Shown: positions 1 through 64,000 of the stretch, one piece after another
Layout of the letters: every line of letters starts with the position of its first letter
Numbering within the stretch: the stretch's first letter is position 1
Assembly: GCF_000522985.1 (NCBI RefSeq)
Contig: NZ_CP007130.1
Location: forward strand, 1-64,000
Reading direction: 5' to 3'
Length of the DNA stretch: 64,000 nucleotides
DNA from: Gemmatirosa kalamazoonensis
Lineage (GTDB): Bacteria > Gemmatimonadota > Gemmatimonadetes > Gemmatimonadales > Gemmatimonadaceae
The notes under the pieces: model-generated
Told to the model about the DNA's origin: nothing
Database searches by the model: none
Seen by the model: only the letters and a program-made list of their open reading frames with translations
Made by a program: the position numbers and the translations under genes

Positions 1-1
1 A

Positions 2-1288
2 GGTGTCGCACTGATGCCCCGGCCGCTCCCCGACGGAACGTCGCTCGTGTACGCCGTCTCTCGCTCCGGTGCCGCGAATCCCGCGAGCCTGAGCCTCGTG
101 TCGCTGGCGACGGGCGAGACCACGCCGTTGGACGTGAGCGCATACGCGCCGTTAGGCACCCGCGGCGCGTGGCTCCTCGTCGAGCGGCGCGACGGCGTCA
201 CGGGGAGCATCGCGGCGGTGCCGTTCGACGCGCGGCGCCGACGGGTCGGGACGACGTCGGTGACGCTCGCGCAGGGGCTGACGTTCCGGACGACCGTCGG
301 GCTGAACGCGTCGCTCGCCGACGACGGCTCGCTGGTGTACACGCGCGGCGTGCCGGGCCGCCGACTGGCGATCACCGACGCCGGCGGCGCGATCACCGCG
401 ACGTTCCCGGAGACGCGCGGCTTCTTCGACCCGCACGTGTCGCCCGACGGGCGGCGCGTCGCGGTCGTCGTGGCCGAAGCGGGCGGCGCCGACGCGCCGA
501 CGGCCGACGTGTGGGTCTACGACGTGGGGTCGGAAACACCCAGCCGGCTCACCGCCGGACAGCTCGTGCGCTACGTCGCGTGGGCGCCCGGCGGGACGCG
601 GCTCGTCTACGTGCAGAACCCCGTGCGCGGACCGTCGGAGATCTGGACGGTGTCCGGCGACGGCAGCGGCGCGGCCGAACGGCTCTACGCCGCGCCCGAG
701 GGGGTCCGCATCCAATCGCCGCCGTCGTACGTCGACGACGGACGCGCCGTGATCTTCGAGGCCATCGACCAGCGCACCCGGCGGCACGAGATCTGGCGCG
801 TGCGCCTCGACTCCGCCGGCGGTGCCGCGGGCGCGCCGCTCCTGCGCTCGCCGTTCGACCTCGAGGACCCGCAGGTCTCGCCCGACGGCCGTTGGCTCGC
901 CTACAGCTCCGACGAGACGGGGCAGCTGGAGGTGTACGTCCGCGCATACCCCGCGCTCGACCGGCGCGTGCGCATCTCCGCGGCGGGCGGCATCGCGCCG
1001 ACGTGGGCGTCGGACGGGCGGCGGCTGTTCTATCAGGAGTCCGAGACGAGCGGCGGCCTCCTCGCCGCCGCGGTCGCGGCGGCGAGCGGGTCGCTCGCGG
1101 TGACGGAGCGTCGCGAGGTGCTGGCCACGTCGGGTGGCGAGCGGCCGATCGCCGGGTGGGGGGACTACGACGTGCGGCCCGGCGGCGCGGGGTTCGTCCT
1201 CGTCCGCCCGGTCGAGGAGCGCGGCCAGGAGCTCGTGCTCGTGCAGCACTGGGACCGCGAGCTGCGCGCACGCGCCGGCGGACGATGA
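2..1288 (+). CDS. TolB/PD40-type beta-propeller protein, 5'-truncated (probable C-terminal half of a Ser/Thr kinase)
   Basis: The frame is open from base 2, so the gene begins before the window; the ATG at 14 is probably internal. The visible 424 residues hold repeated propeller blades with the 'SPDGR' signature (for example VSPDGRRVAVV, VSPDGRWLAYSS, WASDGRRLFY) and the inter-blade motif TPSRLTAGQ, typical of WD40-like PD40/TolB repeats. In Gemmatimonadota such propellers are often the extracytoplasmic half of a membrane-anchored Ser/Thr kinase. No kinase motif is visible here, so that half is inferred. The stop overlaps the next start (ATGA at 1285), so the gene may be co-transcribed with the downstream CoA-pathway genes, although the function looks unrelated. 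Confidence 0.75.
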   Translation, partial: GVALMPRPLPDGTSLVYAVSRSGAANPASLSLVSLATGETTPLDVSAYAPLGTRGAWLLVERRDGVTGSIAAVPFDARRRRVGTTSVTLAQGLTFRTTVGLNASLADDGSLVYTRGVPGRRLAITDAGGAITATFPETRGFFDPHVSPDGRRVAVVVAEAGGADAPTADVWVYDVGSETPSRLTAGQLVRYVAWAPGGTRLVYVQNPVRGPSEIWTVSGDGSGAAERLYAAPEGVRIQSPPSYVDDGRAVIFEAIDQRTRRHEIWRVRLDSAGGAAGAPLLRSPFDLEDPQVSPDGRWLAYSSDETGQLEVYVRAYPALDRRVRISAAGGIAPTWASDGRRLFYQESETSGGLLAAAVAAASGSLAVTERREVLATSGGERPIAGWGDYDVRPGGAGFVLVRPVEERGQELVLVQHWDRELRARAGGR

Positions 1289-2097
1289 CGGACCGGGAGA
1301 CCCTCGACATGCCTAACGACGACCCGTACCTGCGCGGCAAGCACGCGATCGTGACCGGCGGCAGCCGCGGCATCGGCGCCGCGATCGCCGCCGAGCTGGC
1401 CCGCGCCGGCGCCGACCTCACCATCCTGGCGCGCTCCACCGCGCGCCTCGACCAGCAGGCCGAGCGCCTCCGGGCGCTCGGCGCGCAGGTGACGGCGCTC
1501 GAGTGCGACATCGCCGAGGAGGCGAGCGTGCGCGCCTGCTTCGCGCGCGCCCGCGACGAGCGCGGCGACGCGTACGTGCTCGTGAACAACGCCGGCATGG
1601 CGGAGGCGGCTCCGTTCGGCGCGACGTCGCGCGAGCTGTGGGACCGCACGCTCGCCGTGAACCTCACGGGCGTGTTCACCTGCACGCAGCAGGTGCTGCC
1701 CGCCATGCTGCGGGCGCGCGCCGGCCGCGTGGTGAACGTGGCGTCGACGGCGGGGCTCCGCGGCTACAAGACGATGTCCGCGTACTGCGCGTCGAAGCAC
1801 GGCGTGGTCGGCCTCACGCGCGCGCTCGCCGCCGAGACGGCGAAGCACGGCGTGACGGTGAACGCCGTGTGCCCCGGCTACGTCGCGACCGACATGACCG
1901 AGCACGCGGTGTCGAACGTGGTGCGCGCACTCGGCAAGTCGGAGGAGGACGCGCGAGCGATGATCGTCGGCACGGTGCCGCGCGGCTCGCTCATCACGCC
2001 GGAGGAGGTCGCGAGCGCCGTCCTCTGGCTCTGCCGGCCGGAGGCGGGCGCCGTGAGCGGCGTGGCGCTGCCGATCGCCGGAGGAGAGATGCCGTGA
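1285..2097 (+). CDS. SDR-family NAD(P)-dependent oxidoreductase
   Basis: A classical short-chain dehydrogenase of 270 residues. It shows the Rossmann glycine motif TGGSRGIG near residues 24-31, NNAG in the middle, the catalytic Ser region VASTAG and the YxxxK pair in YCASKHG, followed by [14 protein letters not shown]. The start at 1285 overlaps the preceding stop. A second in-frame ATG at 1309 is immediately followed by a GTTAGGC-type heptamer in reverse orientation. It is translationally coupled to an enoyl-CoA hydratase (GTG inside its stop), so it probably oxidises a 3-hydroxyacyl-CoA or cyclic hydroxy intermediate in the same route. FabG-like 3-oxoacyl reductase activity is the alternative; the exact substrate cannot be read from the sequence. 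Confidence 0.85.
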
Positions 2098-2909
2098 GCG
2101 ACATCTGGCCGCACCACTTCGCGTGGCGAGTCGAGGGACGCGTCGGCGTCGTCACGTTCGACCGCCCGGAGCGCAAGAATCCCCTCACGTTCGAATCCTA
2201 TCGCGAGCTCACCGACACGTTCGTCGCGCTGCGCGAGGCGCGCGACGTGCGCGCGGTCGTGCTCACGGGCGCGGAGGGCAACTTCTGCTCCGGCGGCGAC
2301 GTGCACGAGATCATCGGCCCGCTCGTCGCCATGAAGCGCGCCGGCGACGACGCCGGGCTGCTCGCGTTCACGCGCATGACGGGCGACCTCGTGAAGGCGA
2401 TGCGCGCCTGCCCGCTGCCGATCGTCGCCGCGGTGGACGGCGCGTGCGCGGGCGCGGGCGCGATCCTCGCCATGGCGAGCGATCTGCGCATCGGCACGGC
2501 GCGCAGCCGCGTCGCGTTCCTGTTCGCGCGCGTCGGGCTCTCCGGCGCCGACATGGGCGCGTGCGCGATGCTGCCGCGCATGATCGGCTTCGGGCGCGCG
2601 ACCGACCTGCTCCTCACCGGCCGCGACATGAAGGGCGACGAGGCGCAGCAGTGCGGCTTCTACAATCGCCTCGCGGCGCCGGAGTCGCTGCTCGACGACG
2701 CGCTCGCGCTCGCGCGGTCGCTCGCCGACGGCCCCGCGGCCGCGCACGCGGTGACGAAGCGCTGCCTGCACGAGGAGTGGGACATGGACATCGAGTCGGC
2801 CATCGACCACGAGGCGCGCGAGCAGGCGGCGTGCATGCGGCACGAGGACTTCGAGCGCGCGTACCACGCGTTCGTCGAGAAGCGCGCCCCGGACTTCCGA
2901 GGCGACTGA
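2094..2909 (+). CDS. Enoyl-CoA hydratase/isomerase family protein (crotonase fold)
   Basis: 271 residues starting at a GTG that overlaps the upstream TGA (GTGA), with a strong GGAGGAGAG ribosome site about 9 bases upstream. The crotonase oxyanion-hole segment [10 protein letters not shown] and the second segment [19 protein letters not shown] are both clear. The usual hydratase glutamate region reads GLSGADMGA, with an acidic Asp rather than the common Glu, so the chemistry may be an isomerase, lyase or ring hydrolysis instead of plain hydration. It lies between an SDR and an acyl-CoA dehydrogenase, consistent with a beta-oxidation-like module acting on an aromatic-derived CoA thioester. A specific EC number is not supported. 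Confidence 0.85.
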
Positions 2910-2925
2910 CGTGCGGCGTCGTCGC

Positions 2926-3003
2926 ATTCACGACTCCACTCCGGCGTGTTCTCATTCAACGAATTCTCGGAATTCACTGAATTGAAACCCCACGTCGTGG
3001 AAT
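2926..3003. repeat. Degenerate inverted repeat, AT-rich (element H1)
   Basis: This is the only AT-rich patch in the operon. It is centred on GAATTC-tcg-GAATTC (2961-2975). Outer matches include ATTCACGAC on the left and GTCGTGGAAT on the right, plus several copies of a TTCA/TGAA word. It separates the hydratase stop from the acyl-CoA dehydrogenase start and looks like a decayed member of the fold-back family seen throughout the window. The 2910-3029 gap holds nothing else I can identify except the ribosome site of the next gene. Confidence 0.5.
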
Positions 3004-3029
3004 CTTTCCAGCTGCGAGGAAGCCTGCCT

Positions 3030-4166
3030 GTGGAAACGCTCGGCTGGCCGTTCTTCGAAGACCGCCACCGCGCGCTCGCCGCGGAGCTGCACGCGTGGGC
3101 CGAGCGCGAGCTGCCGGCGCAGCACGGCGACGTCGACGCGGCGTGCCGAGACGTCGTGCGCCGGTTGGGCGACGCGGGCTGGCTGGGCCACGCCGTGCCG
3201 CCGCTCGACGTGCGCACGCTCTGCCTCGTTCGCGAGACGCTCGCCCGCGTCGACGCGCTGGCCGAGTTCGCATTCGCGATGCAGGCGCTCGGCAGCGGGC
3301 CGATCTCGCTCTACGGCACGGCGGCGCAGCGCGAGCGGTGGCTGCCGCGCGTCGCGCGGGGCGAGGCGATCGCGGCGTTCGCGATCTCCGAGGCCGACGC
3401 CGGATCCGACGTCGCCGCGATGCGCACGGTCGCGCGTCCTGACGGCGACGCGTGGATCATCGACGGCGAGAAGACGTGGATCTCGAACGCCGGCATCGCC
3501 GACCAGTACGTGGTGTTCTGCCGCGTCGCGGATGCCGAGCGCGCGTACGTCGCGCTCCTCGTCACGCCGGACGACGCGGGGTTCTCGGTGACCGCGCGCA
3601 TCGACACCATCGCGCCGCACCCGCTGGGCACCGTGCGCTTCGACGGCTGCCGGGTCGACGCGGACCGCGTCGTCGGCGAGCCCCGGAAGGGGCTGCGCGT
3701 CGCGCTCGGCACGCTCGACGTCTTCCGCACCACGGTCGGGGCGGCGGCGCTCGGCCTCGCGCGGCGCGCGCTCGACGAGGCGCTCGCGTTCGCGGCGGCG
3801 CGGCGCATCTTCGGCAAGGCGCTGGCCGAGCATCAGCTCACGCAGGCACGGCTGGCGCGCATGGCGACGGAGATCGACGCGAGCGCGCTGCTCGTCTACC
3901 GCGCGGCGTGGACGAAGGATGGCGGCGCCGCGCGCGTGACGCGGGAAGCGGCGATGGCGAAGATGTACGCGACCGAGGCCGCGCAGCGCGTGATCGACGA
4001 CGCGGTGCAGCTGCTCGGCGGCCGTGGCGTGACGAGCGGGCATCCGGTGGAGCGGCTCTACCGCGAGATCCGCTCGCTGCGCATCTACGAGGGCACCACC
4101 GAGGTGCAGCAGCTCGTGATCGCGCAGCAGATCCTGGAGGCCCACGCGAACCCGATCGAGCGATGA
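3030..4166 (+). CDS. Acyl-CoA dehydrogenase family protein
   Basis: 378 residues. I chose the GTG at 3030 because an AGGA ribosome site lies at 3016-3019 and everything further upstream in frame runs through the AT-rich repeat. Family signatures are clear: the flavin-binding segment [27 protein letters not shown], and the C-terminal [11 protein letters not shown] that carries the catalytic-base region of acyl-CoA dehydrogenases. [20 protein letters not shown] is the usual helical bundle near the end. It oxidises a CoA thioester with FAD and passes electrons to ETF. The stop overlaps the ATG of the CoA ligase by four bases (ATGA), so the two are translationally coupled and probably act in the same route. 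Confidence 0.9.
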
Positions 4167-5779
4167 CCACCGGTCACGTGGACACGTTCTGCGCCGACAA
4201 CCTCCCGCCGCGCGAGCTGTGGCCGGTGCGCGACTGGACCGGCGTGCCGGAGCTCGCGTATCCCGCGCGGCTGAACTGCGCCGCGGAGCTGCTCGACCGC
4301 ATGGTCGCGACGGGGCACGCGGACCGCGTGGCGCTGCGCTGGCCCGGCGGCCGCTGGACCTACGCCGAGCTGCTGGAGACGTCGAACCGCATCGCGAACG
4401 TGCTCGTGAACGACCTCGGGCTCGTGCCCGGCAACCGCGTGCTGCTGCGCGGGCCGAACGCGCCGATGCTCGCCGCGAGCTGGCTCGCCGTCGCGAAGGC
4501 GGGCGGCGTCGTGGTCTGCACGATGCCGCTGCTGCGCGAGCGCGAGATCCACTACATCGCCGAGAAGGCGAACGTCCACATCGCGCTGAGCGACGCGCGC
4601 GTGGCACCCGAGTGCGACGCCGCGTTCGCCGGCATCGGCACCGTGACGTGCTACGGCACGGACGACGGTTCCGGGCTCGAGCGCCTCATGCGCCGCGCGC
4701 CGTCGACGTTCGGGAACTGCGACACGGCGGCCGACGACATCGCGCTCATCGCGTTCACGTCGGGGAGCACGGGGCAGGGCAAGGGCACGATGCACGAGCA
4801 CCGCGACGTGCTCGCGATCACCGACTGCTTCCCGCGCTACGTCTTGCAGCCCGACGCCGAGGACGTGTTCTGCGGCTCGCCGCCGCTCGGCTTCACCTAC
4901 GCGTTGGGCGGGCTCCTCCTGTTCCCGCTGCGCGTCGGCGCGAGCGCGCTGCTGCTGGAGCAGGCGTCGCCGCCGCACCTCGCGAAGGCGATCGCCGAGC
5001 ACCGGCCGACGGTGTGCTTCACCGCGCCGACCGCGTATCGCGCGATGTGCGGCATGCTGGGCGAGCACGACGTGTCGAGCCTGCGCAAGTGCGTGTCGGC
5101 CGGTGAGACGCTGCCGCGCAGCGTGTTCGACGCGTGGAAGTCCGCGACGGGGCTCGACATCATCGACGGCATCGGCGCGACGGAGATGCTGCACATCTTC
5201 ATCAGCGCGTCGGGCGCCGACATCCGCCCGGGCTCCACGGGCCGGGTCGTTCCGGGCTACGAGGCGCGCGTGGTGGACGACGACGGCGACGAGGTGCCCG
5301 ACGGCACCGTCGGTCATCTCGCCGTCCGCGGTCCGACCGGGTGCCGCTATCTCGCGAACCCGGATCGACAGCGCGAGTACGTGCGCGACGGATGGAACTT
5401 CACCGGCGACTCCTACCGGCGCGATGCGGACGGCTACTTCTGGTACCAGGCGCGGACCGACGACATCATCGTGTCCGCCGGCTACAACATCGCGGGCCCG
5501 GAGGTGGAGAACGTGCTGCTCGAGCATCCCGCGGTGGCGGAGTGCGCGGTGATCGGCGTGCCCGACGAGGAGCGCGGGCACATCGTGAAGGCGGTCGTCG
5601 TGCTGCGCGGCGCGCACGACGCGGGCGCGGCGATGGCGGCGGAGCTGCAAGAGTTCGTGAAGGCGCGCATCGCGCCGTACAAGTATCCGCGCGCGGTGGA
5701 GTTCGCGCACTCGCTGCCGCGCACGTCCACCGGCAAGCTGCAGCGCTACCGGCTGCGGGGAGGGGAGCCGCGCGCATGA
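4163..5779 (+). CDS. Benzoate/2-aminobenzoate-CoA ligase family protein (AMP-forming)
   Basis: 538 residues of the ANL adenylate-forming superfamily. The phosphate-binding loop [11 protein letters not shown], the A5 motif DGIGATEM, the hinge region [15 protein letters not shown] and the C-terminal catalytic lysine in [10 protein letters not shown] are all present. Spacing and the GATEMLHIF motif resemble benzoate-CoA and 2-aminobenzoate-CoA ligases more than acetyl-CoA synthetase. It would activate an aromatic or short branched acid with ATP and CoA, the entry step for the hydratase and dehydrogenase encoded just upstream. It overlaps both neighbours by four bases. Substrate identity (anthranilate versus benzoate and others) is inference from family and context. 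Confidence 0.85.
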
Positions 5780-6186
5780 CGGGGTCCGATTCCGTACCGC
5801 TCCGCCCACGCGACTGGGCGGCGCCGCGCGGCTACACCGACGGGATCGTGGCGAGCGGCCGGCTGGTGGTGCTCGCCGGACAGATCGGCTGGAACCCACA
5901 GACCGCCGCGTTCGAGACGGACGACTTCGCGACGCAGGTGCGGCAGGCGCTGGCGAACGTCGCGCGCCTGCTCGACGAGGCGGGCGCGCAGCCGCGCCAT
6001 CTCGTGCGTCTCACCTGGTTCGTCACCGACCGCGCCGCGTTTCTCGCGTCGCGCCGCGACGTCGGGGCGGCCTACCGCGAGCTGTTCGGCCTGCACTACC
6101 CACCGATGTCGGTGCTGTTCGTGTCGTCGCTCGTCGAGGAGCGCGCGAAGGTCGAGATCGAGGCGACGGCCGTTCTTCCCGATTGA
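5776..6186 (+). CDS. RidA/YjgF-family protein
   Basis: 136 residues, starting at the ATG of an ATGA overlap with the ligase. Recognisable RidA features are YTDGIVASGRLVVLAGQIGW near the N-terminus, TQVRQALANVARLLDEAGA in the helix, and the C-terminal PMSVLFVSSLVEERAKVEIEATAVLP, which carries the strand region lining the inter-subunit site of this trimeric family. RidA proteins hydrolyse reactive enamines/imines; relatives in aromatic gene clusters can deaminate 2-aminomuconate-like compounds. Its presence beside an ACMSD-type amidohydrolase hints that the pathway handles an amino-aromatic, but the active-site details needed to prove this are not decisive here. Confidence 0.85.
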   Translation: MTGSDSVPLRPRDWAAPRGYTDGIVASGRLVVLAGQIGWNPQTAAFETDDFATQVRQALANVARLLDEAGAQPRHLVRLTWFVTDRAAFLASRRDVGAAYRELFGLHYPPMSVLFVSSLVEERAKVEIEATAVLPD

Positions 6187-6187
6187 A

Positions 6188-7072
6188 GTGATCGACGGCA
6201 TCCGCGTCACCGACTGCCACATCCACATCCACCCGTGGCGCGAGCTGCGCGACGACGTGCTGGAGGTGCTGCGCCGCGGGCAGGACTTCGAGCGGCTCGT
6301 GGAGGTCATGTACGACCCGCGGCTGCTGCTCGAGATCATGGACGCCGAGGGGATCGACCGCGTGGGGCTCGTGAACTATCCCGCGCCGGAGGTGATGGGC
6401 ACCGACCTGCGCACGATCCTGCACGCGGCGCGGTACGCCGAGTCGGCGCCAGACCGCATGATGTGGTACGGCGGCGTACACCCGCGCCACACCACCGATC
6501 CCGCGGGCGACGTCGACCGGCTGGTCGAGATGGGCATGCGGATGCTGAAGGTGCACCCGAACCATCAGGCGCTCCCGGCGAACGCCTACGCCGACGGGCT
6601 CGACGCGCAGGCCGAGATCTACCGCCGCTGCGAGGCGTTAGGCATCCCGGTGCTGATCCACACCGGCACGAGCGTGTTCCCGCGCGCGCGGTGCAAGTAC
6701 GGCAACCCGCTCGAGATCGACGACGTCGCGATCGACTTCCCGGATCTCCGCATCGTGCTCGCGCACGGCGGCCGTCCGTTCTGGATGCGCGAGGCGTTCT
6801 TCGTGCTGCGGCGGCACGCGAACGTGTGGTTCGACCTCTCCGGCATCCCGCCGAAGCTGCTCCCCGAGTGGTTCCCGAAGCTCGCGGAGCTGGAGCACAA
6901 GCTGCTCTGGGGGAGCGACTGGCCGAGCCCCGGCGTGACCGGCATGCGGCGCAACGTCGACCAGTTCCTCGCGCTGCCCTACGCGGCGTCGCTCAAGCGC
7001 GCGGCGCTGGAGACGAATCCGGAACGGCTGCTTCCGCCGCTGCCTCTGACGGGCGGCCTCGGGTCGCGGTAA
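6188..7072 (+). CDS. Amidohydrolase family 2 protein (ACMSD-like)
   Basis: 294 residues. The GTG start at 6188 begins one base after the RidA stop. The metal-dependent TIM-barrel signatures of the Amidohydro_2/ACMSD family are visible: HIHIHP near residue 10, HTGTS in the middle, LAHGG, and the terminal LLWGSDWPSP with the metal-binding aspartate. Members decarboxylate or hydrolyse compounds such as aminocarboxymuconate semialdehyde, hydroxybenzoates or uracil-derived carboxylates. Here it closes the aromatic/CoA operon. A decarboxylase or hydrolase role on a ring-cleavage or side product is plausible, but not provable from sequence. Confidence 0.85.
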   Translation: MIDGIRVTDCHIHIHPWRELRDDVLEVLRRGQDFERLVEVMYDPRLLLEIMDAEGIDRVGLVNYPAPEVMGTDLRTILHAARYAESAPDRMMWYGGVHPRHTTDPAGDVDRLVEMGMRMLKVHPNHQALPANAYADGLDAQAEIYRRCEALGIPVLIHTGTSVFPRARCKYGNPLEIDDVAIDFPDLRIVLAHGGRPFWMREAFFVLRRHANVWFDLSGIPPKLLPEWFPKLAELEHKLLWGSDWPSPGVTGMRRNVDQFLALPYAASLKRAALETNPERLLPPLPLTGGLGSR

Positions 7073-7138
7073 GTTCGCGGTCCCACCCGACATCCGGGCG
7101 CGGACCGCCGTCCCACGAGATGCACCTCGGAGGGAAGC

Positions 7139-7627
7139 ATGCGCCGCCTCACGCACCTAGCCGTATTCTGCCTCGTCGCCGCCGTCGCCTGCGCGAAGAA
7201 GGACACCGCCGCGAACTCGACCGCCGCCGACACGACCACGCCCGCTGCGGTGGCCGCCCCCACGCCTCCGCCCCCGGCGCCGCTCACGCTCGCCGACGTC
7301 GCCGGGAAGTGGAACATGCGCGCCGTGCCCGACAGCGGCGACACCACCGCGACCACCTACGTGATGACGGCGACCGCCGACTCCACGTGGACGCTGCAGT
7401 TCCCGAACGGCCTGAAGGTCCCCGTGAAGGCCATGGCGTCCGGCGACAGCATCACCGTGCACGCGGGACCGTACGCGAGCGTGCGCCGCAAGGGCATGCA
7501 GGTCACCACCGACGGCGCGTTCCGGCGGCAGGGCGACCGCCTCACCGGAACGTCCACCGCGCACTACAAGACGACGCGTCCCGACTCCGTGCTGCACCTG
7601 CGCGTCGAGGGAACGAAGGCGCCGTGA
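7139..7627 (+). CDS. Small lipoprotein of unknown function
   Basis: 162 residues preceded by a good GGAGGGAAG ribosome site. The N-terminus has two arginines, a hydrophobic stretch and a lipobox ending at Cys18 (VAAVAC), followed by a low-complexity Thr/Ala/Pro linker to about residue 48. The remaining ~110 residues begin with DVAGKWNMR and are rich in beta-strand patterns such as TYVMTATADSTW and RRQGDRLTGT, resembling a small lipocalin-like or 'copper resistance'-like barrel that reports on molecule binding. I cannot name the family. It converges with the molybdoenzyme gene, separated by only 19 bases. Confidence 0.75.
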   Translation: MRRLTHLAVFCLVAAVACAKKDTAANSTAADTTTPAAVAAPTPPPPAPLTLADVAGKWNMRAVPDSGDTTATTYVMTATADSTWTLQFPNGLKVPVKAMASGDSITVHAGPYASVRRKGMQVTTDGAFRRQGDRLTGTSTAHYKTTRPDSVLHLRVEGTKAP

Positions 7628-7646
7628 GGCCTGGCGCGCCGGCGCG

Positions 7647-9929
7647 TCACCGCGCGCCGGCGCTCGCCGGCTCGACGCGAACGGGCACCGACTTCGAGAT
7701 CGGTGTGTTGCTCCGCTCCGCCGTGCGCTCCACCGGCACGAGCACGTTCGTCTCCGGGAAGTACGCCGCCACGCAGCCGGCGGGGATGTCGTAGGGCACC
7801 ACGCGGAACCGCCGCGCGCGCCGCACGCGCCCCTCGCAGGTGCTCGTGACGTCCACCGCCGCGCCTGCCGCGAGCCCGCGCGCGCGCATGTCGTCGACGT
7901 GCATGAACAGCACTCGGCGCCCGCCGCGGATGCCGCGGTAGCGATCGTTCGGCGCGTAGACCGTGGTGTTGAACTGGTCGTGGCTGCGCACCGTCGTCAG
8001 CAGCAGCTCGTCGGGCGCGAGCTCGATCCGCGGCAGCGCGTGCGTCGTGAAGTGCGCGCGTCCGGTCGCCGTGACGAACCGCCGCTCGCGCGCCGCGTTG
8101 GGCAGATGGAACCCGCCGTCCTGCCGCACGCGCACGTTGTAGTCCGCGAACCCCGGGATCACGCGCTCGATCGCGTCGCGCACGCGATCGTGGTCGGCGG
8201 CCATGCCCTCCCAGTCGACCGTGGTCCGCGTGCCCAGCACGGCGCGCGCGAGCCGCGCGACGATCGCCGGCTCGCTCAGCAGGTGCGGCGACGCGGGGTC
8301 CAGCGTGCCGCGCGACATCTGCACGACGCCCATCGAGTTCTCGGTGCTCACGAACCGGTCCCCGTCGCGCTCCGACCGGCCGAGGCACGGCAGCAGCAGC
8401 GCGCGCCTGCCGGCGACGAGGTGCGCGCGGTTCGGCTTCGTCGCGACGTGCACCGTGAGCCGGCAGCGGCGGAGCGCCTGCGCCACGTACTCGGTGTCCG
8501 GCGTCGCCTGCAGGAAGTTGCCGCCCATCGCGACGAGCACCTTCACGCGGCCGGCGTGCATGGCGTGGATCGTGTCCACGGTGTCGAGCCCCGCGGAGCG
8601 CGGCGGCGTGAAGCCGAACTCCCTGCCTAACGCGTCGAGGAACGCCGCGCGTGGCCACGCCGTGATGCCGACCGTGCGGTCTCCCTGCACGTTGCTGTGG
8701 CCGCGCACCGGACAGAGCCCCGCGCCCGGCACGCCGATCTGCCCGCGCAGCAGGTGCAGGTTCACGATCTCCTGGATGTTCGCCACCGCGTGCACGTGCT
8801 GCGTGAGCCCCATCCCCCAGCACGTGATGGTGCGGCGCGAGCGCGCGAACACGTCGGCCGCGCGCTCGATGTCGCCGCGCGGCACGCCGCCCGCCTCCAC
8901 GATCGCGTCCCACGGCGTGTCGCGGATCGCCTCGACGTACGCGTCGAAGCCGTGCGTGTGCTCCGCGACGAACGCCTGGTCGATCGCGCCACGATCGAGC
9001 ACCGCCTTGCCGATCCCCTGCAGCACCGCCACGTCGCCGCCCACGCGCACGCGCAGGTGGAAGTCGGCGAGCGGCGTGCCGCGGCCGAGCAGGTCGCGCA
9101 CGTCCTGCGGGTGCTTGAACCGCTTCAGCCCCGTCTCCACGAGCGGGTTGATCGCGACGATCGTCGCGCCGCGCCGCTTCGCCTGCTCCAGCGTGGCGAG
9201 CATGCGCGGGTGATTCGTCCCCGGATTCTGCCCGACGATGAAGATCGCGTCGGCGCGCGCGAAGTCCTCGAGCGTGACGGTGCCCTTGCCAACGCCGATC
9301 GTCTCACCGAGCGCGGCGCCGCTCGACTCGTGGCACATGTTCGAGCAGTCGGGCAGGTTGTTCGTCCCGAACTGCCGCGCGAACAGCTGCCACAGGAATG
9401 CGGCCTCGTTGCTCGTCCGGCCGGACGTGTAGAACGCGGCCTCGTCGGGCGACGCGAGCGCGTGCAGCTCCCCGGCGACGATCGCGAACGCGTCGTCCCA
9501 GCTCACGCGCTCGTAGCGATCGGCGCCCTCGCGCAGCAGCATCGGCTCGGTGAGCCGTCCCAGCTCGCCGAGCCAGTGGTCGCTGTGGTCGGAGAGCTCG
9601 GACACCGTGTAGCGCGCGAGCACCTCCGGCGTCGCGCGGCGCGTCGTCGCCTCCCACGCGACGGCTTTCGCGCCGTTCTCACAGAACTCGGCCACGTGGC
9701 GCGGCCCGTCGGGATCGGGCCACGCGCACGACTGGCAGTCGAAGCCGCCCTTCTGGTTCACGCGGCGGAGCGTCCGCACCGCGCGTGCGGTGCCCATCTC
9801 GTCGCGCGCGTAGCGCAGGCTCACGGTGATGCCGGGCAGCCCCGCCGCGACGTCGGCGGGCGCGCCGACGCGGATGGCGTCGAGATCCTCCTCCGGTGGC
9901 TGCGCGCGGACGCCGCGGTCGTCGGTCAT
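7647..9929 (-). CDS. FdhF/YdeP-family molybdopterin oxidoreductase
   Basis: 760 residues, matching the usual ~760 of the YdeP branch of formate dehydrogenase-like molybdoenzymes. The N-terminal NQKGGFDCQSCAWPDP and FCENGAKAVAWEA segments are characteristic of YdeP. AFYTSGRTSNEAAFLW and NMCHESSG mark the molybdopterin-guanine-dinucleotide binding region, and RTVGITAWP and RSHDQFNTTVY are also typical. It would bind bis-MGD and a 4Fe-4S cluster. In E. coli the relative is linked to acid resistance and its substrate is not settled. The ATG at 9929 overlaps the upstream stop (ATGA). Genes for a small accessory protein, FdhD and MobA lie directly upstream in the same operon, supplying cofactor maturation. 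Confidence 0.9.
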   Translation of the reverse strand: MTDDRGVRAQPPEEDLDAIRVGAPADVAAGLPGITVSLRYARDEMGTARAVRTLRRVNQKGGFDCQSCAWPDPDGPRHVAEFCENGAKAVAWEATTRRATPEVLARYTVSELSDHSDHWLGELGRLTEPMLLREGADRYERVSWDDAFAIVAGELHALASPDEAAFYTSGRTSNEAAFLWQLFARQFGTNNLPDCSNMCHESSGAALGETIGVGKGTVTLEDFARADAIFIVGQNPGTNHPRMLATLEQAKRRGATIVAINPLVETGLKRFKHPQDVRDLLGRGTPLADFHLRVRVGGDVAVLQGIGKAVLDRGAIDQAFVAEHTHGFDAYVEAIRDTPWDAIVEAGGVPRGDIERAADVFARSRRTITCWGMGLTQHVHAVANIQEIVNLHLLRGQIGVPGAGLCPVRGHSNVQGDRTVGITAWPRAAFLDALGREFGFTPPRSAGLDTVDTIHAMHAGRVKVLVAMGGNFLQATPDTEYVAQALRRCRLTVHVATKPNRAHLVAGRRALLLPCLGRSERDGDRFVSTENSMGVVQMSRGTLDPASPHLLSEPAIVARLARAVLGTRTTVDWEGMAADHDRVRDAIERVIPGFADYNVRVRQDGGFHLPNAARERRFVTATGRAHFTTHALPRIELAPDELLLTTVRSHDQFNTTVYAPNDRYRGIRGGRRVLFMHVDDMRARGLAAGAAVDVTSTCEGRVRRARRFRVVPYDIPAGCVAAYFPETNVLVPVERTAERSNTPISKSVPVRVEPASAGAR

Positions 9930-10300
9930 CCGTACGTCGCCGCGGCGGGATTCGGGAAGACGTCGGCGTCCTCGCTCGGCCGATGCAGGCACGCGAAGTC
10001 CTTCTCCACCGCGATGCGCAGCGGCTCCGCGGATCCGTTGGGCTGCTCCACCTCGATGCCCTCGTCGTCGCTCGTGATCCAGCGGCGCGCGGCGGCGTCG
10101 GGCAGCGCGACCCGTAGGCGGCAGCCGTCGAGGTCCGCGCGCGCGGCGTCGAGCCCCTCGCGCACCTCGACCGCGTAGTGCAGCGCGACCCCGGGGGCGA
10201 ACGCGACTTCCTCTTCCACCCGGCCGGACTCGTCGAGCAGGGCGATCTCGCGCTGTGTCAGGCGCACGCGCAGCGTGTTCCCCTTGATGCGGAGCTTCAT
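9926..10300 (-). CDS. Small formate-dehydrogenase-associated protein (DUF7009-like)
   Basis: 124 residues starting MKLRIKGNTLRVRLTQREI, with LHYAVEVREG, ITSDDEGIEV and a C-terminal FACLHRPSEDADVFPNP. This small conserved protein is typically encoded with fdhD and FdhF-like oxidoreductases; I assign it to the DUF7009-type family from memory. Conserved Cys/His residues near the end (ACLHRP) could bind metal, which is speculation. It overlaps fdhD at the 5' end and the molybdoenzyme at the 3' end by ATGA junctions, so the three are almost certainly one transcription and translation unit. Its biochemical role is unknown. Confidence 0.75.
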   Translation of the reverse strand: MKLRIKGNTLRVRLTQREIALLDESGRVEEEVAFAPGVALHYAVEVREGLDAARADLDGCRLRVALPDAAARRWITSDDEGIEVEQPNGSAEPLRIAVEKDFACLHRPSEDADVFPNPAAATYG

Positions 10301-11175
10301 GGGAGTGACATGGCTGAGGATCCGACGACGGCGCCGCGCACCCGGCCGGCGCCCGCGTAGACGTTGAAGCGGCCGTCGCGCACGAAGCCCAACAGCGTTA
10401 GGCCGCTCTCCGAGGCGAGCGATACGGCGAGGCTCGACGGCGCGCCGACCGCGGCGAGCACCGGCACGCCGGCCATCACCGCCTTCAGCACGAGCTCGAA
10501 GCTCGCGCGCCCGCTCACGAGCAGCACGCGGTCGCGCGCCGGGAGCCGCCCGGCGAGCAGCTCGGCGCCGACCACCTTGTCGACCGCGTTGTGCCGCCCG
10601 ACGTCCTCGCGCAGCGTGAGCAGCGTGCCGTCGGCGGCGAACAGCGCGGCCGCGTGCAGACCGCCGGTGCGCGCGAACACCGCCTGCGCGTCGCGCAGCG
10701 CCGCCGGCAACCGGTGCACGACGGCGGCATCGACGCCGGGCTCGCCCGCCGCGAGCGGCCACGTGGGGATCGGGCGCAGCGCGTCGATCGACGTCTTGCC
10801 GCACACGCCGCACGCCGACGTGGTGACGACGTGTCGGTCGAGCCGCGACAGGTCGGGGGCGCCGCCGAGCGTGACGCGGATCGCGTTAGGCACGGGACGC
10901 GACACCGGGCCGCAGCGTCGCACGTCGAGCACCTCGGCGCGGCCGCGCACGACGCCCTCGCCGACGAGGAAGCCCACCGCGAGCTCGGCGTCCTCGAGGT
11001 CGCCGCCGGGCGTACGCATGGTCACCGAGAGCGTGCGCGGCGGGCCGGCCGCGTGGCGCCCGAGCTGCACGCGGATCTCGAGCGGCTCCTCCACGGCGAG
11101 CACGTCCAGCTCCTCCCGCCGCTCGTCGCCGCGGACGCGGTCGATCGGCACCTCGATCACGCGCTCCTGCCTCAT
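10297..11175 (-). CDS. fdhD: Formate dehydrogenase accessory sulfurtransferase FdhD
   Basis: 292 residues. FdhD transfers sulfur from a cysteine desulfurase to the molybdenum cofactor of formate-dehydrogenase-type enzymes. The redox pair is visible as SACGVCGK, with two cysteines three residues apart. Family blocks ELAVGFLVGEG, FARTGGLHAAALF, REDVGRHNAVDKVVG and LLVSGRASFELVLKA are all intact, and the length is normal. It starts seven bases after the mobA stop. Its overlap with the next gene supports dedicated maturation of the YdeP-type enzyme at the end of the operon. Confidence 0.95.
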   Translation of the reverse strand: MRQERVIEVPIDRVRGDERREELDVLAVEEPLEIRVQLGRHAAGPPRTLSVTMRTPGGDLEDAELAVGFLVGEGVVRGRAEVLDVRRCGPVSRPVPNAIRVTLGGAPDLSRLDRHVVTTSACGVCGKTSIDALRPIPTWPLAAGEPGVDAAVVHRLPAALRDAQAVFARTGGLHAAALFAADGTLLTLREDVGRHNAVDKVVGAELLAGRLPARDRVLLVSGRASFELVLKAVMAGVPVLAAVGAPSSLAVSLASESGLTLLGFVRDGRFNVYAGAGRVRGAVVGSSAMSLP

Positions 11176-11182
11176 GAGTGAA

Positions 11183-11800
11183 CTATACGATGCGCCCCTC
11201 GTCGCGGGAGAGCGACTCGGCGGCGGCGAGGTCCTCGGGGGTGTTCACGCTCAGCAGCAGGACGGCGGGATCGCCGTGGCGCGCCACCTCGTCGGCGTCG
11301 AGCCACGCCGTGCGCACGGACTCGGCCAGCGCCCGGGCGCGCCGCTCCCCTGCGTCGAGCAGCCGCTCGGCGGCGCCGAGACAGGCGCGCGTGTAGAGCG
11401 CGCACAGCGGCTCCGCCCCGTCCGGGCCGCGCGGCACCACGGCGTCGACGTCGGCGCGCTCGCGGTCGCGCAGCTCGCGCAGCAACGCCGATGTGACGAA
11501 CGGCATGTCCCACGCGACGACGAGCGCCGCGTCGGGGGCGTGCGTCAGCGCGGTGTGCAGCCCGCCGAGCGCGCCGAGCGCGGGGCGGACGTCGCGCACC
11601 ACGCGCACGTCGGGAAGCCACGCGCGCGCGTCCTCGTCGTTCGCGACGAGCAGCAGCTCGTCGCACGCCGGACGCAGCGCGCGCGCGATGCGATCGACGA
11701 TCCGCTCGCCGCCGACGCGTGCGAGCCCCTTCGGCGCGCCGCCGAAGCGCGTCGCGCGACCGCCGGCGAGGATCACGCCCGTGACCGGTCGAGCGAGCAC
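11183..11800 (-). CDS. mobA: Molybdenum cofactor guanylyltransferase MobA
   Basis: 205 residues from the GTG at 11800, two bases after the upstream stop. The nucleotide-binding N-terminus GVILAGGRATRFGGAPKGLA and the GALGGLHTAL and AWDMPFVT blocks match MobA, which joins GMP to molybdopterin to make the MGD cofactor. C-terminal PLCALYTRAC and SVNTPEDLAAAE are also as expected. Position between an Asp-box protein and fdhD places it in the molybdoenzyme operon. The start is inferred: no ATG occurs nearer the conserved block. Confidence 0.9.
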   Translation of the reverse strand: MLARPVTGVILAGGRATRFGGAPKGLARVGGERIVDRIARALRPACDELLLVANDEDARAWLPDVRVVRDVRPALGALGGLHTALTHAPDAALVVAWDMPFVTSALLRELRDRERADVDAVVPRGPDGAEPLCALYTRACLGAAERLLDAGERRARALAESVRTAWLDADEVARHGDPAVLLLSVNTPEDLAAAESLSRDEGRIV

Positions 11801-11802
11801 GC

Positions 11803-13086
11803 TCAGCGCTCCGGCACGCGGAAGCGCACCGAGCGCAGACGGAAGATCCCGTCGCGCGCGTCGGGCCACACCGCGACGAACTCGCTCGCGCCGACCGCCG
11901 CGAGCCCGTGATACTCGCCGCCCGACGGGAACCGATCCACCACGCCGGCGCCGCTCGCCGCCGCCGTCGGGCACGACGCGGCGCTCGACAACCGCTGCGC
12001 CGGCAGGAACGTCGCGCCGCCGTCGCGCGACGCCGTGCCGTAGAGGTGCCAGCAGCGCCCCGTCGCGTCGTCGCGCGCGTCCACCCACGTCACCGCGAGC
12101 ACGCCGCTCGCGCTCACCGCCATCGTCGGCGTCTTCGCCCACGCCGAGTCGGCGCCGCCGTCGATGCGACGCACGGGCGTCCAGCGCTCGCCGCGGTCGT
12201 CGGAGCGCGCGAACAGCACGCCGTGGTTGCCGTTCGCCTCGCAGGTGAAGAACAGCCGCTCCGGCACCGCGTCGCGCCGCGGCGACGCGGCGAGCGACGG
12301 CCACGCCGTGTTGCGCGTGCGCGAGCACGACTCGGCGATCAGCAGCGGCTCGGTGAACGTCGCGCCGGAGTCACCGGAGACGACGAGCCACGCGCGTCGC
12401 CGCTCCAGCCGCCGCCCGCTCGCGTCGCCGTGGTCGATCGTGCCGACGACGAGCGCGCCGTCCGCGAGCACGAGCGGCGTGATGGCCTCCTGCTCGACGT
12501 TCGTGAGCACGAGCCGACACCGCTCGACGAACGTGCGGCCGCCATCGGTGGACCGCGCGACGTACACCGCGGGACGCGGCCGCCGTCCCGGATCGCGCCG
12601 TCGCGCGGAGCCGACGAGGTACACGGTCTCGCCGCGTGCCGCGAGCATCGCGTGATCGAACCATCCCGGCACGGCGAGGCTCGGCGCGCTCCACGTCCGG
12701 CCGTCGTCGGCCGAGCGGCGCACGACCGTTAGGCTGTCGGCGCCGTACGACAGCAGCGCCGATCCGTCGCCGGTTGCCGCCGTCCACGCGTCGCCGCACC
12801 CCGTCGGGCCGCTCAGCCCCAACCGCGTCACGGTCCACGATCGCCCGCCGTCGGTGCTCGCCAGCGCCATGCAGTCCATGCTCCCGTCGTCCGCGGAGAG
12901 CGGCACCATCGCACCCACGACCAGTCGACGCGGGTCGCTCGGCGCGGTCGAGAGATGCGGCTCGACGACCGGGTACGCGAGCGGCGGTCCCACCGGCCGG
13001 TCCGGCTCGACGACGAGCTGCGCGCGAGCGGCACGCGCGTGGGCGAGCACCGCGAGCGGCACGAGAGCGATGAGGTGTATGCGCAT
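11803..13086 (-). CDS. Secreted sialidase-like Asp-box (BNR) repeat protein
   Basis: 427 residues with an N-terminal signal peptide cleaved after ARAARAQ. At least six Asp-box motifs mark a six-bladed propeller: STDGGRSW, SADDGRTW, STDGGRTF, SGDSGATF, SDDRGERW and SRDGGATF. This is the sialidase/exo-alpha-sialidase superfamily fold. The arginine triad and Tyr nucleophile of true sialidases are not obvious, so enzyme activity is uncertain. Oddly, it is the first gene of the mobA-fdhD-molybdoenzyme operon (the mobA GTG follows two bases after the stop). It is divergent from the decarboxylase gene across 78 bases. Confidence 0.8.
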   Translation of the reverse strand: MRIHLIALVPLAVLAHARAARAQLVVEPDRPVGPPLAYPVVEPHLSTAPSDPRRLVVGAMVPLSADDGSMDCMALASTDGGRSWTVTRLGLSGPTGCGDAWTAATGDGSALLSYGADSLTVVRRSADDGRTWSAPSLAVPGWFDHAMLAARGETVYLVGSARRRDPGRRPRPAVYVARSTDGGRTFVERCRLVLTNVEQEAITPLVLADGALVVGTIDHGDASGRRLERRRAWLVVSGDSGATFTEPLLIAESCSRTRNTAWPSLAASPRRDAVPERLFFTCEANGNHGVLFARSDDRGERWTPVRRIDGGADSAWAKTPTMAVSASGVLAVTWVDARDDATGRCWHLYGTASRDGGATFLPAQRLSSAASCPTAAASGAGVVDRFPSGGEYHGLAAVGASEFVAVWPDARDGIFRLRSVRFRVPER

Positions 13087-13164
13087 ACGTTCGTGAGACG
13101 CCGTGAGCTAGACTGTGGTTCGAAGCCTATCGCGCGCGCCCCCCGAACGCCTTCACCACCGCGC

Positions 13165-14604
13165 ATGACCCCCGAAGAGTTCCGCGCCGAGGCGCACCGG
13201 CTCGTCGACTTCATCGCCGACTACCGCCGCGACGTCGAGCGCCACCCCGTGATGGCGCAGGTCGCGCCGGGCGACGTGCGCCGCGCGCTCCCCGCCGAGC
13301 CGCCGGAGCGCGGGGAGCCGTTCGACGCGATCCTGCGCGACGTCGAGCGCGTGATCGTGCCGGGACTCTCGCACTGGCAGCACCCGCGCTTCTTCGGCTA
13401 CTTCCCGTCGAACGGCCTGCTCGCCAGCGTGCTCGGCGACTTCCTGAGCACGGGGCTCGGCGTGCTCGGGCTCTCGTGGCAGTCGAGTCCCGCGCTCACG
13501 GAGCTCGAGGAGGTCGCGTGCAACTGGGCGCGCCGGATGTTAGGCCTCTCCGACGCGTGGAGCGGCGTGATCCAGGACACCGCGTCGACGAGCACGCTCG
13601 TGGCGCTGCTCTGCGCGCGCGAGCGCGCGTCCGACTTCTCCGAGGCGCGCGGCGGGCTGCAGGAGACGGGCGCCGCGCCGCTCGTCGTGTACTTCTCCGA
13701 GCAGGCGCATAGCTCGGTGCAGAAGGCCGCGCTGCTCGCCGGCTTCGGGCGAGCGCATCTGCGTCTGATACCATGCGACGCCGCGTACGCCATGCGACCC
13801 GACGCGCTGGCCGAGGCGATGGCGCGCGACGTCGCGGCCGGGATGCGCCCATGCGCGGTCGTCGCGACGACGGGCACGACCACCACCACCGCGCTCGACC
13901 CGCTCGCGCCGATCGCCGCCGTCGCGCGCGCGCACGGCGTGTGGCTGCACGTCGACGCGGCGATGGCCGGGTCGGCGATGATCCTGCCCGAGTGCCGCTG
14001 GATGTGGGACGGGGTGGAGAGCGCCGACTCGCTCATCGTCAATGCGCACAAGTGGCTCGGCGCGGCGTTCGACTGCACGCTGTACTTCGTGCGCGACCCG
14101 CAGCACCTCGTGCGCGTGATGTCGACGAACCCGAGCTACCTGCGCTCCTCGGCCGACGCGGAGGTGAAGAACTTCCGCGACTGGGGGATTCCGTTAGGCC
14201 GCCGCTTCCGCGCGCTGAAGCTGTGGTGCCTCGTGCGCGAGCAGGGAGTGGAAGGGCTGCGGGCTCGCCTGCGCCGTGACCTCGAGAACGCGCGGTGGCT
14301 GGAGGCGCAGGTGCGCGCGGACCGCGACTGGCGCGTGCTCGCCCCGGCCCCGCTGCAGACGCTGTGCGTGCGCCACGCGCCCGCGGGCCTCGACGGCGAC
14401 GCGCTCGACCGGCACACGCTGGCGTGGGTCGAGCGCGTCAACCGCTCCGGCGAGGCGTACCTCACGCCGGCCATGCTCGACGGGCGGTGGATGGTGCGCG
14501 TGTCGATCGGCGCGTACCCGACGGAGCGTGCGCACGTGGACGCGTTGTGGACGGCGATGCGCGCCGCCGCTCACGCCACCGACGAGACCCAGGCCGCCTC
14601 GTAG
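13165..14604 (+). CDS. PLP-dependent aromatic-L-amino-acid decarboxylase family protein
   Basis: 479 residues of the group II decarboxylase family. The N-terminal MTPEEFRAEAHRLVDFIADY and HWQHPRFFGYFP blocks are diagnostic of the DDC/TDC branch. EQAHSS carries the histidine that stacks on PLP, HVDAAMAGSA the aspartate that binds the pyridine nitrogen, and NAHKWLG the Schiff-base lysine. FRALKLWCLVREQGVEGL is the C-terminal domain. It should decarboxylate an aromatic amino acid (Trp, Tyr, Phe or DOPA) to the amine. Its last 34 bases overlap the end of topA on the other strand. The 78-base divergent gap upstream shows no clear promoter motif. Confidence 0.9.
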   Translation: MTPEEFRAEAHRLVDFIADYRRDVERHPVMAQVAPGDVRRALPAEPPERGEPFDAILRDVERVIVPGLSHWQHPRFFGYFPSNGLLASVLGDFLSTGLGVLGLSWQSSPALTELEEVACNWARRMLGLSDAWSGVIQDTASTSTLVALLCARERASDFSEARGGLQETGAAPLVVYFSEQAHSSVQKAALLAGFGRAHLRLIPCDAAYAMRPDALAEAMARDVAAGMRPCAVVATTGTTTTTALDPLAPIAAVARAHGVWLHVDAAMAGSAMILPECRWMWDGVESADSLIVNAHKWLGAAFDCTLYFVRDPQHLVRVMSTNPSYLRSSADAEVKNFRDWGIPLGRRFRALKLWCLVREQGVEGLRARLRRDLENARWLEAQVRADRDWRVLAPAPLQTLCVRHAPAGLDGDALDRHTLAWVERVNRSGEAYLTPAMLDGRWMVRVSIGAYPTERAHVDALWTAMRAAAHATDETQAAS

Positions 14605-17003
14605 TCGCACGTCGGGTGCTTCGCGCACCGCCACACCGCCTCCGCGGGTACGGCCGTCGCGTCCGGCGTGACCCACCGCTCGAGCACCACGCCGCCGCAC
14701 TTCGGGCACCCCGCCTTCCGCCGCCGCGCGCCGACGGGGAGGCGGAACCGGCACTTGCGGTCCTCGCACGCGTAGAACGGCGCGCCCGCCGCCGGATCGT
14801 CGGGCGTGAGGATCCCGAGCTTCGCCGCGCCGCACTTCGGGCACGTCTTGTCCGTCGCCTCGCGCCGGAGCGCCGCCTTCTTCGATCCCGCCGTTCGCGC
14901 TGCCGCTTTCGATGCCGCCTTCTTCGATTCCGCCGTTCCCGTCCAGTCGGCATACGTGCACGGATCGGGGTCCGCCCCGTACCGCACGCATCCCCAGAAC
15001 GGCGCCTTCTTGCCGATCTTCTTCTCGATGAGCGCCGAGCCGCACGTGGGGCACGCGCCGGGGCGCACCTTCGCGCGCACGTCGCGCGTCATGCGGCACG
15101 CGGGACACGCGAGGAAGCTCCCCTTGCCGGTCTTGCGCGCGATCTTGCGGTAGTTCGCCTCGCCGCATCGGTCGCAGCGCGTCGTCGTCTCCTCGCCGCG
15201 CCCGCCGCCGGTGCCATCGGCGCGCCCGCGCGCGCGCAGCCCGTGGGCGGCGCGGTACTCGGCGCCTAACGCGTGCGCCCGCCGCATCGCCTCGCGGAAC
15301 GCGTCGTACCACGCGCGCAGGTACGTCGGGCGCGTCGCGTCGCCGCGCTCGATCGCGTCGAGCTGGCCCTCCATGTCGGCCGTGTAGCGCTCCGTGACGA
15401 GCTCCGGAAACGCGTGCGACAGCAGACCGTCGACCTGCATGCCGAACTCGGTCGGCTGCAGGAACTTCTTCCCGCGTCCGCCGGCGATCTCCTGCACGTA
15501 CTGCCGCTCCAGCAGCGTCGCGATGATGCTCGCGAACGTCGCCGGCCGGCCCACGCCGCTCGTCTCGAGCTTCTTGATCAGCGCGCCCTGGTCGTAGCGG
15601 CTTGGCGGCGTCGTCTGCTTCTCGTGCACGAGCAGGTCGGTCGGCGACAGCACCTGCGCCGGGGCGAGCGCGGGCAGCTCCACGTCCTCCTGCCGTGTGT
15701 ACGGGCCCCAGAACACGAGGAACCCCGGGTCGCGCAGCACCGACCCCTCGGCCGCCCACGGCACCGGGCCGGAGTCGATCATCACCGTCGTGCGGTCGAA
15801 CGTGGCCGGCTTCGACTGCGACGCGAGGAAGCGCGCGCGGATCATGTCGTAGAGCTGCTTCGCCTGGGCCGGCGCGCTCTCGCCGTTCGGCGCGAGCTTG
15901 GTCGGACGGATCGCCTCGTGCGCGTCCTGCGCGCCGGCCTTCGCGCGCGCGCGCGGCGCGCTCGGGGGGAGTGCCTCGGGATGGTGCGCGCCGATGAACG
16001 CGCGCGCCATGTCCACCGCCTCGTCGCCGACGCGCGTCGAGTCGGTGCGGTGATACGTGATCATCCCCGCCTCGAACAGCGCCTGCGCCGCGTCCATCGC
16101 CTGCTTCGCCGAGAGCCGCAGCTTGCGGCTGGCGTCCTGCTGCAGCGTCGACGTCGTGTACGGCGGCGGGGGGCGCCGCTCGGTGCGACGCGCCTCCACG
16201 CTCCGTACCTGGTGCGCGTGCCTGCGCGACTCGGCGAGGGTGGCCTCGGCTTCCTCGCGCGACGCGAACTGCTTCGGGACGAGGCGGGACTCTGGACTCG
16301 GGACTCGGGACTCGTCCCCCCCGAGTTCCGAGTCCCGAGTCCCGAGTCCAGAGTCCTGCGCGGCGGGGACGAACGCCGTGAACCCCTCGGCGTACTGCGC
16401 CTCGAGCGTCCAGTACGTCCGCGCGGCGAACGCCAGGATCTCGCGCTCGCGCTCGCACAGCATGTGCAGCGCCGGCGTCTGACAGCGGCCCGCGCTCTGC
16501 GCCCCCGCCGGCCAGCAGATCTCCTTCGAGCAGTCGAAGCCGACGATGCGGTCGAGCACGCGCCGCGAGCGCTGCGCGTCGACGCGCCGTGCATCGATGG
16601 CACGCGGCTGCGCGACGGCGCGCTTGACCGCGCTCTCGGTGATCTCGCGGAACTCGATGCGCGACGACGCGCGCGCCGGGAGGCCGAGCCGCTTCGCGAG
16701 GTGCCACGCGATCGCCTCGCCCTCGCGGTCGGGGTCCGAGGCGAGCAGCACCGCGTCGAAGCGCCCCGCCTTCACGTCGCCCTTCAGCGCCTTCACGACG
16801 TCGGCGCCCTTGCCGCGCAGCACGTACGACTCCTCGAGCGTGGCGAGGTCGACGCCGTACTCCTTCGGCGGCAGGTCGGCGATGTGGCCGAACGACGCCT
16901 TCACGACGTAGTCGGAGCCGAGGAACGAGGCGAGCTTCTTCGCCTTGTTCGGCGATTCGACGATGACGAGAGTGCGGGGCACGACGGAGCTGCGGTGGGC
17001 CAT
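14571..17003 (-). CDS. topA: DNA topoisomerase I (type IA)
   Basis: 810 residues. The Toprim domain starts RTLVIVESPNKAKKL and carries SDPDREGEAIAWHL. The active-site tyrosine is Tyr317 in MITYHRTDSTRV, followed by DAHEAIRPT and GVGRPATFASI. The C-terminus holds four or five Cys4 zinc-ribbon repeats (CDRCG, CPTCG, CPKCG twice) plus a Lys/Ala-rich linker. It relaxes negative supercoils. The oddity is residues ~212-241, between FTAFVPA and KQFASREEAEAT. This stretch is rich in Asp, Ser, Arg and Pro and is encoded exactly by a near-perfect inverted repeat (16285-16358). It falls between conserved core blocks, presumably in a surface loop, and keeps the frame. Confidence 0.97.
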   Translation of the reverse strand: MAHRSSVVPRTLVIVESPNKAKKLASFLGSDYVVKASFGHIADLPPKEYGVDLATLEESYVLRGKGADVVKALKGDVKAGRFDAVLLASDPDREGEAIAWHLAKRLGLPARASSRIEFREITESAVKRAVAQPRAIDARRVDAQRSRRVLDRIVGFDCSKEICWPAGAQSAGRCQTPALHMLCEREREILAFAARTYWTLEAQYAEGFTAFVPAAQDSGLGTRDSELGGDESRVPSPESRLVPKQFASREEAEATLAESRRHAHQVRSVEARRTERRPPPPYTTSTLQQDASRKLRLSAKQAMDAAQALFEAGMITYHRTDSTRVGDEAVDMARAFIGAHHPEALPPSAPRARAKAGAQDAHEAIRPTKLAPNGESAPAQAKQLYDMIRARFLASQSKPATFDRTTVMIDSGPVPWAAEGSVLRDPGFLVFWGPYTRQEDVELPALAPAQVLSPTDLLVHEKQTTPPSRYDQGALIKKLETSGVGRPATFASIIATLLERQYVQEIAGGRGKKFLQPTEFGMQVDGLLSHAFPELVTERYTADMEGQLDAIERGDATRPTYLRAWYDAFREAMRRAHALGAEYRAAHGLRARGRADGTGGGRGEETTTRCDRCGEANYRKIARKTGKGSFLACPACRMTRDVRAKVRPGACPTCGSALIEKKIGKKAPFWGCVRYGADPDPCTYADWTGTAESKKAASKAAARTAGSKKAALRREATDKTCPKCGAAKLGILTPDDPAAGAPFYACEDRKCRFRLPVGARRRKAGCPKCGGVVLERWVTPDATAVPAEAVWRCAKHPTCDYEAAWVSSVA
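16285..16358. repeat. Fold-back element inside topA (H2, heptamer CGGGACT)
   Basis: Left arm 16285-16314 and right arm 16329-16358 are reverse complements at 29 of 30 positions, with a 14-base loop containing a C7 run. Each arm is a tandem array of the 7-base word CGGGACT (one copy reads CTGGACT, mirrored on the other arm). Read on the topA strand it adds about 25-30 residues without a stop. It is the only member of the window's fold-back family that lies wholly inside a core coding region. Confidence 0.9.
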
Positions 17004-17100
17004 CAGGGCCGTTCGACGCCGCCCTCGTAGTACGGGGTTCGTTCGGGCGTCGCTGGAAAGCTAGCCGACGACGCGATCCCCGGCAAACGCACGCGTGCGG

Positions 17101-17910
17101 TCAACCGTGCTCGACGAACCGCCGTTTCACGAGCGGCAGCAGCTCGTCGAGCGGCATCGCCCACACGGCCTCGTTGAAGATCTCGACCTCGATCGGCCCC
17201 ATGTAGCCCGCGCGCTCCACCGCCGCGCCGATGCGCGCCAGGTCGATCACGCCGTCGCCCATCATGCCGCGGCCGAGCAGCACGTTCGTCTGCGGCACGA
17301 GCCAGTCGTTCACGTGATACGCCACGAGCCGCGGCGCCGCGGCGTCGAGCTCCTCGTACAGCTCGGGATCCCACCAGATGTGATAGACGTCGGCCACGAC
17401 GCCCACGATGCCCCGTGGGAAGTGCTCGGCCAGCCGCCGCGCCTCACGCAGCGTGGTGATGCACGACCGCTCCCCGGCGAACGCGGGATGCAGCGGCTCG
17501 ATGCCCAACGTCACCCCGCGCTCGGCCGCGTACGGCACCACGGCGGCGATGCCGTCGGCCACCATCGCGCGTGCCGCGCCGATGTCCTTGTCGGGCGCCG
17601 CGCCGCACACGAGCACGAGCACTTCAGCGCCTAACGCCGCGGCCTCGTCGACCGCGCGCAGGTTGTCCTCGATGCGCCGCGCGCGCTCCTCCGCCGTCGC
17701 CGCCGGGAACATCCCGCCGCGGCACACGCTCGACACCGTGAGCCCCGCGTCGCGCACCAGCCGCACCGCGACGTCGAGCCCCGTCTCCGCGATCTTGTGC
17801 CGCCACAGCGACACGTACGGGATCCCGTGTCGCGCGCACGCCTCCACCACCTCCGGCAGCGAGGCCCGTTCGGCGGTGGCCTGGTTGAAGCTGAGACGCA
17901 TCATTTCCAT
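17101..17910 (-). CDS. Sugar phosphate isomerase/epimerase family protein (xylose-isomerase-like TIM barrel)
   Basis: 269 residues. The start is ambiguous between ATGs at 17910, 17904 and 17901, all lying inside an inverted repeat; MRLSFNQAT is the conserved beginning. Family landmarks are GIPYVSLWRHKI, EVLVLVCGAA, LGIEPLHP with a metal-ligand glutamate, VVADVYHIWWDP, YHVNDWL and PIEVEIFNE. Enzymes of this fold use a divalent metal to isomerise or epimerise ketoses or inositols. It is the last gene of the minus-strand unit MFS, dehydrogenase, DUF993, isomerase, with topA about 100 bases downstream. The substrate is unknown. Confidence 0.85.
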   Translation of the reverse strand: MEMMRLSFNQATAERASLPEVVEACARHGIPYVSLWRHKIAETGLDVAVRLVRDAGLTVSSVCRGGMFPAATAEERARRIEDNLRAVDEAAALGAEVLVLVCGAAPDKDIGAARAMVADGIAAVVPYAAERGVTLGIEPLHPAFAGERSCITTLREARRLAEHFPRGIVGVVADVYHIWWDPELYEELDAAAPRLVAYHVNDWLVPQTNVLLGRGMMGDGVIDLARIGAAVERAGYMGPIEVEIFNEAVWAMPLDELLPLVKRRFVEHG

Positions 17911-17992
17911 TGCGCTACCATGATTTGCAGAGGGCGTAGCACCGAGTCGCTAGGGCCTATGGAGATGATGGTAACGCGATGAACATGATGCG
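17897..17992. repeat. Inverted repeat spanning the isomerase start (H3)
   Basis: Two 44-base arms (17897-17940 and 17949-17992) pair without any indel at about 75-80% identity around an 8-base loop. The outermost eight bases, CGCATCAT, are perfect. The left arm contains the first codons and all candidate starts of the isomerase, and the whole DUF993-isomerase gap is this repeat. It is more diverged than the other fold-back elements and lacks an obvious short tandem word. Confidence 0.7.
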
Positions 17993-18004
17993 TGATGCCG
18001 TTCC

Positions 18005-19171
18005 TCACGCCTCGATCCCCGCAACGGCGAGCACCTGCCGCATCCGCGTCGCCGCGAGCCCCGGGTCGCGCAGCAGCCCCGCCGCATCGGCCAGCCGGAA
18101 CAGCTCCGCGAGGTGCGGCACCGAGCGCCAGCTCTCGGCGCCGCCAATCATGCGGAAGTGCGACTGGTGCCCGTTCAGCCACGCGAGGAACACGACGCCC
18201 GTCTTGTACGCGTACGTCGGGCGGCGGAAGATGTGGCGCGACAGCGGTACCGTCGGGGCGAGCGCGCAGTCGAACGTCGCGCGGTCGCCGCGGTCGAGCG
18301 CCTGCAGCGCGGCCGACGCCGCCGGCGCGATCGCGTCGAAGATGCCGAGCAGCGCGTCGCTGTGCCCGTGCTCGTCGCCGGCGATGAGGCGGTCGTAGTT
18401 GAAGTCGTCGCCCGTGTACATGCGCACGCCCGCCGGCAGCCGCCGCCGCATCGCGATCTCCGCGTCGGCGTCGAGCAGCGAGATCTTGATCCCGTCCACC
18501 TTCGCCGCGTGCTCGCCGATCACGTCGAGACACGTCGCCATCGCTGCGCTCACGTCGCGCGTGCCCCAGTAGCCGGCGAGCTGCGGGTCGAACATGTCGC
18601 CGAGCCAGTGCAGGATCACCGGCTGCCGCACCTGCGACAGCACGCGTCCGTACACCCGGCGGTAGTCGTCGGCCGAGCGCGCCGCGCGGGCGAGCGCGCG
18701 GCTCGCCATGAGGATCACGCGGCCGCCGTGCCCCTCCACGAAGCCCACCTGCTCCTCGTACGCGCGCGACACGTCGTCGAGCGTGACCGATTCGTTAGGC
18801 ACGAGGTGGTCCGTGCCGGCGCCGCACGCCACGGTGCCCCCTTCGGCGCGCGCCTCGGCGATCGAGCGCGCGATCAGCTCGCGCGCCGCGTCCCAGCCGA
18901 GCCCCATGCCGCGCTGCGCCGTGTCCATCGCCTCCGCCACCGCGAAGCCGAGCGACCAGAGATGCCGGCGGAAGGCGAGCGTCGCGTCCCAGTCGATCGC
19001 CTGGTCGGCGAGCGGATCCCGCGTCGCGAGCGGATCGGCGACGACGTGCGCGGCGGCGTACGCGATGCGCTGCTGGAACGGCCCCGTGGGGCGCGGCCAC
19101 GACGTCGGCTCGCGCAGCGTGTAGGCGGCGAGTGCGCCGTCGTCGGTGGGAAGGCGCAGCGTCTCAGGCAT
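18005..19171 (-). CDS. DUF993 family protein (dihydrodipicolinate-synthase-like)
   Basis: 388 residues, the normal size for DUF993. Recognisable segments are GPFQQRIAYAAAHVVADPL, AIDWDATLAFRRHLWSLGF, ACGAGTDHL, VILHWLGDMFDPQLAGYWG, KVDGIKISLLDA with a candidate Schiff-base-type lysine context, and MYTGDDFNYDRLIAGD. The family is annotated as aldolase-like and recurs beside Gfo/Idh/MocA dehydrogenases and sugar isomerases, as here, suggesting cleavage or condensation of an oxidised sugar. It overlaps the dehydrogenase gene by eight bases. The actual reaction is not known to me. Confidence 0.85.
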   Translation of the reverse strand: MPETLRLPTDDGALAAYTLREPTSWPRPTGPFQQRIAYAAAHVVADPLATRDPLADQAIDWDATLAFRRHLWSLGFAVAEAMDTAQRGMGLGWDAARELIARSIAEARAEGGTVACGAGTDHLVPNESVTLDDVSRAYEEQVGFVEGHGGRVILMASRALARAARSADDYRRVYGRVLSQVRQPVILHWLGDMFDPQLAGYWGTRDVSAAMATCLDVIGEHAAKVDGIKISLLDADAEIAMRRRLPAGVRMYTGDDFNYDRLIAGDEHGHSDALLGIFDAIAPAASAALQALDRGDRATFDCALAPTVPLSRHIFRRPTYAYKTGVVFLAWLNGHQSHFRMIGGAESWRSVPHLAELFRLADAAGLLRDPGLAATRMRQVLAVAGIEA

Positions 19172-20369
19172 ACGCGCCCACGCCCGTCCCCCGGGCCTCG
19201 GTCGGCGCCCCGCCTAACGTCAGCTCCGGCACGTCGAGCCAGCGGCGCTCGGCCCACGACTGCAACCCCAGCTCGGCGAGCTGCACGCCTCTCGCGCCCT
19301 CCAGGAAGTCGTGCGGGAACGGCGTGTCCACCGCGACGTGCCGCAGGAACGCCTCCCACTGCACCTTGAACGCGTTGTCGAACGTCCCGTTGTCCGGCAC
19401 CTCCTGCCAGTGCTCGAAGAAGTCGAACGGGTTCGGGATGTCCGGGTTCCACACCGGCTTCGGCGTGTTCGCGCGGTGCTGCGACTTGCAGCCGCGCAGC
19501 CCGGCCACCGCGCTGCCGTGCGTGCCGTCCACCTGGAGCCACAGCAGCTCGTCGCGGTACACGCGCACCGCCCACGACGAGTTGAACTGCGCGACGATGC
19601 CGCCCTCGAGCTCGAACGTGCCGTACGCGGCGTCGTCGGCCGTCGCGCGGTAGCGCCGCCCGCGCTCGTCCACGCGCTCCGGGATGTGCGTCGCCCCGTA
19701 GCACTGCAGCGCCTTCACCGGGCCGAACGTGTGATCGAGCACGTAGCGCCAGTGCGCGAACATGTCGACGATGATCCCGCCGCCCTCCTCGGCGCGGTAG
19801 TTCCACGACGGCCGCTGCGCGGGCTGCCCCGCCCAGTCGCCCTCGAACACCCAGTACCCGAACTCGCCGCGCACGCTGAGGATGCGGCCGAAGAAGCCGC
19901 CGTCGATGAGGCGCTTCAGCTTGAGGATCCCCGGCAGGAACAGCTTGTCCTGCACCACGCCCTGCTTCACGCCGCGGTCGCGCGCGAGCCGCGCGAGCTC
20001 CAGCGCCTCGGCGGTGCTCGTGGCGAGCGGCTTCTCGCAGTAGACGTGCTTGCCGGCGGCGATCGCGCGGCGCACGTTGTCGGCCCGCGCGCTCGTCAGC
20101 GTCGCGTCGAAGTAGATCGGGTCGCGCGCGTCCGCGAGGCACGCGTCGAGGTCCGTGGACCATCGCGCGACGCCGTACCGCTCCGCGAGCGCGCGGATCT
20201 TCCCCTCGTTCCGTCCGACGAGGATCGGATCCGGCATGAGCGCGTCGCCGTCGCCTAACGGTACGCCGCCCTGCTCGCGGATCGCGAGGATCGACCGGAC
20301 CAGGTGCTGGTTCAGCCCCATGCGTCCGGTGACGCCGTTCATGATGATGCCGATGGGCCGCGTGGCCAT
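19164..20369 (-). CDS. Gfo/Idh/MocA-family NAD(P)-dependent sugar dehydrogenase
   Basis: 401 residues. The N-terminal Rossmann part starts RPIGIIMNGVTGRMGLNQHL, and AGKHVYCEKPLATS carries the conserved EKP lysine. The C-terminal substrate domain has GGGIIVDMFAHWRYVLDH, with the Asp/His typical of the catalytic pair. The protein would oxidise a sugar, inositol or sugar-acid hydroxyl with NAD(P). It sits between an MFS permease and a DUF993 protein on the same strand. The short 54-base gap to the MFS gene and the overlap with DUF993 indicate one operon. Confidence 0.88.
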   Translation of the reverse strand: MATRPIGIIMNGVTGRMGLNQHLVRSILAIREQGGVPLGDGDALMPDPILVGRNEGKIRALAERYGVARWSTDLDACLADARDPIYFDATLTSARADNVRRAIAAGKHVYCEKPLATSTAEALELARLARDRGVKQGVVQDKLFLPGILKLKRLIDGGFFGRILSVRGEFGYWVFEGDWAGQPAQRPSWNYRAEEGGGIIVDMFAHWRYVLDHTFGPVKALQCYGATHIPERVDERGRRYRATADDAAYGTFELEGGIVAQFNSSWAVRVYRDELLWLQVDGTHGSAVAGLRGCKSQHRANTPKPVWNPDIPNPFDFFEHWQEVPDNGTFDNAFKVQWEAFLRHVAVDTPFPHDFLEGARGVQLAELGLQSWAERRWLDVPELTLGGAPTEARGTGVGAYA

Positions 20370-20423
20370 GCGTGATTCTCGGTGTGCGATGGGAACGACT
20401 GTGTCCGCCGATGACGAGCAGTC

Positions 20424-21674
20424 TCAGGTCGCGCGTGCGGGCGCCGGCTCCAGCACCGGGTCCTGCGCGCGCGCGGGGCGGGGAAGCAGCGCGATCGCGA
20501 CCGCGCCGGTGAGCGCGAAGCCGATCAGCGCGGCGAAGCCGGACGCGTAGCTGCCGCTGACGTCGCGCAGGCGGCCCACGAGCACGGGCGCGAGCGCCTC
20601 CGCCACGCCGTCGGCCGTGAGAATCACGCCCATCGCGCGGCCGAGCACGCGCACGCCGAACAGCTCGGCCGCCATGAGCGGGATCACCATGTACTCGCCG
20701 CCGAGCCCGAGCCCGAACACGATGGCGAACGGATACACGGTGCGCGGCGACGCGCCGAGGAACAGCAGCGGGATGGAGCCGGCGACGAGCACGTAGATCA
20801 GCAGCATCACGTGCTTCTTCGGCAGCCGGTCGGCGAGCCATCCCATCGCGAGGCGTCCGACGAGGCTCGACGCGAGCACGAGCGACGCGACGCGCGCCGC
20901 GTTCCCCTGCGAGTAGCCGTGATCGAGGCTGAGGAACAGCTTCAGGTTCTGGTTCGTCCCGCCGACGGCGGCGATGGAGCACATGCTGCCGAGGAGCAGC
21001 AGGTAGAACGCCGGCGCGCGCAGCACGCCGCCGAGCGGTGGCGGCGGCGCGGCGGCCGCGCGCGGGTCGCCCGATGCGTCCGGCGGCGCCTCGCGCACCA
21101 GGAGCACCATCGGCATCGCCACGACGACGATGACGATGCCTAACGCGCGCAGCGCGCCCTGCCAGCCGAAGCGCGCCGTGAGCCACACGCCGAGGAACGG
21201 CACGAGCGCGCCGCCGAGCCCGATGCCGAGGTACGCGAGCCCCATCGCGCGGCCCCGCGCCGTCGTGAACCAGCGCGACAGCAGCACCTGGTTCGGCAGC
21301 GGGCCGCCGCACACGTAGCCGATCGCGTTGCAGAGATAGAAGAAGTAGAAGCCCGTCAGCGACCGGATCGAGCCGAGGCCCACGAGCGCCACGCCGGCGA
21401 GCAGCACGCCGGCGATCATGAGCCGCCGCGGCCCGAAGCGGTCGACGAACCAGCCGGCGGCGAACCCGAACAGCGGGCCGACCACGAGCTTGCTGAGCGC
21501 GTTCCCCGACGTGACCTGGGCGCGCGTCCACCCGAAGTCCTTCACCATGAAGTCGTAGAAGAACGGCAGCCCGTAGAGCGCCAGGCCGACGATCGCGAAC
21601 AGCGACAGGAAGGCGGTCGCCGCGGCCTGCGCCTGGCCGCGAGTCGGCGGGCTGGCAGGGACCTGCTCGGGCAT
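20424..21674 (-). CDS. MFS transporter (oxalate/formate antiporter-like branch)
   Basis: 416 residues with about twelve hydrophobic segments. The cytoplasmic loop between helices 2 and 3 reads GWFVDRFGPRRLMIAG, and the matching loop in the second half reads GWLADRLPKKHVMLLI, both MFS signatures. SRWFTTARGRAMGLAYLGIGLGGALVP is typical of the OFA/monocarboxylate branch. It is the promoter-proximal gene of the operon with dehydrogenase, DUF993 and isomerase, so it probably imports their substrate. It is divergent from a secreted protein gene, with an operator-like site in between. Confidence 0.85.
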   Translation of the reverse strand: MPEQVPASPPTRGQAQAAATAFLSLFAIVGLALYGLPFFYDFMVKDFGWTRAQVTSGNALSKLVVGPLFGFAAGWFVDRFGPRRLMIAGVLLAGVALVGLGSIRSLTGFYFFYLCNAIGYVCGGPLPNQVLLSRWFTTARGRAMGLAYLGIGLGGALVPFLGVWLTARFGWQGALRALGIVIVVVAMPMVLLVREAPPDASGDPRAAAAPPPPLGGVLRAPAFYLLLLGSMCSIAAVGGTNQNLKLFLSLDHGYSQGNAARVASLVLASSLVGRLAMGWLADRLPKKHVMLLIYVLVAGSIPLLFLGASPRTVYPFAIVFGLGLGGEYMVIPLMAAELFGVRVLGRAMGVILTADGVAEALAPVLVGRLRDVSGSYASGFAALIGFALTGAVAIALLPRPARAQDPVLEPAPARAT

Positions 21675-21753
21675 GGCGTCGCTCGGGGCGGGGGAGGACG
21701 ACGACCGTCGTCACACGGGAATGCGGCCGCCTAGCGGTATCGCGGCGGGCACT

Positions 21754-21768
21754 TCATCGTTTAACCGC
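21754..21768. promoter_or_regulatory. LacI-type operator-like site 1 (degenerate)
   Basis: The divergent 21675-21831 gap contains CATCGTTTAAC, an AT-rich half-palindrome around a central CG resembling the better sites at 23726, 25785 and 46190. It would face both the MFS operon and the secreted protein gene. The match is weak (one good half), so this is suggestive only. Nothing else stands out in the gap. Confidence 0.35.
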
Positions 21769-21831
21769 GTCGAAGCTCACCGTCCGTCCGGCGTCTCGCA
21801 AGAGTGCCACACCGCGCGAACCCAGACTCCG

Positions 21832-23712
21832 ATGCGCCGTCTCGTCACGACCGGACGCACCCTGCTGGTCGCCGCGCTCGTCTCCGGAGCCGCCGGCGCG
21901 CAGTCCGTCGCCCCGGCGGACCTCTCGAAGCTCTCCCCGGCCGCGTTCCGCGACGACGAGCTCGATCTGCCGTACTACCTCGCGCACTTCCAGCGGCTCG
22001 CGAACGCCGTCGCGCTCGACGGGCCGCGGCGTGGGTTCATCGACGTCGCCGTCTGGCGGAGCCCGAAGGACAACAAGCCGTACAACGCCAGGATCATGGA
22101 GAACGTGCTCGCCCTGGCGTACTTCTACACGCTCGACCGGCCGTGGAACCCGTATCGTGGCGACACCGCGGTGCGCGCGCGGCTCGAGGCGGCGCTCGAC
22201 TTCTGGGTGCGCAGCGAGAGCCCCGACGGACGCTTCAGCGAGTACGCGCCCGAGCAGTGGAGCCTCGCGCCCACGGCGTTCGCCACGAAGTTCATGGGCG
22301 AGACGCTGCGCCTGCTGCACGACCCGAAGGCGCCGCGGATCGACGCCGCGCTGCTCCGCGGCGCCGCCGAGGCCGACCGGCGCGCGATCATGGCGACGCT
22401 CACGCGCCCCGACCTCGCGGAGCACGGCGCGCGGTACACGAACCAGTTCGGCAACGTGTGGGGCGGCGCGCTCGCCTACCTCGCGCTGTACCCCGATCCG
22501 GCGATGCGTCGAGCGTTAGGCGCGTGGCTCGCGCGCGCCGAGACCGAGCACCAGAGCCCGGTCGGCTACTTCTACGAGGCCGACGGGCCGGACTGGGGCT
22601 ACGACCTCGACACGCACCACAGCGACTTCCTCATGGCGTGGCAGTACGCGCGCGGCACCGACCTCGCGCGCTACTTCGTCGACCCGACGCGTCGCTGGTA
22701 CGAATGGCTCGGCTACAACGTCGTCCCCGAGCCCGGCGAGTCGGCGCTCACGCTGAACCGCTCCATCGAGTCGCGGCAGCAGCACGCCGTCGTCGACGAG
22801 GCGGGGCCGGCGGAGTCGCAGACCGGCAACCCGCTCGCCGAGGTGGTGCTCGAGGCGCGCGTGCTCGGTCCCACGCGCGAGACGCTCGCGCGCCGCGCCG
22901 CCGAGCGCCGCGCGGCGCTCGTGCGCGACTGGCCGCGCGTCGACACGCTCGCCGTCGGCGAGTTCCGCGCGTTCTCGCCGTACGCGTTCCTGCACCGCGC
23001 GCAGGTGCGCTGGTATCCCACCGACGCGCAACGCGCCGCCGCCGTCGAGCGGCTGCGTCCGGTGTCGGAGTCGCGCTTCACCCATCAGCGGGTCGACGCG
23101 CGGCGGCCGATCGTGTTCAGCTACGTGCGCCGTCCGTCGTACTACGCGGCGTTCACCGCCGGCGACGTCGTCACCGCGCAGCAGCGCTACGGGTTCGGGC
23201 TGCTGTGGATCCCGGGCGTCGGCTCCGTGTTGCAATCGCAGACCGGCGGTGGCGTCACGGCGTGGGGCACGCGGCGCGCGGACACCACGGTCGTGTACGA
23301 GGCCGCGACGTTCGACGCCGCGTACCGCGTGGCCGACAGCACGCTCGGGCCGGCGCCCGGCGTGCGCGACCTGCCGGCCGGCGACCTCGCCGTGACGTAT
23401 CGGTTAGGCAGCCGCGGCACGAAGCGCATCCTGTTCGACGACCGCGGCGTGCACGTGTCCGTGTCGCACGCCGGCGCGTTCGCCGAGCAGCTCCCGCTGC
23501 TCGTGCTGCCGTCGGACTCGGTGACCACGCGGCCGGGGGGCGTGGAGCTGCGGCGGGGCGGGGCGCGCTTCACCGTGCGGTGGGCGCCGGCGAGCACCGC
23601 TCAGGTGACCTACACCGACGAGCGGTCGGGCGCGCGTCGTGTGGTCGCGGTCGTCATCCCCGCCTCCGACTCGCTCCGCTACGACCTCGAGATGCTCGGC
23701 GCGCCGCCGTGA
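21832..23712 (+). CDS. Secreted protein of unknown function, likely glycan-active (alpha/alpha-toroid N-terminal part)
   Basis: 626 residues from the ATG at 21832, which gives a clean signal peptide ending SGAAGAQ; upstream in-frame codons lack one. Residues ~60-330 look helical with aromatic-rich segments (LPYYLAHFQRLANAV, NARIMENVLALAYFY, SPDGRFSEYAPEQWSL, GYFYEADGPDWGYDLDTHHSDF). This resembles the toroid of heparinase-type lyases or unsaturated glucuronyl hydrolases. The C-terminal 250 residues look like a beta-sandwich. I cannot assign a family. The neighbours (LacI regulator, DUF1080, SusCD) favour a role in polysaccharide breakdown. Confidence 0.7.
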   Translation: MRRLVTTGRTLLVAALVSGAAGAQSVAPADLSKLSPAAFRDDELDLPYYLAHFQRLANAVALDGPRRGFIDVAVWRSPKDNKPYNARIMENVLALAYFYTLDRPWNPYRGDTAVRARLEAALDFWVRSESPDGRFSEYAPEQWSLAPTAFATKFMGETLRLLHDPKAPRIDAALLRGAAEADRRAIMATLTRPDLAEHGARYTNQFGNVWGGALAYLALYPDPAMRRALGAWLARAETEHQSPVGYFYEADGPDWGYDLDTHHSDFLMAWQYARGTDLARYFVDPTRRWYEWLGYNVVPEPGESALTLNRSIESRQQHAVVDEAGPAESQTGNPLAEVVLEARVLGPTRETLARRAAERRAALVRDWPRVDTLAVGEFRAFSPYAFLHRAQVRWYPTDAQRAAAVERLRPVSESRFTHQRVDARRPIVFSYVRRPSYYAAFTAGDVVTAQQRYGFGLLWIPGVGSVLQSQTGGGVTAWGTRRADTTVVYEAATFDAAYRVADSTLGPAPGVRDLPAGDLAVTYRLGSRGTKRILFDDRGVHVSVSHAGAFAEQLPLLVLPSDSVTTRPGGVELRRGGARFTVRWAPASTAQVTYTDERSGARRVVAVVIPASDSLRYDLEMLGAPP

Positions 23713-23725
23713 TTCCCTCTTGCCA

Positions 23726-23739
23726 GTTAAACGTTTCAG
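23726..23739. promoter_or_regulatory. LacI-type operator-like site 2, upstream of the LacI gene
   Basis: GTTAAACGTTTCAG is a CG-centred imperfect palindrome 40 bases before the LacI-family ATG and 13 bases after the preceding stop. Its position suggests autoregulation. It is AT-rich in a 73% GC background and resembles the sites at 25785 and 46190. Confidence 0.55.
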
Positions 23740-23779
23740 AACAAATGTGCAGCACCCCACGCCGAGCCCTGCCCGCCTC

Positions 23780-24826
23780 ATGCCTGCCCTCACCCTGCGC
23801 GACGTCGCCACCCACTGTGGCGTCTCCACGGCTACCGTCTCGGCCGTCGTCAACGGCGCCGAATGGGTGTCGCCGGCGACGCGGGTGCGCGTCCAGCGCG
23901 CCGTCGACGAGATGGGCTACCGGCCGAACCAGTTCGCGCGCGGGCTGAAGACCCAGCGCGGCTACGCCGTCGGCGTCATCGTCTCCGACCTCACGAACCC
24001 GTTCTTCACCGAGGTCGTGCGCAGCCTGAGCCACGCCCTGCACGCCGGTGGGCGCGCGCACTTCCTCTGCGACACCGACCACCGGTCGGATGTCGGCGAG
24101 AGCTCGCTGCGCATGCTCGCCGACAACCACGTCGTCGGGCTCGTGCTCATCGGCGACAGCGTGCCCGGCGATGCGGTGCGCCGCTACGTGCGGCGGCGCG
24201 GGCACGTCCCCATCGTCGCCATCGAGCGCGACTACGACCTCGAGGGCGTGAGCACGCTGCTCGTCGACTCCGAGCTCGGCGCGTACACCATGGTGCGCCA
24301 TCTCCTGGGGCAGGGGCACCGGCGCATCGCGCTCATCACCGGCCCGTCGCTCGGCGGCGGCAGCGCGACGTTCGGGCGGGAGCAGCGGCTGCACGGCTAC
24401 CAGCGCGCGCTGCGCGACGTCGGCATCGATCCCGACCCGGGGCTCGTCGTCGAGGGGAACTTCCGCTACGCCGGCGGGCAGCACGCCATGCGCCGGCTGC
24501 TCGCGAGCGGCCGCATCCCCGACGCCGTCTTCGCGTCGAACGACATGATGGCGCTCGGGGCGATGAGCGTGCTGCGCGACGCCGGGCTCCGCATCCCCGA
24601 CGACATCGCCATCGCCGGCTTCGACGACATCCCGCCGGCCGCGCTCACCACGCCGGGGCTCACCACCATGGCGATGCCGATGAGCGAGCTCGGACGCGCC
24701 GCCGCGCAGCTGCTCGGCGAGCGGCTCGTCGGCTCGGGGCTCGACGTGGTGCGCAAGGTGTTCGACCCTCAGCTCGTGGTGCGGCACTCGTCCGGACATC
24801 ACGCCGGCGCCCGCCAGTCCGCCTGA
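23780..24826 (+). CDS. LacI-family transcriptional regulator
   Basis: 348 residues. The N-terminal helix-turn-helix reads LTLRDVATHCGVSTATVSAV, followed by the hinge helix VQRAVDEMGYRPNQFARGL, which inserts into the CG centre of palindromic operators. The periplasmic-binding-protein-like sensor domain starts YAVGVIVSDLTNPFFTEVV and includes GHRRIALITGP, AVFASNDMMALGAMSVL and IAIAGFDDIPPAALTTPGLTT. It would sense a sugar or sugar acid. Palindromes with a CG centre lie just upstream of this gene and near the SusC and 46.2-kb isomerase promoters, so those are likely targets. Confidence 0.93.
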   Translation: MPALTLRDVATHCGVSTATVSAVVNGAEWVSPATRVRVQRAVDEMGYRPNQFARGLKTQRGYAVGVIVSDLTNPFFTEVVRSLSHALHAGGRAHFLCDTDHRSDVGESSLRMLADNHVVGLVLIGDSVPGDAVRRYVRRRGHVPIVAIERDYDLEGVSTLLVDSELGAYTMVRHLLGQGHRRIALITGPSLGGGSATFGREQRLHGYQRALRDVGIDPDPGLVVEGNFRYAGGQHAMRRLLASGRIPDAVFASNDMMALGAMSVLRDAGLRIPDDIAIAGFDDIPPAALTTPGLTTMAMPMSELGRAAAQLLGERLVGSGLDVVRKVFDPQLVVRHSSGHHAGARQSA

Positions 24827-24843
24827 CCCCCTCGCTCGAATCG

Positions 24844-25674
24844 ATGCATCCCATGCCGACGTTCACCACGCCGCTCGCTCGTCGCGCGCCGTTCCGGATC
24901 CTCGCCGCGCTCGCGCTCGCCGCGTGCGCCCATCGCGGCGCCACCCCACAGCCGACCGGCCCGAACGCGCTGTCGAGCGCCGAGCGCGCGGCCGGCTGGC
25001 GCGCGCTCTTCGATGGCGAGACGCTGCGCGGGTGGCGCGGGGTCGGCTACGACAGCGTGCCCGTCGGGCACTGGCGCGTGGTCGACGGCGCGATCGAGAA
25101 GATCGCGACGAAGAACGTCGCGCGACGGCCGGACGGGCTGCCGGTCTCCGGGGGAGACCTCATGACCGTCGACACGTACGGCGACTTCGAGCTGGCGTGG
25201 GAGTGGAAGGCGACGCCGGGCGCGAACAGCGGGGTGAAGTACAACGTCTCCGAGGCGCTGTCGACCGGGCCGCAGAAGGACAGCCACTCGGCGATCGGCT
25301 TCGAGTACCAGATGATCGACGACGACCGGCATCCGGACGGGAAGCTGATCAGGCACAAGACGGGCGATCTCTACGACCTCATCTCGTCGAACGAGCGGAA
25401 GCACGTGCGGCCGATCGGCGAGTGGAACGAGTCGCGGGTGGTGTTCCGCGGCATGCACGGCGAGCACTGGCTCAACGGCGAGAAGGTCGTCGAGTACGAC
25501 CTCGGCACGCCGGCGATGCAGGCGGCGGTCGCGGCGAGCAAGTACAAGGTCTATCCGTGGTTCGCCGAGCGGCGTCGCGGGCACATCGTGCTCCAGGACC
25601 ACGGGGACGAGGTGTACTTCCGGCACATCCGGATCCGCGAGCTCGATGGCGCCGGCCGGTCGGCGACGCGCTGA
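24844..25674 (+). CDS. DUF1080 (3-keto-disaccharide hydrolase-like) lipoprotein
   Basis: 276 residues from the ATG at 24844 (alternative 24853). A lipobox LALAACAHR ends the signal, so the protein is probably membrane-anchored. The concanavalin-like DUF1080 domain is clear: GWRALFDGETLRGWRG, HWRVVDGAIE, GGDLMTVDTYGDFELAWEWK, NSGVKYNV, FEYQMIDD, EWNESRVVFRG and HWLNGEKVVEYDL. Such domains bind or cleave glycans, and some hydrolyse 3-keto-glycosides. It follows the LacI gene by 17 bases and probably shares its transcript. Confidence 0.88.
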   Translation: MHPMPTFTTPLARRAPFRILAALALAACAHRGATPQPTGPNALSSAERAAGWRALFDGETLRGWRGVGYDSVPVGHWRVVDGAIEKIATKNVARRPDGLPVSGGDLMTVDTYGDFELAWEWKATPGANSGVKYNVSEALSTGPQKDSHSAIGFEYQMIDDDRHPDGKLIRHKTGDLYDLISSNERKHVRPIGEWNESRVVFRGMHGEHWLNGEKVVEYDLGTPAMQAAVAASKYKVYPWFAERRRGHIVLQDHGDEVYFRHIRIRELDGAGRSATR

Positions 25675-25784
25675 TGCGCGGTTCGCCCGCCAGTTCGTGA
25701 CGGACCGTCGGCGGCCGGGGTCTGCGACCGAGTGAGTGTGTCGCGGCACCCCGCGCGGCGCGCGAACGAGGTTGACGGGAACTG

Positions 25785-25798
25785 GTTAATCGATAAAG
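25785..25798. promoter_or_regulatory. LacI-type operator-like site 3, in the SusC upstream region
   Basis: GTTAATCGATAAAG is an AT-rich, CG-centred imperfect palindrome in the gap after the DUF1080 gene. It lies about 110 bases before the candidate -10 box at 25907-25912 (TACAAT) and 400 bases before the SusC start. Confidence 0.5.
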
Positions 25799-26196
25799 TT
25801 GGCACGCGACGCAGCCGACGCCTCCATCCCTACCGTGGTGTGCCGCGTCACTCATCGGCACGTGCTCGACTCCGGCCGGGTCTGGCCGGGAATAGTTAGT
25901 TAGACGTACAATACGTGCCGCGTCGCGCGGTCCTGCCGCGCGAAATGGCTGTCCTTCCGGCGAGAACGGGAACTCGCCGCTTCGCCCCGCCGCGTGGAGT
26001 CCGGTCCGACGTCGGTCGTCGGTGCCGCCGCCACGCGGCTTCGGATGCGCGAAGCGCGGCCCCCGACCCAACGCATAGATCGTCGTGCCTGCGTCTCACG
26101 CAGGTCGATCTGTCCCGACATCGTACGATCCCAAGTCCTTGGGCCCGGATGCCGTCGGGTGTCGTCGCTCACTCCTGTTTCGGAGGAAGGCCACTC
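25799..26196 (+). promoter_or_regulatory. Promoter and long 5' leader of the susCD operon
   Basis: This is the largest non-coding stretch in the window. A relatively AT-rich island at 25891-25915 contains TAGTTAGTTAG and a TACAAT hexamer that could be a -10 box; I see no convincing -35. The leader would be about 280 bases and contains short hairpins (CCTGCG-tctca-CGCAGG at 26088-26105, CCAAG-tc-CTTGG near 26132) before a GGAGGAAGG ribosome site at 26182-26190. Long leaders with hairpins are common ahead of susC-type genes, but no known riboswitch is recognisable. Confidence 0.4.
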
Positions 26197-29100
26197 ATGA
26201 AGCGTTGGCTGATCGCCTGCGGCCTGGCGGGTCTCAGTCTGTTCTCGACCTCCTCGCTGCGCGCACAGGGCACGACCGGACGCGTCACCGGCGTGGTCAC
26301 GTCGAAGGAGTCGGGACAGCCGATCCAGGGCGCATCCGTGGCCATCGTCGGCACCCGCTTCGGCGCGCTGACGAACGACCAGGGGCGGTACACGGTCTCG
26401 CTCGTGCCCGGCCTCTACAAGGTCCGCGTGACGCTCATCGGCTACGGCCCCGTCCTCATGGACAGCGTACCCGTCACCGCCGGACAGACCACCACGGCGA
26501 ACTTCGAGCTGACCAAGCAGGCGCTCCAGCTCACCGCGGTGACCGTCGTCGGCTACGGCACGCAGGCGAAGCGCGACGTCACGGGCGCCATCGCCTCCGT
26601 GAAGGCCGAGGAGATCAAGCAGACCCCGACGACGAACGCCATCGAGGCCATCAAGGGGAAGGTCCCCGGCGTGGACATCGTCACCACCGGCTACAAGCCC
26701 GGCGACGGCGTGCGCGTCCGCATCCGCGGCCAGCGCTCCATCCTCGCGTCCAACGACCCGCTGTACGTGCTCGACGGCGTGCCGATGGCGGGTGGCATCG
26801 GCGACCTGAACCCGGCCGACATCGAGTCGATCGAGGTGCTGAAGGACGCGAGCGCCACGGCGATCTACGGCTCGCGCGGCGCGAACGGCGTCGTGCTCAT
26901 CACGTCGACGAAGGGCAACGCCGGCAAGACGAAGATCTCGTACGACACGTACTACGGCGCCGAGGACGCCGCGAAGAAGGTCCGCGTCTTCAACGGCCCC
27001 GAGTTCGCCGAGTACAAGCGCGAGGCGTACCGCGCGTCGGGCGACTACGCGAAGTGGTGCGGCACGGCGATGCAGTGCGACGAGGGCGACAAGAACATGT
27101 TCTACGTCGAGGAATACAACGCCTTCAAGGCGGGGATCTCGACGGACTGGCAGGACCTGATCCTCCGCACCGGCGGCCAGGCCAGCCACCAGCTCTCGAT
27201 CACCGGCGGCAACGACCGCACGCAGTACGCGGTCAGCGGCAACATGGTGCGCGACAACGGCATCGTCCTCGGTCAGAACTTCGACCGCAAGTCGATGCGC
27301 GTGAACCTCGAGACGCAGGCCAACTCGCGGCTGCGCTTCGGCGGCTCGGCGCTCGTGCTGCGCAGCAAGCAGAACGTCGGCCGCGGCGACGGGCTGTACG
27401 GCGAGACGCTCGCCGACGCGCCGCTCTCGGTGCCGTACGACAGCGCCGGCAACGTGATCTTCAAGCCGACGCCCGACTCGCAGCGCGACAACCCGCTCAG
27501 CGACGTCGTGAACTACATCAACCGGACGTTCCGCACGCGCGCGTTCGGCACGATGTTCGGCGAGGCGAAGCTCGCGGAGGGGCTCAACTTCCGCGTCAAC
27601 TTCGGCCCCGACATGACGTTCGCCAAGCAGGGCACGTTCATCGGCGCGCAGACGCAGCAGAACCAGGGCTCCGGCGCGAACGCGTCGATCGGTGAGGACC
27701 GCGTCTTCGACTGGACGCTCGACAACATCCTCACGTACAAGCGCGAGTTGGGGCAGAACCACCGCATCGACGCGACGCTCCTGTACTCCATCGAGCGCAA
27801 CACGACCGAGTCGATGGACGAGGGCGTGTCGGGCCTCCCGTACGAGAGCCAGCTGTTCTACAACCTCGGATCGGCGGCCGCCGTCTCGAACATCGGCTCG
27901 GGCATCTCGCAGTGGTCGCTGCAGTCGTACATGGGTCGCGTGAACTACACGTTCATGGACAAGTACCTGCTGACGCTGACCGCCCGTATCGACGGCTCGT
28001 CGCGTCTCGCCGAGGGACGCAAGTACGCGACGTTCCCGTCGGTGGCGCTCGGCTACCGCGCCGTGGACCGGAACCCGGTGGGGCCGATCAGCAGCCTGAA
28101 GCTCCGCGCGAGCTACGGCATCACCGGCAACACGTCGGTGAATCCCTACCAGACGCAGGGCGGCCTCACGCGCACGGTGTACTCGTGGGGCAACACCGGC
28201 GCGTTCGGATATCGTCCCGGCTCGCTCCAGAACCTCGACCTCGGCTGGGAGAAGACGGCGCAGTACGACGCCGGCGCCGACTTCGGCCTGTTCAACGACC
28301 GGCTGACCGGCACGCTCGACGGCTACATCGCGAACACGACCGACCTGCTGATGAACCGGCAGCTCCCGCCGAGCACCGGGTACTCCTCCATCACGCAGAA
28401 CATCGGCGCGACGCGCAACACGGGCGTCGAGGTCGCGCTCTCGCACCGCACGCTCGACAACTGGCACGGGGTCCGGTGGACCAACGACGTCACGTTCTCC
28501 GTCGCCCGCAACAAGATCGTCAGTCTCACCTACGGCAAGGTCGACGACCCGGGGAACCGGTGGTTCATCGGCCAGCCGATCAACGGCGGCAGCAACAACG
28601 TCTGGTACGACTACAAGATGCTCGGCATCTGGCAGCTCGCCGATTCGCTCGAGGCGAAGAAGTACGGTGAGAAGCCGGGCGAGATCCGCGTGCAGGACGT
28701 GGACGGCGACGGCAAGATCAACACGAACGACCTGCAGATCCTCGGGAACACGTTCCCGAAGTGGAACGGGAGCTTCAACAGCCGCGTGGACTGGAAGAGC
28801 TTCGACCTCTCGGCGCAGGTGGTGACGCGCCAGGGCTTCATGGTCCAGAACACGTTCCGCACGAGCAACAGCACGCTCGCCGGCCGCTACAACGGCATCT
28901 GGGTGAACTACTGGACGCCGACGAACCCGGGCGGTACGGACCCGCGGCCGAACAAGAACCAGGAGAACCCGACCTACGGCGGCGTGCGCGCCTACGAGGA
29001 CGGCTCGTTCACGCGGCTGCGCAACGTGACGCTCGGCTTCACGCTGCCCAAGAACCTGTCGCAGCGCTTCGGCTCGGACCGCACGCGCATCTACGGCACG

Positions 29101-29214
29101 GCGCAGAACCCGATCACGTGGACGAACTTCACGGGGCTCGACCCCGAGGGTCGCACGAGCGCGGGCACGCCGTCGTACAAGATGTTCCTCCTCGGCGCCA
29201 CCTTCGGCTTCTGA
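26197..29214 (+). CDS. SusC/RagA-family TonB-linked outer-membrane protein
   Basis: 1005 residues with a signal peptide ending SSLRAQG. Residues ~28-110 form a carboxypeptidase-regulatory-like (CNA-B-like) domain starting RVTGVVTSKESGQPIQGASV. The plug domain follows, with VVGYGTQAKRDVTGAIASV, the SusC signature DPLYVLDGVP and the block SATAIYGSRGANGVVLITS. The rest is a 22-strand barrel that ends in aromatic GATFGF, as outer-membrane proteins do. With the SusD lipoprotein nine bases downstream it forms the energy-dependent importer for oligosaccharides. Which glycan is unknown; adjacency to fucose genes suggests fucosylated material. Confidence 0.95.
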   Translation: MKRWLIACGLAGLSLFSTSSLRAQGTTGRVTGVVTSKESGQPIQGASVAIVGTRFGALTNDQGRYTVSLVPGLYKVRVTLIGYGPVLMDSVPVTAGQTTTANFELTKQALQLTAVTVVGYGTQAKRDVTGAIASVKAEEIKQTPTTNAIEAIKGKVPGVDIVTTGYKPGDGVRVRIRGQRSILASNDPLYVLDGVPMAGGIGDLNPADIESIEVLKDASATAIYGSRGANGVVLITSTKGNAGKTKISYDTYYGAEDAAKKVRVFNGPEFAEYKREAYRASGDYAKWCGTAMQCDEGDKNMFYVEEYNAFKAGISTDWQDLILRTGGQASHQLSITGGNDRTQYAVSGNMVRDNGIVLGQNFDRKSMRVNLETQANSRLRFGGSALVLRSKQNVGRGDGLYGETLADAPLSVPYDSAGNVIFKPTPDSQRDNPLSDVVNYINRTFRTRAFGTMFGEAKLAEGLNFRVNFGPDMTFAKQGTFIGAQTQQNQGSGANASIGEDRVFDWTLDNILTYKRELGQNHRIDATLLYSIERNTTESMDEGVSGLPYESQLFYNLGSAAAVSNIGSGISQWSLQSYMGRVNYTFMDKYLLTLTARIDGSSRLAEGRKYATFPSVALGYRAVDRNPVGPISSLKLRASYGITGNTSVNPYQTQGGLTRTVYSWGNTGAFGYRPGSLQNLDLGWEKTAQYDAGADFGLFNDRLTGTLDGYIANTTDLLMNRQLPPSTGYSSITQNIGATRNTGVEVALSHRTLDNWHGVRWTNDVTFSVARNKIVSLTYGKVDDPGNRWFIGQPINGGSNNVWYDYKMLGIWQLADSLEAKKYGEKPGEIRVQDVDGDGKINTNDLQILGNTFPKWNGSFNSRVDWKSFDLSAQVVTRQGFMVQNTFRTSNSTLAGRYNGIWVNYWTPTNPGGTDPRPNKNQENPTYGGVRAYEDGSFTRLRNVTLGFTLPKNLSQRFGSDRTRIYGTAQNPITWTNFTGLDPEGRTSAGTPSYKMFLLGATFGF

Positions 29215-29223
29215 GGTGACCCC

Positions 29224-30852
29224 GTGACCACTCCGAAGACTCACTCCGCGATGCAGAAGCTCGCCCCTCTGGCCATCGCCGCGGCGGGACTGCTCGCCGT
29301 CGGCTGCGCCGACCTCGCCGAGAACCCCATCTCGGGCATCACCGCCTCGTACTACGCGACGCCGCCGGGTTTCGACGCGGCCGTGAACGCGAGCTACACA
29401 CCGCTGCGCGACTGGTACGGGCAGCAGATGGGGATGACGTTCACGACGTTCGGCACCGACGAGTTCACGAACGGCTCGGATGGCAGCTACAAGCACTTCA
29501 ACACGTACACGACGCAGCTCAACGGCGACGACTCGTACATCCGCGACTTCTGGCGGCTGACGTATCGCGCGGTCAACACGACGAACACGGTGCTCGACGC
29601 CGCGCCGACGGCGAACGTGCCCGATGCGACGAAGAAGGTGCGCGTGGCGGAGGCGAAGTTCCTCCGCGCGCTCTACTTCTTCAACGCCGTGCGCACGTGG
29701 GGCGACATCCCCATGCCGCTGAAGGCGACGGAGGGCCCGCAGACGGAGGCCACGCGCGAGCCGGTCGCGAAGGTCTACGACCAGATCGTCAAGGACCTCA
29801 CCGAGGCCGCCGCGGACCTGCCGCCCAGCCAGCCGCAGTACGGCCGCGCCACGAAGTACGCCGCGCAGCAGCTGCTCATGACGGTCTACCTGACGCGCGC
29901 CGCGTCGGGCGACTTCCAGAAGGCCGCGGACCTCGGCAAGGGCATCATCAACTCGGGCGCCTTCTCGCTGCTGCCGAAGTACTCCGATCTGTGGGTGATG
30001 AGCAACGAGCGGAACTCGGAGATCATCTGGTCGGTGCAGTTCACGCCCGACCTGCTGACCACCGGCCCGGGCAACTCGTCGCACCTGTACCACACGATGG
30101 CGTACGATCTCGAGGCGGGGATGGTGCGCGACATCGCGAACGGCCGCCCGTTCCGCCGCTTCCGGGCCACGACGTGGATGTACGGCAACTTCGACCGCTC
30201 GAAGGACACGCGGTACGAAGACAGCTTCACCTCGGCGTACATCTCGAACAACCCGAACAACATCCCGAAGGACGCGAGCGGGAAGCCGCGGTGGAGCGTC
30301 GGCGACACGGCGTTCTACCTGTCGCCGGTGGAAGTCGACGCGGCGGAGCGCGCGAAGCACTCGTACGTGATCTACGCGCCGTCGCAGTACACCGAGGCCC
30401 GGTTCCCGTCGTTCAACAAGAAGTTCATCGACCCGCTCCGCGCGCTCGTGAACGACACCACCGGCTCGCGCGACTGGTTCGTCATGCGGCTCGCCGACAC
30501 GTACCTGCAGACGGCCGAGGCGCTGATCCGCGACGGCAAGAACGCGGAAGCGGTGCCGTTCATCAACACGGTGCGCGAGCGTGCGGCGAAGCCGGGCGTC
30601 GCGAAGTCCAGCATGGACATCACCGCCGGTGAGGCCACGCTCGACTTCTTGCTCGACGAGCGGGCGCGCGAGCTGGGCGCGGAGATGACGCGCTGGTTCG
30701 ACCTCGTACGGACGGGCAAGCTCATCGAGCGCGTGCAGAAGTACAATCCGCAGGCGGCGCCGAACATCAAGCCGACGCACCTGCTGCGCCCGATCCCGAA
30801 CGAGCAGATCACGCTCACGAGCAACAAGTTCCCGCAGAACCCCGGGTACTGA
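29224..30852 (+). CDS. SusD/RagB-family glycan-binding lipoprotein
   Basis: 542 residues. The GTG at 29224 has a GAGGTGA ribosome site directly upstream; an ATG at 29251 has none. The signal ends at lipobox Cys28 (LLAVGC), so the protein is surface or periplasm anchored. SusD features are YTPLRDWYGQQMG at the N-terminus, FWRLTYRAVNTTNTVL, AEAKFLRALYFFNAVRTWGDIPM (the TPR-like helix block) and a C-terminal LDFLLDERARELGAEMTRWFDLVRTGKL. It caps the SusC barrel and captures glycans. The permease gene of an ABC transporter starts 13 bases further on. Confidence 0.95.
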   Translation: MTTPKTHSAMQKLAPLAIAAAGLLAVGCADLAENPISGITASYYATPPGFDAAVNASYTPLRDWYGQQMGMTFTTFGTDEFTNGSDGSYKHFNTYTTQLNGDDSYIRDFWRLTYRAVNTTNTVLDAAPTANVPDATKKVRVAEAKFLRALYFFNAVRTWGDIPMPLKATEGPQTEATREPVAKVYDQIVKDLTEAAADLPPSQPQYGRATKYAAQQLLMTVYLTRAASGDFQKAADLGKGIINSGAFSLLPKYSDLWVMSNERNSEIIWSVQFTPDLLTTGPGNSSHLYHTMAYDLEAGMVRDIANGRPFRRFRATTWMYGNFDRSKDTRYEDSFTSAYISNNPNNIPKDASGKPRWSVGDTAFYLSPVEVDAAERAKHSYVIYAPSQYTEARFPSFNKKFIDPLRALVNDTTGSRDWFVMRLADTYLQTAEALIRDGKNAEAVPFINTVRERAAKPGVAKSSMDITAGEATLDFLLDERARELGAEMTRWFDLVRTGKLIERVQKYNPQAAPNIKPTHLLRPIPNEQITLTSNKFPQNPGY

Positions 30853-30865
30853 CGGCGCTCCACGG

Positions 30866-31882
30866 ATGACGGCATCGACGGCGGACGCGGAGGCGGGTTC
30901 CTGGAGCCTCCGCTCGGCCGAGGCAGGCCGGCGCTGGCTCGGACGACTCGGGCCGGCCGCCGGCCTCGTGCTCGTCGTCCTCACGTTCGCGCTGCTCTCC
31001 GACGCGCCGGCTCGCTACCTGTCGCCGTTCAACCTGCGGATCGTGCTCTCGCAGACGGCGATCGTGGCGGTCGGCGCGATCGGCATGACGGCCATCATCG
31101 TCAGCGGCGGCATCGACCTCTCGGTGGGCGCGGTCATCGCGCTCACGGGGGTCATCACCGCGCTGACGCTCGGCGCGGGATGGCCGCCGCTGCTCGCCGT
31201 GGCCGCGGCGGTGCTCGCCGGCGGCGCGGTCGGCTTCGTGAACGGGCTGCTGGTCACGGGGCTGCGGGTGGTGCCGTTCATCGCGACGTTAGGCATGCTC
31301 GGCGTGGCGCGCGGCGTGGCGAAGTGGCTCGCCGGCGAGCAGGCGGTGGACGTCGCGCCGAACCCGGTGAACGATCTGCTCGTGACGGTGCCGCGCCAGC
31401 GGTGGATGGTGCTCGCGCCGGGCGTGTGGCTCACGATCGGGCTGGCGATCGTCGCGGCGTTCGTGCTGCGCAACACGGTGTTCGGGCGTCGCGTCTTCGC
31501 GCTCGGCTCCAACGAGCACGCGGCGCGCGCGATGGGGATCGACACGGGTCGGCTCACGCGGCTCACCTACGCGCTCGCCGGGCTGCTGTTCGGCCTCGCC
31601 GGCGTGATGCAGATGTCGCGGCTGCGCCAGGGCGATCCGACGGTGGCGAACGGCGCGGAGCTCGACATCATCGCCGCGGTGGTGATCGGCGGCGGAAGCC
31701 TGAGCGGCGGAGAGGGGAGCATCCTCGGCTCGATGATCGGCGCGCTGATCATGGCGTTCCTGCGCAACGGCTGTCAGCAGATGGGATGGCCGAACTACAT
31801 CCAGGAGATCATCATCGGCGCGATCATCGTGCTCGCCGTCGCGCTCGACCGGCTGCGTGCGCGCGCCGCGGAGCACGCATGA
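30866..31882 (+). CDS. Ribose-type ABC transporter permease (RbsC-like)
   Basis: 338 residues with 8-10 membrane helices. Conserved BPD_transp_2 motifs are IIVSGGIDLSVGAVIALTG, GFVNGLLVTGLRVVPFIATLG, NTVFGRRVFALGSNEHAARA (the loop that contacts the ATPase) and LDIIAAVVIGGGSLSGGEGS. It would form the inner-membrane channel for a monosaccharide. Unusually, its binding protein and ATPase are encoded about 9 kb downstream (40653-43150), with the whole fucose pathway in between. It overlaps the following lactonase gene by four bases. Confidence 0.92.
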   Translation: MTASTADAEAGSWSLRSAEAGRRWLGRLGPAAGLVLVVLTFALLSDAPARYLSPFNLRIVLSQTAIVAVGAIGMTAIIVSGGIDLSVGAVIALTGVITALTLGAGWPPLLAVAAAVLAGGAVGFVNGLLVTGLRVVPFIATLGMLGVARGVAKWLAGEQAVDVAPNPVNDLLVTVPRQRWMVLAPGVWLTIGLAIVAAFVLRNTVFGRRVFALGSNEHAARAMGIDTGRLTRLTYALAGLLFGLAGVMQMSRLRQGDPTVANGAELDIIAAVVIGGGSLSGGEGSILGSMIGALIMAFLRNGCQQMGWPNYIQEIIIGAIIVLAVALDRLRARAAEHA

Positions 31883-32703
31883 CGGACGCGCACGTGCACT
31901 TCTGGGATCCGTCGGCGCTGCACTACCCGTGGCTCGAGGAGCTCCCCGCGCTGCGCCGCGCGTTCGGTCCGGACGAATACGCGACGGCGGCCGGCGACGC
32001 GCCGGTGGAGCGGCTCGTGTTCGTGGAGTGCAACTGCGTCGCCGAGGAGAGCGCACGCGAGGTCGCGTTCGTGGAGCGGCTGGCCGAGCGCGAGCCCCGG
32101 ATCGCCGGCATCGTGGCGTTCGCCGACGTCGCCGCGCACGGTGCGGCGGCGCTCGACGCGCTCCCGGACTCGCCGCTCGTGAAGGGCGTGCGCCAGAACA
32201 TCCAGGGCCAGCCGTCCGGCTTCTGTATACGGCGTACATTCGTCGACGGCGTGCGCGAGGCGGCGCGGCGCGGGCTCGCGTTCGACCTCTGCGCGACGCA
32301 CGACCAGCTCGGCGACGTGATCGCGCTCGTCGAGCGGTGCCCGGACGCGCGCTTCGTGCTCGATCACTGCGGCAAGCCGGCGATCCGCGCGCGGGCGATC
32401 GACACGTGGGGTCGCGACCTCGCGACGCTCGCCGCGCACGACGGCGTGTGGTGCAAGCTCTCCGGGCTGCTCACCGAGGCGGGCGCGGAGTGGACGCAGG
32501 ACGACCTGCTGCCGTACGCCGAGCGCGTCGCGGAGCACTTCGGTCCCGCGCGCATGCTCTACGGGAGCGACTGGCCGGTGCTGACGCTCGCGGGCACGTA
32601 CGCGCAGTGGTACGATTTCACACGGCGCGTGGCGAAGGATTGGAGCGGCCCGGAGCGCGACGCGTTCTATTCGGGAAACGCGGCTCGAGCGTACGAACTA
32701 TGA
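31879..32703 (+). CDS. L-fuconolactonase-like amidohydrolase
   Basis: 274 residues of the Amidohydro_2 family, the branch with sugar lactonases: MTDAHVHFWDP at the N-terminus (HxH metal ligands), VEFCECN-type core reading VFVECNCVAEE, VKGVRQNIQGQ, FVLDHCGKP and LYGSDWPV with the last metal ligand. Enzymes of this subgroup hydrolyse L-fucono- or L-rhamnono-1,4-lactone to the acid. Together with fuconate dehydratase, fucosidase and dehydrogenases nearby, L-fucono-lactone is the most likely substrate (inference). The start overlaps the permease stop. An inverted repeat begins seven bases after its own stop. Confidence 0.85.
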   Translation: MTDAHVHFWDPSALHYPWLEELPALRRAFGPDEYATAAGDAPVERLVFVECNCVAEESAREVAFVERLAEREPRIAGIVAFADVAAHGAAALDALPDSPLVKGVRQNIQGQPSGFCIRRTFVDGVREAARRGLAFDLCATHDQLGDVIALVERCPDARFVLDHCGKPAIRARAIDTWGRDLATLAAHDGVWCKLSGLLTEAGAEWTQDDLLPYAERVAEHFGPARMLYGSDWPVLTLAGTYAQWYDFTRRVAKDWSGPERDAFYSGNAARAYEL

Positions 32704-32709
32704 CATCGA

Positions 32710-32784
32710 ACCGCAGAGGACGCAGAGGACGCAGAGGAAACCGCCGGAAAGGTTCTCCGCTGCGTCCTCTGCGTCCTTCGCGGT
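32710..32784. repeat. Fold-back element (H4, nonamer GCAGAGGAC)
   Basis: Arms 32710-32740 and 32754-32784 match at 27 of 31 positions around a 13-base loop. Each arm carries tandem copies of the 9-base word GCAGAGGAC. It exactly fills the space between the lactonase stop and the GTG of the next gene. Substitutions (positions 6, 7, 26 and 30 of the arm) make it less perfect than the elements at 35.3 and 60.4 kb. Confidence 0.9.
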
Positions 32785-32793
32785 GAATACACA

Positions 32794-33570
32794 GTGACCC
32801 ACGACCTCACGAACAGGACCGCCGTCGTCACCGGCGCCGCGTCGGGCATCGGCCGAGCAATCGCGCTGCACTTCGCCGCGGCGGGTGCGCGCGTGGCGGC
32901 GCTCGACGTGAACGACGACGCGCTGCGCGAGCTGGTCGCGGAGGCGGAGCGCGACGGCGGCTCGGCGGCGGCGTTCCCGTGCGACGTGCGCGAGCAGTCG
33001 GCGGTGCTCGAGACGTTCCGCGTGGTGGCCGAGCGGTTCGGGCCCGTCGACGCGCTCGTGAACAGCGCCGGCGTCGCGCACGTGGGCACGGTGGAGAGCA
33101 CCGAGGAGGCCGACTTCGATCGGCTGTACGCGGTGAACGTGAAGGGCGTCTACAACTGCCTGCGCGCCGTCGTGCCGAGCATGAAGGGGCGCGGCGGTGC
33201 GATCCTCAACGTCGCGTCGGTCGCCGCCGTCGTCGGCATCCCGGACCGCTTCGCGTACTCCATGACGAAGGGCGCCGTGCTCACGATGACGTACTCGGTG
33301 GCGCGCGACTACGTGGCGCACGGCATCCGCTGCAACGCCATCTCGCCGGCGCGCGTGCACACGCCGTTCGTCGACGGCTTCCTCGCGCGCAGCTACCCGG
33401 GCCGCGAGCCGGAGATGTTCGAGGCGCTCTCCCGCACGCAGCCCATCGGCCGCATGGGACGCCCCGACGAGATTGCGGCGCTCGCGCTGTTCCTCTGCTC
33501 CGACGCGGCGGCGTTCATCACCGGCAGCAACTACACCATCGACGGCGGGTTCGTCTCCCTCAAGATGTGA
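32794..33570 (+). CDS. SDR-family dehydrogenase (candidate L-fucose or 2-keto-3-deoxy-fuconate dehydrogenase)
   Basis: 258 residues from a GTG at 32794, nine bases after the preceding inverted repeat. Classical SDR motifs are TGAASGIG, the NSAG block (LVNSAGVAHVG), and the catalytic YSMTKG, followed by SPARVHTPFVD. The terminal FITGSNYTIDGGFVSL is typical of sugar-oxidising SDRs. In the non-phosphorylating L-fucose route two NAD-dependent oxidations are needed, L-fucose to the lactone and 2-keto-3-deoxy-fuconate to its diketo form. Two SDRs (this and 34429) plus a zinc dehydrogenase (39496) are available, and I cannot say which does which. Confidence 0.85.
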   Translation: MTHDLTNRTAVVTGAASGIGRAIALHFAAAGARVAALDVNDDALRELVAEAERDGGSAAAFPCDVREQSAVLETFRVVAERFGPVDALVNSAGVAHVGTVESTEEADFDRLYAVNVKGVYNCLRAVVPSMKGRGGAILNVASVAAVVGIPDRFAYSMTKGAVLTMTYSVARDYVAHGIRCNAISPARVHTPFVDGFLARSYPGREPEMFEALSRTQPIGRMGRPDEIAALALFLCSDAAAFITGSNYTIDGGFVSLKM

Positions 33571-33574
33571 GGCC

Positions 33575-34429
33575 ATGAAGCTGATCCGATTCGGCGCGCC
33601 GGGGCGCGAGAAGCCCGGCGTGCTCCTTCCCGACGGCCGGCGCGTGGACGCGTCGAGCTTCATCGTCGACTACGACGAGGAGTTCTTCGGATCCGACGGG
33701 CTCGCGCGGCTCGAGCGGTGGCTGCGCAACGCCGGCGCGTCGGCGCCCGAGGTGCCGGCCGACGCGCGACTCGGCCCGCCGGTCGCGCGGCCGAGCAAGA
33801 TCGTGTGCATCGGGCTCAACTTCCGCGACCACGCGGCGGAGACGGGCGCGAAGATCCCCGAGGAGCCGATCGTGTTCCTGAAGGCGACGAGCGCGCTCGC
33901 CGGGCCGGACGACGACGTGATCATCCCGCGGCACAGCGAGAAGACCGACTGGGAGGTGGAGCTCGGCGTCGTCATCGGCAAGCGCGCGAGCTACGTGTCG
34001 GAGGCCGACGCCATGTCGCACGTCGCCGGCTACGTGCTGCACAACGACTACTCGGAGCGCGCGTTCCAGCTCGAGCGCGGCGGCCAGTGGGTGAAGGGGA
34101 AGAGCTGCGACACGTTCGCGCCGTTAGGCCCGTTCCTCGCCACGCGAGACGAGATCGCCGATCCGCACGCGCTCCGCATGTGGCTCCGCGTGAACGGCGA
34201 GACGATGCAGGACGGCACGTCGGCGGACATGATCTTCGGCGTACCGAAGCTCGTGAGCTACCTCTCCGAGTTCATGTCGCTGCTCCCGGGCGACGTCGTC
34301 TCGACGGGCACGCCGGCGGGCGTGGGGCTCGGCATGAAGCCGCCGCGGTTCCTGAAGCCCGGCGACGAGGTGGAGCTCGGCATCGACGGACTCGGCACGT
34401 CGAAGCAGCGGCTGCGCGCCTGCCGGTGA
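33575..34429 (+). CDS. Fumarylacetoacetate-hydrolase-family protein (candidate 2,4-diketo-3-deoxy-L-fuconate hydrolase)
   Basis: 284 residues; the ATG follows the SDR stop by four bases. The FAH fold is shown by KIVCIGLNFRDHAAETG, PIVFLKATSALAGPDD, WEVELGVVIGKRA (metal-ligand glutamates) and GYVLHNDYSERAFQ, with MIFGVPKLVSYLSEFMSLLPGD and STGTPAGVGLG near the end. The same family carries out the terminal cleavage of 2,4-diketo-3-deoxy-L-fuconate to pyruvate and lactate in known bacterial and mammalian-type L-fucose oxidation. Context makes that the best guess. The next SDR starts inside the stop (TGATG). Confidence 0.88.
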   Translation: MKLIRFGAPGREKPGVLLPDGRRVDASSFIVDYDEEFFGSDGLARLERWLRNAGASAPEVPADARLGPPVARPSKIVCIGLNFRDHAAETGAKIPEEPIVFLKATSALAGPDDDVIIPRHSEKTDWEVELGVVIGKRASYVSEADAMSHVAGYVLHNDYSERAFQLERGGQWVKGKSCDTFAPLGPFLATRDEIADPHALRMWLRVNGETMQDGTSADMIFGVPKLVSYLSEFMSLLPGDVVSTGTPAGVGLGMKPPRFLKPGDEVELGIDGLGTSKQRLRACR

Positions 34430-35205
34430 TGCCGACGGCGGGCACGCGGCTGCGCGACCGCGCGGTGCTCATCACGGGCGCGAGCACCGGCATCGGCCGT
34501 GCGTGCGCGCTGCGCTTCGCGCGCGAGGGCGCGCGGCTCGCGCTCGCCGACGTGCAGGTGGAAGGGGGCGAGGCGCTCGCGCGCGAGATCACCGCGGCCG
34601 GCGGCACCGCGTGCTTCGTGCGCGCCGACGTCGCGCGCCGCGCCGACAACGAGCTCGCGGTGGACGCGTGCGTCGACCGCTTCGGGCGGCTCGACGTGCT
34701 GTTCTGCAATGCGGGCGTGAACCTGCCGAAGCGGCTTCCCGACTCGGACGACGACGACATCGCCCGCGTGCTCGGCGTGAACGTACTCGGCCCGCTGTAC
34801 GCGGCACGCCACGCGATCCCCGTGATGCAGAAGCAGGGCGGCGGCTGCATCCTGTTCACGGCGAGCAAGACGGGGCTCGTCGCGCAGACCGACTCTCCGG
34901 TGTACTGCGCGTCGAAGGGCGCGGTCGTCATGCTCGCGAAGGCGCTCGCGCTCGACTACGCGACGCAGGGCATCCGCGTGAACGCGCTGTGCCCGGGGAT
35001 CATCGAGACGCCGATGCTCCGGGAGTTCGCCGACGCGATGGACGATCCCGGGGCGGCGTGGGCGCGCTACTCGGCCGCGCAGCCGATGGGACGGCTGGGC
35101 ACCGCGGAGGAGTGTGCGGACGCCGCGCTGTGGCTGGTGTCCGACGAGTCGTCGTTCGTCACCGGCGTCGCGCTGCCGGTCGACGGCGGGTTCACGGCGA
35201 TGTGA
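34429..35205 (+). CDS. SDR-family dehydrogenase (candidate 2-keto-3-deoxy-L-fuconate dehydrogenase)
   Basis: 258 residues overlapping the FAH gene stop by one base. TGASTGIGRACALRFAREG is the cofactor loop, CNAGVNLPKRLPDSDDDD the NAG segment, and YCASKGAVVMLAKALALDYA carries the catalytic Tyr and Lys, then NALCPGIIETPML. The pairing with an FAH-type hydrolase, in the same order as in other oxidative deoxy-sugar clusters, favours oxidation of 2-keto-3-deoxy-fuconate. It is the last of a tight four-gene block; an inverted repeat follows 53 bases later. Confidence 0.85.
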   Translation: MPTAGTRLRDRAVLITGASTGIGRACALRFAREGARLALADVQVEGGEALAREITAAGGTACFVRADVARRADNELAVDACVDRFGRLDVLFCNAGVNLPKRLPDSDDDDIARVLGVNVLGPLYAARHAIPVMQKQGGGCILFTASKTGLVAQTDSPVYCASKGAVVMLAKALALDYATQGIRVNALCPGIIETPMLREFADAMDDPGAAWARYSAAQPMGRLGTAEECADAALWLVSDESSFVTGVALPVDGGFTAM

Positions 35206-35240
35206 GCGGGGATGGACGCATGGACAGGAGACGGCGGCAG

Positions 35241-36680
35241 ATGGCTCTTCCTTTCGTTTCGGACAGGATGAACAGGATGGAGAGGATGACCAACGGCACC
35301 AACACCAACAGCAAAGGCACTGCTGTTGGTGTTGGTGCCGTTGGTCATCCTGTCCATCCTGTTCATCCTGTCCGAACGAAGCGCACCAGCATCCTGTCGC
35401 TTCTCTTCGCGCTGGTCATCCTGTCGAGCAGCGCGGCCGGCGCGCAGAACGCCCCGCCGTCGGTGGTGGCCGGCATCCCGGTCAACTACGACGAGGCGAA
35501 GGTCGGCACGTACACGCTCCCCGACCCGCTCGTGCTGAACGACGGCACGCGGGTGCGCGACGCGATGACCTGGTGGGTGCGGCGGCGCGACGAGGTGCTG
35601 CGGCTGTTCGAGACGAACCAGTTCGGGCGCGCGCCCGGCCGACCGCCGGGCATGCGCTTCGAGCTGCTCGACTCGGCCACGACCACGTTCGACGGCTACG
35701 CGACGCGTCGGCAAGTGCGCATCCATCTCGCGCCGGGGAACGAGCGCCCGTTCGTCGACGTGCTGCTCTACGTGCCGCGCGGCCTCCGGGCGCGCGTCCC
35801 CGTGCTGCTCAACGTGAGCTTCTCGCCGAACCGCAGCACCGTGGTCGACAGCGGCATCGTCGGCGGCGACTCGTCGTGGGCGCGTGACGGCAAGCGCGTG
35901 GCGGCGCCGCCCGCCGGCCGCGGCGCGTTGAACCCGCGCCCGTTCCTCGCGCAGGGGATCGGCGTCGCCACCGTGTACTACGGCGACATCGATCCCGACT
36001 TCGCGGGCGGGCTGCCGTACGGCGTGCGCGCGGCGTATCTCAAGCCCGGGCAGACGACCGTCGCGCCGGACGCGTGGGGCGCGATCGCGGCGTGGGCCTG
36101 GGGGCTGAGCCGCGTCATGGACTACCTCGAGACCGACCCCGACGTCGACGCGAGGAAGGTGGCGCTCGTCGGCGTGTCGCGGCTCGGCAAGACGGTGCTG
36201 TGGGCCGCCGCGCGCGACGAGCGGTTCGCGCTCGTGATCGCGAGCTGCTCGGGCGAGGGCGGCGCGGCGCTCAGCCGGCGCGACTACGGCGAGACGGTGG
36301 CGCACATCACGCACCCGACGCGCTACGGCTACCAGTTCGCCGGCAACTACGCGACCTACGCGAGCCGCGTCGACTCGCTCCCGATGGATGCGCACATGCT
36401 GCTCGCGCTCGTCGCGCCACGTCCGGTGCTGCTGCAGACGGGCGACACCGACTTCTGGTCCGACCCCAGGGGCGAGTTCCTCGCCGCGGTCGCGGCGGAG
36501 CCGGTGTTCAACCTGTTGGGCGCGCGCGGGCTCGACACGAAGGAGATGCCGCCGGTGGGGACGGCGATCTTGCACACGTTAGGCTGGTACGAGCACGCCG
36601 GCGGCCACGGCACGATCCCGTCGGACTGGGACGTGTTCCTGCGCTTCCTCCGGCTGCACTTCCAGGGCGTCGCGCCGTGA
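35241..36680 (+). CDS. Secreted alpha/beta-hydrolase, glucuronoyl-esterase-like (CE15-type)
   Basis: 479 residues if started at the ATG at 35241 (GGAG at 35227-35230). The nucleophile sits in GVSRLGKTV (Ser313), matching the CE15 glucuronoyl methylesterase signature G-C/V-S-R-x-G-K, and the fold landmarks [24 protein letters not shown] and YYGDIDPDF fit. The first ~40 codons are encoded by an almost perfect inverted repeat (35258-35376). A normal signal peptide, [19 protein letters not shown], comes only after it, and there is no ATG or GTG between repeat and signal. So translation must start in or before the repeat, giving an odd Met/Asn/Thr-rich then His-Pro-Val-rich leader. Confidence 0.8.
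35258..35376. repeat. Fold-back element (H5, 56-base arms, words ACAGGATGA and CCAACA)
   Basis: Arms 35258-35313 and 35321-35376 match at 55 of 56 positions around a 7-base loop, the longest near-perfect palindrome in the window. The outer half of each arm is three near-copies of the nonamer ACAGGATGA. The inner half is a second array based on ACCAAC/CACCAA. It lies within the 5' coding end of the esterase gene. The element at 39.3-39.5 kb uses the same outer word. Confidence 0.93.
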
Positions 36681-37978
36681 GCCGGATCACGATCACGAGC
36701 GTCACGACGCACGACGTCCGCTTCCCGACGTCGCGCGCGCTCGACGGCTCCGACGCGATGAACCCCGACCCGGACTACTCGGCGGCGTACGTGGTGCTCG
36801 GGACCGACGCGCCGGGGCTCGAAGGGCACGGGCTGACGTTCACGATCGGGCGCGGCAACGAGCTGTGCGTCGCGGCGATCGACGCGCTCGCGCCGATGGT
36901 GCGCGGCGTGACGCTCGACGACATCACCGCGGACATGGGCGCGTTCTGGCGGCGCGTCGTCGGCGACACGCAGCTGCGCTGGGTGGGGCCGGAGAAGGGC
37001 GTGCTGCACCTCGCCACCGCGGCGCTCGTGAACGCGGTGTGGGACCTGTGGGCGAAGGCCGAGGGGAAGCCGCTGTGGAAGCTGCTCGTCGACCTGTCGC
37101 CCGAGGAGATCGTGCGGTGCGTCGACTTCCGCTACGTCACCGACGCGCTCACGCCCGACGAGGCGCTCGCCATCCTGCGCCGCAACGCCGGCACGCGCGC
37201 CGAGCGCGAAGCAGAGATGCGGCGCGACGGGTATCCCGCGTACACGACGTCCGCCGGCTGGCTCGGGTATCCCGACGAGAAGATCCGGCGGCTGTGCGCC
37301 GAAGGGGTGGCGGCCGGATGGAACCACTTCAAGATCAAGGTGGGGCGCGACCTCGCCGACGACCTGCGGCGCGCGGCGCTCGTGCGCGAGGCGATCGGTC
37401 CCGACCGCAAGCTCATGGTCGACGCGAACCAGGTGTGGGACGTCGGCGAGGCGATCGCATGGATGGGCGAGCTGGCGCGCTTCGACCCGTGGTGGATCGA
37501 GGAGCCGACGAGCCCCGACGACGTGCTGGGACACGCGGCGGTCGCGCGTGCCGTCGCGCCGATCGGCGTCGCGACCGGCGAGCAGTGCCAGAACCGCGTC
37601 GTGTTCAAGCAGCTCATGCAGGCGAACGCGATCCGCTTCTGTCAGATCGACGCGTGCCGGCTCGGCGGGGTGAACGAGGTGATCGCCGTGCTGCTCATGG
37701 CCGCGAAGTTCGGCGTGCCGGTGTGCCCGCACGCCGGTGGCGTGGGGTTGTGCGAGTACGTGCAGCATCTCGCGATCTTCGACTACGTGTGCGTGAGCGC
37801 GTCGCTGGACGATCGCATCGTGGAGTACGTCGATCACCTGCACGAGCACTTCGTGCACCCGGTGGTGATCCGCGGCGGCCGCTACGTGCCGCCGACCGCG
37901 CCGGGATACAGCATCACGATGAAGCCCGAGAGTCTGCGCACGTACGCCTACCCCAACGGCCCCGCGTGGTCCTCATGA
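36677..37978 (+). CDS. fucD: L-fuconate dehydratase (enolase superfamily)
   Basis: 433 residues, close to the usual ~440. The GTG overlaps the esterase stop (GTGA). The N-terminal [20 protein letters not shown] is highly characteristic of the fuconate dehydratase/ENOSF1 clade. Catalytic elements of the mandelate-racemase subgroup are present: HFKIKVG (lysine base), [18 protein letters not shown] and GEQCQN (metal ligands) and the histidine in [15 protein letters not shown]. It removes water from L-fuconate to give 2-keto-3-deoxy-L-fuconate. This is the most specific marker that the surrounding operon degrades L-fucose. The fucosidase gene starts inside its stop. Confidence 0.93.
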
Positions 37979-39324
37979 AGACGCTCACACGACTCACCGT
38001 CGCGCTGCTGCTCGCCGCGACCGCCGGTGCGCAGCCGAAACCCGAGACGCCGGCCCAGCGCGACGCGCGCATGCAGTGGTGGCGCGAGGCGCGGTTCGGG
38101 ATGTTCATCCACTGGGGGCTCTACGCCGTGCCCGCGGGCTCCTACAAGGGGGAGCGCCTGCCGAACATCGGCGAGTGGATCATGAACAACGCGCACATCC
38201 CGGTGGCGGAGTACGAGCAGTTCGCGCAGCGCTTCGACCCGGAGCAGTTCGACGCCGACGCGTGGGCGCGCACGGCGAAGGCGGCCGGGATGAAGTACAT
38301 CATCATCACGTCGAAGCACCACGACGGCTTCGCGATCTTCGACTCCAAGGTGTCGCGCTACGACATCGTCGACGCGACGCCGTATCACCGCGATGCGCTG
38401 AAGGCGCTCGCCGCGGCCGCGCACCGCGAGGGGCTCAAGTTCGGGGTCTACTACTCCATCATGGACTGGCATCACCCCGACGCGCAGGCGCCGAACTACC
38501 CGGAGTACAACTCGCGCACGAAGACGAACCCGAACTTCGCGCGCTACGTCGAGACCTACATGAAGCCGCAGCTCCGCGAGCTCGTGACGCAGTATCCCGA
38601 GATCGACGTGCTGTGGTTCGACGGCGAGTGGATCCCCGACTGGAGCGATGCGCAGGGGAAGGCGCTGTACGACTGGCTGCGCACGTTGAAGCCGAGCCTC
38701 ATCATCAACAACCGCGTCGGCCACTCGCGCAACGGCATGCAGGGGATGAGCGCGAGCGGCGACGCGCCCGGCGACTTCGGCACGCCCGAGCAGCAGGTGC
38801 CGCCCGAGGGGCTCCCGGGCATCGACTGGGAGACGTGCATGACGATGAACGACACGTGGGGCTTCAAGTCGTACGACGACGACTGGAAGGACACGAAGAC
38901 GCTCGTCCGCACGCTCGTCGACGTCGCGTCCAAGGGCGGCAATCTCCTGCTCAACGTCGGGCCGACGGCCCAGGGGCTGATCCCCGCGCCGAGCGTGTCG
39001 CGCCTGCGCGAGATGGGCGACTGGATGCGCGCGAACGGTAACGGCGAGTCGATCTACGGCACGACGGCGAGCCCGTTCGGGCTGCCGGCGTGGGGACGGT
39101 ACACGACGAAGGGCGCGAAGGTCTACGCGCACGTCTTCGACTGGCCGAAAGACCGCAAGCTCACGCTCACCGGCGTGACGAAGCGCCCGTCGCGCGTGTC
39201 GCTGCTCGTCGACGGCAAGCCGCTCGACGTGACGCAGGGTGCCGGCGGCGCGTTCGTCGTCACGCTGCCACCGGTGGCGCCGAGCACGATCGCGTCCGTG
39301 CTCGTGCTGGAGGGGACACGATGA
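37975..39324 (+). CDS. Alpha-L-fucosidase, glycoside hydrolase family 29
   Basis: 449 residues with a signal peptide ending ATAGAQ. GH29 blocks are [36 protein letters not shown] and VLWFDGEW, whose Asp216 is the expected nucleophile, followed by [16 protein letters not shown]. The retaining enzyme releases L-fucose from glycans in the periplasm or outside. A small beta-sandwich makes up the last ~80 residues. The ATGA overlap with the fuconate dehydratase couples substrate release to catabolism in one operon. An inverted repeat begins right at its stop. Confidence 0.95.
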
Positions 39325-39480
39325 CAGGATGCCGGGCGCTCTTCTTTGGACAGGATGACAGGACGGACAGGATGAGAACCTCTTCTAAGAGAGAGCAACT
39401 GCAACAGCCTTCTTGGTGTTGTTCATCCTGTCCGTCCTGTCATCCTGTCTGAACGAACGGCAGCCCGTCCTGTCCATCTT
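39319..39480. repeat. Fold-back element (H6, same word family as H5)
   Basis: A core pair of 27-base perfect arms (39349-39375 and 39423-39449) is made of GACAGGATGA-type words. Weaker outer pairs are GATGACAGGATGCCGGGC near 39320 against CCCGTCCTGTCCATC near 39465. The 47-base centre contains further partial pairing. It fills the gap between the fucosidase and the zinc dehydrogenase. Outer word and flank (TTCATCCTGTCC then GAACGAA) are shared with H5, so the two are copies of one family. Confidence 0.88.
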
Positions 39481-39495
39481 CACGCGCGAGGGGTG

Positions 39496-40632
39496 ATGCG
39501 AGCAGCGGTGCTGGTGGACGTGAACCGCATCGAGGTGCGCGACGTCCCGCGTGCCGTGCTCGCGCCGCACGAGGTGCGGGTGCGCGTCGGCGCGGTGGGG
39601 CTGTGCGGCACCGACGTGCACATCGTGGAGGGGCACGCGAACTATCACCGCGACGCGCACGGCCGCGTCGTGCCGCTCGCCTCGTGCCCGCAGATCCTCG
39701 GCCACGAGATCGCCGGCGAGGTCGTGGAGATCGGCGCGGACGCGCGCGGGGTGCGCGTGGGCGAGCGCGTGATCGTCGACCAGGGACGCACGTGCGTCGG
39801 CGAGCGGCGCACGCCGGTGTGCGAGTACTGCGCGACCGGCGACTCGCACCAGTGCGAGTGGTACGCCGAGCACGGGATCACCGGGCTCCCGGGCGGCTTC
39901 GCCGAGGAGATCGTCGTGCCGGCGGCGAACGTGGTGCCGCTGGCGTCGGACCTCGACCTCCTGCGCGCCGCGCTGGCGGAGCCGCTGGGCTGCGTCGTGC
40001 ACTCGACGGAGACCGTGCTGCGCGCGCCGTCGCGCTACCGGCTCGCCGGCGATGCGGCAGCCGTGCGCACGGTGGTGCTGTGCGGTGCCGGACCGTCGGG
40101 GCTCCTGTTCGTGCAGTACCTGCGCAACGTGCTGGGCTTCGACGGCACGCTGCTGGTGTCGGAGCCGAGCGCGCGGCGCCGCGTGCTGGCCGAGCGGTTC
40201 GGCGGCGAGACGATCGATCCGACGTCGACGCCGCTCGCCGACGCGGTGCGCGACCGCACGGAGGGCCGCATGGCCGAGCTGCTGATCGACGCATCGGGCG
40301 CCGGCGCGGTGATCGCCGCGGTGCCCGAGCTCGTGCGCAAGCAGGGCACGGTGCTGTTCTACGCGCACGGCCATGCCGGCGTCGATCTCAGCGTGATGAA
40401 CGGCGTCCAGTTCCTCGAGCCGACCATGCTCTCCCCGTGTGGCGCGTCCGGCGGCTTCGAGCCCGACGGCCGCCCGACGACGTACGTGCGCGCGCTGCGC
40501 ATGATCGAGAGCGGCCGTATCGACGTCGGCTCGCTCGTGACGCATCGTTACCACTCGCTCGACGCCGTGCCGCAGGCGTTCGCCGGCGATCACCGGCTGC
40601 CGGAGTACGTGAAGGGAGTCGTGGTGCTGTAA
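39496..40632 (+). CDS. Zinc-dependent alcohol/sugar dehydrogenase (MDR family)
   Basis: 378 residues from the ATG at 39496 (GAGGGG ribosome site; a GTG one codon earlier is possible). Catalytic zinc ligands are in GLCGTDVHIVEGH and GHEIAGEVVEIG. A structural zinc loop follows with spaced cysteines in the stretch TCVGERRTPVCEYCATGD. The Rossmann motif is VLCGAGPSGLLFVQY. Substrate is uncertain. L-fucose dehydrogenase, or oxidation of a related deoxy sugar or lactaldehyde-type product, would fit the cluster. It is separated from the binding-protein gene by 20 bases. Confidence 0.85.
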   Translation: MRAAVLVDVNRIEVRDVPRAVLAPHEVRVRVGAVGLCGTDVHIVEGHANYHRDAHGRVVPLASCPQILGHEIAGEVVEIGADARGVRVGERVIVDQGRTCVGERRTPVCEYCATGDSHQCEWYAEHGITGLPGGFAEEIVVPAANVVPLASDLDLLRAALAEPLGCVVHSTETVLRAPSRYRLAGDAAAVRTVVLCGAGPSGLLFVQYLRNVLGFDGTLLVSEPSARRRVLAERFGGETIDPTSTPLADAVRDRTEGRMAELLIDASGAGAVIAAVPELVRKQGTVLFYAHGHAGVDLSVMNGVQFLEPTMLSPCGASGGFEPDGRPTTYVRALRMIESGRIDVGSLVTHRYHSLDAVPQAFAGDHRLPEYVKGVVVL

Positions 40633-40652
40633 ACGACAACCGCCGAGCCAAC

Positions 40653-41651
40653 ATGACCAGACGATCTCTGATCGCCGTCGCCGTAGTCGCACTGCTCGCC
40701 GCCTGCAGCAAGAGCGCCGACAGTGGAAAGGGTCCGCTCACCATCGCGGTCATCCCGAAGGGCACCACGCACGAGTTCTGGAAGAGCATCCACGCCGGCG
40801 CCGAGCAGGCGGCGCGCGAGCTGTCGGCGCAGGGCGACTCCGTCGTCATCATCTGGAAGGGCCCCATCCGCGAGGACGACCGCGAGCAGCAGGTGCAGGT
40901 CGTCGAGGGATTCGTGAGCCAGGGCGTGAAGGGGATGGTGCTCGCCCCGCTCGACCGGCAGGCGCTCGTCCGCCCTGTCGAGGAGGCGCAGCGCGCCGGC
41001 GTGCCGACCGTCGTGATCGATTCGCGGCTCGACACCGATTCCATCGTCGGCTACGTCGCCACCGACAACCTGAAGGGCGGCCAGCTCGCCGCCGACCGGC
41101 TCGGCGAGCTGTTAGGCGGCAAGGGCAAGGTGCTCGTGCTCCGCTATCAGGAAGGCTCGGCGAGCACGATGGAGCGCGAGCGCGGCTTCCTCGAGGAGCT
41201 GAAGGCGAAGTACCCCGGCATCACGCTCGTCTCGTCGGACCAGTACTCGGGCCCCACGCGCGAGACGGCGAAGCGCGCCGCGGAGAACCTGCTGAACCGC
41301 TTCGGCGCCGACCTGCAGGGGATCTTCACGCCGAACGAGTCGTCCACCATCGGCATGCTGCTCGCCCTGCAGGACATCGGCAAGGCGGGCTCGGTGCGGC
41401 TCGTCGGCTTCGACGCGGGACAGACGCTGCTCACCGCGCTCCGCGCGAAGCAGATCCAGGGGCTCGTCGTGCAGAACCCGATGCGCATGGGCTACCTCGG
41501 CGTGAAGACGATGGTGGATCACCTGCGCGGCCGCCCCGTGTCGAAGCTCGTCGACACCGGCGTGATGCTCGTGACGCCGGAGAACGTCGACTCGGCGCAG
41601 GTGCAGCAGGTCGTGAGCCCGCCGATCGCGAAGTACTTGCCGGGCGGATGA
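40653..41651 (+). CDS. Ribose-type ABC transporter substrate-binding lipoprotein (RbsB-like)
   Basis: 332 residues with a lipobox LLAACSK. The periplasmic-binding type I fold shows LTIAVIPKGTTHEFWKSIHAGAEQAA, GVKGMVLAPLDRQALV, AGVPTVVIDSRLD, GYVATDNLKGGQLAADRL and LQGIFTPNESSTIGMLLAL. It should bind a monosaccharide, by context L-fucose or a relative. The stop overlaps the ATPase ATG by four bases. Its permease partner is the first gene of the operon at 30866, which is an unusual separation. Confidence 0.92.
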   Translation: MTRRSLIAVAVVALLAACSKSADSGKGPLTIAVIPKGTTHEFWKSIHAGAEQAARELSAQGDSVVIIWKGPIREDDREQQVQVVEGFVSQGVKGMVLAPLDRQALVRPVEEAQRAGVPTVVIDSRLDTDSIVGYVATDNLKGGQLAADRLGELLGGKGKVLVLRYQEGSASTMERERGFLEELKAKYPGITLVSSDQYSGPTRETAKRAAENLLNRFGADLQGIFTPNESSTIGMLLALQDIGKAGSVRLVGFDAGQTLLTALRAKQIQGLVVQNPMRMGYLGVKTMVDHLRGRPVSKLVDTGVMLVTPENVDSAQVQQVVSPPIAKYLPGG

Positions 41652-43150
41652 GCGACGCCCTGCTCGAGATCACCGGCGTCGCGAAGCGATTCGGCGCCAC
41701 CGTCGCGCTCGACGGCGTGGACCTCGCGCTGCGCGCCGGCGAGGTGCACGCGCTCGTCGGCGAGAACGGGGCGGGGAAGTCCACGCTCATGGGCGTCCTC
41801 GCTGGCGCGCTGCGCCCCGATCGCGGCACGATGCGGCTCGCCGGCGCGCCGTACACGCCCGGCTCGCCGCTCGACGCGCGGCGGCGCGGCATCGCGCTGA
41901 TCCACCAGGAGCTGTCGCTCTGCCCACACCTCACGGTGGCCGAGAACGTCGTGTTGGGCGCCGAGCCGACGCGGCGTGGGCTCGTCGACCGGGACGCCGC
42001 GCGCGGTCGCACGCGTGCGCTGCTCGCCGAGTTCGGGCACCCGGAGATCGAGCCCGATCGACCCGTGCGCGCGCTGTCGATCGCGGCGCGGCAGGTCGTG
42101 GAGATCTGCCGCGCGCTGAACGCGGATGCGCGCGTGCTGCTCATGGACGAGCCGACGAGCTCCTTCCAGCGCGCCGACGTCGAGCGGCTGTTCGCGCTCG
42201 TCAGGCGGCTCGCCGCGCGCGGCATCGCGGTCGTCTACATCAGCCACTTCCTCGAGGAGGTGCGCGAGATCGCCGACGCGTACACCGTGCTGCGCGACGG
42301 CCGATCGGTGGACAGCGGCCGCATCGCCGAGGTGACGAACGAGCGACTCGTCGCGCGCATGGTGGGGCGCGAGATGGGCGGCATGTTCCCGGCGCGCGCG
42401 TCGCACGAGCGCGGCGAGGTGCTGCTCGCGGTGGACGGTCTCGCGGCGCCGGGGCTCGCGCACGCGAGCTTCGAGATCCGACGCGGCGAGATCCTCGGCG
42501 TCGCGGGGCTCGTCGGCGCGGGGCGCACGGAGCTGGTGCGCGCACTGTTCGGGCTCGCGCCGGCGCAGTCGGGGCGCGTCACGCTCGGCGGTCGCGCGCT
42601 GGCGCTGCGCGGCGCGCCGGACCGACGGATCGACGACGGGTTCGGGTATCTGAGCGAGGACCGGAAGGGCGAGGGGCTCGCGCTGCCGCTCTCGATCGCC
42701 GACAACGTGTGCGCGACGCGCCTCGACGCGTGCACGCGCGGCGGCGGCATCCTCGACCTCGGCCGGCAGCGCACCCGCGCCCGCCGGTGGATCGACGCGC
42801 TCGGCGTGCGCGCGTGGGGGCCGGAGCAGCGGGTGCGGACGCTCTCGGGCGGCAATCAGCAGAAGGTGGCCCTCGGCCGTTTACTTCATCAGGAGGCCGA
42901 CGTGCTGCTCCTCGACGAGCCGACGCGCGGCATCGACGTCGGCAGCAAGGCGCAGGTGTACGATGCCGTCGCGCGCGCCGCCGACGCCGGCAAGGCGGTG
43001 CTGCTCGTCAGCTCGTACCTGCCGGAGCTGTTCGGCCTCTGCGACCGGATCGCGGTGATGTGCCGCGGGCGACTCTCGGCGGCGCGCCCGGTGTCGGAGT
43101 GGACGCCGGAGACGGTGCTCGCGGCCGCCGTCGGTGCCGACGCCGCCTGA
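41648..43150 (+). CDS. Ribose-type ABC transporter ATP-binding protein (RbsA-like, two ABC domains)
   Basis: 500 residues, the normal RbsA length. Domain 1 has a perfect Walker A, GENGAGKST, the Q-loop LIHQELSLC and Walker B RVLLMDEPTSS. Domain 2 has the degenerate Walker A VGAGRTEL, the EDRKGEG block, signature LSGGNQQKV and Walker B VLLLDEPTRG. This asymmetry is normal for sugar importers of this type. One of the few TTA codons outside the TTAGGC context I noticed occurs here (42879). It is the last gene of the transport/fucose operon before a 27-base gap to ThuA. Confidence 0.95.
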   Translation: MSDALLEITGVAKRFGATVALDGVDLALRAGEVHALVGENGAGKSTLMGVLAGALRPDRGTMRLAGAPYTPGSPLDARRRGIALIHQELSLCPHLTVAENVVLGAEPTRRGLVDRDAARGRTRALLAEFGHPEIEPDRPVRALSIAARQVVEICRALNADARVLLMDEPTSSFQRADVERLFALVRRLAARGIAVVYISHFLEEVREIADAYTVLRDGRSVDSGRIAEVTNERLVARMVGREMGGMFPARASHERGEVLLAVDGLAAPGLAHASFEIRRGEILGVAGLVGAGRTELVRALFGLAPAQSGRVTLGGRALALRGAPDRRIDDGFGYLSEDRKGEGLALPLSIADNVCATRLDACTRGGGILDLGRQRTRARRWIDALGVRAWGPEQRVRTLSGGNQQKVALGRLLHQEADVLLLDEPTRGIDVGSKAQVYDAVARAADAGKAVLLVSSYLPELFGLCDRIAVMCRGRLSAARPVSEWTPETVLAAAVGADAA

Positions 43151-43177
43151 CACGAAGATCACACGGAGGACAATACG

Positions 43178-44104
43178 ATGGACTCGCTGACCCGGCGCCG
43201 CTTCCTGGAGCGCCTCGGCCTCGCGCTCGCCGCGGTCCCGTTAGGCGCGGCGACGGCGCGGGCGGCCGACGCCCCGCGGCGCCGCCTGCTCGTGTTCACG
43301 AAGTCGAGCGGCTTCGAGCACTCGGTGATCAAGCGCGGGGCCGACGGCTCGCCGTCGCTCGTCGAGCGCGTGCTCACCGAGATGGGCGCGAAGCACGGCT
43401 TCGACGTCACGTGCACGAAGGACGGCAGCGTGTTCGACACGAGCGCGGTCCGCGACAACGACGCGTTCTTCTTCTTCACGAGCGGCTACCTCACCGACGT
43501 CGGCACCGACAAGCACCCGGCGATGAGCGACGCCGGCAAGGCCGCGCTGCTCGACGCGGTGCGCGGCGGCAAGGGATTCGTCGCGTTCCACGCGGCGACG
43601 GACAGCTTCCACACGCTCCCCGACCCGACGGACCGCTCGAACCGCTACGTCGCGCACGGCGACGCGACCGATCCGTACCTCAAGATGCTCGGCGGGGAGT
43701 TCATCCTGCACGGCAAGCAGCAGAAGGCGTGGGCGCGCGTCGTCGACGCGAAGTTCCCCGGCATGGACGGCTACGGCGCCGAGCGCGTGGAGCGCATGGG
43801 CGAGTGGTACTCGCTGAAGGACTTCCAGCCCGACCTGCACGTGCTGATGGTGCTCGACACGCAGGGGATGGAGGGCGCCCCGTACCAGCGCGGCCCGTAT
43901 CCGGTCACGTGGGCACGCGCGCACGGTCGCGGCCGAGTCTTCTACTCCGCGCTCGGTCACCGGGAGGAGGAATGGACCGAGACCGCGATGCCGACGATGG
44001 TGTTAGGCGCCCTCCGCTGGGCGTTCGGCGACGCGAAGGCGTCCATCCCGCCGAATCTTTCGAGCGTTGCGCCGCGCGCCGCGGAGATCCCGCCGAAGAG
44101 CTAG
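43178..44104 (+). CDS. ThuA-like domain protein with Tat-type signal
   Basis: 308 residues with a CGGAGG ribosome site. The N-terminus RRRFLERLGLALAAVP is a twin-arginine-type signal. The class I glutamine-amidotransferase-like ThuA domain follows: RRLLVFTKSSGFEHSVI, FFFFTSGYL, GKGFVAFHAATDSFH, LKMLGGEFILHGKQQ and the terminal YPVTWARAHGRGRVFYSALGH. ThuA is implicated in trehalose/disaccharide use in rhizobia, and homologues are common in polysaccharide loci, but the reaction is not established. It converges with a DUF4349 gene; a long inverted repeat lies between them. Confidence 0.85.
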   Translation: MDSLTRRRFLERLGLALAAVPLGAATARAADAPRRRLLVFTKSSGFEHSVIKRGADGSPSLVERVLTEMGAKHGFDVTCTKDGSVFDTSAVRDNDAFFFFTSGYLTDVGTDKHPAMSDAGKAALLDAVRGGKGFVAFHAATDSFHTLPDPTDRSNRYVAHGDATDPYLKMLGGEFILHGKQQKAWARVVDAKFPGMDGYGAERVERMGEWYSLKDFQPDLHVLMVLDTQGMEGAPYQRGPYPVTWARAHGRGRVFYSALGHREEEWTETAMPTMVLGALRWAFGDAKASIPPNLSSVAPRAAEIPPKS

Positions 44105-44130
44105 CCGTAGCTGATCGCGCTCCGGCTGGG

Positions 44131-44268
44131 CTCCACGTACGAGTTCTCGTGGGACTGAAGAAGGACTGAAGGAGGACTGAAGCAGGACAACAACAAAGAA
44201 GTTGTGGTTGGTCCTTCTTCAGTCCTCCTTCAGTCCTTCTTCAGTCCTGACGAACCACGTACGTGGAG
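44131..44268. repeat. Fold-back element (H7, 11-mer GACTGAAGGAG, family with H14)
   Basis: A symmetrical 138-base palindrome. Terminal 11 bases CTCCACGTACG are perfect, an imperfect stretch follows, and a 30-base perfect block of tandem GACTGAAG(A/G)AG copies mirrors on the other arm (44153-44182 against 44217-44246). It lies between convergent ThuA and DUF4349 genes. The element at 63170-63310 has the same ends, the same word and an almost identical right arm. Confidence 0.93.
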
Positions 44269-44296
44269 CCGTGCGCGGCCACGACCGCCGAGAAGC

Positions 44297-45286
44297 TCAC
44301 GCTTCCTGACCCCCCGCGGCCGACCCTCGGCCCCTCGTCGCGACCCGCCACGCGGCGTACGCGAGCGCGCCGAGCGGCAGCAGCACGCCGGAGGCGGCGA
44401 TGGTGCGGGCGAGCAGGATGACGAAGTTGCGCCACGCTTCGCGCAGCGCCTCGGCGAGGGGATGCGGCGTCGGCGACGGGCCGAGGATGGGCGGGCGCTC
44501 GTGCACGTTGATGGCGAGGGTGCTCGTCGCCGAGTGCGCGCGCAGCCACCGCATGCGGCCGTCGTAGCGCTCGATCTCCTCGCGCACGCGCGCGAGCTCG
44601 CGCTCGACGGCGAGCACGTCGGTGAGCTTGCCGGTGCGCTCGGCGAGCAGCGCGACGAGGCGTGCCTCGAGGCGGCGCGCGTTCGCCTCGCGCGCGGCGA
44701 CGTCGACGTACTCCTCGCCGACGTCGGCCGCGGTGACGTTCACCGCCTCGACACGCCCGATCGGGCCGAGCGCGTTCACCAGCTCGTCGAAGCGGCCGGC
44801 CGGCACCTTCAGCTCGAGCGTGGCCGATCGCACCTGCGCGCGGCCCGCGGCGAGCGACGCGTTCGCGACCACGCCGCCGACCTGCGACGCGATCGTGCGC
44901 AGGCGACTCATCGCGATCCGGACCGAGTCGACCTCGATGGACGCGGTGCCGGTGCGCACGACCATCGTCGTCGCGAGCTCCGACGCGGCGGCCGCGCTCG
45001 GGAGCGTTGCCGGGCTCTCGGCGTCGGCGTCCGCGGGAGGCGGCGCGGCGGCCCCTGCGGCGGCGAACGGTGCCTCGATGGGTGGCGCGGCCAGGGATGG
45101 CATCGCTCGCCGTCGTTCGGCGACGACCGTCTTCGGCGCGGCGTCGGCGGCGACGGTCGCCGCGGGGGTGGCCGCGTCGCCGGCGGCGGAAGGGCCACGA
45201 TCGGCGGTGCCGCAGGCGAGGGCGACGAACGGCAGCGCGCCGGCGGCGACGCGGCGCAGGCAGGGAGTCAGTGTGGAGGTTCGCAT
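44297..45286 (-). CDS. DUF4349-domain membrane-anchored lipoprotein
   Basis: 329 residues from the ATG at 45286 (AGGAC just upstream). A lipobox ALACG (Cys near residue 25) is followed by an Ala/Pro-rich low-complexity linker to residue ~100. The DUF4349 domain has VVRTGTASIEVDSV, ASQVGGVVANAS, LELKVPAGRFDELVNALGPIG, and a coiled-coil stretch ANARRLEARLVALLAERTGKLTDVLAVERELARVREEIE. A transmembrane helix IAASGVLLPLGALAYAAW lies near the C-terminus. Function unknown; such proteins are thought to span periplasm or envelope. An octamer fold-back element separates it from the gene upstream. Confidence 0.85.
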   Translation of the reverse strand: MRTSTLTPCLRRVAAGALPFVALACGTADRGPSAAGDAATPAATVAADAAPKTVVAERRRAMPSLAAPPIEAPFAAAGAAAPPPADADAESPATLPSAAAASELATTMVVRTGTASIEVDSVRIAMSRLRTIASQVGGVVANASLAAGRAQVRSATLELKVPAGRFDELVNALGPIGRVEAVNVTAADVGEEYVDVAAREANARRLEARLVALLAERTGKLTDVLAVERELARVREEIERYDGRMRWLRAHSATSTLAINVHERPPILGPSPTPHPLAEALREAWRNFVILLARTIAASGVLLPLGALAYAAWRVATRGRGSAAGGQEA

Positions 45287-45323
45287 GTCCTGGAGACGTG
45301 CGACCCGACGCGGCTTGCACATG

Positions 45324-45425
45324 GAGAGGGCAGGAGGGCAGGAGGGCAGGAGGGCAGGAGGGCAGGAGACCGTCGTGGCTCTCCTGCCCTCCTGCCCTCC
45401 TGCCCTCCTGCTCTCCTGCCCTGTC
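45324..45425. repeat. Fold-back element (H8, octamer GGGCAGGA)
   Basis: Arms 45324-45368 and 45381-45425 match at 43 of 45 positions around a 12-base loop. Each is about five tandem copies of the 8-base word GGGCAGGA. The right side carries two further copies up to 45445, ending one base before the stop codon of the next minus-strand gene. Pure word arrays on both arms make this the clearest case of word plus mirror construction. Confidence 0.93.
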
Positions 45426-45445
45426 GCCCTCCTGCCCTGTCGCCC

Positions 45446-45970
45446 TTACGGCTTCGGCGGCCGCTTCAGGCGGATGAGGATCACGCCGTTCGCGCCGCGC
45501 GAGCCGTAGGCGGCGAGCGAGCCGGCATCCTTCAGGACCTCGACCGACTTCACGTCGCGCGGGTCGAGGTCGGTCATGATGGTGCTGCCCGTCATCGGGA
45601 TGCCGTCGACGACGTAGAGCGGCTCGCCGTCGGACTTCAACGACCGGTCGCCGCGGATGCGGACGGAGACGTTCCCGTTGCCGAGCCGGCGCACCTCGAG
45701 CCCCGGCACGTGCCCTTCGAGGAGGTCGGCCATCGTGGTCGCGGTGCCGCGCGGGGCCTTCTCGGCGTCGACCGAGCCGATCGAGCCGGTGACGTTGCGC
45801 CCCGCCTGGGTGCCGTACCCGACCTGGACGGAGTCGCTGGTCGAGGCGGGGCTGGCGTGCGCGACGGAGGTGCCGCCCTGATGGCAGGCGGCGAGGGCGA
45901 GGGCCGCGGCGGTGGCGGCGGAGGCGAGCCGAAGCCCGTGCGCACGTGCACTGCGTGCACTGCTGGTCAT
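45446..45970 (-). CDS. Plug-domain-only TonB-receptor-like lipoprotein
   Basis: 174 residues from the ATG at 45970. A signal with lipobox LALAACHQ precedes a short linker, then a SusC-like plug: VQVGYGTQAGRNVTGSIGSV, TTMADLLEGHVPGLEV, VSVRIRGDRSLKSDGEPLY, VVDGIPMTGST, and the terminal KDAGSLAAYGSRGANGVIL. The sequence ends right after the plug, so no barrel is encoded. The neighbouring genes do not continue it, and its codon use is normal. It could be a remnant of a receptor, or a free plug with an adaptor or sensing role. The match to the plug of the SusC protein at 26197 is obvious by eye. Confidence 0.82.
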   Translation of the reverse strand: MTSSARSARAHGLRLASAATAAALALAACHQGGTSVAHASPASTSDSVQVGYGTQAGRNVTGSIGSVDAEKAPRGTATTMADLLEGHVPGLEVRRLGNGNVSVRIRGDRSLKSDGEPLYVVDGIPMTGSTIMTDLDPRDVKSVEVLKDAGSLAAYGSRGANGVILIRLKRPPKP

Positions 45971-46189
45971 CTGAGCCTCCAGGCTCACGAGACGTCCGGG
46001 CGTCGTGGCGCTCGGTGCAGGAAAGTGCGGGCTACGGTATGCCCGCGCCGGCCGGATCGCAATGCATACGCAGCCCACGAGCGCGTTGTTGCGGCCGCTG
46101 CGAGCGACGTCGGCTGACGTGCGTCACGGACCGCTCGGGGACCACTATTGCTGGTGCTCCGTACCCCGCGTACATTGGGCGCGCGCCTC

Positions 46190-46207
46190 GGCTTAATCGT
46201 TTAAGCC
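46190..46207. promoter_or_regulatory. LacI-type operator 4, best palindrome
   Basis: GGCTTAATCGTTTAAGCC is an 18-base palindrome broken only at the central T/T. It lies 40 bases before the 46247 gene and just after a TACATT hexamer (46171-46176) that could be its -10 box, an ideal repressor position. The rest of the divergent 45971-46246 region shows no other feature. Confidence 0.7.
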
Positions 46208-46246
46208 GCTCACCGCGCCCCCACCCTCCGCGCTACGAGACCCGCG

Positions 46247-47152
46247 ATGTCCGAGGAATTGTTCGTTCGACGTACATTCCTCCGGGTCGCCGCCGCCGGC
46301 ACTGCCGGCGCGGCCCTCGGCCTCCCCCGCGCCGCCCGCGCGTCCACGGCGTCCGCCGCACCCGACGCCCCATCCGCCGCCGCGCCGGGGCCCACGGCCC
46401 CCGTTCGCCTCGGCGTCGCCAGCTACTCGCTGCGGAAGTTCCCGCGCGCGAAGGCGATCGAGATGACGAAGGCCCTCGGCGTGAAGTGGATCAACCTGAA
46501 GTCGGTGCACCTCGACTACGATCTTCCCGCGGCCGACATCGACGCGGCGCGCCGGGAGATCGAGGCCGCCGGGCTGACCATCGTCGGCGGCGGCACCATC
46601 ACGTTCGACAAGGACACCGACGACGGCGTGCGCCGCTACTTCGAGTACGCCAAGCGCGCCGGCATGCCGGTCATGGTCGCCACGGGCGCCCCCGAGGTGA
46701 TGCCGCGCGTCGAGCGGTTCGCGAAGCAGTACGACATCCAGGTCGCGATCCACAATCACGGCCCCGAGGACAAGCACTTCCCGTCGCCGTACGACGTGCT
46801 GAAGCTCGTGAAGAACATGGACCGGCGCATGGGGCTGTGCATGGACATCGGCCACTCGACGCGCGCCGGCGCCGACATCGTGCAGGCTGCCGCCGACGCC
46901 GGCCCGCGGCTGCTCGACATGCACGCGAAGGACCTCAAGGACGGCACGGCGAAGGAGAGCCAGTGCATCGTCGGCGAGGGCGTGCTCCCGATCGCCGATC
47001 TGTTCCGGCAGCTCGTGAAGCAGCGGTACGCGGGCGTCGTGAACCTCGAGTACGAGATCGACGCCGACGACCCGCTGCCCGGCATGCAGCGCTCGTTCGC
47101 CTACATGCGCGGCGTGCTCGCGGGCATCACGCCGTCGGCACGCAAGGCCTAA
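46247..47152 (+). CDS. Secreted sugar phosphate isomerase/epimerase family protein
   Basis: 301 residues. VRRTFLRVAAAGTAGAALG is a Tat/Sec-like signal, then an Ala/Pro linker and an AP-endonuclease-2 TIM barrel: RLGVASYSLRKFPRAKAIE, VKWINLKSVHLDYD, GLTIVGGGTITFDKD, VAIHNHGPEDK, GLCMDIGHSTRAGAD, LLDMHAKDLKDG and VVNLEYEID. The metal-binding Glu/His/Asp set is present. Members in glycan loci often act on keto-glycosides, which fits the DUF1080 lipoprotein upstream. The best LacI-type operator in the window sits at its promoter. A fold-back element starts ten bases after the stop. Confidence 0.88.
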   Translation: MSEELFVRRTFLRVAAAGTAGAALGLPRAARASTASAAPDAPSAAAPGPTAPVRLGVASYSLRKFPRAKAIEMTKALGVKWINLKSVHLDYDLPAADIDAARREIEAAGLTIVGGGTITFDKDTDDGVRRYFEYAKRAGMPVMVATGAPEVMPRVERFAKQYDIQVAIHNHGPEDKHFPSPYDVLKLVKNMDRRMGLCMDIGHSTRAGADIVQAAADAGPRLLDMHAKDLKDGTAKESQCIVGEGVLPIADLFRQLVKQRYAGVVNLEYEIDADDPLPGMQRSFAYMRGVLAGITPSARKA

Positions 47153-47162
47153 CGCCGAACGA

Positions 47163-47242
47163 ATCCGCGTGGTCTGCGTAATCTGCGGATGACGTGCGCT
47201 TCAATGCACGACCCGCAGATTACGCAGATTACGCAGAGTGGA
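47163..47242. repeat. Fold-back element (H9, nonamer TCTGCGTAA)
   Basis: The left arm carries TCTGCGTAATCTGCGG and the right arm its complement CCGCAGATTACGCAGATTACGCAGA, with ACGTGC/GCACG at the inner edge and an 8-base loop at 47198-47205. The arms pair with a 2-base bulge. The word TCTGCGTAA is tandem. It fills most of the gap before the PmoA-like gene. Confidence 0.85.
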
Positions 47243-47263
47243 CTTCACCCGAGTAGAGGTGCC

Positions 47264-48313
47264 ATGCGCTGGTCCAGCATCGCAAGCCTGGTGGTTCTCG
47301 TCGCGCCGGCGCTCGGCGCACAGCCGCGGGTGACGAAGGATGGGGCGAACGTGCAGCTCGTCGCGCGCGAGGCCGACCGGCGCGTGGACGTGCTCGTCGA
47401 CGGCAAGCCGTTCACGTCGTTCCTCTATCCGGCGAGCCTGCCGAAGCAGGTGCTCTACCCGCTCCGCGCAGCGAGCGGCACCGAGGTCACGCGCGGCTGG
47501 CCGCTCGACCCGCGCCCCGGCGAGCGCGTCGACCACCCGCACCACATCGGACTGTGGTTCAACCACTCCGACGTGAACGGGCTCGATTTCTGGAACAACT
47601 CCGACGCGATCCCGGCGGCGCAGAAGAACAAGTACGGCTCCATCGTGTTCCGCGGCATCGACACGGTGCGGAGCGGCAGGGGCGAGGGCGTGCTCGTGGT
47701 GCGCAGCGACTGGGTGACGCCGACCGGCAAGACGCTCATGCACGAGACGACGCGCTACGCGTTCCACGCGGCCGGCGACCTGCGCGGCGTCGACCGCACG
47801 ACGACGCTCGTGGCGACCGACACGACGGTGACGTTCCACGACAACAAGGACGGCACGCTCGGTCTTCGCGTGCGGCGCGAGCTCGAGCAGCCGGCCGACA
47901 AGCCCGAGGTCTTCACCGACCCGAGCGGCAAGGCGACGGCGGTGCCGGTGCTGAACAATGAGGGCGTCACGGGCCGCTACCGCAGCGCGGAAGGGCTCGA
48001 GGGCGACTCGGTGTGGAGCACGCGCGCGCGGTGGACGTCGCTCGGCGGCACCGTGAAGGGCGAGCCGATCACGATCGCCATCATCGACCACCCGAAGAAC
48101 TACAACTTCCCCACCTACTGGCACGCGCGCGGCTACGGCCTGTTCGCGGCGAATCCATTGGGGGCGAAGGACTTCACGAAGGGGAAGACGGACGACGAGT
48201 TCACGCTGAAGCCCGGCCAGTCGGTCACGTTCCGGCACCGGGTGGTGATCTTCGACGGACCGACCACGCCGGACCGGATCGAGGCGCAGTTCAAGGAGTT
48301 CTCCTCGAAGTGA
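47264..48313 (+). CDS. PmoA-like family protein (DUF6807-type), secreted
   Basis: 349 residues from the ATG at 47264 (GAGGTG ribosome site); the signal peptide ends PALGAQP. Typical motifs of the family misleadingly named methane oxygenase PmoA are VLVDGKPFTSFLYPASLPKQ, PGERVDHPHHIGLWFNHSD, GLDFWNNSD, and a C-terminal GYGLFAANPLGAKDFTKGK. Family members recur in polysaccharide utilisation clusters; their reaction is not known to me. The stop is immediately adjacent to the stop of the convergent NIPSNAP gene, with no spacer. Confidence 0.82.
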   Translation: MRWSSIASLVVLVAPALGAQPRVTKDGANVQLVAREADRRVDVLVDGKPFTSFLYPASLPKQVLYPLRAASGTEVTRGWPLDPRPGERVDHPHHIGLWFNHSDVNGLDFWNNSDAIPAAQKNKYGSIVFRGIDTVRSGRGEGVLVVRSDWVTPTGKTLMHETTRYAFHAAGDLRGVDRTTTLVATDTTVTFHDNKDGTLGLRVRRELEQPADKPEVFTDPSGKATAVPVLNNEGVTGRYRSAEGLEGDSVWSTRARWTSLGGTVKGEPITIAIIDHPKNYNFPTYWHARGYGLFAANPLGAKDFTKGKTDDEFTLKPGQSVTFRHRVVIFDGPTTPDRIEAQFKEFSSK

Positions 48314-49099
48314 TCACCGGAGGTCGGAGAACGGCAGCGGGTTCAGGAGCACGGAGCTCGTCACCGTGGTGATGCCGCGCTCGTCGATCCACCGCGGGTC
48401 CTTCTGGATCCGCTGCCACTCCGGATGCGCGCGGAACGCGGCCCATGCCGTCGCGCGCGCCGCGAGGTCGTCGAACGTGAGCATGTAGGACAGGCTCGGG
48501 AGGCGCGTGGCGTACAGGTTCTCGCCGAAGAACACGGGCGTCATGCCGATGGAGCGGAACAGCGCGATCTCCGCCTCGTCGAACATGGCGATCTTCTTCG
48601 CGAGCGTCTCGGCGTTGCGCGACTCGTACGTGCGGAGCTCGAAGATCCGCGGCGCGCGTCCGGCGCTCGTCGGCGGCACCTCGACGGCGGGGTGCCCGGC
48701 GAAGGCGCGCATGAGCCGCGCCTCGTACCGGACGTAGGGTGGCTGCGCGTCGCCCTCGAACGCGCGCCGCGCTTCCGCGTACGCGGAGTCGGCCGCGAGG
48801 CGCTGCGGCACCGCGAGCGCGTCCGCCGCCGACTTGTACTCGAGCAGGATCGTGATCGACTGGCCGAGCATCCCGACCTCCGGCGTGAACGCGCCGAACG
48901 CGCCCGCGCCGGCCCGGCGGAGCGCCGGGATCATCGCGTCGGTGAAGAACGCGCGAATGCGGTTCGGCGCGAGGTCGCTGCGCGTCTCGTACACGCGCAG
49001 CTCGTAGTGCCGCCGGTCGTCCGCGGCAGCGGCGGCGGCGAGGCCGGACGGCGCGAGCGCGCTCGCGGCGCCCGCCTTCACGAAATCACGACGGTCCAT
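48314..49099 (-). CDS. NIPSNAP-family protein with Tat-like signal
   Basis: 261 residues; MDRRDFVKAGAASALA is a twin-arginine-type signal. Two NIPSNAP ferredoxin-like repeats are visible: YELRVYETRSDLAPNRIRAF, GQSITILLEYKS, then IFELRTYESRNAETLAKKIA and PSLSYMLTFDDLAARATAW. A paralogue lies at 53915. NIPSNAP proteins in bacteria are dimeric barrel-like proteins of unknown role, common in oxidative or sugar-acid loci. It is divergent from uxaC across 110 bases. Confidence 0.85.
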   Translation of the reverse strand: MDRRDFVKAGAASALAPSGLAAAAAADDRRHYELRVYETRSDLAPNRIRAFFTDAMIPALRRAGAGAFGAFTPEVGMLGQSITILLEYKSAADALAVPQRLAADSAYAEARRAFEGDAQPPYVRYEARLMRAFAGHPAVEVPPTSAGRAPRIFELRTYESRNAETLAKKIAMFDEAEIALFRSIGMTPVFFGENLYATRLPSLSYMLTFDDLAARATAWAAFRAHPEWQRIQKDPRWIDERGITTVTSSVLLNPLPFSDLR

Positions 49100-49208
49100 G
49101 GCTCGATCGGGTGTGGGACGGTTGGTCGATCTGCCTAACATGCGCGCGGCGGCGGCGCTCCTCAACACCGCGCGCGACGGTGGGGACTCTCATGACCAGG
49201 ACGGAGAC

Positions 49209-50684
49209 GTGACGACGAACGCGCGTGCCCCCGAAGCACCGGCCCTCACTCCGCGCGGCGTCGCGCCGCTCGTGCTGCACCCGGACCGCTACTTCGATCC
49301 GGATCCCGCCATTCGCCGCGTCGCGCGCGCGCTGTACGAGGAGACGCACGCGCTACCGCTGATCTGCCCGCACGGCCACGTCGATCCGGCGATCCTCGCC
49401 ACGAACGCGCCGTTCCCCGAGCCGACCGCGCTGCTGCTCGTTCCGGATCACTACATCTTCCGGATGCTCTACTCCCAGGGCGTGCCGCTCGACGCGCTCG
49501 GCATCCCGACGGTCGACGGGAGCACGGTGGAGACCGACGCGCGGAAGATCTGGCGGCTGTTCGGGAGCCACTACTACCTGTTCCGCGGCACCCCCACGGG
49601 GATCTGGCTCGACAACGAGCTGCACGACGTGTTCGGCGTGCGCGTGAAGCTCTCCGCGGAGTCCGCCGACCGGGTGTACGATGAGATCGCCGAGAAGCTC
49701 GCGAGCCCCGAGTTCCGGCCCCGCGCGCTGTTCGAGCGATTCGACATCGAGGTGCTCGCCACCACCGACGCGGCGAGCGACCCGCTGCCGCATCACCAGG
49801 CGATCCGGGCGAGCGACTGGGCGTACGGCGCGCGTCGCGTGGTCCCCACGTTCCGCCCCGACGCGGTGCTGCGGATCGCGCGCCCGTCGTGGCCGCACGA
49901 GCTGGCGGCGCTGGCGCGGGCGCACGGCGCGCCGATCACGTCGTTCGAGGCGTTCCTCGCCGCGCTCGCCGAACGCCGGCGCTACTTCCAGACGCTCGGC
50001 GCGACCGCCACCGACCACGCGGTGCTCGAGCCGTGGACCGCGCGCCAGACGCCGGAGACGATGGAGGCGCTCTTCCAGCAGGCGCGCCGCGGCGAGGCGA
50101 CCGCGGCCGACCAGCGCACGTTCGAGGCGCACCTCTTGATCGAGCTGGCCCGGCTCTCGACCGAGGACGGGCTCGTGATGCAGCTCCATCCGGGCAGCTG
50201 GCGCGACCACAACGCGCCGATCGCCGCGCGCTACGGCCCGGACAAGGGCGCCGACATCCCGGTGGCCACCGAGTACACGCGCAACCTCCAGGCGCTCCTG
50301 GCCGCGCACGGCAACGATCCGCGGCTGACGCTGATCCTGTTCACGCTCGACGAGACGACCTACGCGCGGGAGCTGGCGCCGCTGGCGGGGCACTATCCGG
50401 CGCTGAAGCTCGGGCCGGCGTGGTGGTTCCACGACAGCCTGGAGGGGATGCGGCGCTACCGGGAGCAGGTGACGGAGACGGCGGGGGTCTACAACACGGT
50501 GGGGTTCAACGACGACACGCGGGCGTTCTGCTCGATCCCGGCGCGGCACGATCTGGCGCGGCGCGTGGACGCGAACTGGCTCGCCGGGCTCGTCGCGCGG
50601 CATCAGCTCGACCTCGCCGACGCCCGCGAGCTCGCCCGCGCCCTCGCTTACGACCTCGCGAAGCAGACGTACAAGTTCGGGTAG
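49209..50684 (+). CDS. uxaC: Glucuronate/galacturonate isomerase UxaC
   Basis: 491 residues from a GTG at 49209 (GGAG at 49203). UxaC is a metal-dependent amidohydrolase-fold enzyme that turns D-glucuronate into fructuronate and D-galacturonate into tagaturonate. Landmarks are LICPHGHVDP (HxH-type ligands), IFRMLYSQGVPLDALG, IEVLATTDAASDPL, HPGSWRDHN and LKLGPAWWFHDSLEGMRRYREQ, with a closing GFNDDTRAFCSIPARHD. Length fits (~470 plus a short N-terminal tail). It gives the locus a uronate entry point, matching the two GH28 pectin enzymes downstream. A 152-base gap with a long inverted repeat follows. Confidence 0.95.
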   Translation: MTTNARAPEAPALTPRGVAPLVLHPDRYFDPDPAIRRVARALYEETHALPLICPHGHVDPAILATNAPFPEPTALLLVPDHYIFRMLYSQGVPLDALGIPTVDGSTVETDARKIWRLFGSHYYLFRGTPTGIWLDNELHDVFGVRVKLSAESADRVYDEIAEKLASPEFRPRALFERFDIEVLATTDAASDPLPHHQAIRASDWAYGARRVVPTFRPDAVLRIARPSWPHELAALARAHGAPITSFEAFLAALAERRRYFQTLGATATDHAVLEPWTARQTPETMEALFQQARRGEATAADQRTFEAHLLIELARLSTEDGLVMQLHPGSWRDHNAPIAARYGPDKGADIPVATEYTRNLQALLAAHGNDPRLTLILFTLDETTYARELAPLAGHYPALKLGPAWWFHDSLEGMRRYREQVTETAGVYNTVGFNDDTRAFCSIPARHDLARRVDANWLAGLVARHQLDLADARELARALAYDLAKQTYKFG

Positions 50685-50699
50685 AGGCGATGGGCGTCA

Positions 50700-50820
50700 G
50701 GCGAGTACCTCCGGGATTCGACGGCGATCTGCTTGGATCTCGCGATAGCTTTCAGCCCTGCGCGTCTCGCCTCTATCGCGAGATCCTTCGATCGCCGTCC
50801 GATCCCCATGTGTAGTCGCC
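50700..50820. repeat. Fold-back element (H10, family with H12)
   Basis: Arms 50700-50747 and 50774-50820 pair, with perfect blocks ACGGCGATC and GGATCTCGCGATA and a one-base indel. The shared word begins GGCGAGTAC and includes ACGGCGATC and GGATCTCG; the same blocks build H12. The 26-base loop includes CGTCTCGCCTC. It separates uxaC and the GH28 gene and leaves almost no other spacer. Confidence 0.88.
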
Positions 50821-50836
50821 TCGGCCCTGAGTCCCG

Positions 50837-52429
50837 ATGCCCTCGCTGACAGGTTGGCTGCCGCTTCTGCTGATCGCCGCTCCGTTAGGCGCCCAGCCCG
50901 CATCGCGCGCGTTCGACGTTCGCACGTTCGGCGCGACCGGCGACGGACACACGATCGACAGCGACGCGATCAACAGGGCCATCGACGCCGCCGCGGCCGC
51001 GGGCGGGGGCACGGTGTATCTCGGTGCCGGCACGTACGCGAGCTATTCGGTGCGGCTCAAGAGCCACGTCGCGCTCTACCTCGATCGCGGCGCGACGCTG
51101 CTCGCCGCGGACACCGCGAACGGCCGCGGCTTCGACGCGGCGGAGCCGGGACCCGGCAACGAGTACCAGGACTACGGCCACAGCCACTGGCACAACTCGC
51201 TGATCTGGGGCGAGGACGTCGAGGACGTGTCGATCGTCGGGCCGGGGCGCATCGACGGGAAGTCGCTCAACCGCGGCATCAGCCGCGACACGCCGCACGT
51301 CGGCAACAAGGCGATCGCGCTGCTGCGCGCGAAGAACGTACTGCTGCGCGATCTCACGATCTATCGCGGCGGCCACTTCGGCGTCCTCGCCACCGGGGTC
51401 GACAACCTCACGATCGACAACCTCACGATCGACACGAACCGCGACGGCATCGACGTCGACGCGTGCCGCAACGTGCGGATCTCGAACACGAGCGTGAACT
51501 CGCCGAACGACGACGCGATCGTGCTGAAGGCATCGTACGCGCTCGGCGCCACCCGCGGCACCGAGAACGTCACCCTCACGAACAGCGTCGTGACCGGGTT
51601 CGCCGTCGGCTCGGTGCTCGACGCCACGTACCGGCCGTTCACCGACGGTGCAGCGAACCGCGACGGGCCGACGGGGCGCGTGAAGCTGGGCACCGAGTCG
51701 AACGGGCCGTTCCGCAACATCACGATCTCCAACATCGTCTTCGACAACTCGCGCGGCCTCGCGCTGGAGTCGGTCGACGGGTCGATCATCGAGGACGTGA
51801 CGGTGACGAACCTCACCATGCGCCACGTCTTCACGTCGCCGATCTTCCTGCGGCTCGGCTCGCGCATGCGCGGCCCGAAGGAGCTGCCGGTCGGCACGCT
51901 GAAGCGCGTCACGATCAGCAATGTCGTCGCCTCCGACGTCGACCCGCGCTACGCGTCGACGATCACCGGCCTGCCGGGGCACGCGGTGGAGGACGTGACG
52001 CTGCGCGACGTGCGCATCGTCTACCGCGGCGGCCTGTCGCTGGAGACCGCAGCGAAGCAGCCGTCCGACATGGTGCGCTCCGGGGAGCGCGGCGGCGGTG
52101 GTCCGCGCAGCGATCCGTACGCCGTGGCGGAGCAGGAGAAGGTCTACCCGGAGCCGAGCATGTTCGGCATCGTGCCGGCGTCGGCGTTCTACGTGCGGCA
52201 CGTGACGGGGCTCACCATGGACGGCATCGACGTGAGCTTCGAGCAGCCCGACACGCGACCCGCGTTCGTGCTCGACGACGTGCACGACGCCGAGTTCCGC
52301 GGCGTGCACGCGCCGAAGATCGCCGGCACGCCGACGTTCGTGCTGCGCGGCGTGAGCGACTTCCGCACGTTGTTCTCCCGGCCGGTCGCGGACACGTACG
52401 TGAAGCAGACGACGTCGAAGAGCTTCTGA
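50837..52429 (+). CDS. Glycoside hydrolase family 28 protein (pectin-lyase fold), secreted
   Basis: 530 residues with a signal peptide (WLPLLLIAAPLGAQPA). The right-handed parallel beta-helix begins FDVRTFGATGDGHTIDSDAINRAID, as in polygalacturonases. The active-site region NRDGIDVDACRNV followed by NDDAIVLK carries the catalytic aspartates of GH28. Many short repeat strands (NVTLTNSVV, NITISNIVFD) follow. The likely substrate is galacturonan or rhamnogalacturonan. It is followed by a second GH28 gene with a fold-back element between. Confidence 0.88.
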   Translation: MPSLTGWLPLLLIAAPLGAQPASRAFDVRTFGATGDGHTIDSDAINRAIDAAAAAGGGTVYLGAGTYASYSVRLKSHVALYLDRGATLLAADTANGRGFDAAEPGPGNEYQDYGHSHWHNSLIWGEDVEDVSIVGPGRIDGKSLNRGISRDTPHVGNKAIALLRAKNVLLRDLTIYRGGHFGVLATGVDNLTIDNLTIDTNRDGIDVDACRNVRISNTSVNSPNDDAIVLKASYALGATRGTENVTLTNSVVTGFAVGSVLDATYRPFTDGAANRDGPTGRVKLGTESNGPFRNITISNIVFDNSRGLALESVDGSIIEDVTVTNLTMRHVFTSPIFLRLGSRMRGPKELPVGTLKRVTISNVVASDVDPRYASTITGLPGHAVEDVTLRDVRIVYRGGLSLETAAKQPSDMVRSGERGGGGPRSDPYAVAEQEKVYPEPSMFGIVPASAFYVRHVTGLTMDGIDVSFEQPDTRPAFVLDDVHDAEFRGVHAPKIAGTPTFVLRGVSDFRTLFSRPVADTYVKQTTSKSF

Positions 52430-52437
52430 GCGTGTCT

Positions 52438-52515
52438 CACGCGGAGCCGTGGAGAACGCGGAGCACACCGACATGAAGACCTGGCCGTTCTCCGCGTTCT
52501 CCGCGGCTCCGCGTG
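52438..52515. repeat. Fold-back element overlapping the GH28 start (H11, family with H13)
   Basis: Arms 52438-52467 and 52486-52515 match at 27 of 30 positions around an 18-base loop. The word is GCGGAGAAC (nonamer-like), shared with H13. The loop contains the likely ATG (52473) of the second GH28 gene, and the right arm encodes the following residues of its signal peptide (FSAFSAAPR). Confidence 0.9.
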
Positions 52516-53918
52516 CGATGCTCGTCGGCGCGCTCGTGACGCAGGTCGCGCGCGCCGATGACCTGCCGGCATGGGCGTCGAAGGTCGGCACGCGGCGGCA
52601 TCCGGTCGCGACGCGCGTCTGCTCGGCGAACGCGCGCGGCGCGGTCGGTGACGGGGCCACGAAGTCCACCGCGGCGATCCAGCGGGCGATCGACGAGTGC
52701 TCGGCGGCCGGCGGCGGCGTGGTGCGGTTCGACGCGGGGAGCTACGTCACCGGCGCGCTGTTCGTGAAGCACGACGTCGAGCTGCGCGTCGACTCGGGCG
52801 TCACGCTGCTCGGCAGCCAGGACGACGCGGACTATCCCGTCATGCCAACGCGCGTCGCGGGGATCGAGATGCCGTGGCCCGCGGCGCTCATCAACGTGAA
52901 CGATCAGCGCAACGTGAAGATCGCCGGCCGCGGCACGATCGACGGGCGCGGGCAGAAGTGGTGGGACAAGTACTGGACGCTGCGCCGCTCGCTGTACGAG
53001 CCGCAGGGGCTGCGCTGGGCGGTGGACTACGACGCGCAGCGCGTACGCCTCGTGGTCGTGTCGCGCTCGTCGGACGTCACGATCGAGGAGGTGAACCTTC
53101 GTCGCTCGGGCTTCTGGACGGTGCAGCTGCTCTATTCGGATCACGTCACGGTCGACGGCATCAGCATCGCCGACAACGGCGGGCCGAGCACCGACGGCGT
53201 CGACATCGACTCGTCGGAGTGGGTGCTCGTGCAGCGCACCGACATCGCGAACAACGACGACACGATCTGCCTCAAGGCCGGGCGCGACGCCGACGGGCTG
53301 CGCGTGAACCGGCCGACGCAGTACGTCGTCATCCGCGACAACGTGGCGCGGAAGGGCGCCGGCGTCGTGTCGTTCGGCTCCGAGACGTCGGGGAGCATCC
53401 GCCACGTCGTCGCGCTGAACAATCGCGGCACGGGGACGAACGCCGGCATCATCTTCAAGTCGGCGCGCACGCGCGGCGGCGTGGTGGAGGACGTGCTGGT
53501 GCGCGGCCTCGTGCTGGAGAACGTGCCGACCGCGTTCTCGTTCACGCTCGACTGGAACCCGAGCTACAGCTACGCGACGCTGCCGAAGGACTCGACGAAC
53601 GTTCCGGCGCACTGGCGCGTGCTCGCGACGCCGGTGACGCCGGCCGAGCGCGGGCTGGCCGAGTTCCGCGACATCACGATCGAGCACGTGCGCGTGACCG
53701 GAGCGCGTCGCGTGTTCGTCGCCGCCGGGCTCCCGTCGAAGCCGATCCACGACGTACGCTGGCGCGACGTGCAGGCCGAGGGGCAGGCCGCAGGCAGCAT
53801 CGAGTGGGCACGCGGCTGGACGATGACCGACGTGACCGTGCGCGCGGCCGACGGCCAGCCCGTGCGCATCACCAACAGCGAGCGGGTGCAGGCGCCCGCA
53901 GGAGACGGCACGCGATGA
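52473..53918 (+). CDS. Polygalacturonase-type glycoside hydrolase family 28, secreted
   Basis: 481 residues from the ATG at 52473. The signal MKTWPFSAFSAAPRAMLVGA ends near QVARADD; its first half is encoded by the loop and right arm of a fold-back element. An alternative ATG at 52518 just after the arm would give a short signal. The helix core shows AVGDGATKSTAAIQRAIDEC, GRGTIDGRGQKWWDKYW, and the GH28 catalytic set GGPSTDGVDIDSS, NNDDTICLKAG and GVVSFGSETSGSI. It likely cleaves homogalacturonan or rhamnogalacturonan backbones. Its stop overlaps the NIPSNAP start. Confidence 0.9.
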   Translation: MKTWPFSAFSAAPRAMLVGALVTQVARADDLPAWASKVGTRRHPVATRVCSANARGAVGDGATKSTAAIQRAIDECSAAGGGVVRFDAGSYVTGALFVKHDVELRVDSGVTLLGSQDDADYPVMPTRVAGIEMPWPAALINVNDQRNVKIAGRGTIDGRGQKWWDKYWTLRRSLYEPQGLRWAVDYDAQRVRLVVVSRSSDVTIEEVNLRRSGFWTVQLLYSDHVTVDGISIADNGGPSTDGVDIDSSEWVLVQRTDIANNDDTICLKAGRDADGLRVNRPTQYVVIRDNVARKGAGVVSFGSETSGSIRHVVALNNRGTGTNAGIIFKSARTRGGVVEDVLVRGLVLENVPTAFSFTLDWNPSYSYATLPKDSTNVPAHWRVLATPVTPAERGLAEFRDITIEHVRVTGARRVFVAAGLPSKPIHDVRWRDVQAEGQAAGSIEWARGWTMTDVTVRAADGQPVRITNSERVQAPAGDGTR

Positions 53919-54712
53919 CGCTCTCGCGTCGGAGATTTCTCGAGTCGGCCGCCGCGGGGGCGGGGGCCGGACTGTTAGGCACCGCGGCCGGCGCGCAGTC
54001 CGCCGAGGGGCGCGACTACTACGAGCTGCGTGCGTACCATCTGCGTCGCGGCCCGCACGAGCGGGCGATGAGCGACTACGCGCGCGACGCGCTCGTTCCC
54101 GCCCTGCGGCGCGCCGGCACGGGGCCGGTCGGCGTGTTCAACGTCGCGATCGGTCCCGACTCGCCGACGCTGTACGTGCTCATCACGCACCCGACGATGG
54201 ACTCCGTGGCGACGCTCCCCGAGCGGCTCGCGGCCGACACGGAGTACCGGCGCGCCGGCGCCGCCGTCCTCGACGCGCCCGCCGCGGACCCGCCGTACGA
54301 GCGGATCGAGAGCTCGCTCATGGTGGCGTTCGCCGGCCACCCGCGGCTGGCGCTGCCGCCGCAGCTCGCGGCGGGGAAGGGGCGGCTGTTCGAGCTCCGG
54401 CGCTACGAGAGCCACAGCGAGCCCGCGAGCGCGACGAAGATCGACGTGTTCAACCGGTGGGAGGCCGCCATCTTCGCGCGGCACTCGATGCACGCGGTAT
54501 TCTACGGCCAGACGATCGTCGGGGCGAAGATGCCGAACCTCACGTACCTGCTCGCGTTCGACGACATGCGCGACCACGACGCGCGGTGGGGCGAGTTCGG
54601 GTCCGATCCGGAGTGGCGCGCGATCGCCGCGAAGCCGGAGTACGCCGATCCCGCGATCGTATCGAGCATCAGCAACGTGTTCCTCAGGCCGACGGCGTAC
54701 TCGCAGATATGA
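53915..54712 (+). CDS. NIPSNAP-family protein with Tat-like signal (second copy)
   Basis: 265 residues, ATG in an overlap with the GH28 stop, GGAG ribosome site. SRRRFLESAAAGAGAGLLG is a twin-arginine-type signal. YYELRAYHLRRGPHERAMSDY, LYVLITHPTMDSV, LFELRRYESHSEPASATKID and NLTYLLAFDDMRDHDARWGEF are the two NIPSNAP repeats, parallel to the protein at 48314. Coupling to a polygalacturonase suggests both NIPSNAPs serve extracytoplasmic uronate/pectin metabolism, but no reaction can be proposed. A fold-back element follows 17 bases after its stop. Confidence 0.85.
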   Translation: MTLSRRRFLESAAAGAGAGLLGTAAGAQSAEGRDYYELRAYHLRRGPHERAMSDYARDALVPALRRAGTGPVGVFNVAIGPDSPTLYVLITHPTMDSVATLPERLAADTEYRRAGAAVLDAPAADPPYERIESSLMVAFAGHPRLALPPQLAAGKGRLFELRRYESHSEPASATKIDVFNRWEAAIFARHSMHAVFYGQTIVGAKMPNLTYLLAFDDMRDHDARWGEFGSDPEWRAIAAKPEYADPAIVSSISNVFLRPTAYSQI

Positions 54713-54729
54713 AAGGGTGATGGCGACGA

Positions 54730-54811
54730 GGCGAGTACTCTGGGGATCCAAGTGCGATCGAAAGGATCTCGAGATCCCGTTCATCGCCGTCGGATCCCCA
54801 GGGTACTCGCC
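54730..54811. repeat. Fold-back element (H12, no loop, family with H10)
   Basis: Two 41-base arms (54730-54770 and 54771-54811) meet with no loop and match at about 32 of 41 positions. The ends GGCGAGTAC/GTACTCGCC and the centre GGATCTC/GAGATCC are perfect. The words GGGGATCC, GCGATC and GGATCTCG are those of H10. It lies between a NIPSNAP and a sugar isomerase gene. Confidence 0.88.
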
Positions 54812-54846
54812 GAGCGCCTCGAACCAATCCTTGGAGGACAGCCGTG

Positions 54847-55764
54847 ATGGATCGTCGCCAGTTCGTGACCGCCCTCGGCACGACGCTCGCCGCGGGGTGC
54901 GTGCACCGGACATCGGCATCGCCGTCGTCCGGACGGGCGCCGTTGTCGTTCTCCACGCTCGGCTGCCCGAACTGGACGTGGGCGCAGATCCTCGACTTCG
55001 CCAAGACGCACGAGTTCGCGGCGATCGAGCTGCGCGGCATCCAGCAGGAGATGGATCTCACGCAGCGCCCCGAGTTCGCCCCCGCGCGTCTCGCGCAGTC
55101 GAAGCGTGAGGTCGCCGACCACGGGCTGCGCATCGCGTGCCTCGGCTCGTCGGCCGAGATGCACGTGCCGGAGAGCCCGCGGCGCACCGCGTGGCTCGAC
55201 GAGGGCCGGCGGTTCATCGACCTCGCGCACGCGCTCGACGCGCCGTACGTGCGGGTGTTCGGCAACAAGTGGGTCGCGGGCGAGGAGCGCGACCGCACGC
55301 TCGACCGGGTCGCCGCGGGGCTCCGCACGTTGGGCGACCACGCGAAGGGCTCGGGCGTGACCGTGGTGCTGGAGACGCACGGCGACTTCACCGACTCGCC
55401 GACGATCGTCGACATCATGCACCGCGCCGACTCGCCCACGGTCGCGCTGCTCTGGGACGCGCACCACACGTTCGCGTTCTCGCACGAGGATCCGGAGGCG
55501 ACCGCGCGGCAGCTCATGCCGTGGGTGCGGCACGTCCATCTCAAGGACTCCGTGCCGGCGGGAAGCGATCGACGCTACGTGCTCACGGGCCGCGGCGACG
55601 TGCCGGTGCGCGAGCAGGTCGAGGTGCTCGTGCGTCACGGCTACCGCGGCTACTACAACTTCGAGTGGGAGAAGCGCTGGCACCCGGAGATCGAGGAGCC
55701 CGAGGTGGCGTTCGCGCAGTACGCGCAGGCCGTGCGCGAGTACCTCCGCGGAGCGCGCGCCTGA
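54847..55764 (+). CDS. Sugar phosphate isomerase/epimerase family lipoprotein/Tat protein
   Basis: 305 residues from the ATG at 54847 (GGAGG at 54833). MDRRQFVTALGTTLAAGC has both twin-arginine and lipobox character. The TIM barrel shows LSFSTLGCPNWTWAQILDFA, FAAIELRGIQQEMDL, DAPYVRVFGNKWVAGEE, TVVLETHGDFTDSPTIVDI, ALLWDAHHTFAFSHEDPEA, VRHVHLKDS and YYNFEWEKRWHPEIEEPE. This is the third xylose-isomerase-like protein here, and like the one at 46247 it appears exported. A histidine kinase gene follows two bases after its stop. Confidence 0.87.
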   Translation: MDRRQFVTALGTTLAAGCVHRTSASPSSGRAPLSFSTLGCPNWTWAQILDFAKTHEFAAIELRGIQQEMDLTQRPEFAPARLAQSKREVADHGLRIACLGSSAEMHVPESPRRTAWLDEGRRFIDLAHALDAPYVRVFGNKWVAGEERDRTLDRVAAGLRTLGDHAKGSGVTVVLETHGDFTDSPTIVDIMHRADSPTVALLWDAHHTFAFSHEDPEATARQLMPWVRHVHLKDSVPAGSDRRYVLTGRGDVPVREQVEVLVRHGYRGYYNFEWEKRWHPEIEEPEVAFAQYAQAVREYLRGARA

Positions 55765-55766
55765 CG

Positions 55767-57890
55767 ATGCCCGACGGCACGACGCTGCTGGCCGAGCGTC
55801 TCCGCGCCGCGTTCGAGCAGACGCCGGTCAGCACGGTGGTGTACGACGCGAGCGGGCGGCCGCTCGCCGTGAACCCGGCGTTCGAGCGTCTGTGGGGTGC
55901 GGCGCTGTCGGACGTGCCGGCGGAGTACTCGGTGCTCGCCGATCCGCAGCTCGAGGCGGCGGGCGTGCTCCCGCTCATCCGCCGCGCCTTCGCCGGCGAC
56001 GCCGTCACGCTCCCGGCGCTTCGCTACGAGATGGCGAGCACGGTGGGGCGCGGCCGCGTGCTGTGGACGCAGGCGCATCTCTATCCCGTGCGCGGCGCGT
56101 CCGGCGCCGTCGAGCAGGTCGTGCTCACGCACGAGGACGTGACGGCGCGCCACGAGGCGGAGGAGGCGCTGGCAGAGGCGGCGGCGACCGCGCGCCGGCA
56201 GCAGGCGCTCAGCGCGGCGCTCGCCGTCGCGTCCACGGTGGCCGACGTGGCCGCGGCGGTGGTGGAGCACGCGACCGCCGTGTTAGGCGCCACCGGCATC
56301 GTCATCGCGCGGCTCACCGAGCGCGGCGACGAGATCGAGATCGTGCGCGCCGGGGCGATGCCCGACGACGTGCGCGACACGTGGCGCCGCTTCCCGATCG
56401 GCGCACCGGTGCCGATCGCCGACGTCGCGCGCACGGGCATCCCAGTGTTCCTCGAATCGCGCGACGACTGGGCGACACGCTACCCCGACCTCGCGCCGAC
56501 GCTGGAGGCGCTCGGCCAGCACGCGAACGCGGTGATGCCGCTCGTCGCGGACGGCCGCGTGCTCGGCGTGCTCGGCGCCGCGTACGACGCGCCGCAGCGG
56601 TTCGACCACGACGCCCGCGCACGCGCCGGCGCCGTCGCGCTGCAGTGCGCGCAGGCGCTCGAGCGCGCGCGGCTGTTCGAGGCGGAGCGCGCCGCGCGCG
56701 CCGAGGCGGAGGCGGAGCGGGAGCGGCTGAACACCGTGCTCGCGCAGCTGCCCGTCGGGGTGGTGATCGTGGAGGCGCCGTCGGGACGCATCACGGCCGC
56801 GAACGAGGCGGTGGAGCGCATCTGGGGGCAGCGCCCCGCCACCGCCTCGGTCGAGCGCTACAGCAACGAGTGGACCGGCTTTCACGCCGATGGCCGGCGG
56901 CTCGCGTCCGAGGAGTGGCCGCTCGCGCGCGCCCTGCGCGGCGGCGAGCGCGTCATCGGCGAGACGGTGGAGATCGAGCGTCCCGACGGCGGCCGCGCGC
57001 TGCTCGACGTCAGCGCCGAGCCGGTGCGCGACGCGACCGGGCGCGTGACCGCCGCCGTCGCCGTGCTCGTCGACGTCACCGCACGCGTGCGCGCTCGGCG
57101 CGAGATGGAGCGGCTGCTGCACGAGAGCGAGCGGGCGCGCGCCGACGCGGAGGCCGCGCGCGGGGCGGCGCACGCCGCGAACCAGGCGAAGGCGCAGTTC
57201 CTCGCCGTCATGAGCCACGAGCTGCGCACGCCGCTGAACGCGATCGGCGGCTACGCGGAGCTCCTGGAGCTCGGCATCCGCGGGCCGGTGACGCGCGAGC
57301 AACTCGAGGACCTGCGCCGCATCCAGCAGAGCCAGCGGCATCTGTTAGGCCTCATCAACGACGTGCTGAACTACGCGCGCATCGAGGCCGGAGCGGTGCA
57401 CTACGACGTCGCCGCCGTGCACGTCGCCGAGGCGCTCGCCGCGGCGGAGGCGCTCGTGATGCCGCAGGCGAGCGCGAAGGGGCTCACGCTCGTCACCACG
57501 GGCTGCCCGCGCGACGAGCTGCTCGTGCACGCGGACGCGGAGAAGCTGCGGCAGGTGCTCATCAACCTGCTGTCGAACGCGGTGAAGTTCACCGACCGCG
57601 GCGGGCGTGTTGAGCTCGACTGCGACGCGACGGACGACGTGGTGCGCGTGCGGGTGCGCGACACCGGCGTCGGCATCCCGGCGGACAAGCAGCGCTCGAT
57701 CTTCGAGCCGTTCGTGCAGGTGCGCGCGGATCTCACGCGCACGGCCGAAGGCACGGGGCTCGGCCTCGCGATCAGCCGCGACCTCGCGCGCGGCATGGGC
57801 GGCGATCTCACGGTGGCGAGCGCGGTCGGCGAGGGCAGCACGTTCACGCTGACGCTTCCGCGAGCGTGGAGCGTCGAGCGTGGAGCGTAG
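55767..57890 (+). CDS. PAS-GAF-PAS hybrid sensor histidine kinase
   Basis: 707 residues. PAS 1 (~10-130) has TPVSTVVYDASGRPLAVNPAF; GAF (~140-310) starts AALAVASTVADVAAAVVEHA and includes PVFLESRDDW; PAS 2 (~325-440) has LPVGVVIVEAPSGRITAANE; a coiled coil leads to the dimerisation domain with SHELRTPLNAIGG, whose His484 is the phosphorylation site. The ATPase has INLLSNAVKFTDRG (N box), DTGVGIPADK (G1), FEPFVQV and GTGLGLAISRDLARGMGGD. No transmembrane segment or receiver domain is seen, so a cytoplasmic sensor with an unlinked regulator is expected. Its last residues (SVERGA) and stop lie inside a fold-back element. Confidence 0.93.
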   Translation: MPDGTTLLAERLRAAFEQTPVSTVVYDASGRPLAVNPAFERLWGAALSDVPAEYSVLADPQLEAAGVLPLIRRAFAGDAVTLPALRYEMASTVGRGRVLWTQAHLYPVRGASGAVEQVVLTHEDVTARHEAEEALAEAAATARRQQALSAALAVASTVADVAAAVVEHATAVLGATGIVIARLTERGDEIEIVRAGAMPDDVRDTWRRFPIGAPVPIADVARTGIPVFLESRDDWATRYPDLAPTLEALGQHANAVMPLVADGRVLGVLGAAYDAPQRFDHDARARAGAVALQCAQALERARLFEAERAARAEAEAERERLNTVLAQLPVGVVIVEAPSGRITAANEAVERIWGQRPATASVERYSNEWTGFHADGRRLASEEWPLARALRGGERVIGETVEIERPDGGRALLDVSAEPVRDATGRVTAAVAVLVDVTARVRARREMERLLHESERARADAEAARGAAHAANQAKAQFLAVMSHELRTPLNAIGGYAELLELGIRGPVTREQLEDLRRIQQSQRHLLGLINDVLNYARIEAGAVHYDVAAVHVAEALAAAEALVMPQASAKGLTLVTTGCPRDELLVHADAEKLRQVLINLLSNAVKFTDRGGRVELDCDATDDVVRVRVRDTGVGIPADKQRSIFEPFVQVRADLTRTAEGTGLGLAISRDLARGMGGDLTVASAVGEGSTFTLTLPRAWSVERGA

Positions 57891-57952
57891 AGCGTAGAGC
57901 GGGGAGAAGACGTCGCTCCACGCTCTACGCTCTACGCTCTACGCTCAACGCT
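57863..57952. repeat. Fold-back element holding both stop codons of convergent genes (H15, heptamer GAGCGTA)
   Basis: Arms 57863-57903 and 57912-57952 (41 bases, about 5-6 mismatches, 8-base loop) are tandem copies of the 7-base word GAGCGTA/GAGCGTG. The kinase stop TAG (57888-57890) is in the left arm, and the stop of the convergent cupin gene (57951-57953) is at the end of the right arm. It could act as a bidirectional terminator. Confidence 0.9.
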
Positions 57953-58382
57953 AGGGCTTCGACACGCGCGGACGCTGCTGGTACGTGATGATGAGCACGA
58001 GGTCCTGGTCGCCGAGCACCTTCATGCCGTGCGAGCTGCCCGCGCGGGTGAGCAGCGCCGTTCCGGGGCCGACCTCGCGCGTGACGCCATCGAGCGTGTA
58101 CGCGCCGCGGCCGCTGAGCACGTAGTAGATCTCGTCGTCCTTGTGCTCGTGGTAGCCGATGCCGGCACCCGGGTGCAGCGCGCGCTTGCGGAACACCGTG
58201 GTGAGCCCGGGCGCTCTCGCGAAGAACGAGTAGCCGGTGGACATGCCGCCGCCACCGTGCGTCCCCGGCTCCTCCTTCGCGACGGTCGAGTCGTGCTCGA
58301 TGGTGGATCCGTGGGCCAGCACCTGCGCACCCGCCGGCGCGGCGCACAGGCCTAACGCGACGAGCAGGAGCGGTCGCTTCAC
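57951..58382 (-). CDS. Secreted cupin-domain protein
   Basis: 143 residues from a GTG overlapping the GH97 stop (GTGA). The signal peptide ends AAPAGAQ. The beta-barrel has KRALHPGAGIGYHEHKDDE, which contains the GX5HXH-type metal motif, IYYVLSGRGAYTLDG, and TALLTRAGSSHGMKVLGD as the second cupin motif. Function is open: sugar or uronate binding/isomerisation is likely given the GH97 neighbour. Stop and terminal codons sit within the heptamer fold-back element. Confidence 0.87.
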   Translation of the reverse strand: MKRPLLLVALGLCAAPAGAQVLAHGSTIEHDSTVAKEEPGTHGGGGMSTGYSFFARAPGLTTVFRKRALHPGAGIGYHEHKDDEIYYVLSGRGAYTLDGVTREVGPGTALLTRAGSSHGMKVLGDQDLVLIITYQQRPRVSKP

Positions 58383-60340
58383 TGGCCCGTTCTCCGGATG
58401 CGCGCCGCGTAGCCGCCGCCCGGCGCGAGGTGGAGCTCCACGCGCGTGCCGCGCGTCACGGAGCGAGACGTCTTGCGGTAGTCGGTGCCGTCGCGGTCCG
58501 CGTTCGGTCCGTCCTCCCACGCGTCGAGCGTGTACGGGCCGTCGCCGAGGAACGAGAGGTCGAGCGCGAGCGTGCGCGCGCGGTCGTTCGTCATCGCGCC
58601 GACGTACCACTCGCTGCCGCTGCGGCGCGCGACGAGCACGTGCTCGCCGACACGGCCGTCGAGCGCGCGCGTCTCGTCCCACGTCGTCGGCACCGCCTCG
58701 AGGAACTCCATGGACTCGGCCTCGCGCAGGTACTGCGTGGGACTGTCGGCGAGCATCTGCAGGGGGCTCTCGTAGACGACGTACATCGCGAGCTGGTGGG
58801 CGCGCGTCCCCTGGCTCATCGGGCGCTCGAACACGGCGCGGAACTGCCGCGGCTGCGCGTTGATCATCGCGCCGGGCGTGTAGTCCATCGGGCCGGCGAG
58901 CATGCGCGTGAACGGGAGCGTGACGTCGTGCGTCGGCGTGACGAGCGTGCTCCACTTGTCGTTCTCGAGTCCCTTCACGCCCTCGAAGCTCAGCACGTTC
59001 GGGTACGCGCGATTGAGCCCCGCCGGCTTGTGCGCGCCGTGGAAGTCGACCGTGAGATGCCGCGCCGCCGCCTCGCGCGCCGTGCGCCAGTAGAAGTCGA
59101 CGATGGCCTGATCGTCGCGCTGCATGAAGTCGACCTTGATGCCCTTCACGCCCCATCGCCGGAACTGGTCGAGCGCGGGCGTCATCTGCAGGTCGAGCGT
59201 GTGCCACACGACCCACAGGATGACGCCGACGCCCTTGCTCTCGCCGTAGCGCACGAGCTCCGGCACGTCGACGCCCGGCGTGACGGACATGAGGTCGCCG
59301 AGCTTGTACCAGCCCTCGTCGAGGATGATGTACGGGAGGTGGTACCGCGCCGCGAAGTCGATGTAGTACTTGTACGTGTCGGTGTTCACGCCGGCGCGGA
59401 ACGGCACGCCCGTCACGTTGAGCGCGTTCCACCAGTCCCACGCCACCTTGCCGGGACGGATCCACGAGACGTCCGTCAGGCGGTTCGCGGGCGCGAGCCG
59501 GTATACGAGCTCGCTCTCGAGCAGCTCGCGGTCCTCGTCGGCGACGAACAGCACACGCCACGGGAACGTGCGCCGTCCGGCGGTGCGCGCGAGATACGGA
59601 AAGCGGTCGGTGACGTCGACGTCGCGATCGTTTCGTGCATGCTCGGCGCGCGCGGCCTGCGGGAAGACGCCGTGCAGCGTGCCCGGTCCGCCGCTCGCGA
59701 GATACATCCCGGCGTAGCTCTCGAGGTCCGACTCGGTGATGGCGACCTTGGCGGCGCCGACGTCGACGAGCAGCGGCAGGAGGCCCATCTTGCGCCCCGC
59801 GATGCTGTCGATCGGCACGCGGCCCCACGCCGGCTCCTGATGCGTCATGAACGTCGAGTCGAGCCCCACCACCGCGGTCGGGTTTCCCTCGAAGCGGAAC
59901 GTCGCCTCCTCCGACTGCACGGTGACGCTGTCCGGGAGGCTCGTGATCCACCGGTACGCGACGCCGTCGTCGTACGCGCGTGCCTCGAGCGCGTAGCCGC
60001 CGCGGAAGTCGACGTGCACCTCGCCGTACCGCTCGCCCACGATCGCGTTCTTGACGGCGACGACGGGCCTGACGGAGTCGCTGACCTGCCGCGTGCGCGC
60101 CCCGCTCGGGCGTGCGTCGTGGCCCAGCACTCGGCCGTCGCCCAACGTGAGCGAGATCGGCGACGGCGCGACGAGCGTGCGGCCGCGATGCGTCACCGTG
60201 TACGTCACCTGCGGTCCGACGGCGAGGGCGATCACCGTCTCGCCGTCTGGGGATCGCGCGGAGTAGGTGCGGGGCTGCGCGCCGGCCGTCGCGGCGGCGA
60301 GGGCGAGCGAGGCGGCGCAGCGAATCGATCGGAGTCTCAT
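58379..60340 (-). CDS. Glycoside hydrolase family 97 protein, secreted
   Basis: 653 residues from the ATG at 60340; signal peptide ends AATAGAQ. N-terminal beta-sandwich (SARSPDGETVIALAVG), then a TIM barrel with WDWWNALNVTGVPFRAGVN, YIDFAARYHLPYIILDEGWY, GVGVILWVVWHTL, GVKGIKVDFMQRDDQAIVDFYW and HLTVDFHGAHKPAGLNRAYP. GH97 enzymes are alpha-glucosidases (inverting) or alpha-galactosidases (retaining); the Asp in KVDFMQ is where the retaining nucleophile lies. Calcium-binding glutamates are likely in LDEGWY and nearby. A perfect fold-back element sits upstream, and a cupin gene overlaps its end. Confidence 0.92.
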   Translation of the reverse strand: MRLRSIRCAASLALAAATAGAQPRTYSARSPDGETVIALAVGPQVTYTVTHRGRTLVAPSPISLTLGDGRVLGHDARPSGARTRQVSDSVRPVVAVKNAIVGERYGEVHVDFRGGYALEARAYDDGVAYRWITSLPDSVTVQSEEATFRFEGNPTAVVGLDSTFMTHQEPAWGRVPIDSIAGRKMGLLPLLVDVGAAKVAITESDLESYAGMYLASGGPGTLHGVFPQAARAEHARNDRDVDVTDRFPYLARTAGRRTFPWRVLFVADEDRELLESELVYRLAPANRLTDVSWIRPGKVAWDWWNALNVTGVPFRAGVNTDTYKYYIDFAARYHLPYIILDEGWYKLGDLMSVTPGVDVPELVRYGESKGVGVILWVVWHTLDLQMTPALDQFRRWGVKGIKVDFMQRDDQAIVDFYWRTAREAAARHLTVDFHGAHKPAGLNRAYPNVLSFEGVKGLENDKWSTLVTPTHDVTLPFTRMLAGPMDYTPGAMINAQPRQFRAVFERPMSQGTRAHQLAMYVVYESPLQMLADSPTQYLREAESMEFLEAVPTTWDETRALDGRVGEHVLVARRSGSEWYVGAMTNDRARTLALDLSFLGDGPYTLDAWEDGPNADRDGTDYRKTSRSVTRGTRVELHLAPGGGYAARIRRTGQ

Positions 60341-60360
60341 CGTCTCACGAGGCTGTGTGG

Positions 60361-60444
60361 TCTCACGCGGAGGCGCGGAGAACGCGGAGAACACCAACGA
60401 CCAAGCAGTGGTGTTCTCCGCGTTCTCCGCGCCTCCGCGTGAGA
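60361..60444. repeat. Fold-back element, perfect 36-base arms (H13, family with H11)
   Basis: Arms 60361-60396 and 60409-60444 are perfect reverse complements (36 of 36) around a 12-base loop. The word is GCGGAGAAC, as in H11, with which it shares CACGCGGAG at the outer end. It lies between the GH97 start and the stop of the upstream minus-strand gene, six bases from that stop. Confidence 0.95.
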
Positions 60445-60450
60445 CAGCTT

Positions 60451-63132
60451 TCATCGGGTGATGCGCAGCAGCTCCGCCTCCGTCCACGGCTTCTTGCGGC
60501 CGGCCGTCGCGGCGCGGATCTCCTTCACCTGCGTCGGCTCGATCGGGTCCGCGTCGTTCCCCCACGAGCGCCGCACGTAGGTGAGCACGTTCGCCACCTG
60601 CTCGTCGGTCAGCGTGCCGCCGATGGGGGGCATGAGCATCTCGCCCTCCTTGCCGTTCAGCACGATGCGGATGAGCCTAACGGGAGTGCCGAGCACGAAG
60701 CGCGAGCCGACGAGCGGCTTCGCGACGCCGGCGAGGCCGCCGCCGTTCGCCTGGTGGCAGCCGGCGCACGTCGACGTGTACTGCTGCCGCCCGGCCTCGT
60801 AGCGCGCCTGCTCGTCCGCGGTGAGCGCGCGGGCCGCCGGCGCGGCGGCGCCGCCCTTGCCGGGCCACGTGAGCGCGTCGGCGACGGCGCGGGCCTGCGC
60901 GCGGATCGCGCTGTCCGGGCTCTCCGCCGCCGCGAGGAGCGCCGCAGGTCGGTTAGGCAGCGCGATCGGTGGCGCCGCCGTCGGACGTGGTGGCCCCTCG
61001 GGCGCCGCGCCGCTCGCCGCGCCGCCCGCCGCGGCACCGGCCGGCGGCTCGAAGCTCGGCCGCGGTCCACGCGGCGCCCGCTGTCCACTGCGCGGGTTCG
61101 CGCCGGTGAGCAGCGCGAGCCGCTGCCAGCGCGGGCGCGACGGCTGGCCGGCGAGCGTGAGCAGCCGGCCGATCGCCGCCGCGTCGCGGGAGCGCACGAT
61201 CGACGCCGCGATCGACTGCACCGCGGCGGCGTGCTCGCCGCGCGTCGCGAGCAGCTTCTCGAGGAACGCCGTCTCGCGTCCGCGCACCGCGCCGGCGACG
61301 AGGTCCGTCACGATCGGGTCGTCGCCGTAGCGGCTCGCCACCGTCACGAGCGCGGCGTCGCGCCGCGTCGCGGTGAGCTCGCCGAGCGACGCCGCGAGCT
61401 GGCGGCGGACGAGCGGCGTGCGGTCGTCGGCGAGGCGCAGCACGGCGTCCTGCAGCGGGTGCGACGCGCGCGCGAGCCACGGCTCGCTGATGCGCACCGC
61501 CGCCGCGCGCACGTACGGCGACGAGTCGGCGAGCGCGGTTTCGATCGTCAGCGGGTCCGACTCGCCGAGCCCGTCGAGCGTCCACAGCGCGTGCAGCCGC
61601 GCGCGGTCGTCGCGATGCGAGCGGATCATCGCGCGCAGCGCGTCGGCCACCGAGCGGTCGCCGCGCTCCACGAGCAGCTGCTGCGCCTTGAAGCGCCACC
61701 ACCCGTTCGGGTGCGCGAGCAGCGGCACGAGGTCGGCCGCCGACGCACGCGACAGCTGCGGCGCCGGCCCGCGCTGGGTGCTCGTGTGCACGATGCGCCA
61801 GATGCGGCCGAGGCCGACCGGCTGCTCCATGCCGCGCTCGCGGATCTTCTGCTCGAGGTAGTCGGTGATGTACGCGCGGTGCTGGATGATGCCCCGGTAC
61901 ATGTCGACGACGTACAGCGTGCCGTCGGGCGCCGACGAGAGGTTGACGGGGCGGAACCGCTGGTCGCTCGCCGTCATGAAGTCGGCGCGCTCGTACGCCT
62001 TGCGCGCCCGCGCGAAGCCGTCGCCGCTGTCCTCGATGACGAACCGCGCGACGAGGTTCCCCGCCGGCTCCGTGACGAACACCGACCCGCGCAGCTCGTC
62101 AGGCAGCCGGTCGCCGACGTACACCGTGGGGCTGCCGGCGGACGTGAACATCGCGAGCGAGCTGTCGCCGCGGAGCACGCCCTCGCGGTAGCCGCGGTTC
62201 ACGGCGGGTGTCTTGTGGTCGGGCCACACCGACGTGTTGCGCGTCACCTGCTCGTACACGCCGCGCCGCAGCCCGGCGTTGCCGCCGCGCGCCGCGTAGT
62301 GCTCGGGGATGTAGTCGGTGCGGAGCGGGTCCTCGTTGCTGTTGCGGAACAGTCGCCCGTAGTCGTCCGACGACACGCCCCACTGGCCTTCCTCCGGCGC
62401 CGGGCGGAACGCGAACGAGCCGTCGGGCTGCAGACGGAACTCGCCCGCGTAGTTCGCGTTGTGCAGCCAGTTGTCGAGACCCCACAGCAAGCCGTTCGCG
62501 TTGTGCTCGGGGTTGGAGCTGAGCGTGCCGTAGTCGCCGCGCACGAGCGTGCGCACGTCGGCGCGCAGGTCGGCGTTCGTGTCACGCGCGAAGTACAGGT
62601 TCGGCGGCGCGCCCACCAGCACGCCGTGCTGCATGACCTTGATGGTGCGCGGCAGCACGAGGCTGTCGAGGAACACGGTCTTGCGGTCCATGACGCCGTC
62701 GTCGTTCGTGTCCTCGAGCACGACGACGCGCCCGATCGGCCGGTCCTCGCCCTTGCCGTCGATGTTCGGCATGAACGCGCGCATCTCGACGACGTACATC
62801 CGCCCGTCGGCGTCGAAGTCGATCGCGACCGGATCCTGCACGAGCGGCTCCGCGGCCACGAGCTCGGCCCGGTAGCCGTCGACGAGCCTGAACGTGCGCG
62901 CCTCGTCCTGCGGCGACCGCACCGGCGTCACGCCAGTGTCGACGTACAGCGCCGCGAGCGGGTTCGCGGCGGGCGCCGGTGGCGCGGTGGACGCCGGGGT
63001 CGGCATGGCCGCGGCTGGCGCGGCGGCGGGCGCGGGTTGCGGCACCGGCTCGTGCCGGCAGCCGACGAGCAGCGACGCGACGAGCAAGGCTCCGCCGAAC
63101 GGGCCGGAGCGGAACGACATCTCCATCTTCAT
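60451..63132 (-). CDS. Propeller/HEAT/cytochrome c lipoprotein (PVC-type membrane-bound dehydrogenase family)
   Basis: 893 residues from the ATG at 63132 (alternatives 63126 and 63120). Lipobox SLLVGCRHE, then an Ala/Pro linker. Residues ~80-450 form a six-bladed propeller of the soluble-dehydrogenase type: GYRAELVAAEPLVQDPVAID, FDADGRMYVVEMRAFMPNID, EDTNDDGVMDRKTVFLDSL, NGLLWGLDNWLHNANYAGE and SAPDGTLYVVDMYRGIIQHR. Helical HEAT-like repeats follow (~480-780). The C-terminal ~100 residues are a class I cytochrome c with heme site CAGCH and PPIGGTLTDEQVANVLTYVR. It probably oxidises a sugar or alcohol and passes electrons to a periplasmic carrier. Confidence 0.88.
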   Translation of the reverse strand: MKMEMSFRSGPFGGALLVASLLVGCRHEPVPQPAPAAAPAAAMPTPASTAPPAPAANPLAALYVDTGVTPVRSPQDEARTFRLVDGYRAELVAAEPLVQDPVAIDFDADGRMYVVEMRAFMPNIDGKGEDRPIGRVVVLEDTNDDGVMDRKTVFLDSLVLPRTIKVMQHGVLVGAPPNLYFARDTNADLRADVRTLVRGDYGTLSSNPEHNANGLLWGLDNWLHNANYAGEFRLQPDGSFAFRPAPEEGQWGVSSDDYGRLFRNSNEDPLRTDYIPEHYAARGGNAGLRRGVYEQVTRNTSVWPDHKTPAVNRGYREGVLRGDSSLAMFTSAGSPTVYVGDRLPDELRGSVFVTEPAGNLVARFVIEDSGDGFARARKAYERADFMTASDQRFRPVNLSSAPDGTLYVVDMYRGIIQHRAYITDYLEQKIRERGMEQPVGLGRIWRIVHTSTQRGPAPQLSRASAADLVPLLAHPNGWWRFKAQQLLVERGDRSVADALRAMIRSHRDDRARLHALWTLDGLGESDPLTIETALADSSPYVRAAAVRISEPWLARASHPLQDAVLRLADDRTPLVRRQLAASLGELTATRRDAALVTVASRYGDDPIVTDLVAGAVRGRETAFLEKLLATRGEHAAAVQSIAASIVRSRDAAAIGRLLTLAGQPSRPRWQRLALLTGANPRSGQRAPRGPRPSFEPPAGAAAGGAASGAAPEGPPRPTAAPPIALPNRPAALLAAAESPDSAIRAQARAVADALTWPGKGGAAAPAARALTADEQARYEAGRQQYTSTCAGCHQANGGGLAGVAKPLVGSRFVLGTPVRLIRIVLNGKEGEMLMPPIGGTLTDEQVANVLTYVRRSWGNDADPIEPTQVKEIRAATAGRKKPWTEAELLRITR

Positions 63133-63169
63133 GTCCACGACTGGTTGATGAACGTCGCGCCTCGCGTGA

Positions 63170-63310
63170 CTCCACGTACGAGTGTGGGTGGGACTGAAGC
63201 AGGGACTGAAGGAGGACTGAAGAAGGACCAAACAATGCTTTCTTGCGGGTGGTCCTTCTTCAGTCCTCCTTCAGTCCTTCTTCAGTCCTCCAATAAGAAC
63301 GTACGTGGAG
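63170..63310. repeat. Fold-back element (H14, 11-mer GACTGAAGGAG, copy of H7)
   Basis: A 141-base symmetrical palindrome with ends CTCCACGTACG/CGTACGTGGAG, tandem GACTGAAG-AAG/GAG words and a right arm nearly identical to H7 (about 39 consecutive bases the same). Centre near 63240. It separates the cytochrome lipoprotein from the GH78-like gene; the 63133-63326 gap contains nothing else. Confidence 0.93.
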
Positions 63311-63326
63311 CCATGCCGGGCGCGTC

Positions 63327-64000
63327 TCACAGCCGGATCTCCTGCCGCCCCGCGTGCAGCGGCGCTTCGCGGCCACGCCATACAAAGGTACCGGAAAGAC
63401 CGGCCGGCAGCGTGACCTCGCCGCGGACGCCCGTCGCGCCGACGCGCTCCAGGCGCACCTCCACGTCGCCGAGCGGGTGGGGCACGCGCCCCTCGGCGCG
63501 GTGCAGCGGGCCCAGGCTCGGCGCCACCCGCACGCGGCGGAATCCGGGCGCCGACGGCCGCACGCCGAGCACCGTGGCGAGCAGACCGTAGTTCGGATGC
63601 GCGCTCCACGCGTGCGAGTCGGAGCGCGTCGGCTCGGGCGTCTCCGGTGTCGTCGTGAGGCCTAACGCGAGCATCCCCCGCCACGGCGCGAGCTGCTCCA
63701 CGTAGCGCTCGCCGAGCCCCGCCTCGCGCAGCGCCTCCAGAACGTAGAAGCCGTAGTAGTAGCTCGCCCGCACGAGCGTCGTGTCGGCGAGCACGCGCTC
63801 CATCACCGTGCGCCGCTCGGCCGCCGGCACCGCGCCGGACAGCACGGCCATCACGTTCGTCTGCTGGCTGAACGAGGCCGAGTCGGGTGCGTCGGCGAAC
63901 AGGCCGCGCGCCGGGCGCCACGTCCGCGCGCGCACCGCGGCGGTGATCCGTGCGGCGAGCGCGCGCTCGCGCGAGCCCTCGGCCGGAAGGCCCAACGAAT
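63327..64000 (-). CDS. C-terminal part of an alpha-L-rhamnosidase-like (GH78/GH95-type) glycosidase, truncated by the window end
   Basis: The frame is open to the window edge. The last ~220 residues are seen: ARGLFADAPDSASFSQQTNV, MAVLSGAVPAAERRTVMERV, YYYGFYVLEALREAGLGERY, RSDSHAWSAHPNYGLLATVL and GVRPSAPGFRRVRVAPSLGPL, then a small beta-sandwich. SHAWSAHPNY and GFRRVRVAP are the end of the (alpha/alpha)6 barrel and the closing domain of GH78 rhamnosidases. It would remove L-rhamnose from rhamnogalacturonan, matching the GH28 enzymes. The real start lies outside the window. Confidence 0.8.
   Translation of the reverse strand, partial: SLGLPAEGSRERALAARITAAVRARTWRPARGLFADAPDSASFSQQTNVMAVLSGAVPAAERRTVMERVLADTTLVRASYYYGFYVLEALREAGLGERYVEQLAPWRGMLALGLTTTPETPEPTRSDSHAWSAHPNYGLLATVLGVRPSAPGFRRVRVAPSLGPLHRAEGRVPHPLGDVEVRLERVGATGVRGEVTLPAGLSGTFVWRGREAPLHAGRQEIRL

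Follow-up and report, generated by a model that had tools for sequence, protein, structure and literature searches.

A hairpin repeat copy at the junction of two GH28 genes

The fold-back at positions 52435-52518 (+ strand) belongs to a hairpin repeat family that is built of CGCGGAG units and dispersed through the genome in at least 100 copies. We consider it reasonably likely, at a probability of about 0.6, that this stop-adjacent copy marks a junction at which the next GH28 gene lost its native 5' end and acquired accidental substitutes from the element. The window (the whole 64,000-nt stretch of Gemmatirosa kalamazoonensis DNA analyzed) is part of a 1,040,503-base contig of a 7.48 Mb genome, whose other contigs have 5,311,527 and 1,106,233 bases. 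The element begins 5 nt after the stop codon (52427-52429) of an upstream GH28 gene (50837-52429, + strand), and overlaps the start of a second gene (52473-53918, + strand) for a secreted GH28 (polygalacturonase-like) protein (Pfam PF00295, E = 5.9e-20; 67% identity to its orthologue).

The initial annotation had described a palindrome at the polygalacturonase start, with an ATG in its loop and signal peptide residues encoded in its right arm, and our analysis confirmed this arrangement. The left arm (TCTCACGCGGAGCCGTGGAGAACGCGGAGCAC, 52435-52466, + strand) contains a single T where the repeat family has C. It is 91% complementary to the right arm (GTTCTCCGCGTTCTCCGCGGCTCCGCGTGCGA, 52487-52518, + strand), each arm being 32 nt long, and the 20 nt between them (52467-52486, + strand, read from the sequence) form the apical loop that contains the ATG at 52473. 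The predicted RNA fold of the element region had an energy of -71.2 kcal/mol, compared with -43.0 ± 3.7 kcal/mol for shuffled sequences (z = -7.7; 0 of 200 shuffles). Residues 6-14, FSAFSAAPR, are specified in frame by the right arm (52488-52514, + strand). The alternative ATG (52518-52520, + strand), said to follow the arm immediately, does adjoin the arm end, but overlaps the final base of the right arm.

The right arm is followed by TGCTCGTCGGCG, which lacks the T run of an intrinsic terminator. No Rfam family was matched in positions 50001-56000 at gathering scores, and a plasmid collection was matched neither by this locus nor by the second copy of the repeat in the window.

Copies of the repeat in the genome

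A search for the arm motif TTCTCCGCGNCTCCGCG, allowing at most one mismatch, gave 101 + 99 matches in the genome and 0 for the reversed-pattern control; a second arm motif gave 126 + 116 matches, compared with 2 + 7 for its control. The family thus comprises about 200 arm motifs, equivalent to roughly 100-120 elements. The window contains four occurrences of the arm motif (0.62 expected) and a second copy at 60360-60445 (- strand), which has 37-nt arms with 100% complementarity and is located 6 nt after the stop codon of the minus-strand gene 60451-63132. The locus at 52435 had been presented as a second independent case of a fold-back at the start of a secreted enzyme gene; if the first case was the copy at 60360-60445, the two are members of one family, and the claim of independence fails.

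We paired and read 63 copies, namely those listed first by the search, mostly chromosomal and with good arms. These comprise 39 simple copies (≤90 nt) and 24 longer ones, and the loop of most of the longer copies contains another palindrome, for example GCAGAGGACGCAGAGG and its complement, resulting in nested palindromes. The inner palindrome family is itself frequent (184 + 173 genome matches; control, 1 + 1). Concentric arrangements, with GCAGAGG-unit or GGGGATCC-type palindromes inside CGCGGAG-unit loops, were seen at L024/L025, L001, L015, L203, L231 and other loci. At arm position 10, which is variable, the two arms agree in 45 of the 63 copies (21 expected), which indicates joint inheritance or correction of the arms and rules out independent change of the two.

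Fold-backs of other families were also found in the window, at 16287-16359, 32710-32784, 35258-35376, 39349-39449, 44152-44247, 45327-45422, 54730-54811, 57870-57952 and 63203-63277. Their units include GGACTGAAG, AGGGCAGG, GACAGGATGA, GCAGAGGAC, GAGCGT and GGACTCG, and most follow the same plan, in which one arm consists of tandem units and the other is the complement. A literature search with the arm sequences returned nothing relevant, the matches covering ACAGAGGACACAGAG alone in unrelated vertebrate studies, a result that does not in itself prove the family to be undescribed.

Placement of the repeat behind stop codons

To locate the copies relative to genes, we called genes with our own 3-periodic Markov model in 586 kb around the copies. 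No called gene is overlapped by 53 of the 63 sampled copies. Among the 61 copies for which the distance could be measured, a stop codon is at most 15 nt away from 44 and at most 35 nt away from 55, with a median distance of 9 nt; random placement in the same intergenic gaps would bring about 20% and 31% of copies within these distances. Between co-directional genes, the upstream stop is closer than the downstream start for 33 of 37 copies, and the mean relative position of 0.26 was reached in 0 of 10,000 uniform placements. Part of this concentration may simply reflect selection against insertion into coding or promoter sequences. Among non-internal fold-backs of other families, 31 of 57 across all sampled loci have a stop no more than 35 nt away.

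With its position 5 nt after the stop at 52429, the focal copy is best seen as a 3'-end element of the upstream GH28 gene. The placement of the family behind stop codons, which the initial annotation had missed, explains the position of the element better than a role in starting translation.

The repeat resembles the REP/REPIN/BIME sequences of E. coli and Pseudomonas, which are likewise short, high-copy extragenic palindromes often found just past stop codons; high copy number and a mostly extragenic location both apply here. Work cited in PMC12306157 has reported that, in E. coli, a REP no more than 15 nt from a stop codon causes ribosome stalling and reduced translation of the gene upstream. 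The preferred distance of the present family from stop codons is compatible with that ribosome-stalling distance. By analogy with REPs, the main target of the hairpin may be the upstream gene. As RNA, it would most likely behave on the upstream cistron like a stop-adjacent E. coli REP, impeding terminating ribosomes or 3' exonucleases, and it would reduce rather than increase initiation on the downstream cistron.

The family differs from REPs and REPINs in that its arms consist of CGCGGAG units, its loops often contain other palindromes, and identical arms occur in distant phyla. A search of the G. kalamazoonensis genome for the Y1 (REP-type) transposase domain (PF01797) gave no match, while control genomes did match. 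At the base of the palindrome, a GTAG/CTAC tag was present in 1 of 63 copies and CGTC in 17 of 63, and there is accordingly no conserved REP tag. Bacterial MITEs are similar in being short dispersed inverted repeats without genes; flanking direct repeats of 2-8 nt were no more frequent than in shuffled sequences, so a target-site duplication, and with it a MITE, is not supported.

The start of the downstream GH28 gene

The only close orthologue of the downstream gene outside its own genome, among 395 genomes of the phylum, was found in G367 (67% identity, E = 1.5e-195), a draft genome of 480 contigs and 85% completeness, in which a different gene, on the opposite strand, lies upstream of the orthologue. 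Homologues within the family are ~30-40% identical and were left out of the start comparison. The orthologue begins MRNRVRGLALLGALAFAGGAGAQVPGSDLPADFPAW, with its own signal peptide MRNRVRGLALLGALAFAGGAGA of 22 residues containing three arginines. The comparison with orthologues proposed in the initial annotation drew on this single sequence, which has neither the FSAFSAAPR residues nor the palindrome. The orthologue (L267:5185-7734) forms one 849-residue frame with a long C-terminal extension absent from the focal protein.

Read from 52518, the focal gene gives MLVGALVTQVARADDLPAW, and its match to the G367 orthologue begins only inside the hydrophobic core. Compared with this orthologue, the focal gene thus lacks the native start and the arginine-rich n-region, and the element-encoded MKTWPFSAFSAAPR is the only charged n-region available to it. 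GGAG at 52460-52463 (+ strand), 9 nt before the ATG at 52473, is the sole Shine-Dalgarno core with correct spacing; no core fits 52449 or 52518. Because such a core is present in only 29% of called genes (9% of random positions), the argument that it provides for 52473 is of moderate weight. We infer that the ATG at 52473-52475 (+ strand) is a likelier start than 52518.

Since the native start and n-region are absent downstream of it, the element probably supplies a replacement start, Shine-Dalgarno sequence and n-region, and to that extent the earlier proposal that a fold-back supplies the 5' coding end is upheld. The encoded FSAFSAAPR equals the family consensus and so shows no sign of selection at the protein level.

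A different reading is that translation starts at 52518, leaving the element untranslated and the right-arm frame open by chance only. Our own gene model scores 52518 above 52473 as a start, and most reading frames run open through the element. Further relevant observations come from two sibling copies. The copy at 60360 reads FSAFSAPPRETTQPRET ahead of a complete signal peptide, MRLRSIRCAASLALAAATAGAQ, downstream of the element, and the copy at L209 reads MSVVFSAFSAAPRETHNATDAL ahead of an intact signal peptide, MMRLAIVPLGAALVLAAGHA, located after the element. In both, FSAFSA-PRET is in frame before the intact native signal peptide, which indicates that the longest frame is spurious in these copies and that such read-through usually is. 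Gene callers can be expected to push starts into open, G+C-rich repeats of this kind, which calls for caution. A start at 52518 would, however, fall inside the hydrophobic core and leave a signal peptide, MLVGALVTQVARA, of ~13 residues without a charged n-region, compared with 22 residues in the orthologue; it would also lack a Shine-Dalgarno sequence, and the codon is predicted to be paired (probability 0.94). We regard initiation at 52518 as possible, though rather unlikely.

Predicted effect of the hairpin on initiation

The initial annotation had proposed that the loop exposes the start codon for preferential initiation and that the stability of the stem sets the rate, in effect a selected switch controlling translation of the polygalacturonase. 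The ATG at 52473 is indeed predicted to be unpaired (paired probability 0.05), in a hairpin much stronger than those of shuffled sequences. The GGAG core that serves it is, however, fully paired in the stem (predicted probability 1.00), which speaks against both preferential initiation and control of this kind: once folded, the hairpin should impede de novo initiation, unless the stem is opened by another process. Moreover, the family is found behind stops and not at starts, the orthologue has no palindrome, and in only 2 of the 39 simple copies (the focal copy and that at L209, the latter with its intact signal peptide further on) does a long frame run from a loop ATG into the gene downstream. 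A selected switch is thus very improbable.

The buried Shine-Dalgarno core and the missing native start and n-region would also fit a gene with a damaged 5' end that is poorly expressed or becoming a pseudogene. The remaining frame is, however, intact over its full length, with 67% identity to the orthologue and normal coding statistics, and we judge this outcome unlikely.

In the reading that we prefer, a repeat copy sits directly 3' of the upstream GH28 gene, and a rearrangement or insertion at this site would have taken away the ribosome-binding site, start and charged n-region of the downstream GH28 gene. The element would then have provided accidental substitutes, namely the left-arm GGAG, the ATG of the variable loop, and MKTWPFSAFSAAPR as the n-region.

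Rickettsia palindromic elements are likewise palindromic repeats from which proteins gain residues. The present family differs from these in that most sampled copies lie outside coding sequence; the focal copy is located at the very 5' end of a gene, with a peptide that bears no mark of selection.

Occurrence of the repeat in other bacteria

To examine the wider occurrence of the repeat, we searched with the 27-base arm TCACGCGGAGNCGCGGAGAACGCGGAG, which was found in at least 119 stretches of named genomes. The taxa include Verrucomicrobia, Lentisphaerae, Spirochaetes, Thermoanaerobaculia, Holophagaceae, Planctomycetaceae, Bacteroidetes, and Alpha-, Beta- and Deltaproteobacteria. Occurrence in its own phylum is patchy (7 of 298 genomes). 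A strict test detected a palindromic partner within 450 nt in 39 of 131 cases; inspection by eye revealed several others. In other phyla, 10 of 42 palindromic copies (24%) have a stop at most 15 nt away, compared with 12% under the null, a weak trend based on cruder gene calls.

Overlap with a single gene is of modest interest. The repeat family is of greater interest, being REP-like and stop-adjacent without a REP transposase, with nested palindromes and with arms identical across many phyla, and it raises the questions of how the hairpins spread and whether the upstream gene is tuned. As a tentative and rather doubtful suggestion, the family may spread without a REP transposase or target-site duplication and settle behind stops, where a copy is occasionally co-opted as a ribosome-binding site, start or n-region. 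Within this suggestion, spread would perhaps occur by hairpin-templated copying, which would also nest palindromes in each other's loops.

Two related genomes, G060 and G061, have a full fold-back and a short remnant without the apex, respectively, at the same locus (L061 and L254; flanks 89-90% identical), directly after a TAA stop. Comparison of the pair shows gain or loss of the inner part of the element. When an empty site was sought within the genus to which G060 belongs, the sister genome G061 was found to contain this apex-deleted remnant instead.

In two Chthoniobacterales contigs (L077:1813 and L085:7637), the start of a homologous gene (MKELDDITGAIVDAA) is closely preceded by a single arm ending in GCGGAGGA. 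This half-element may provide a conserved Shine-Dalgarno sequence.
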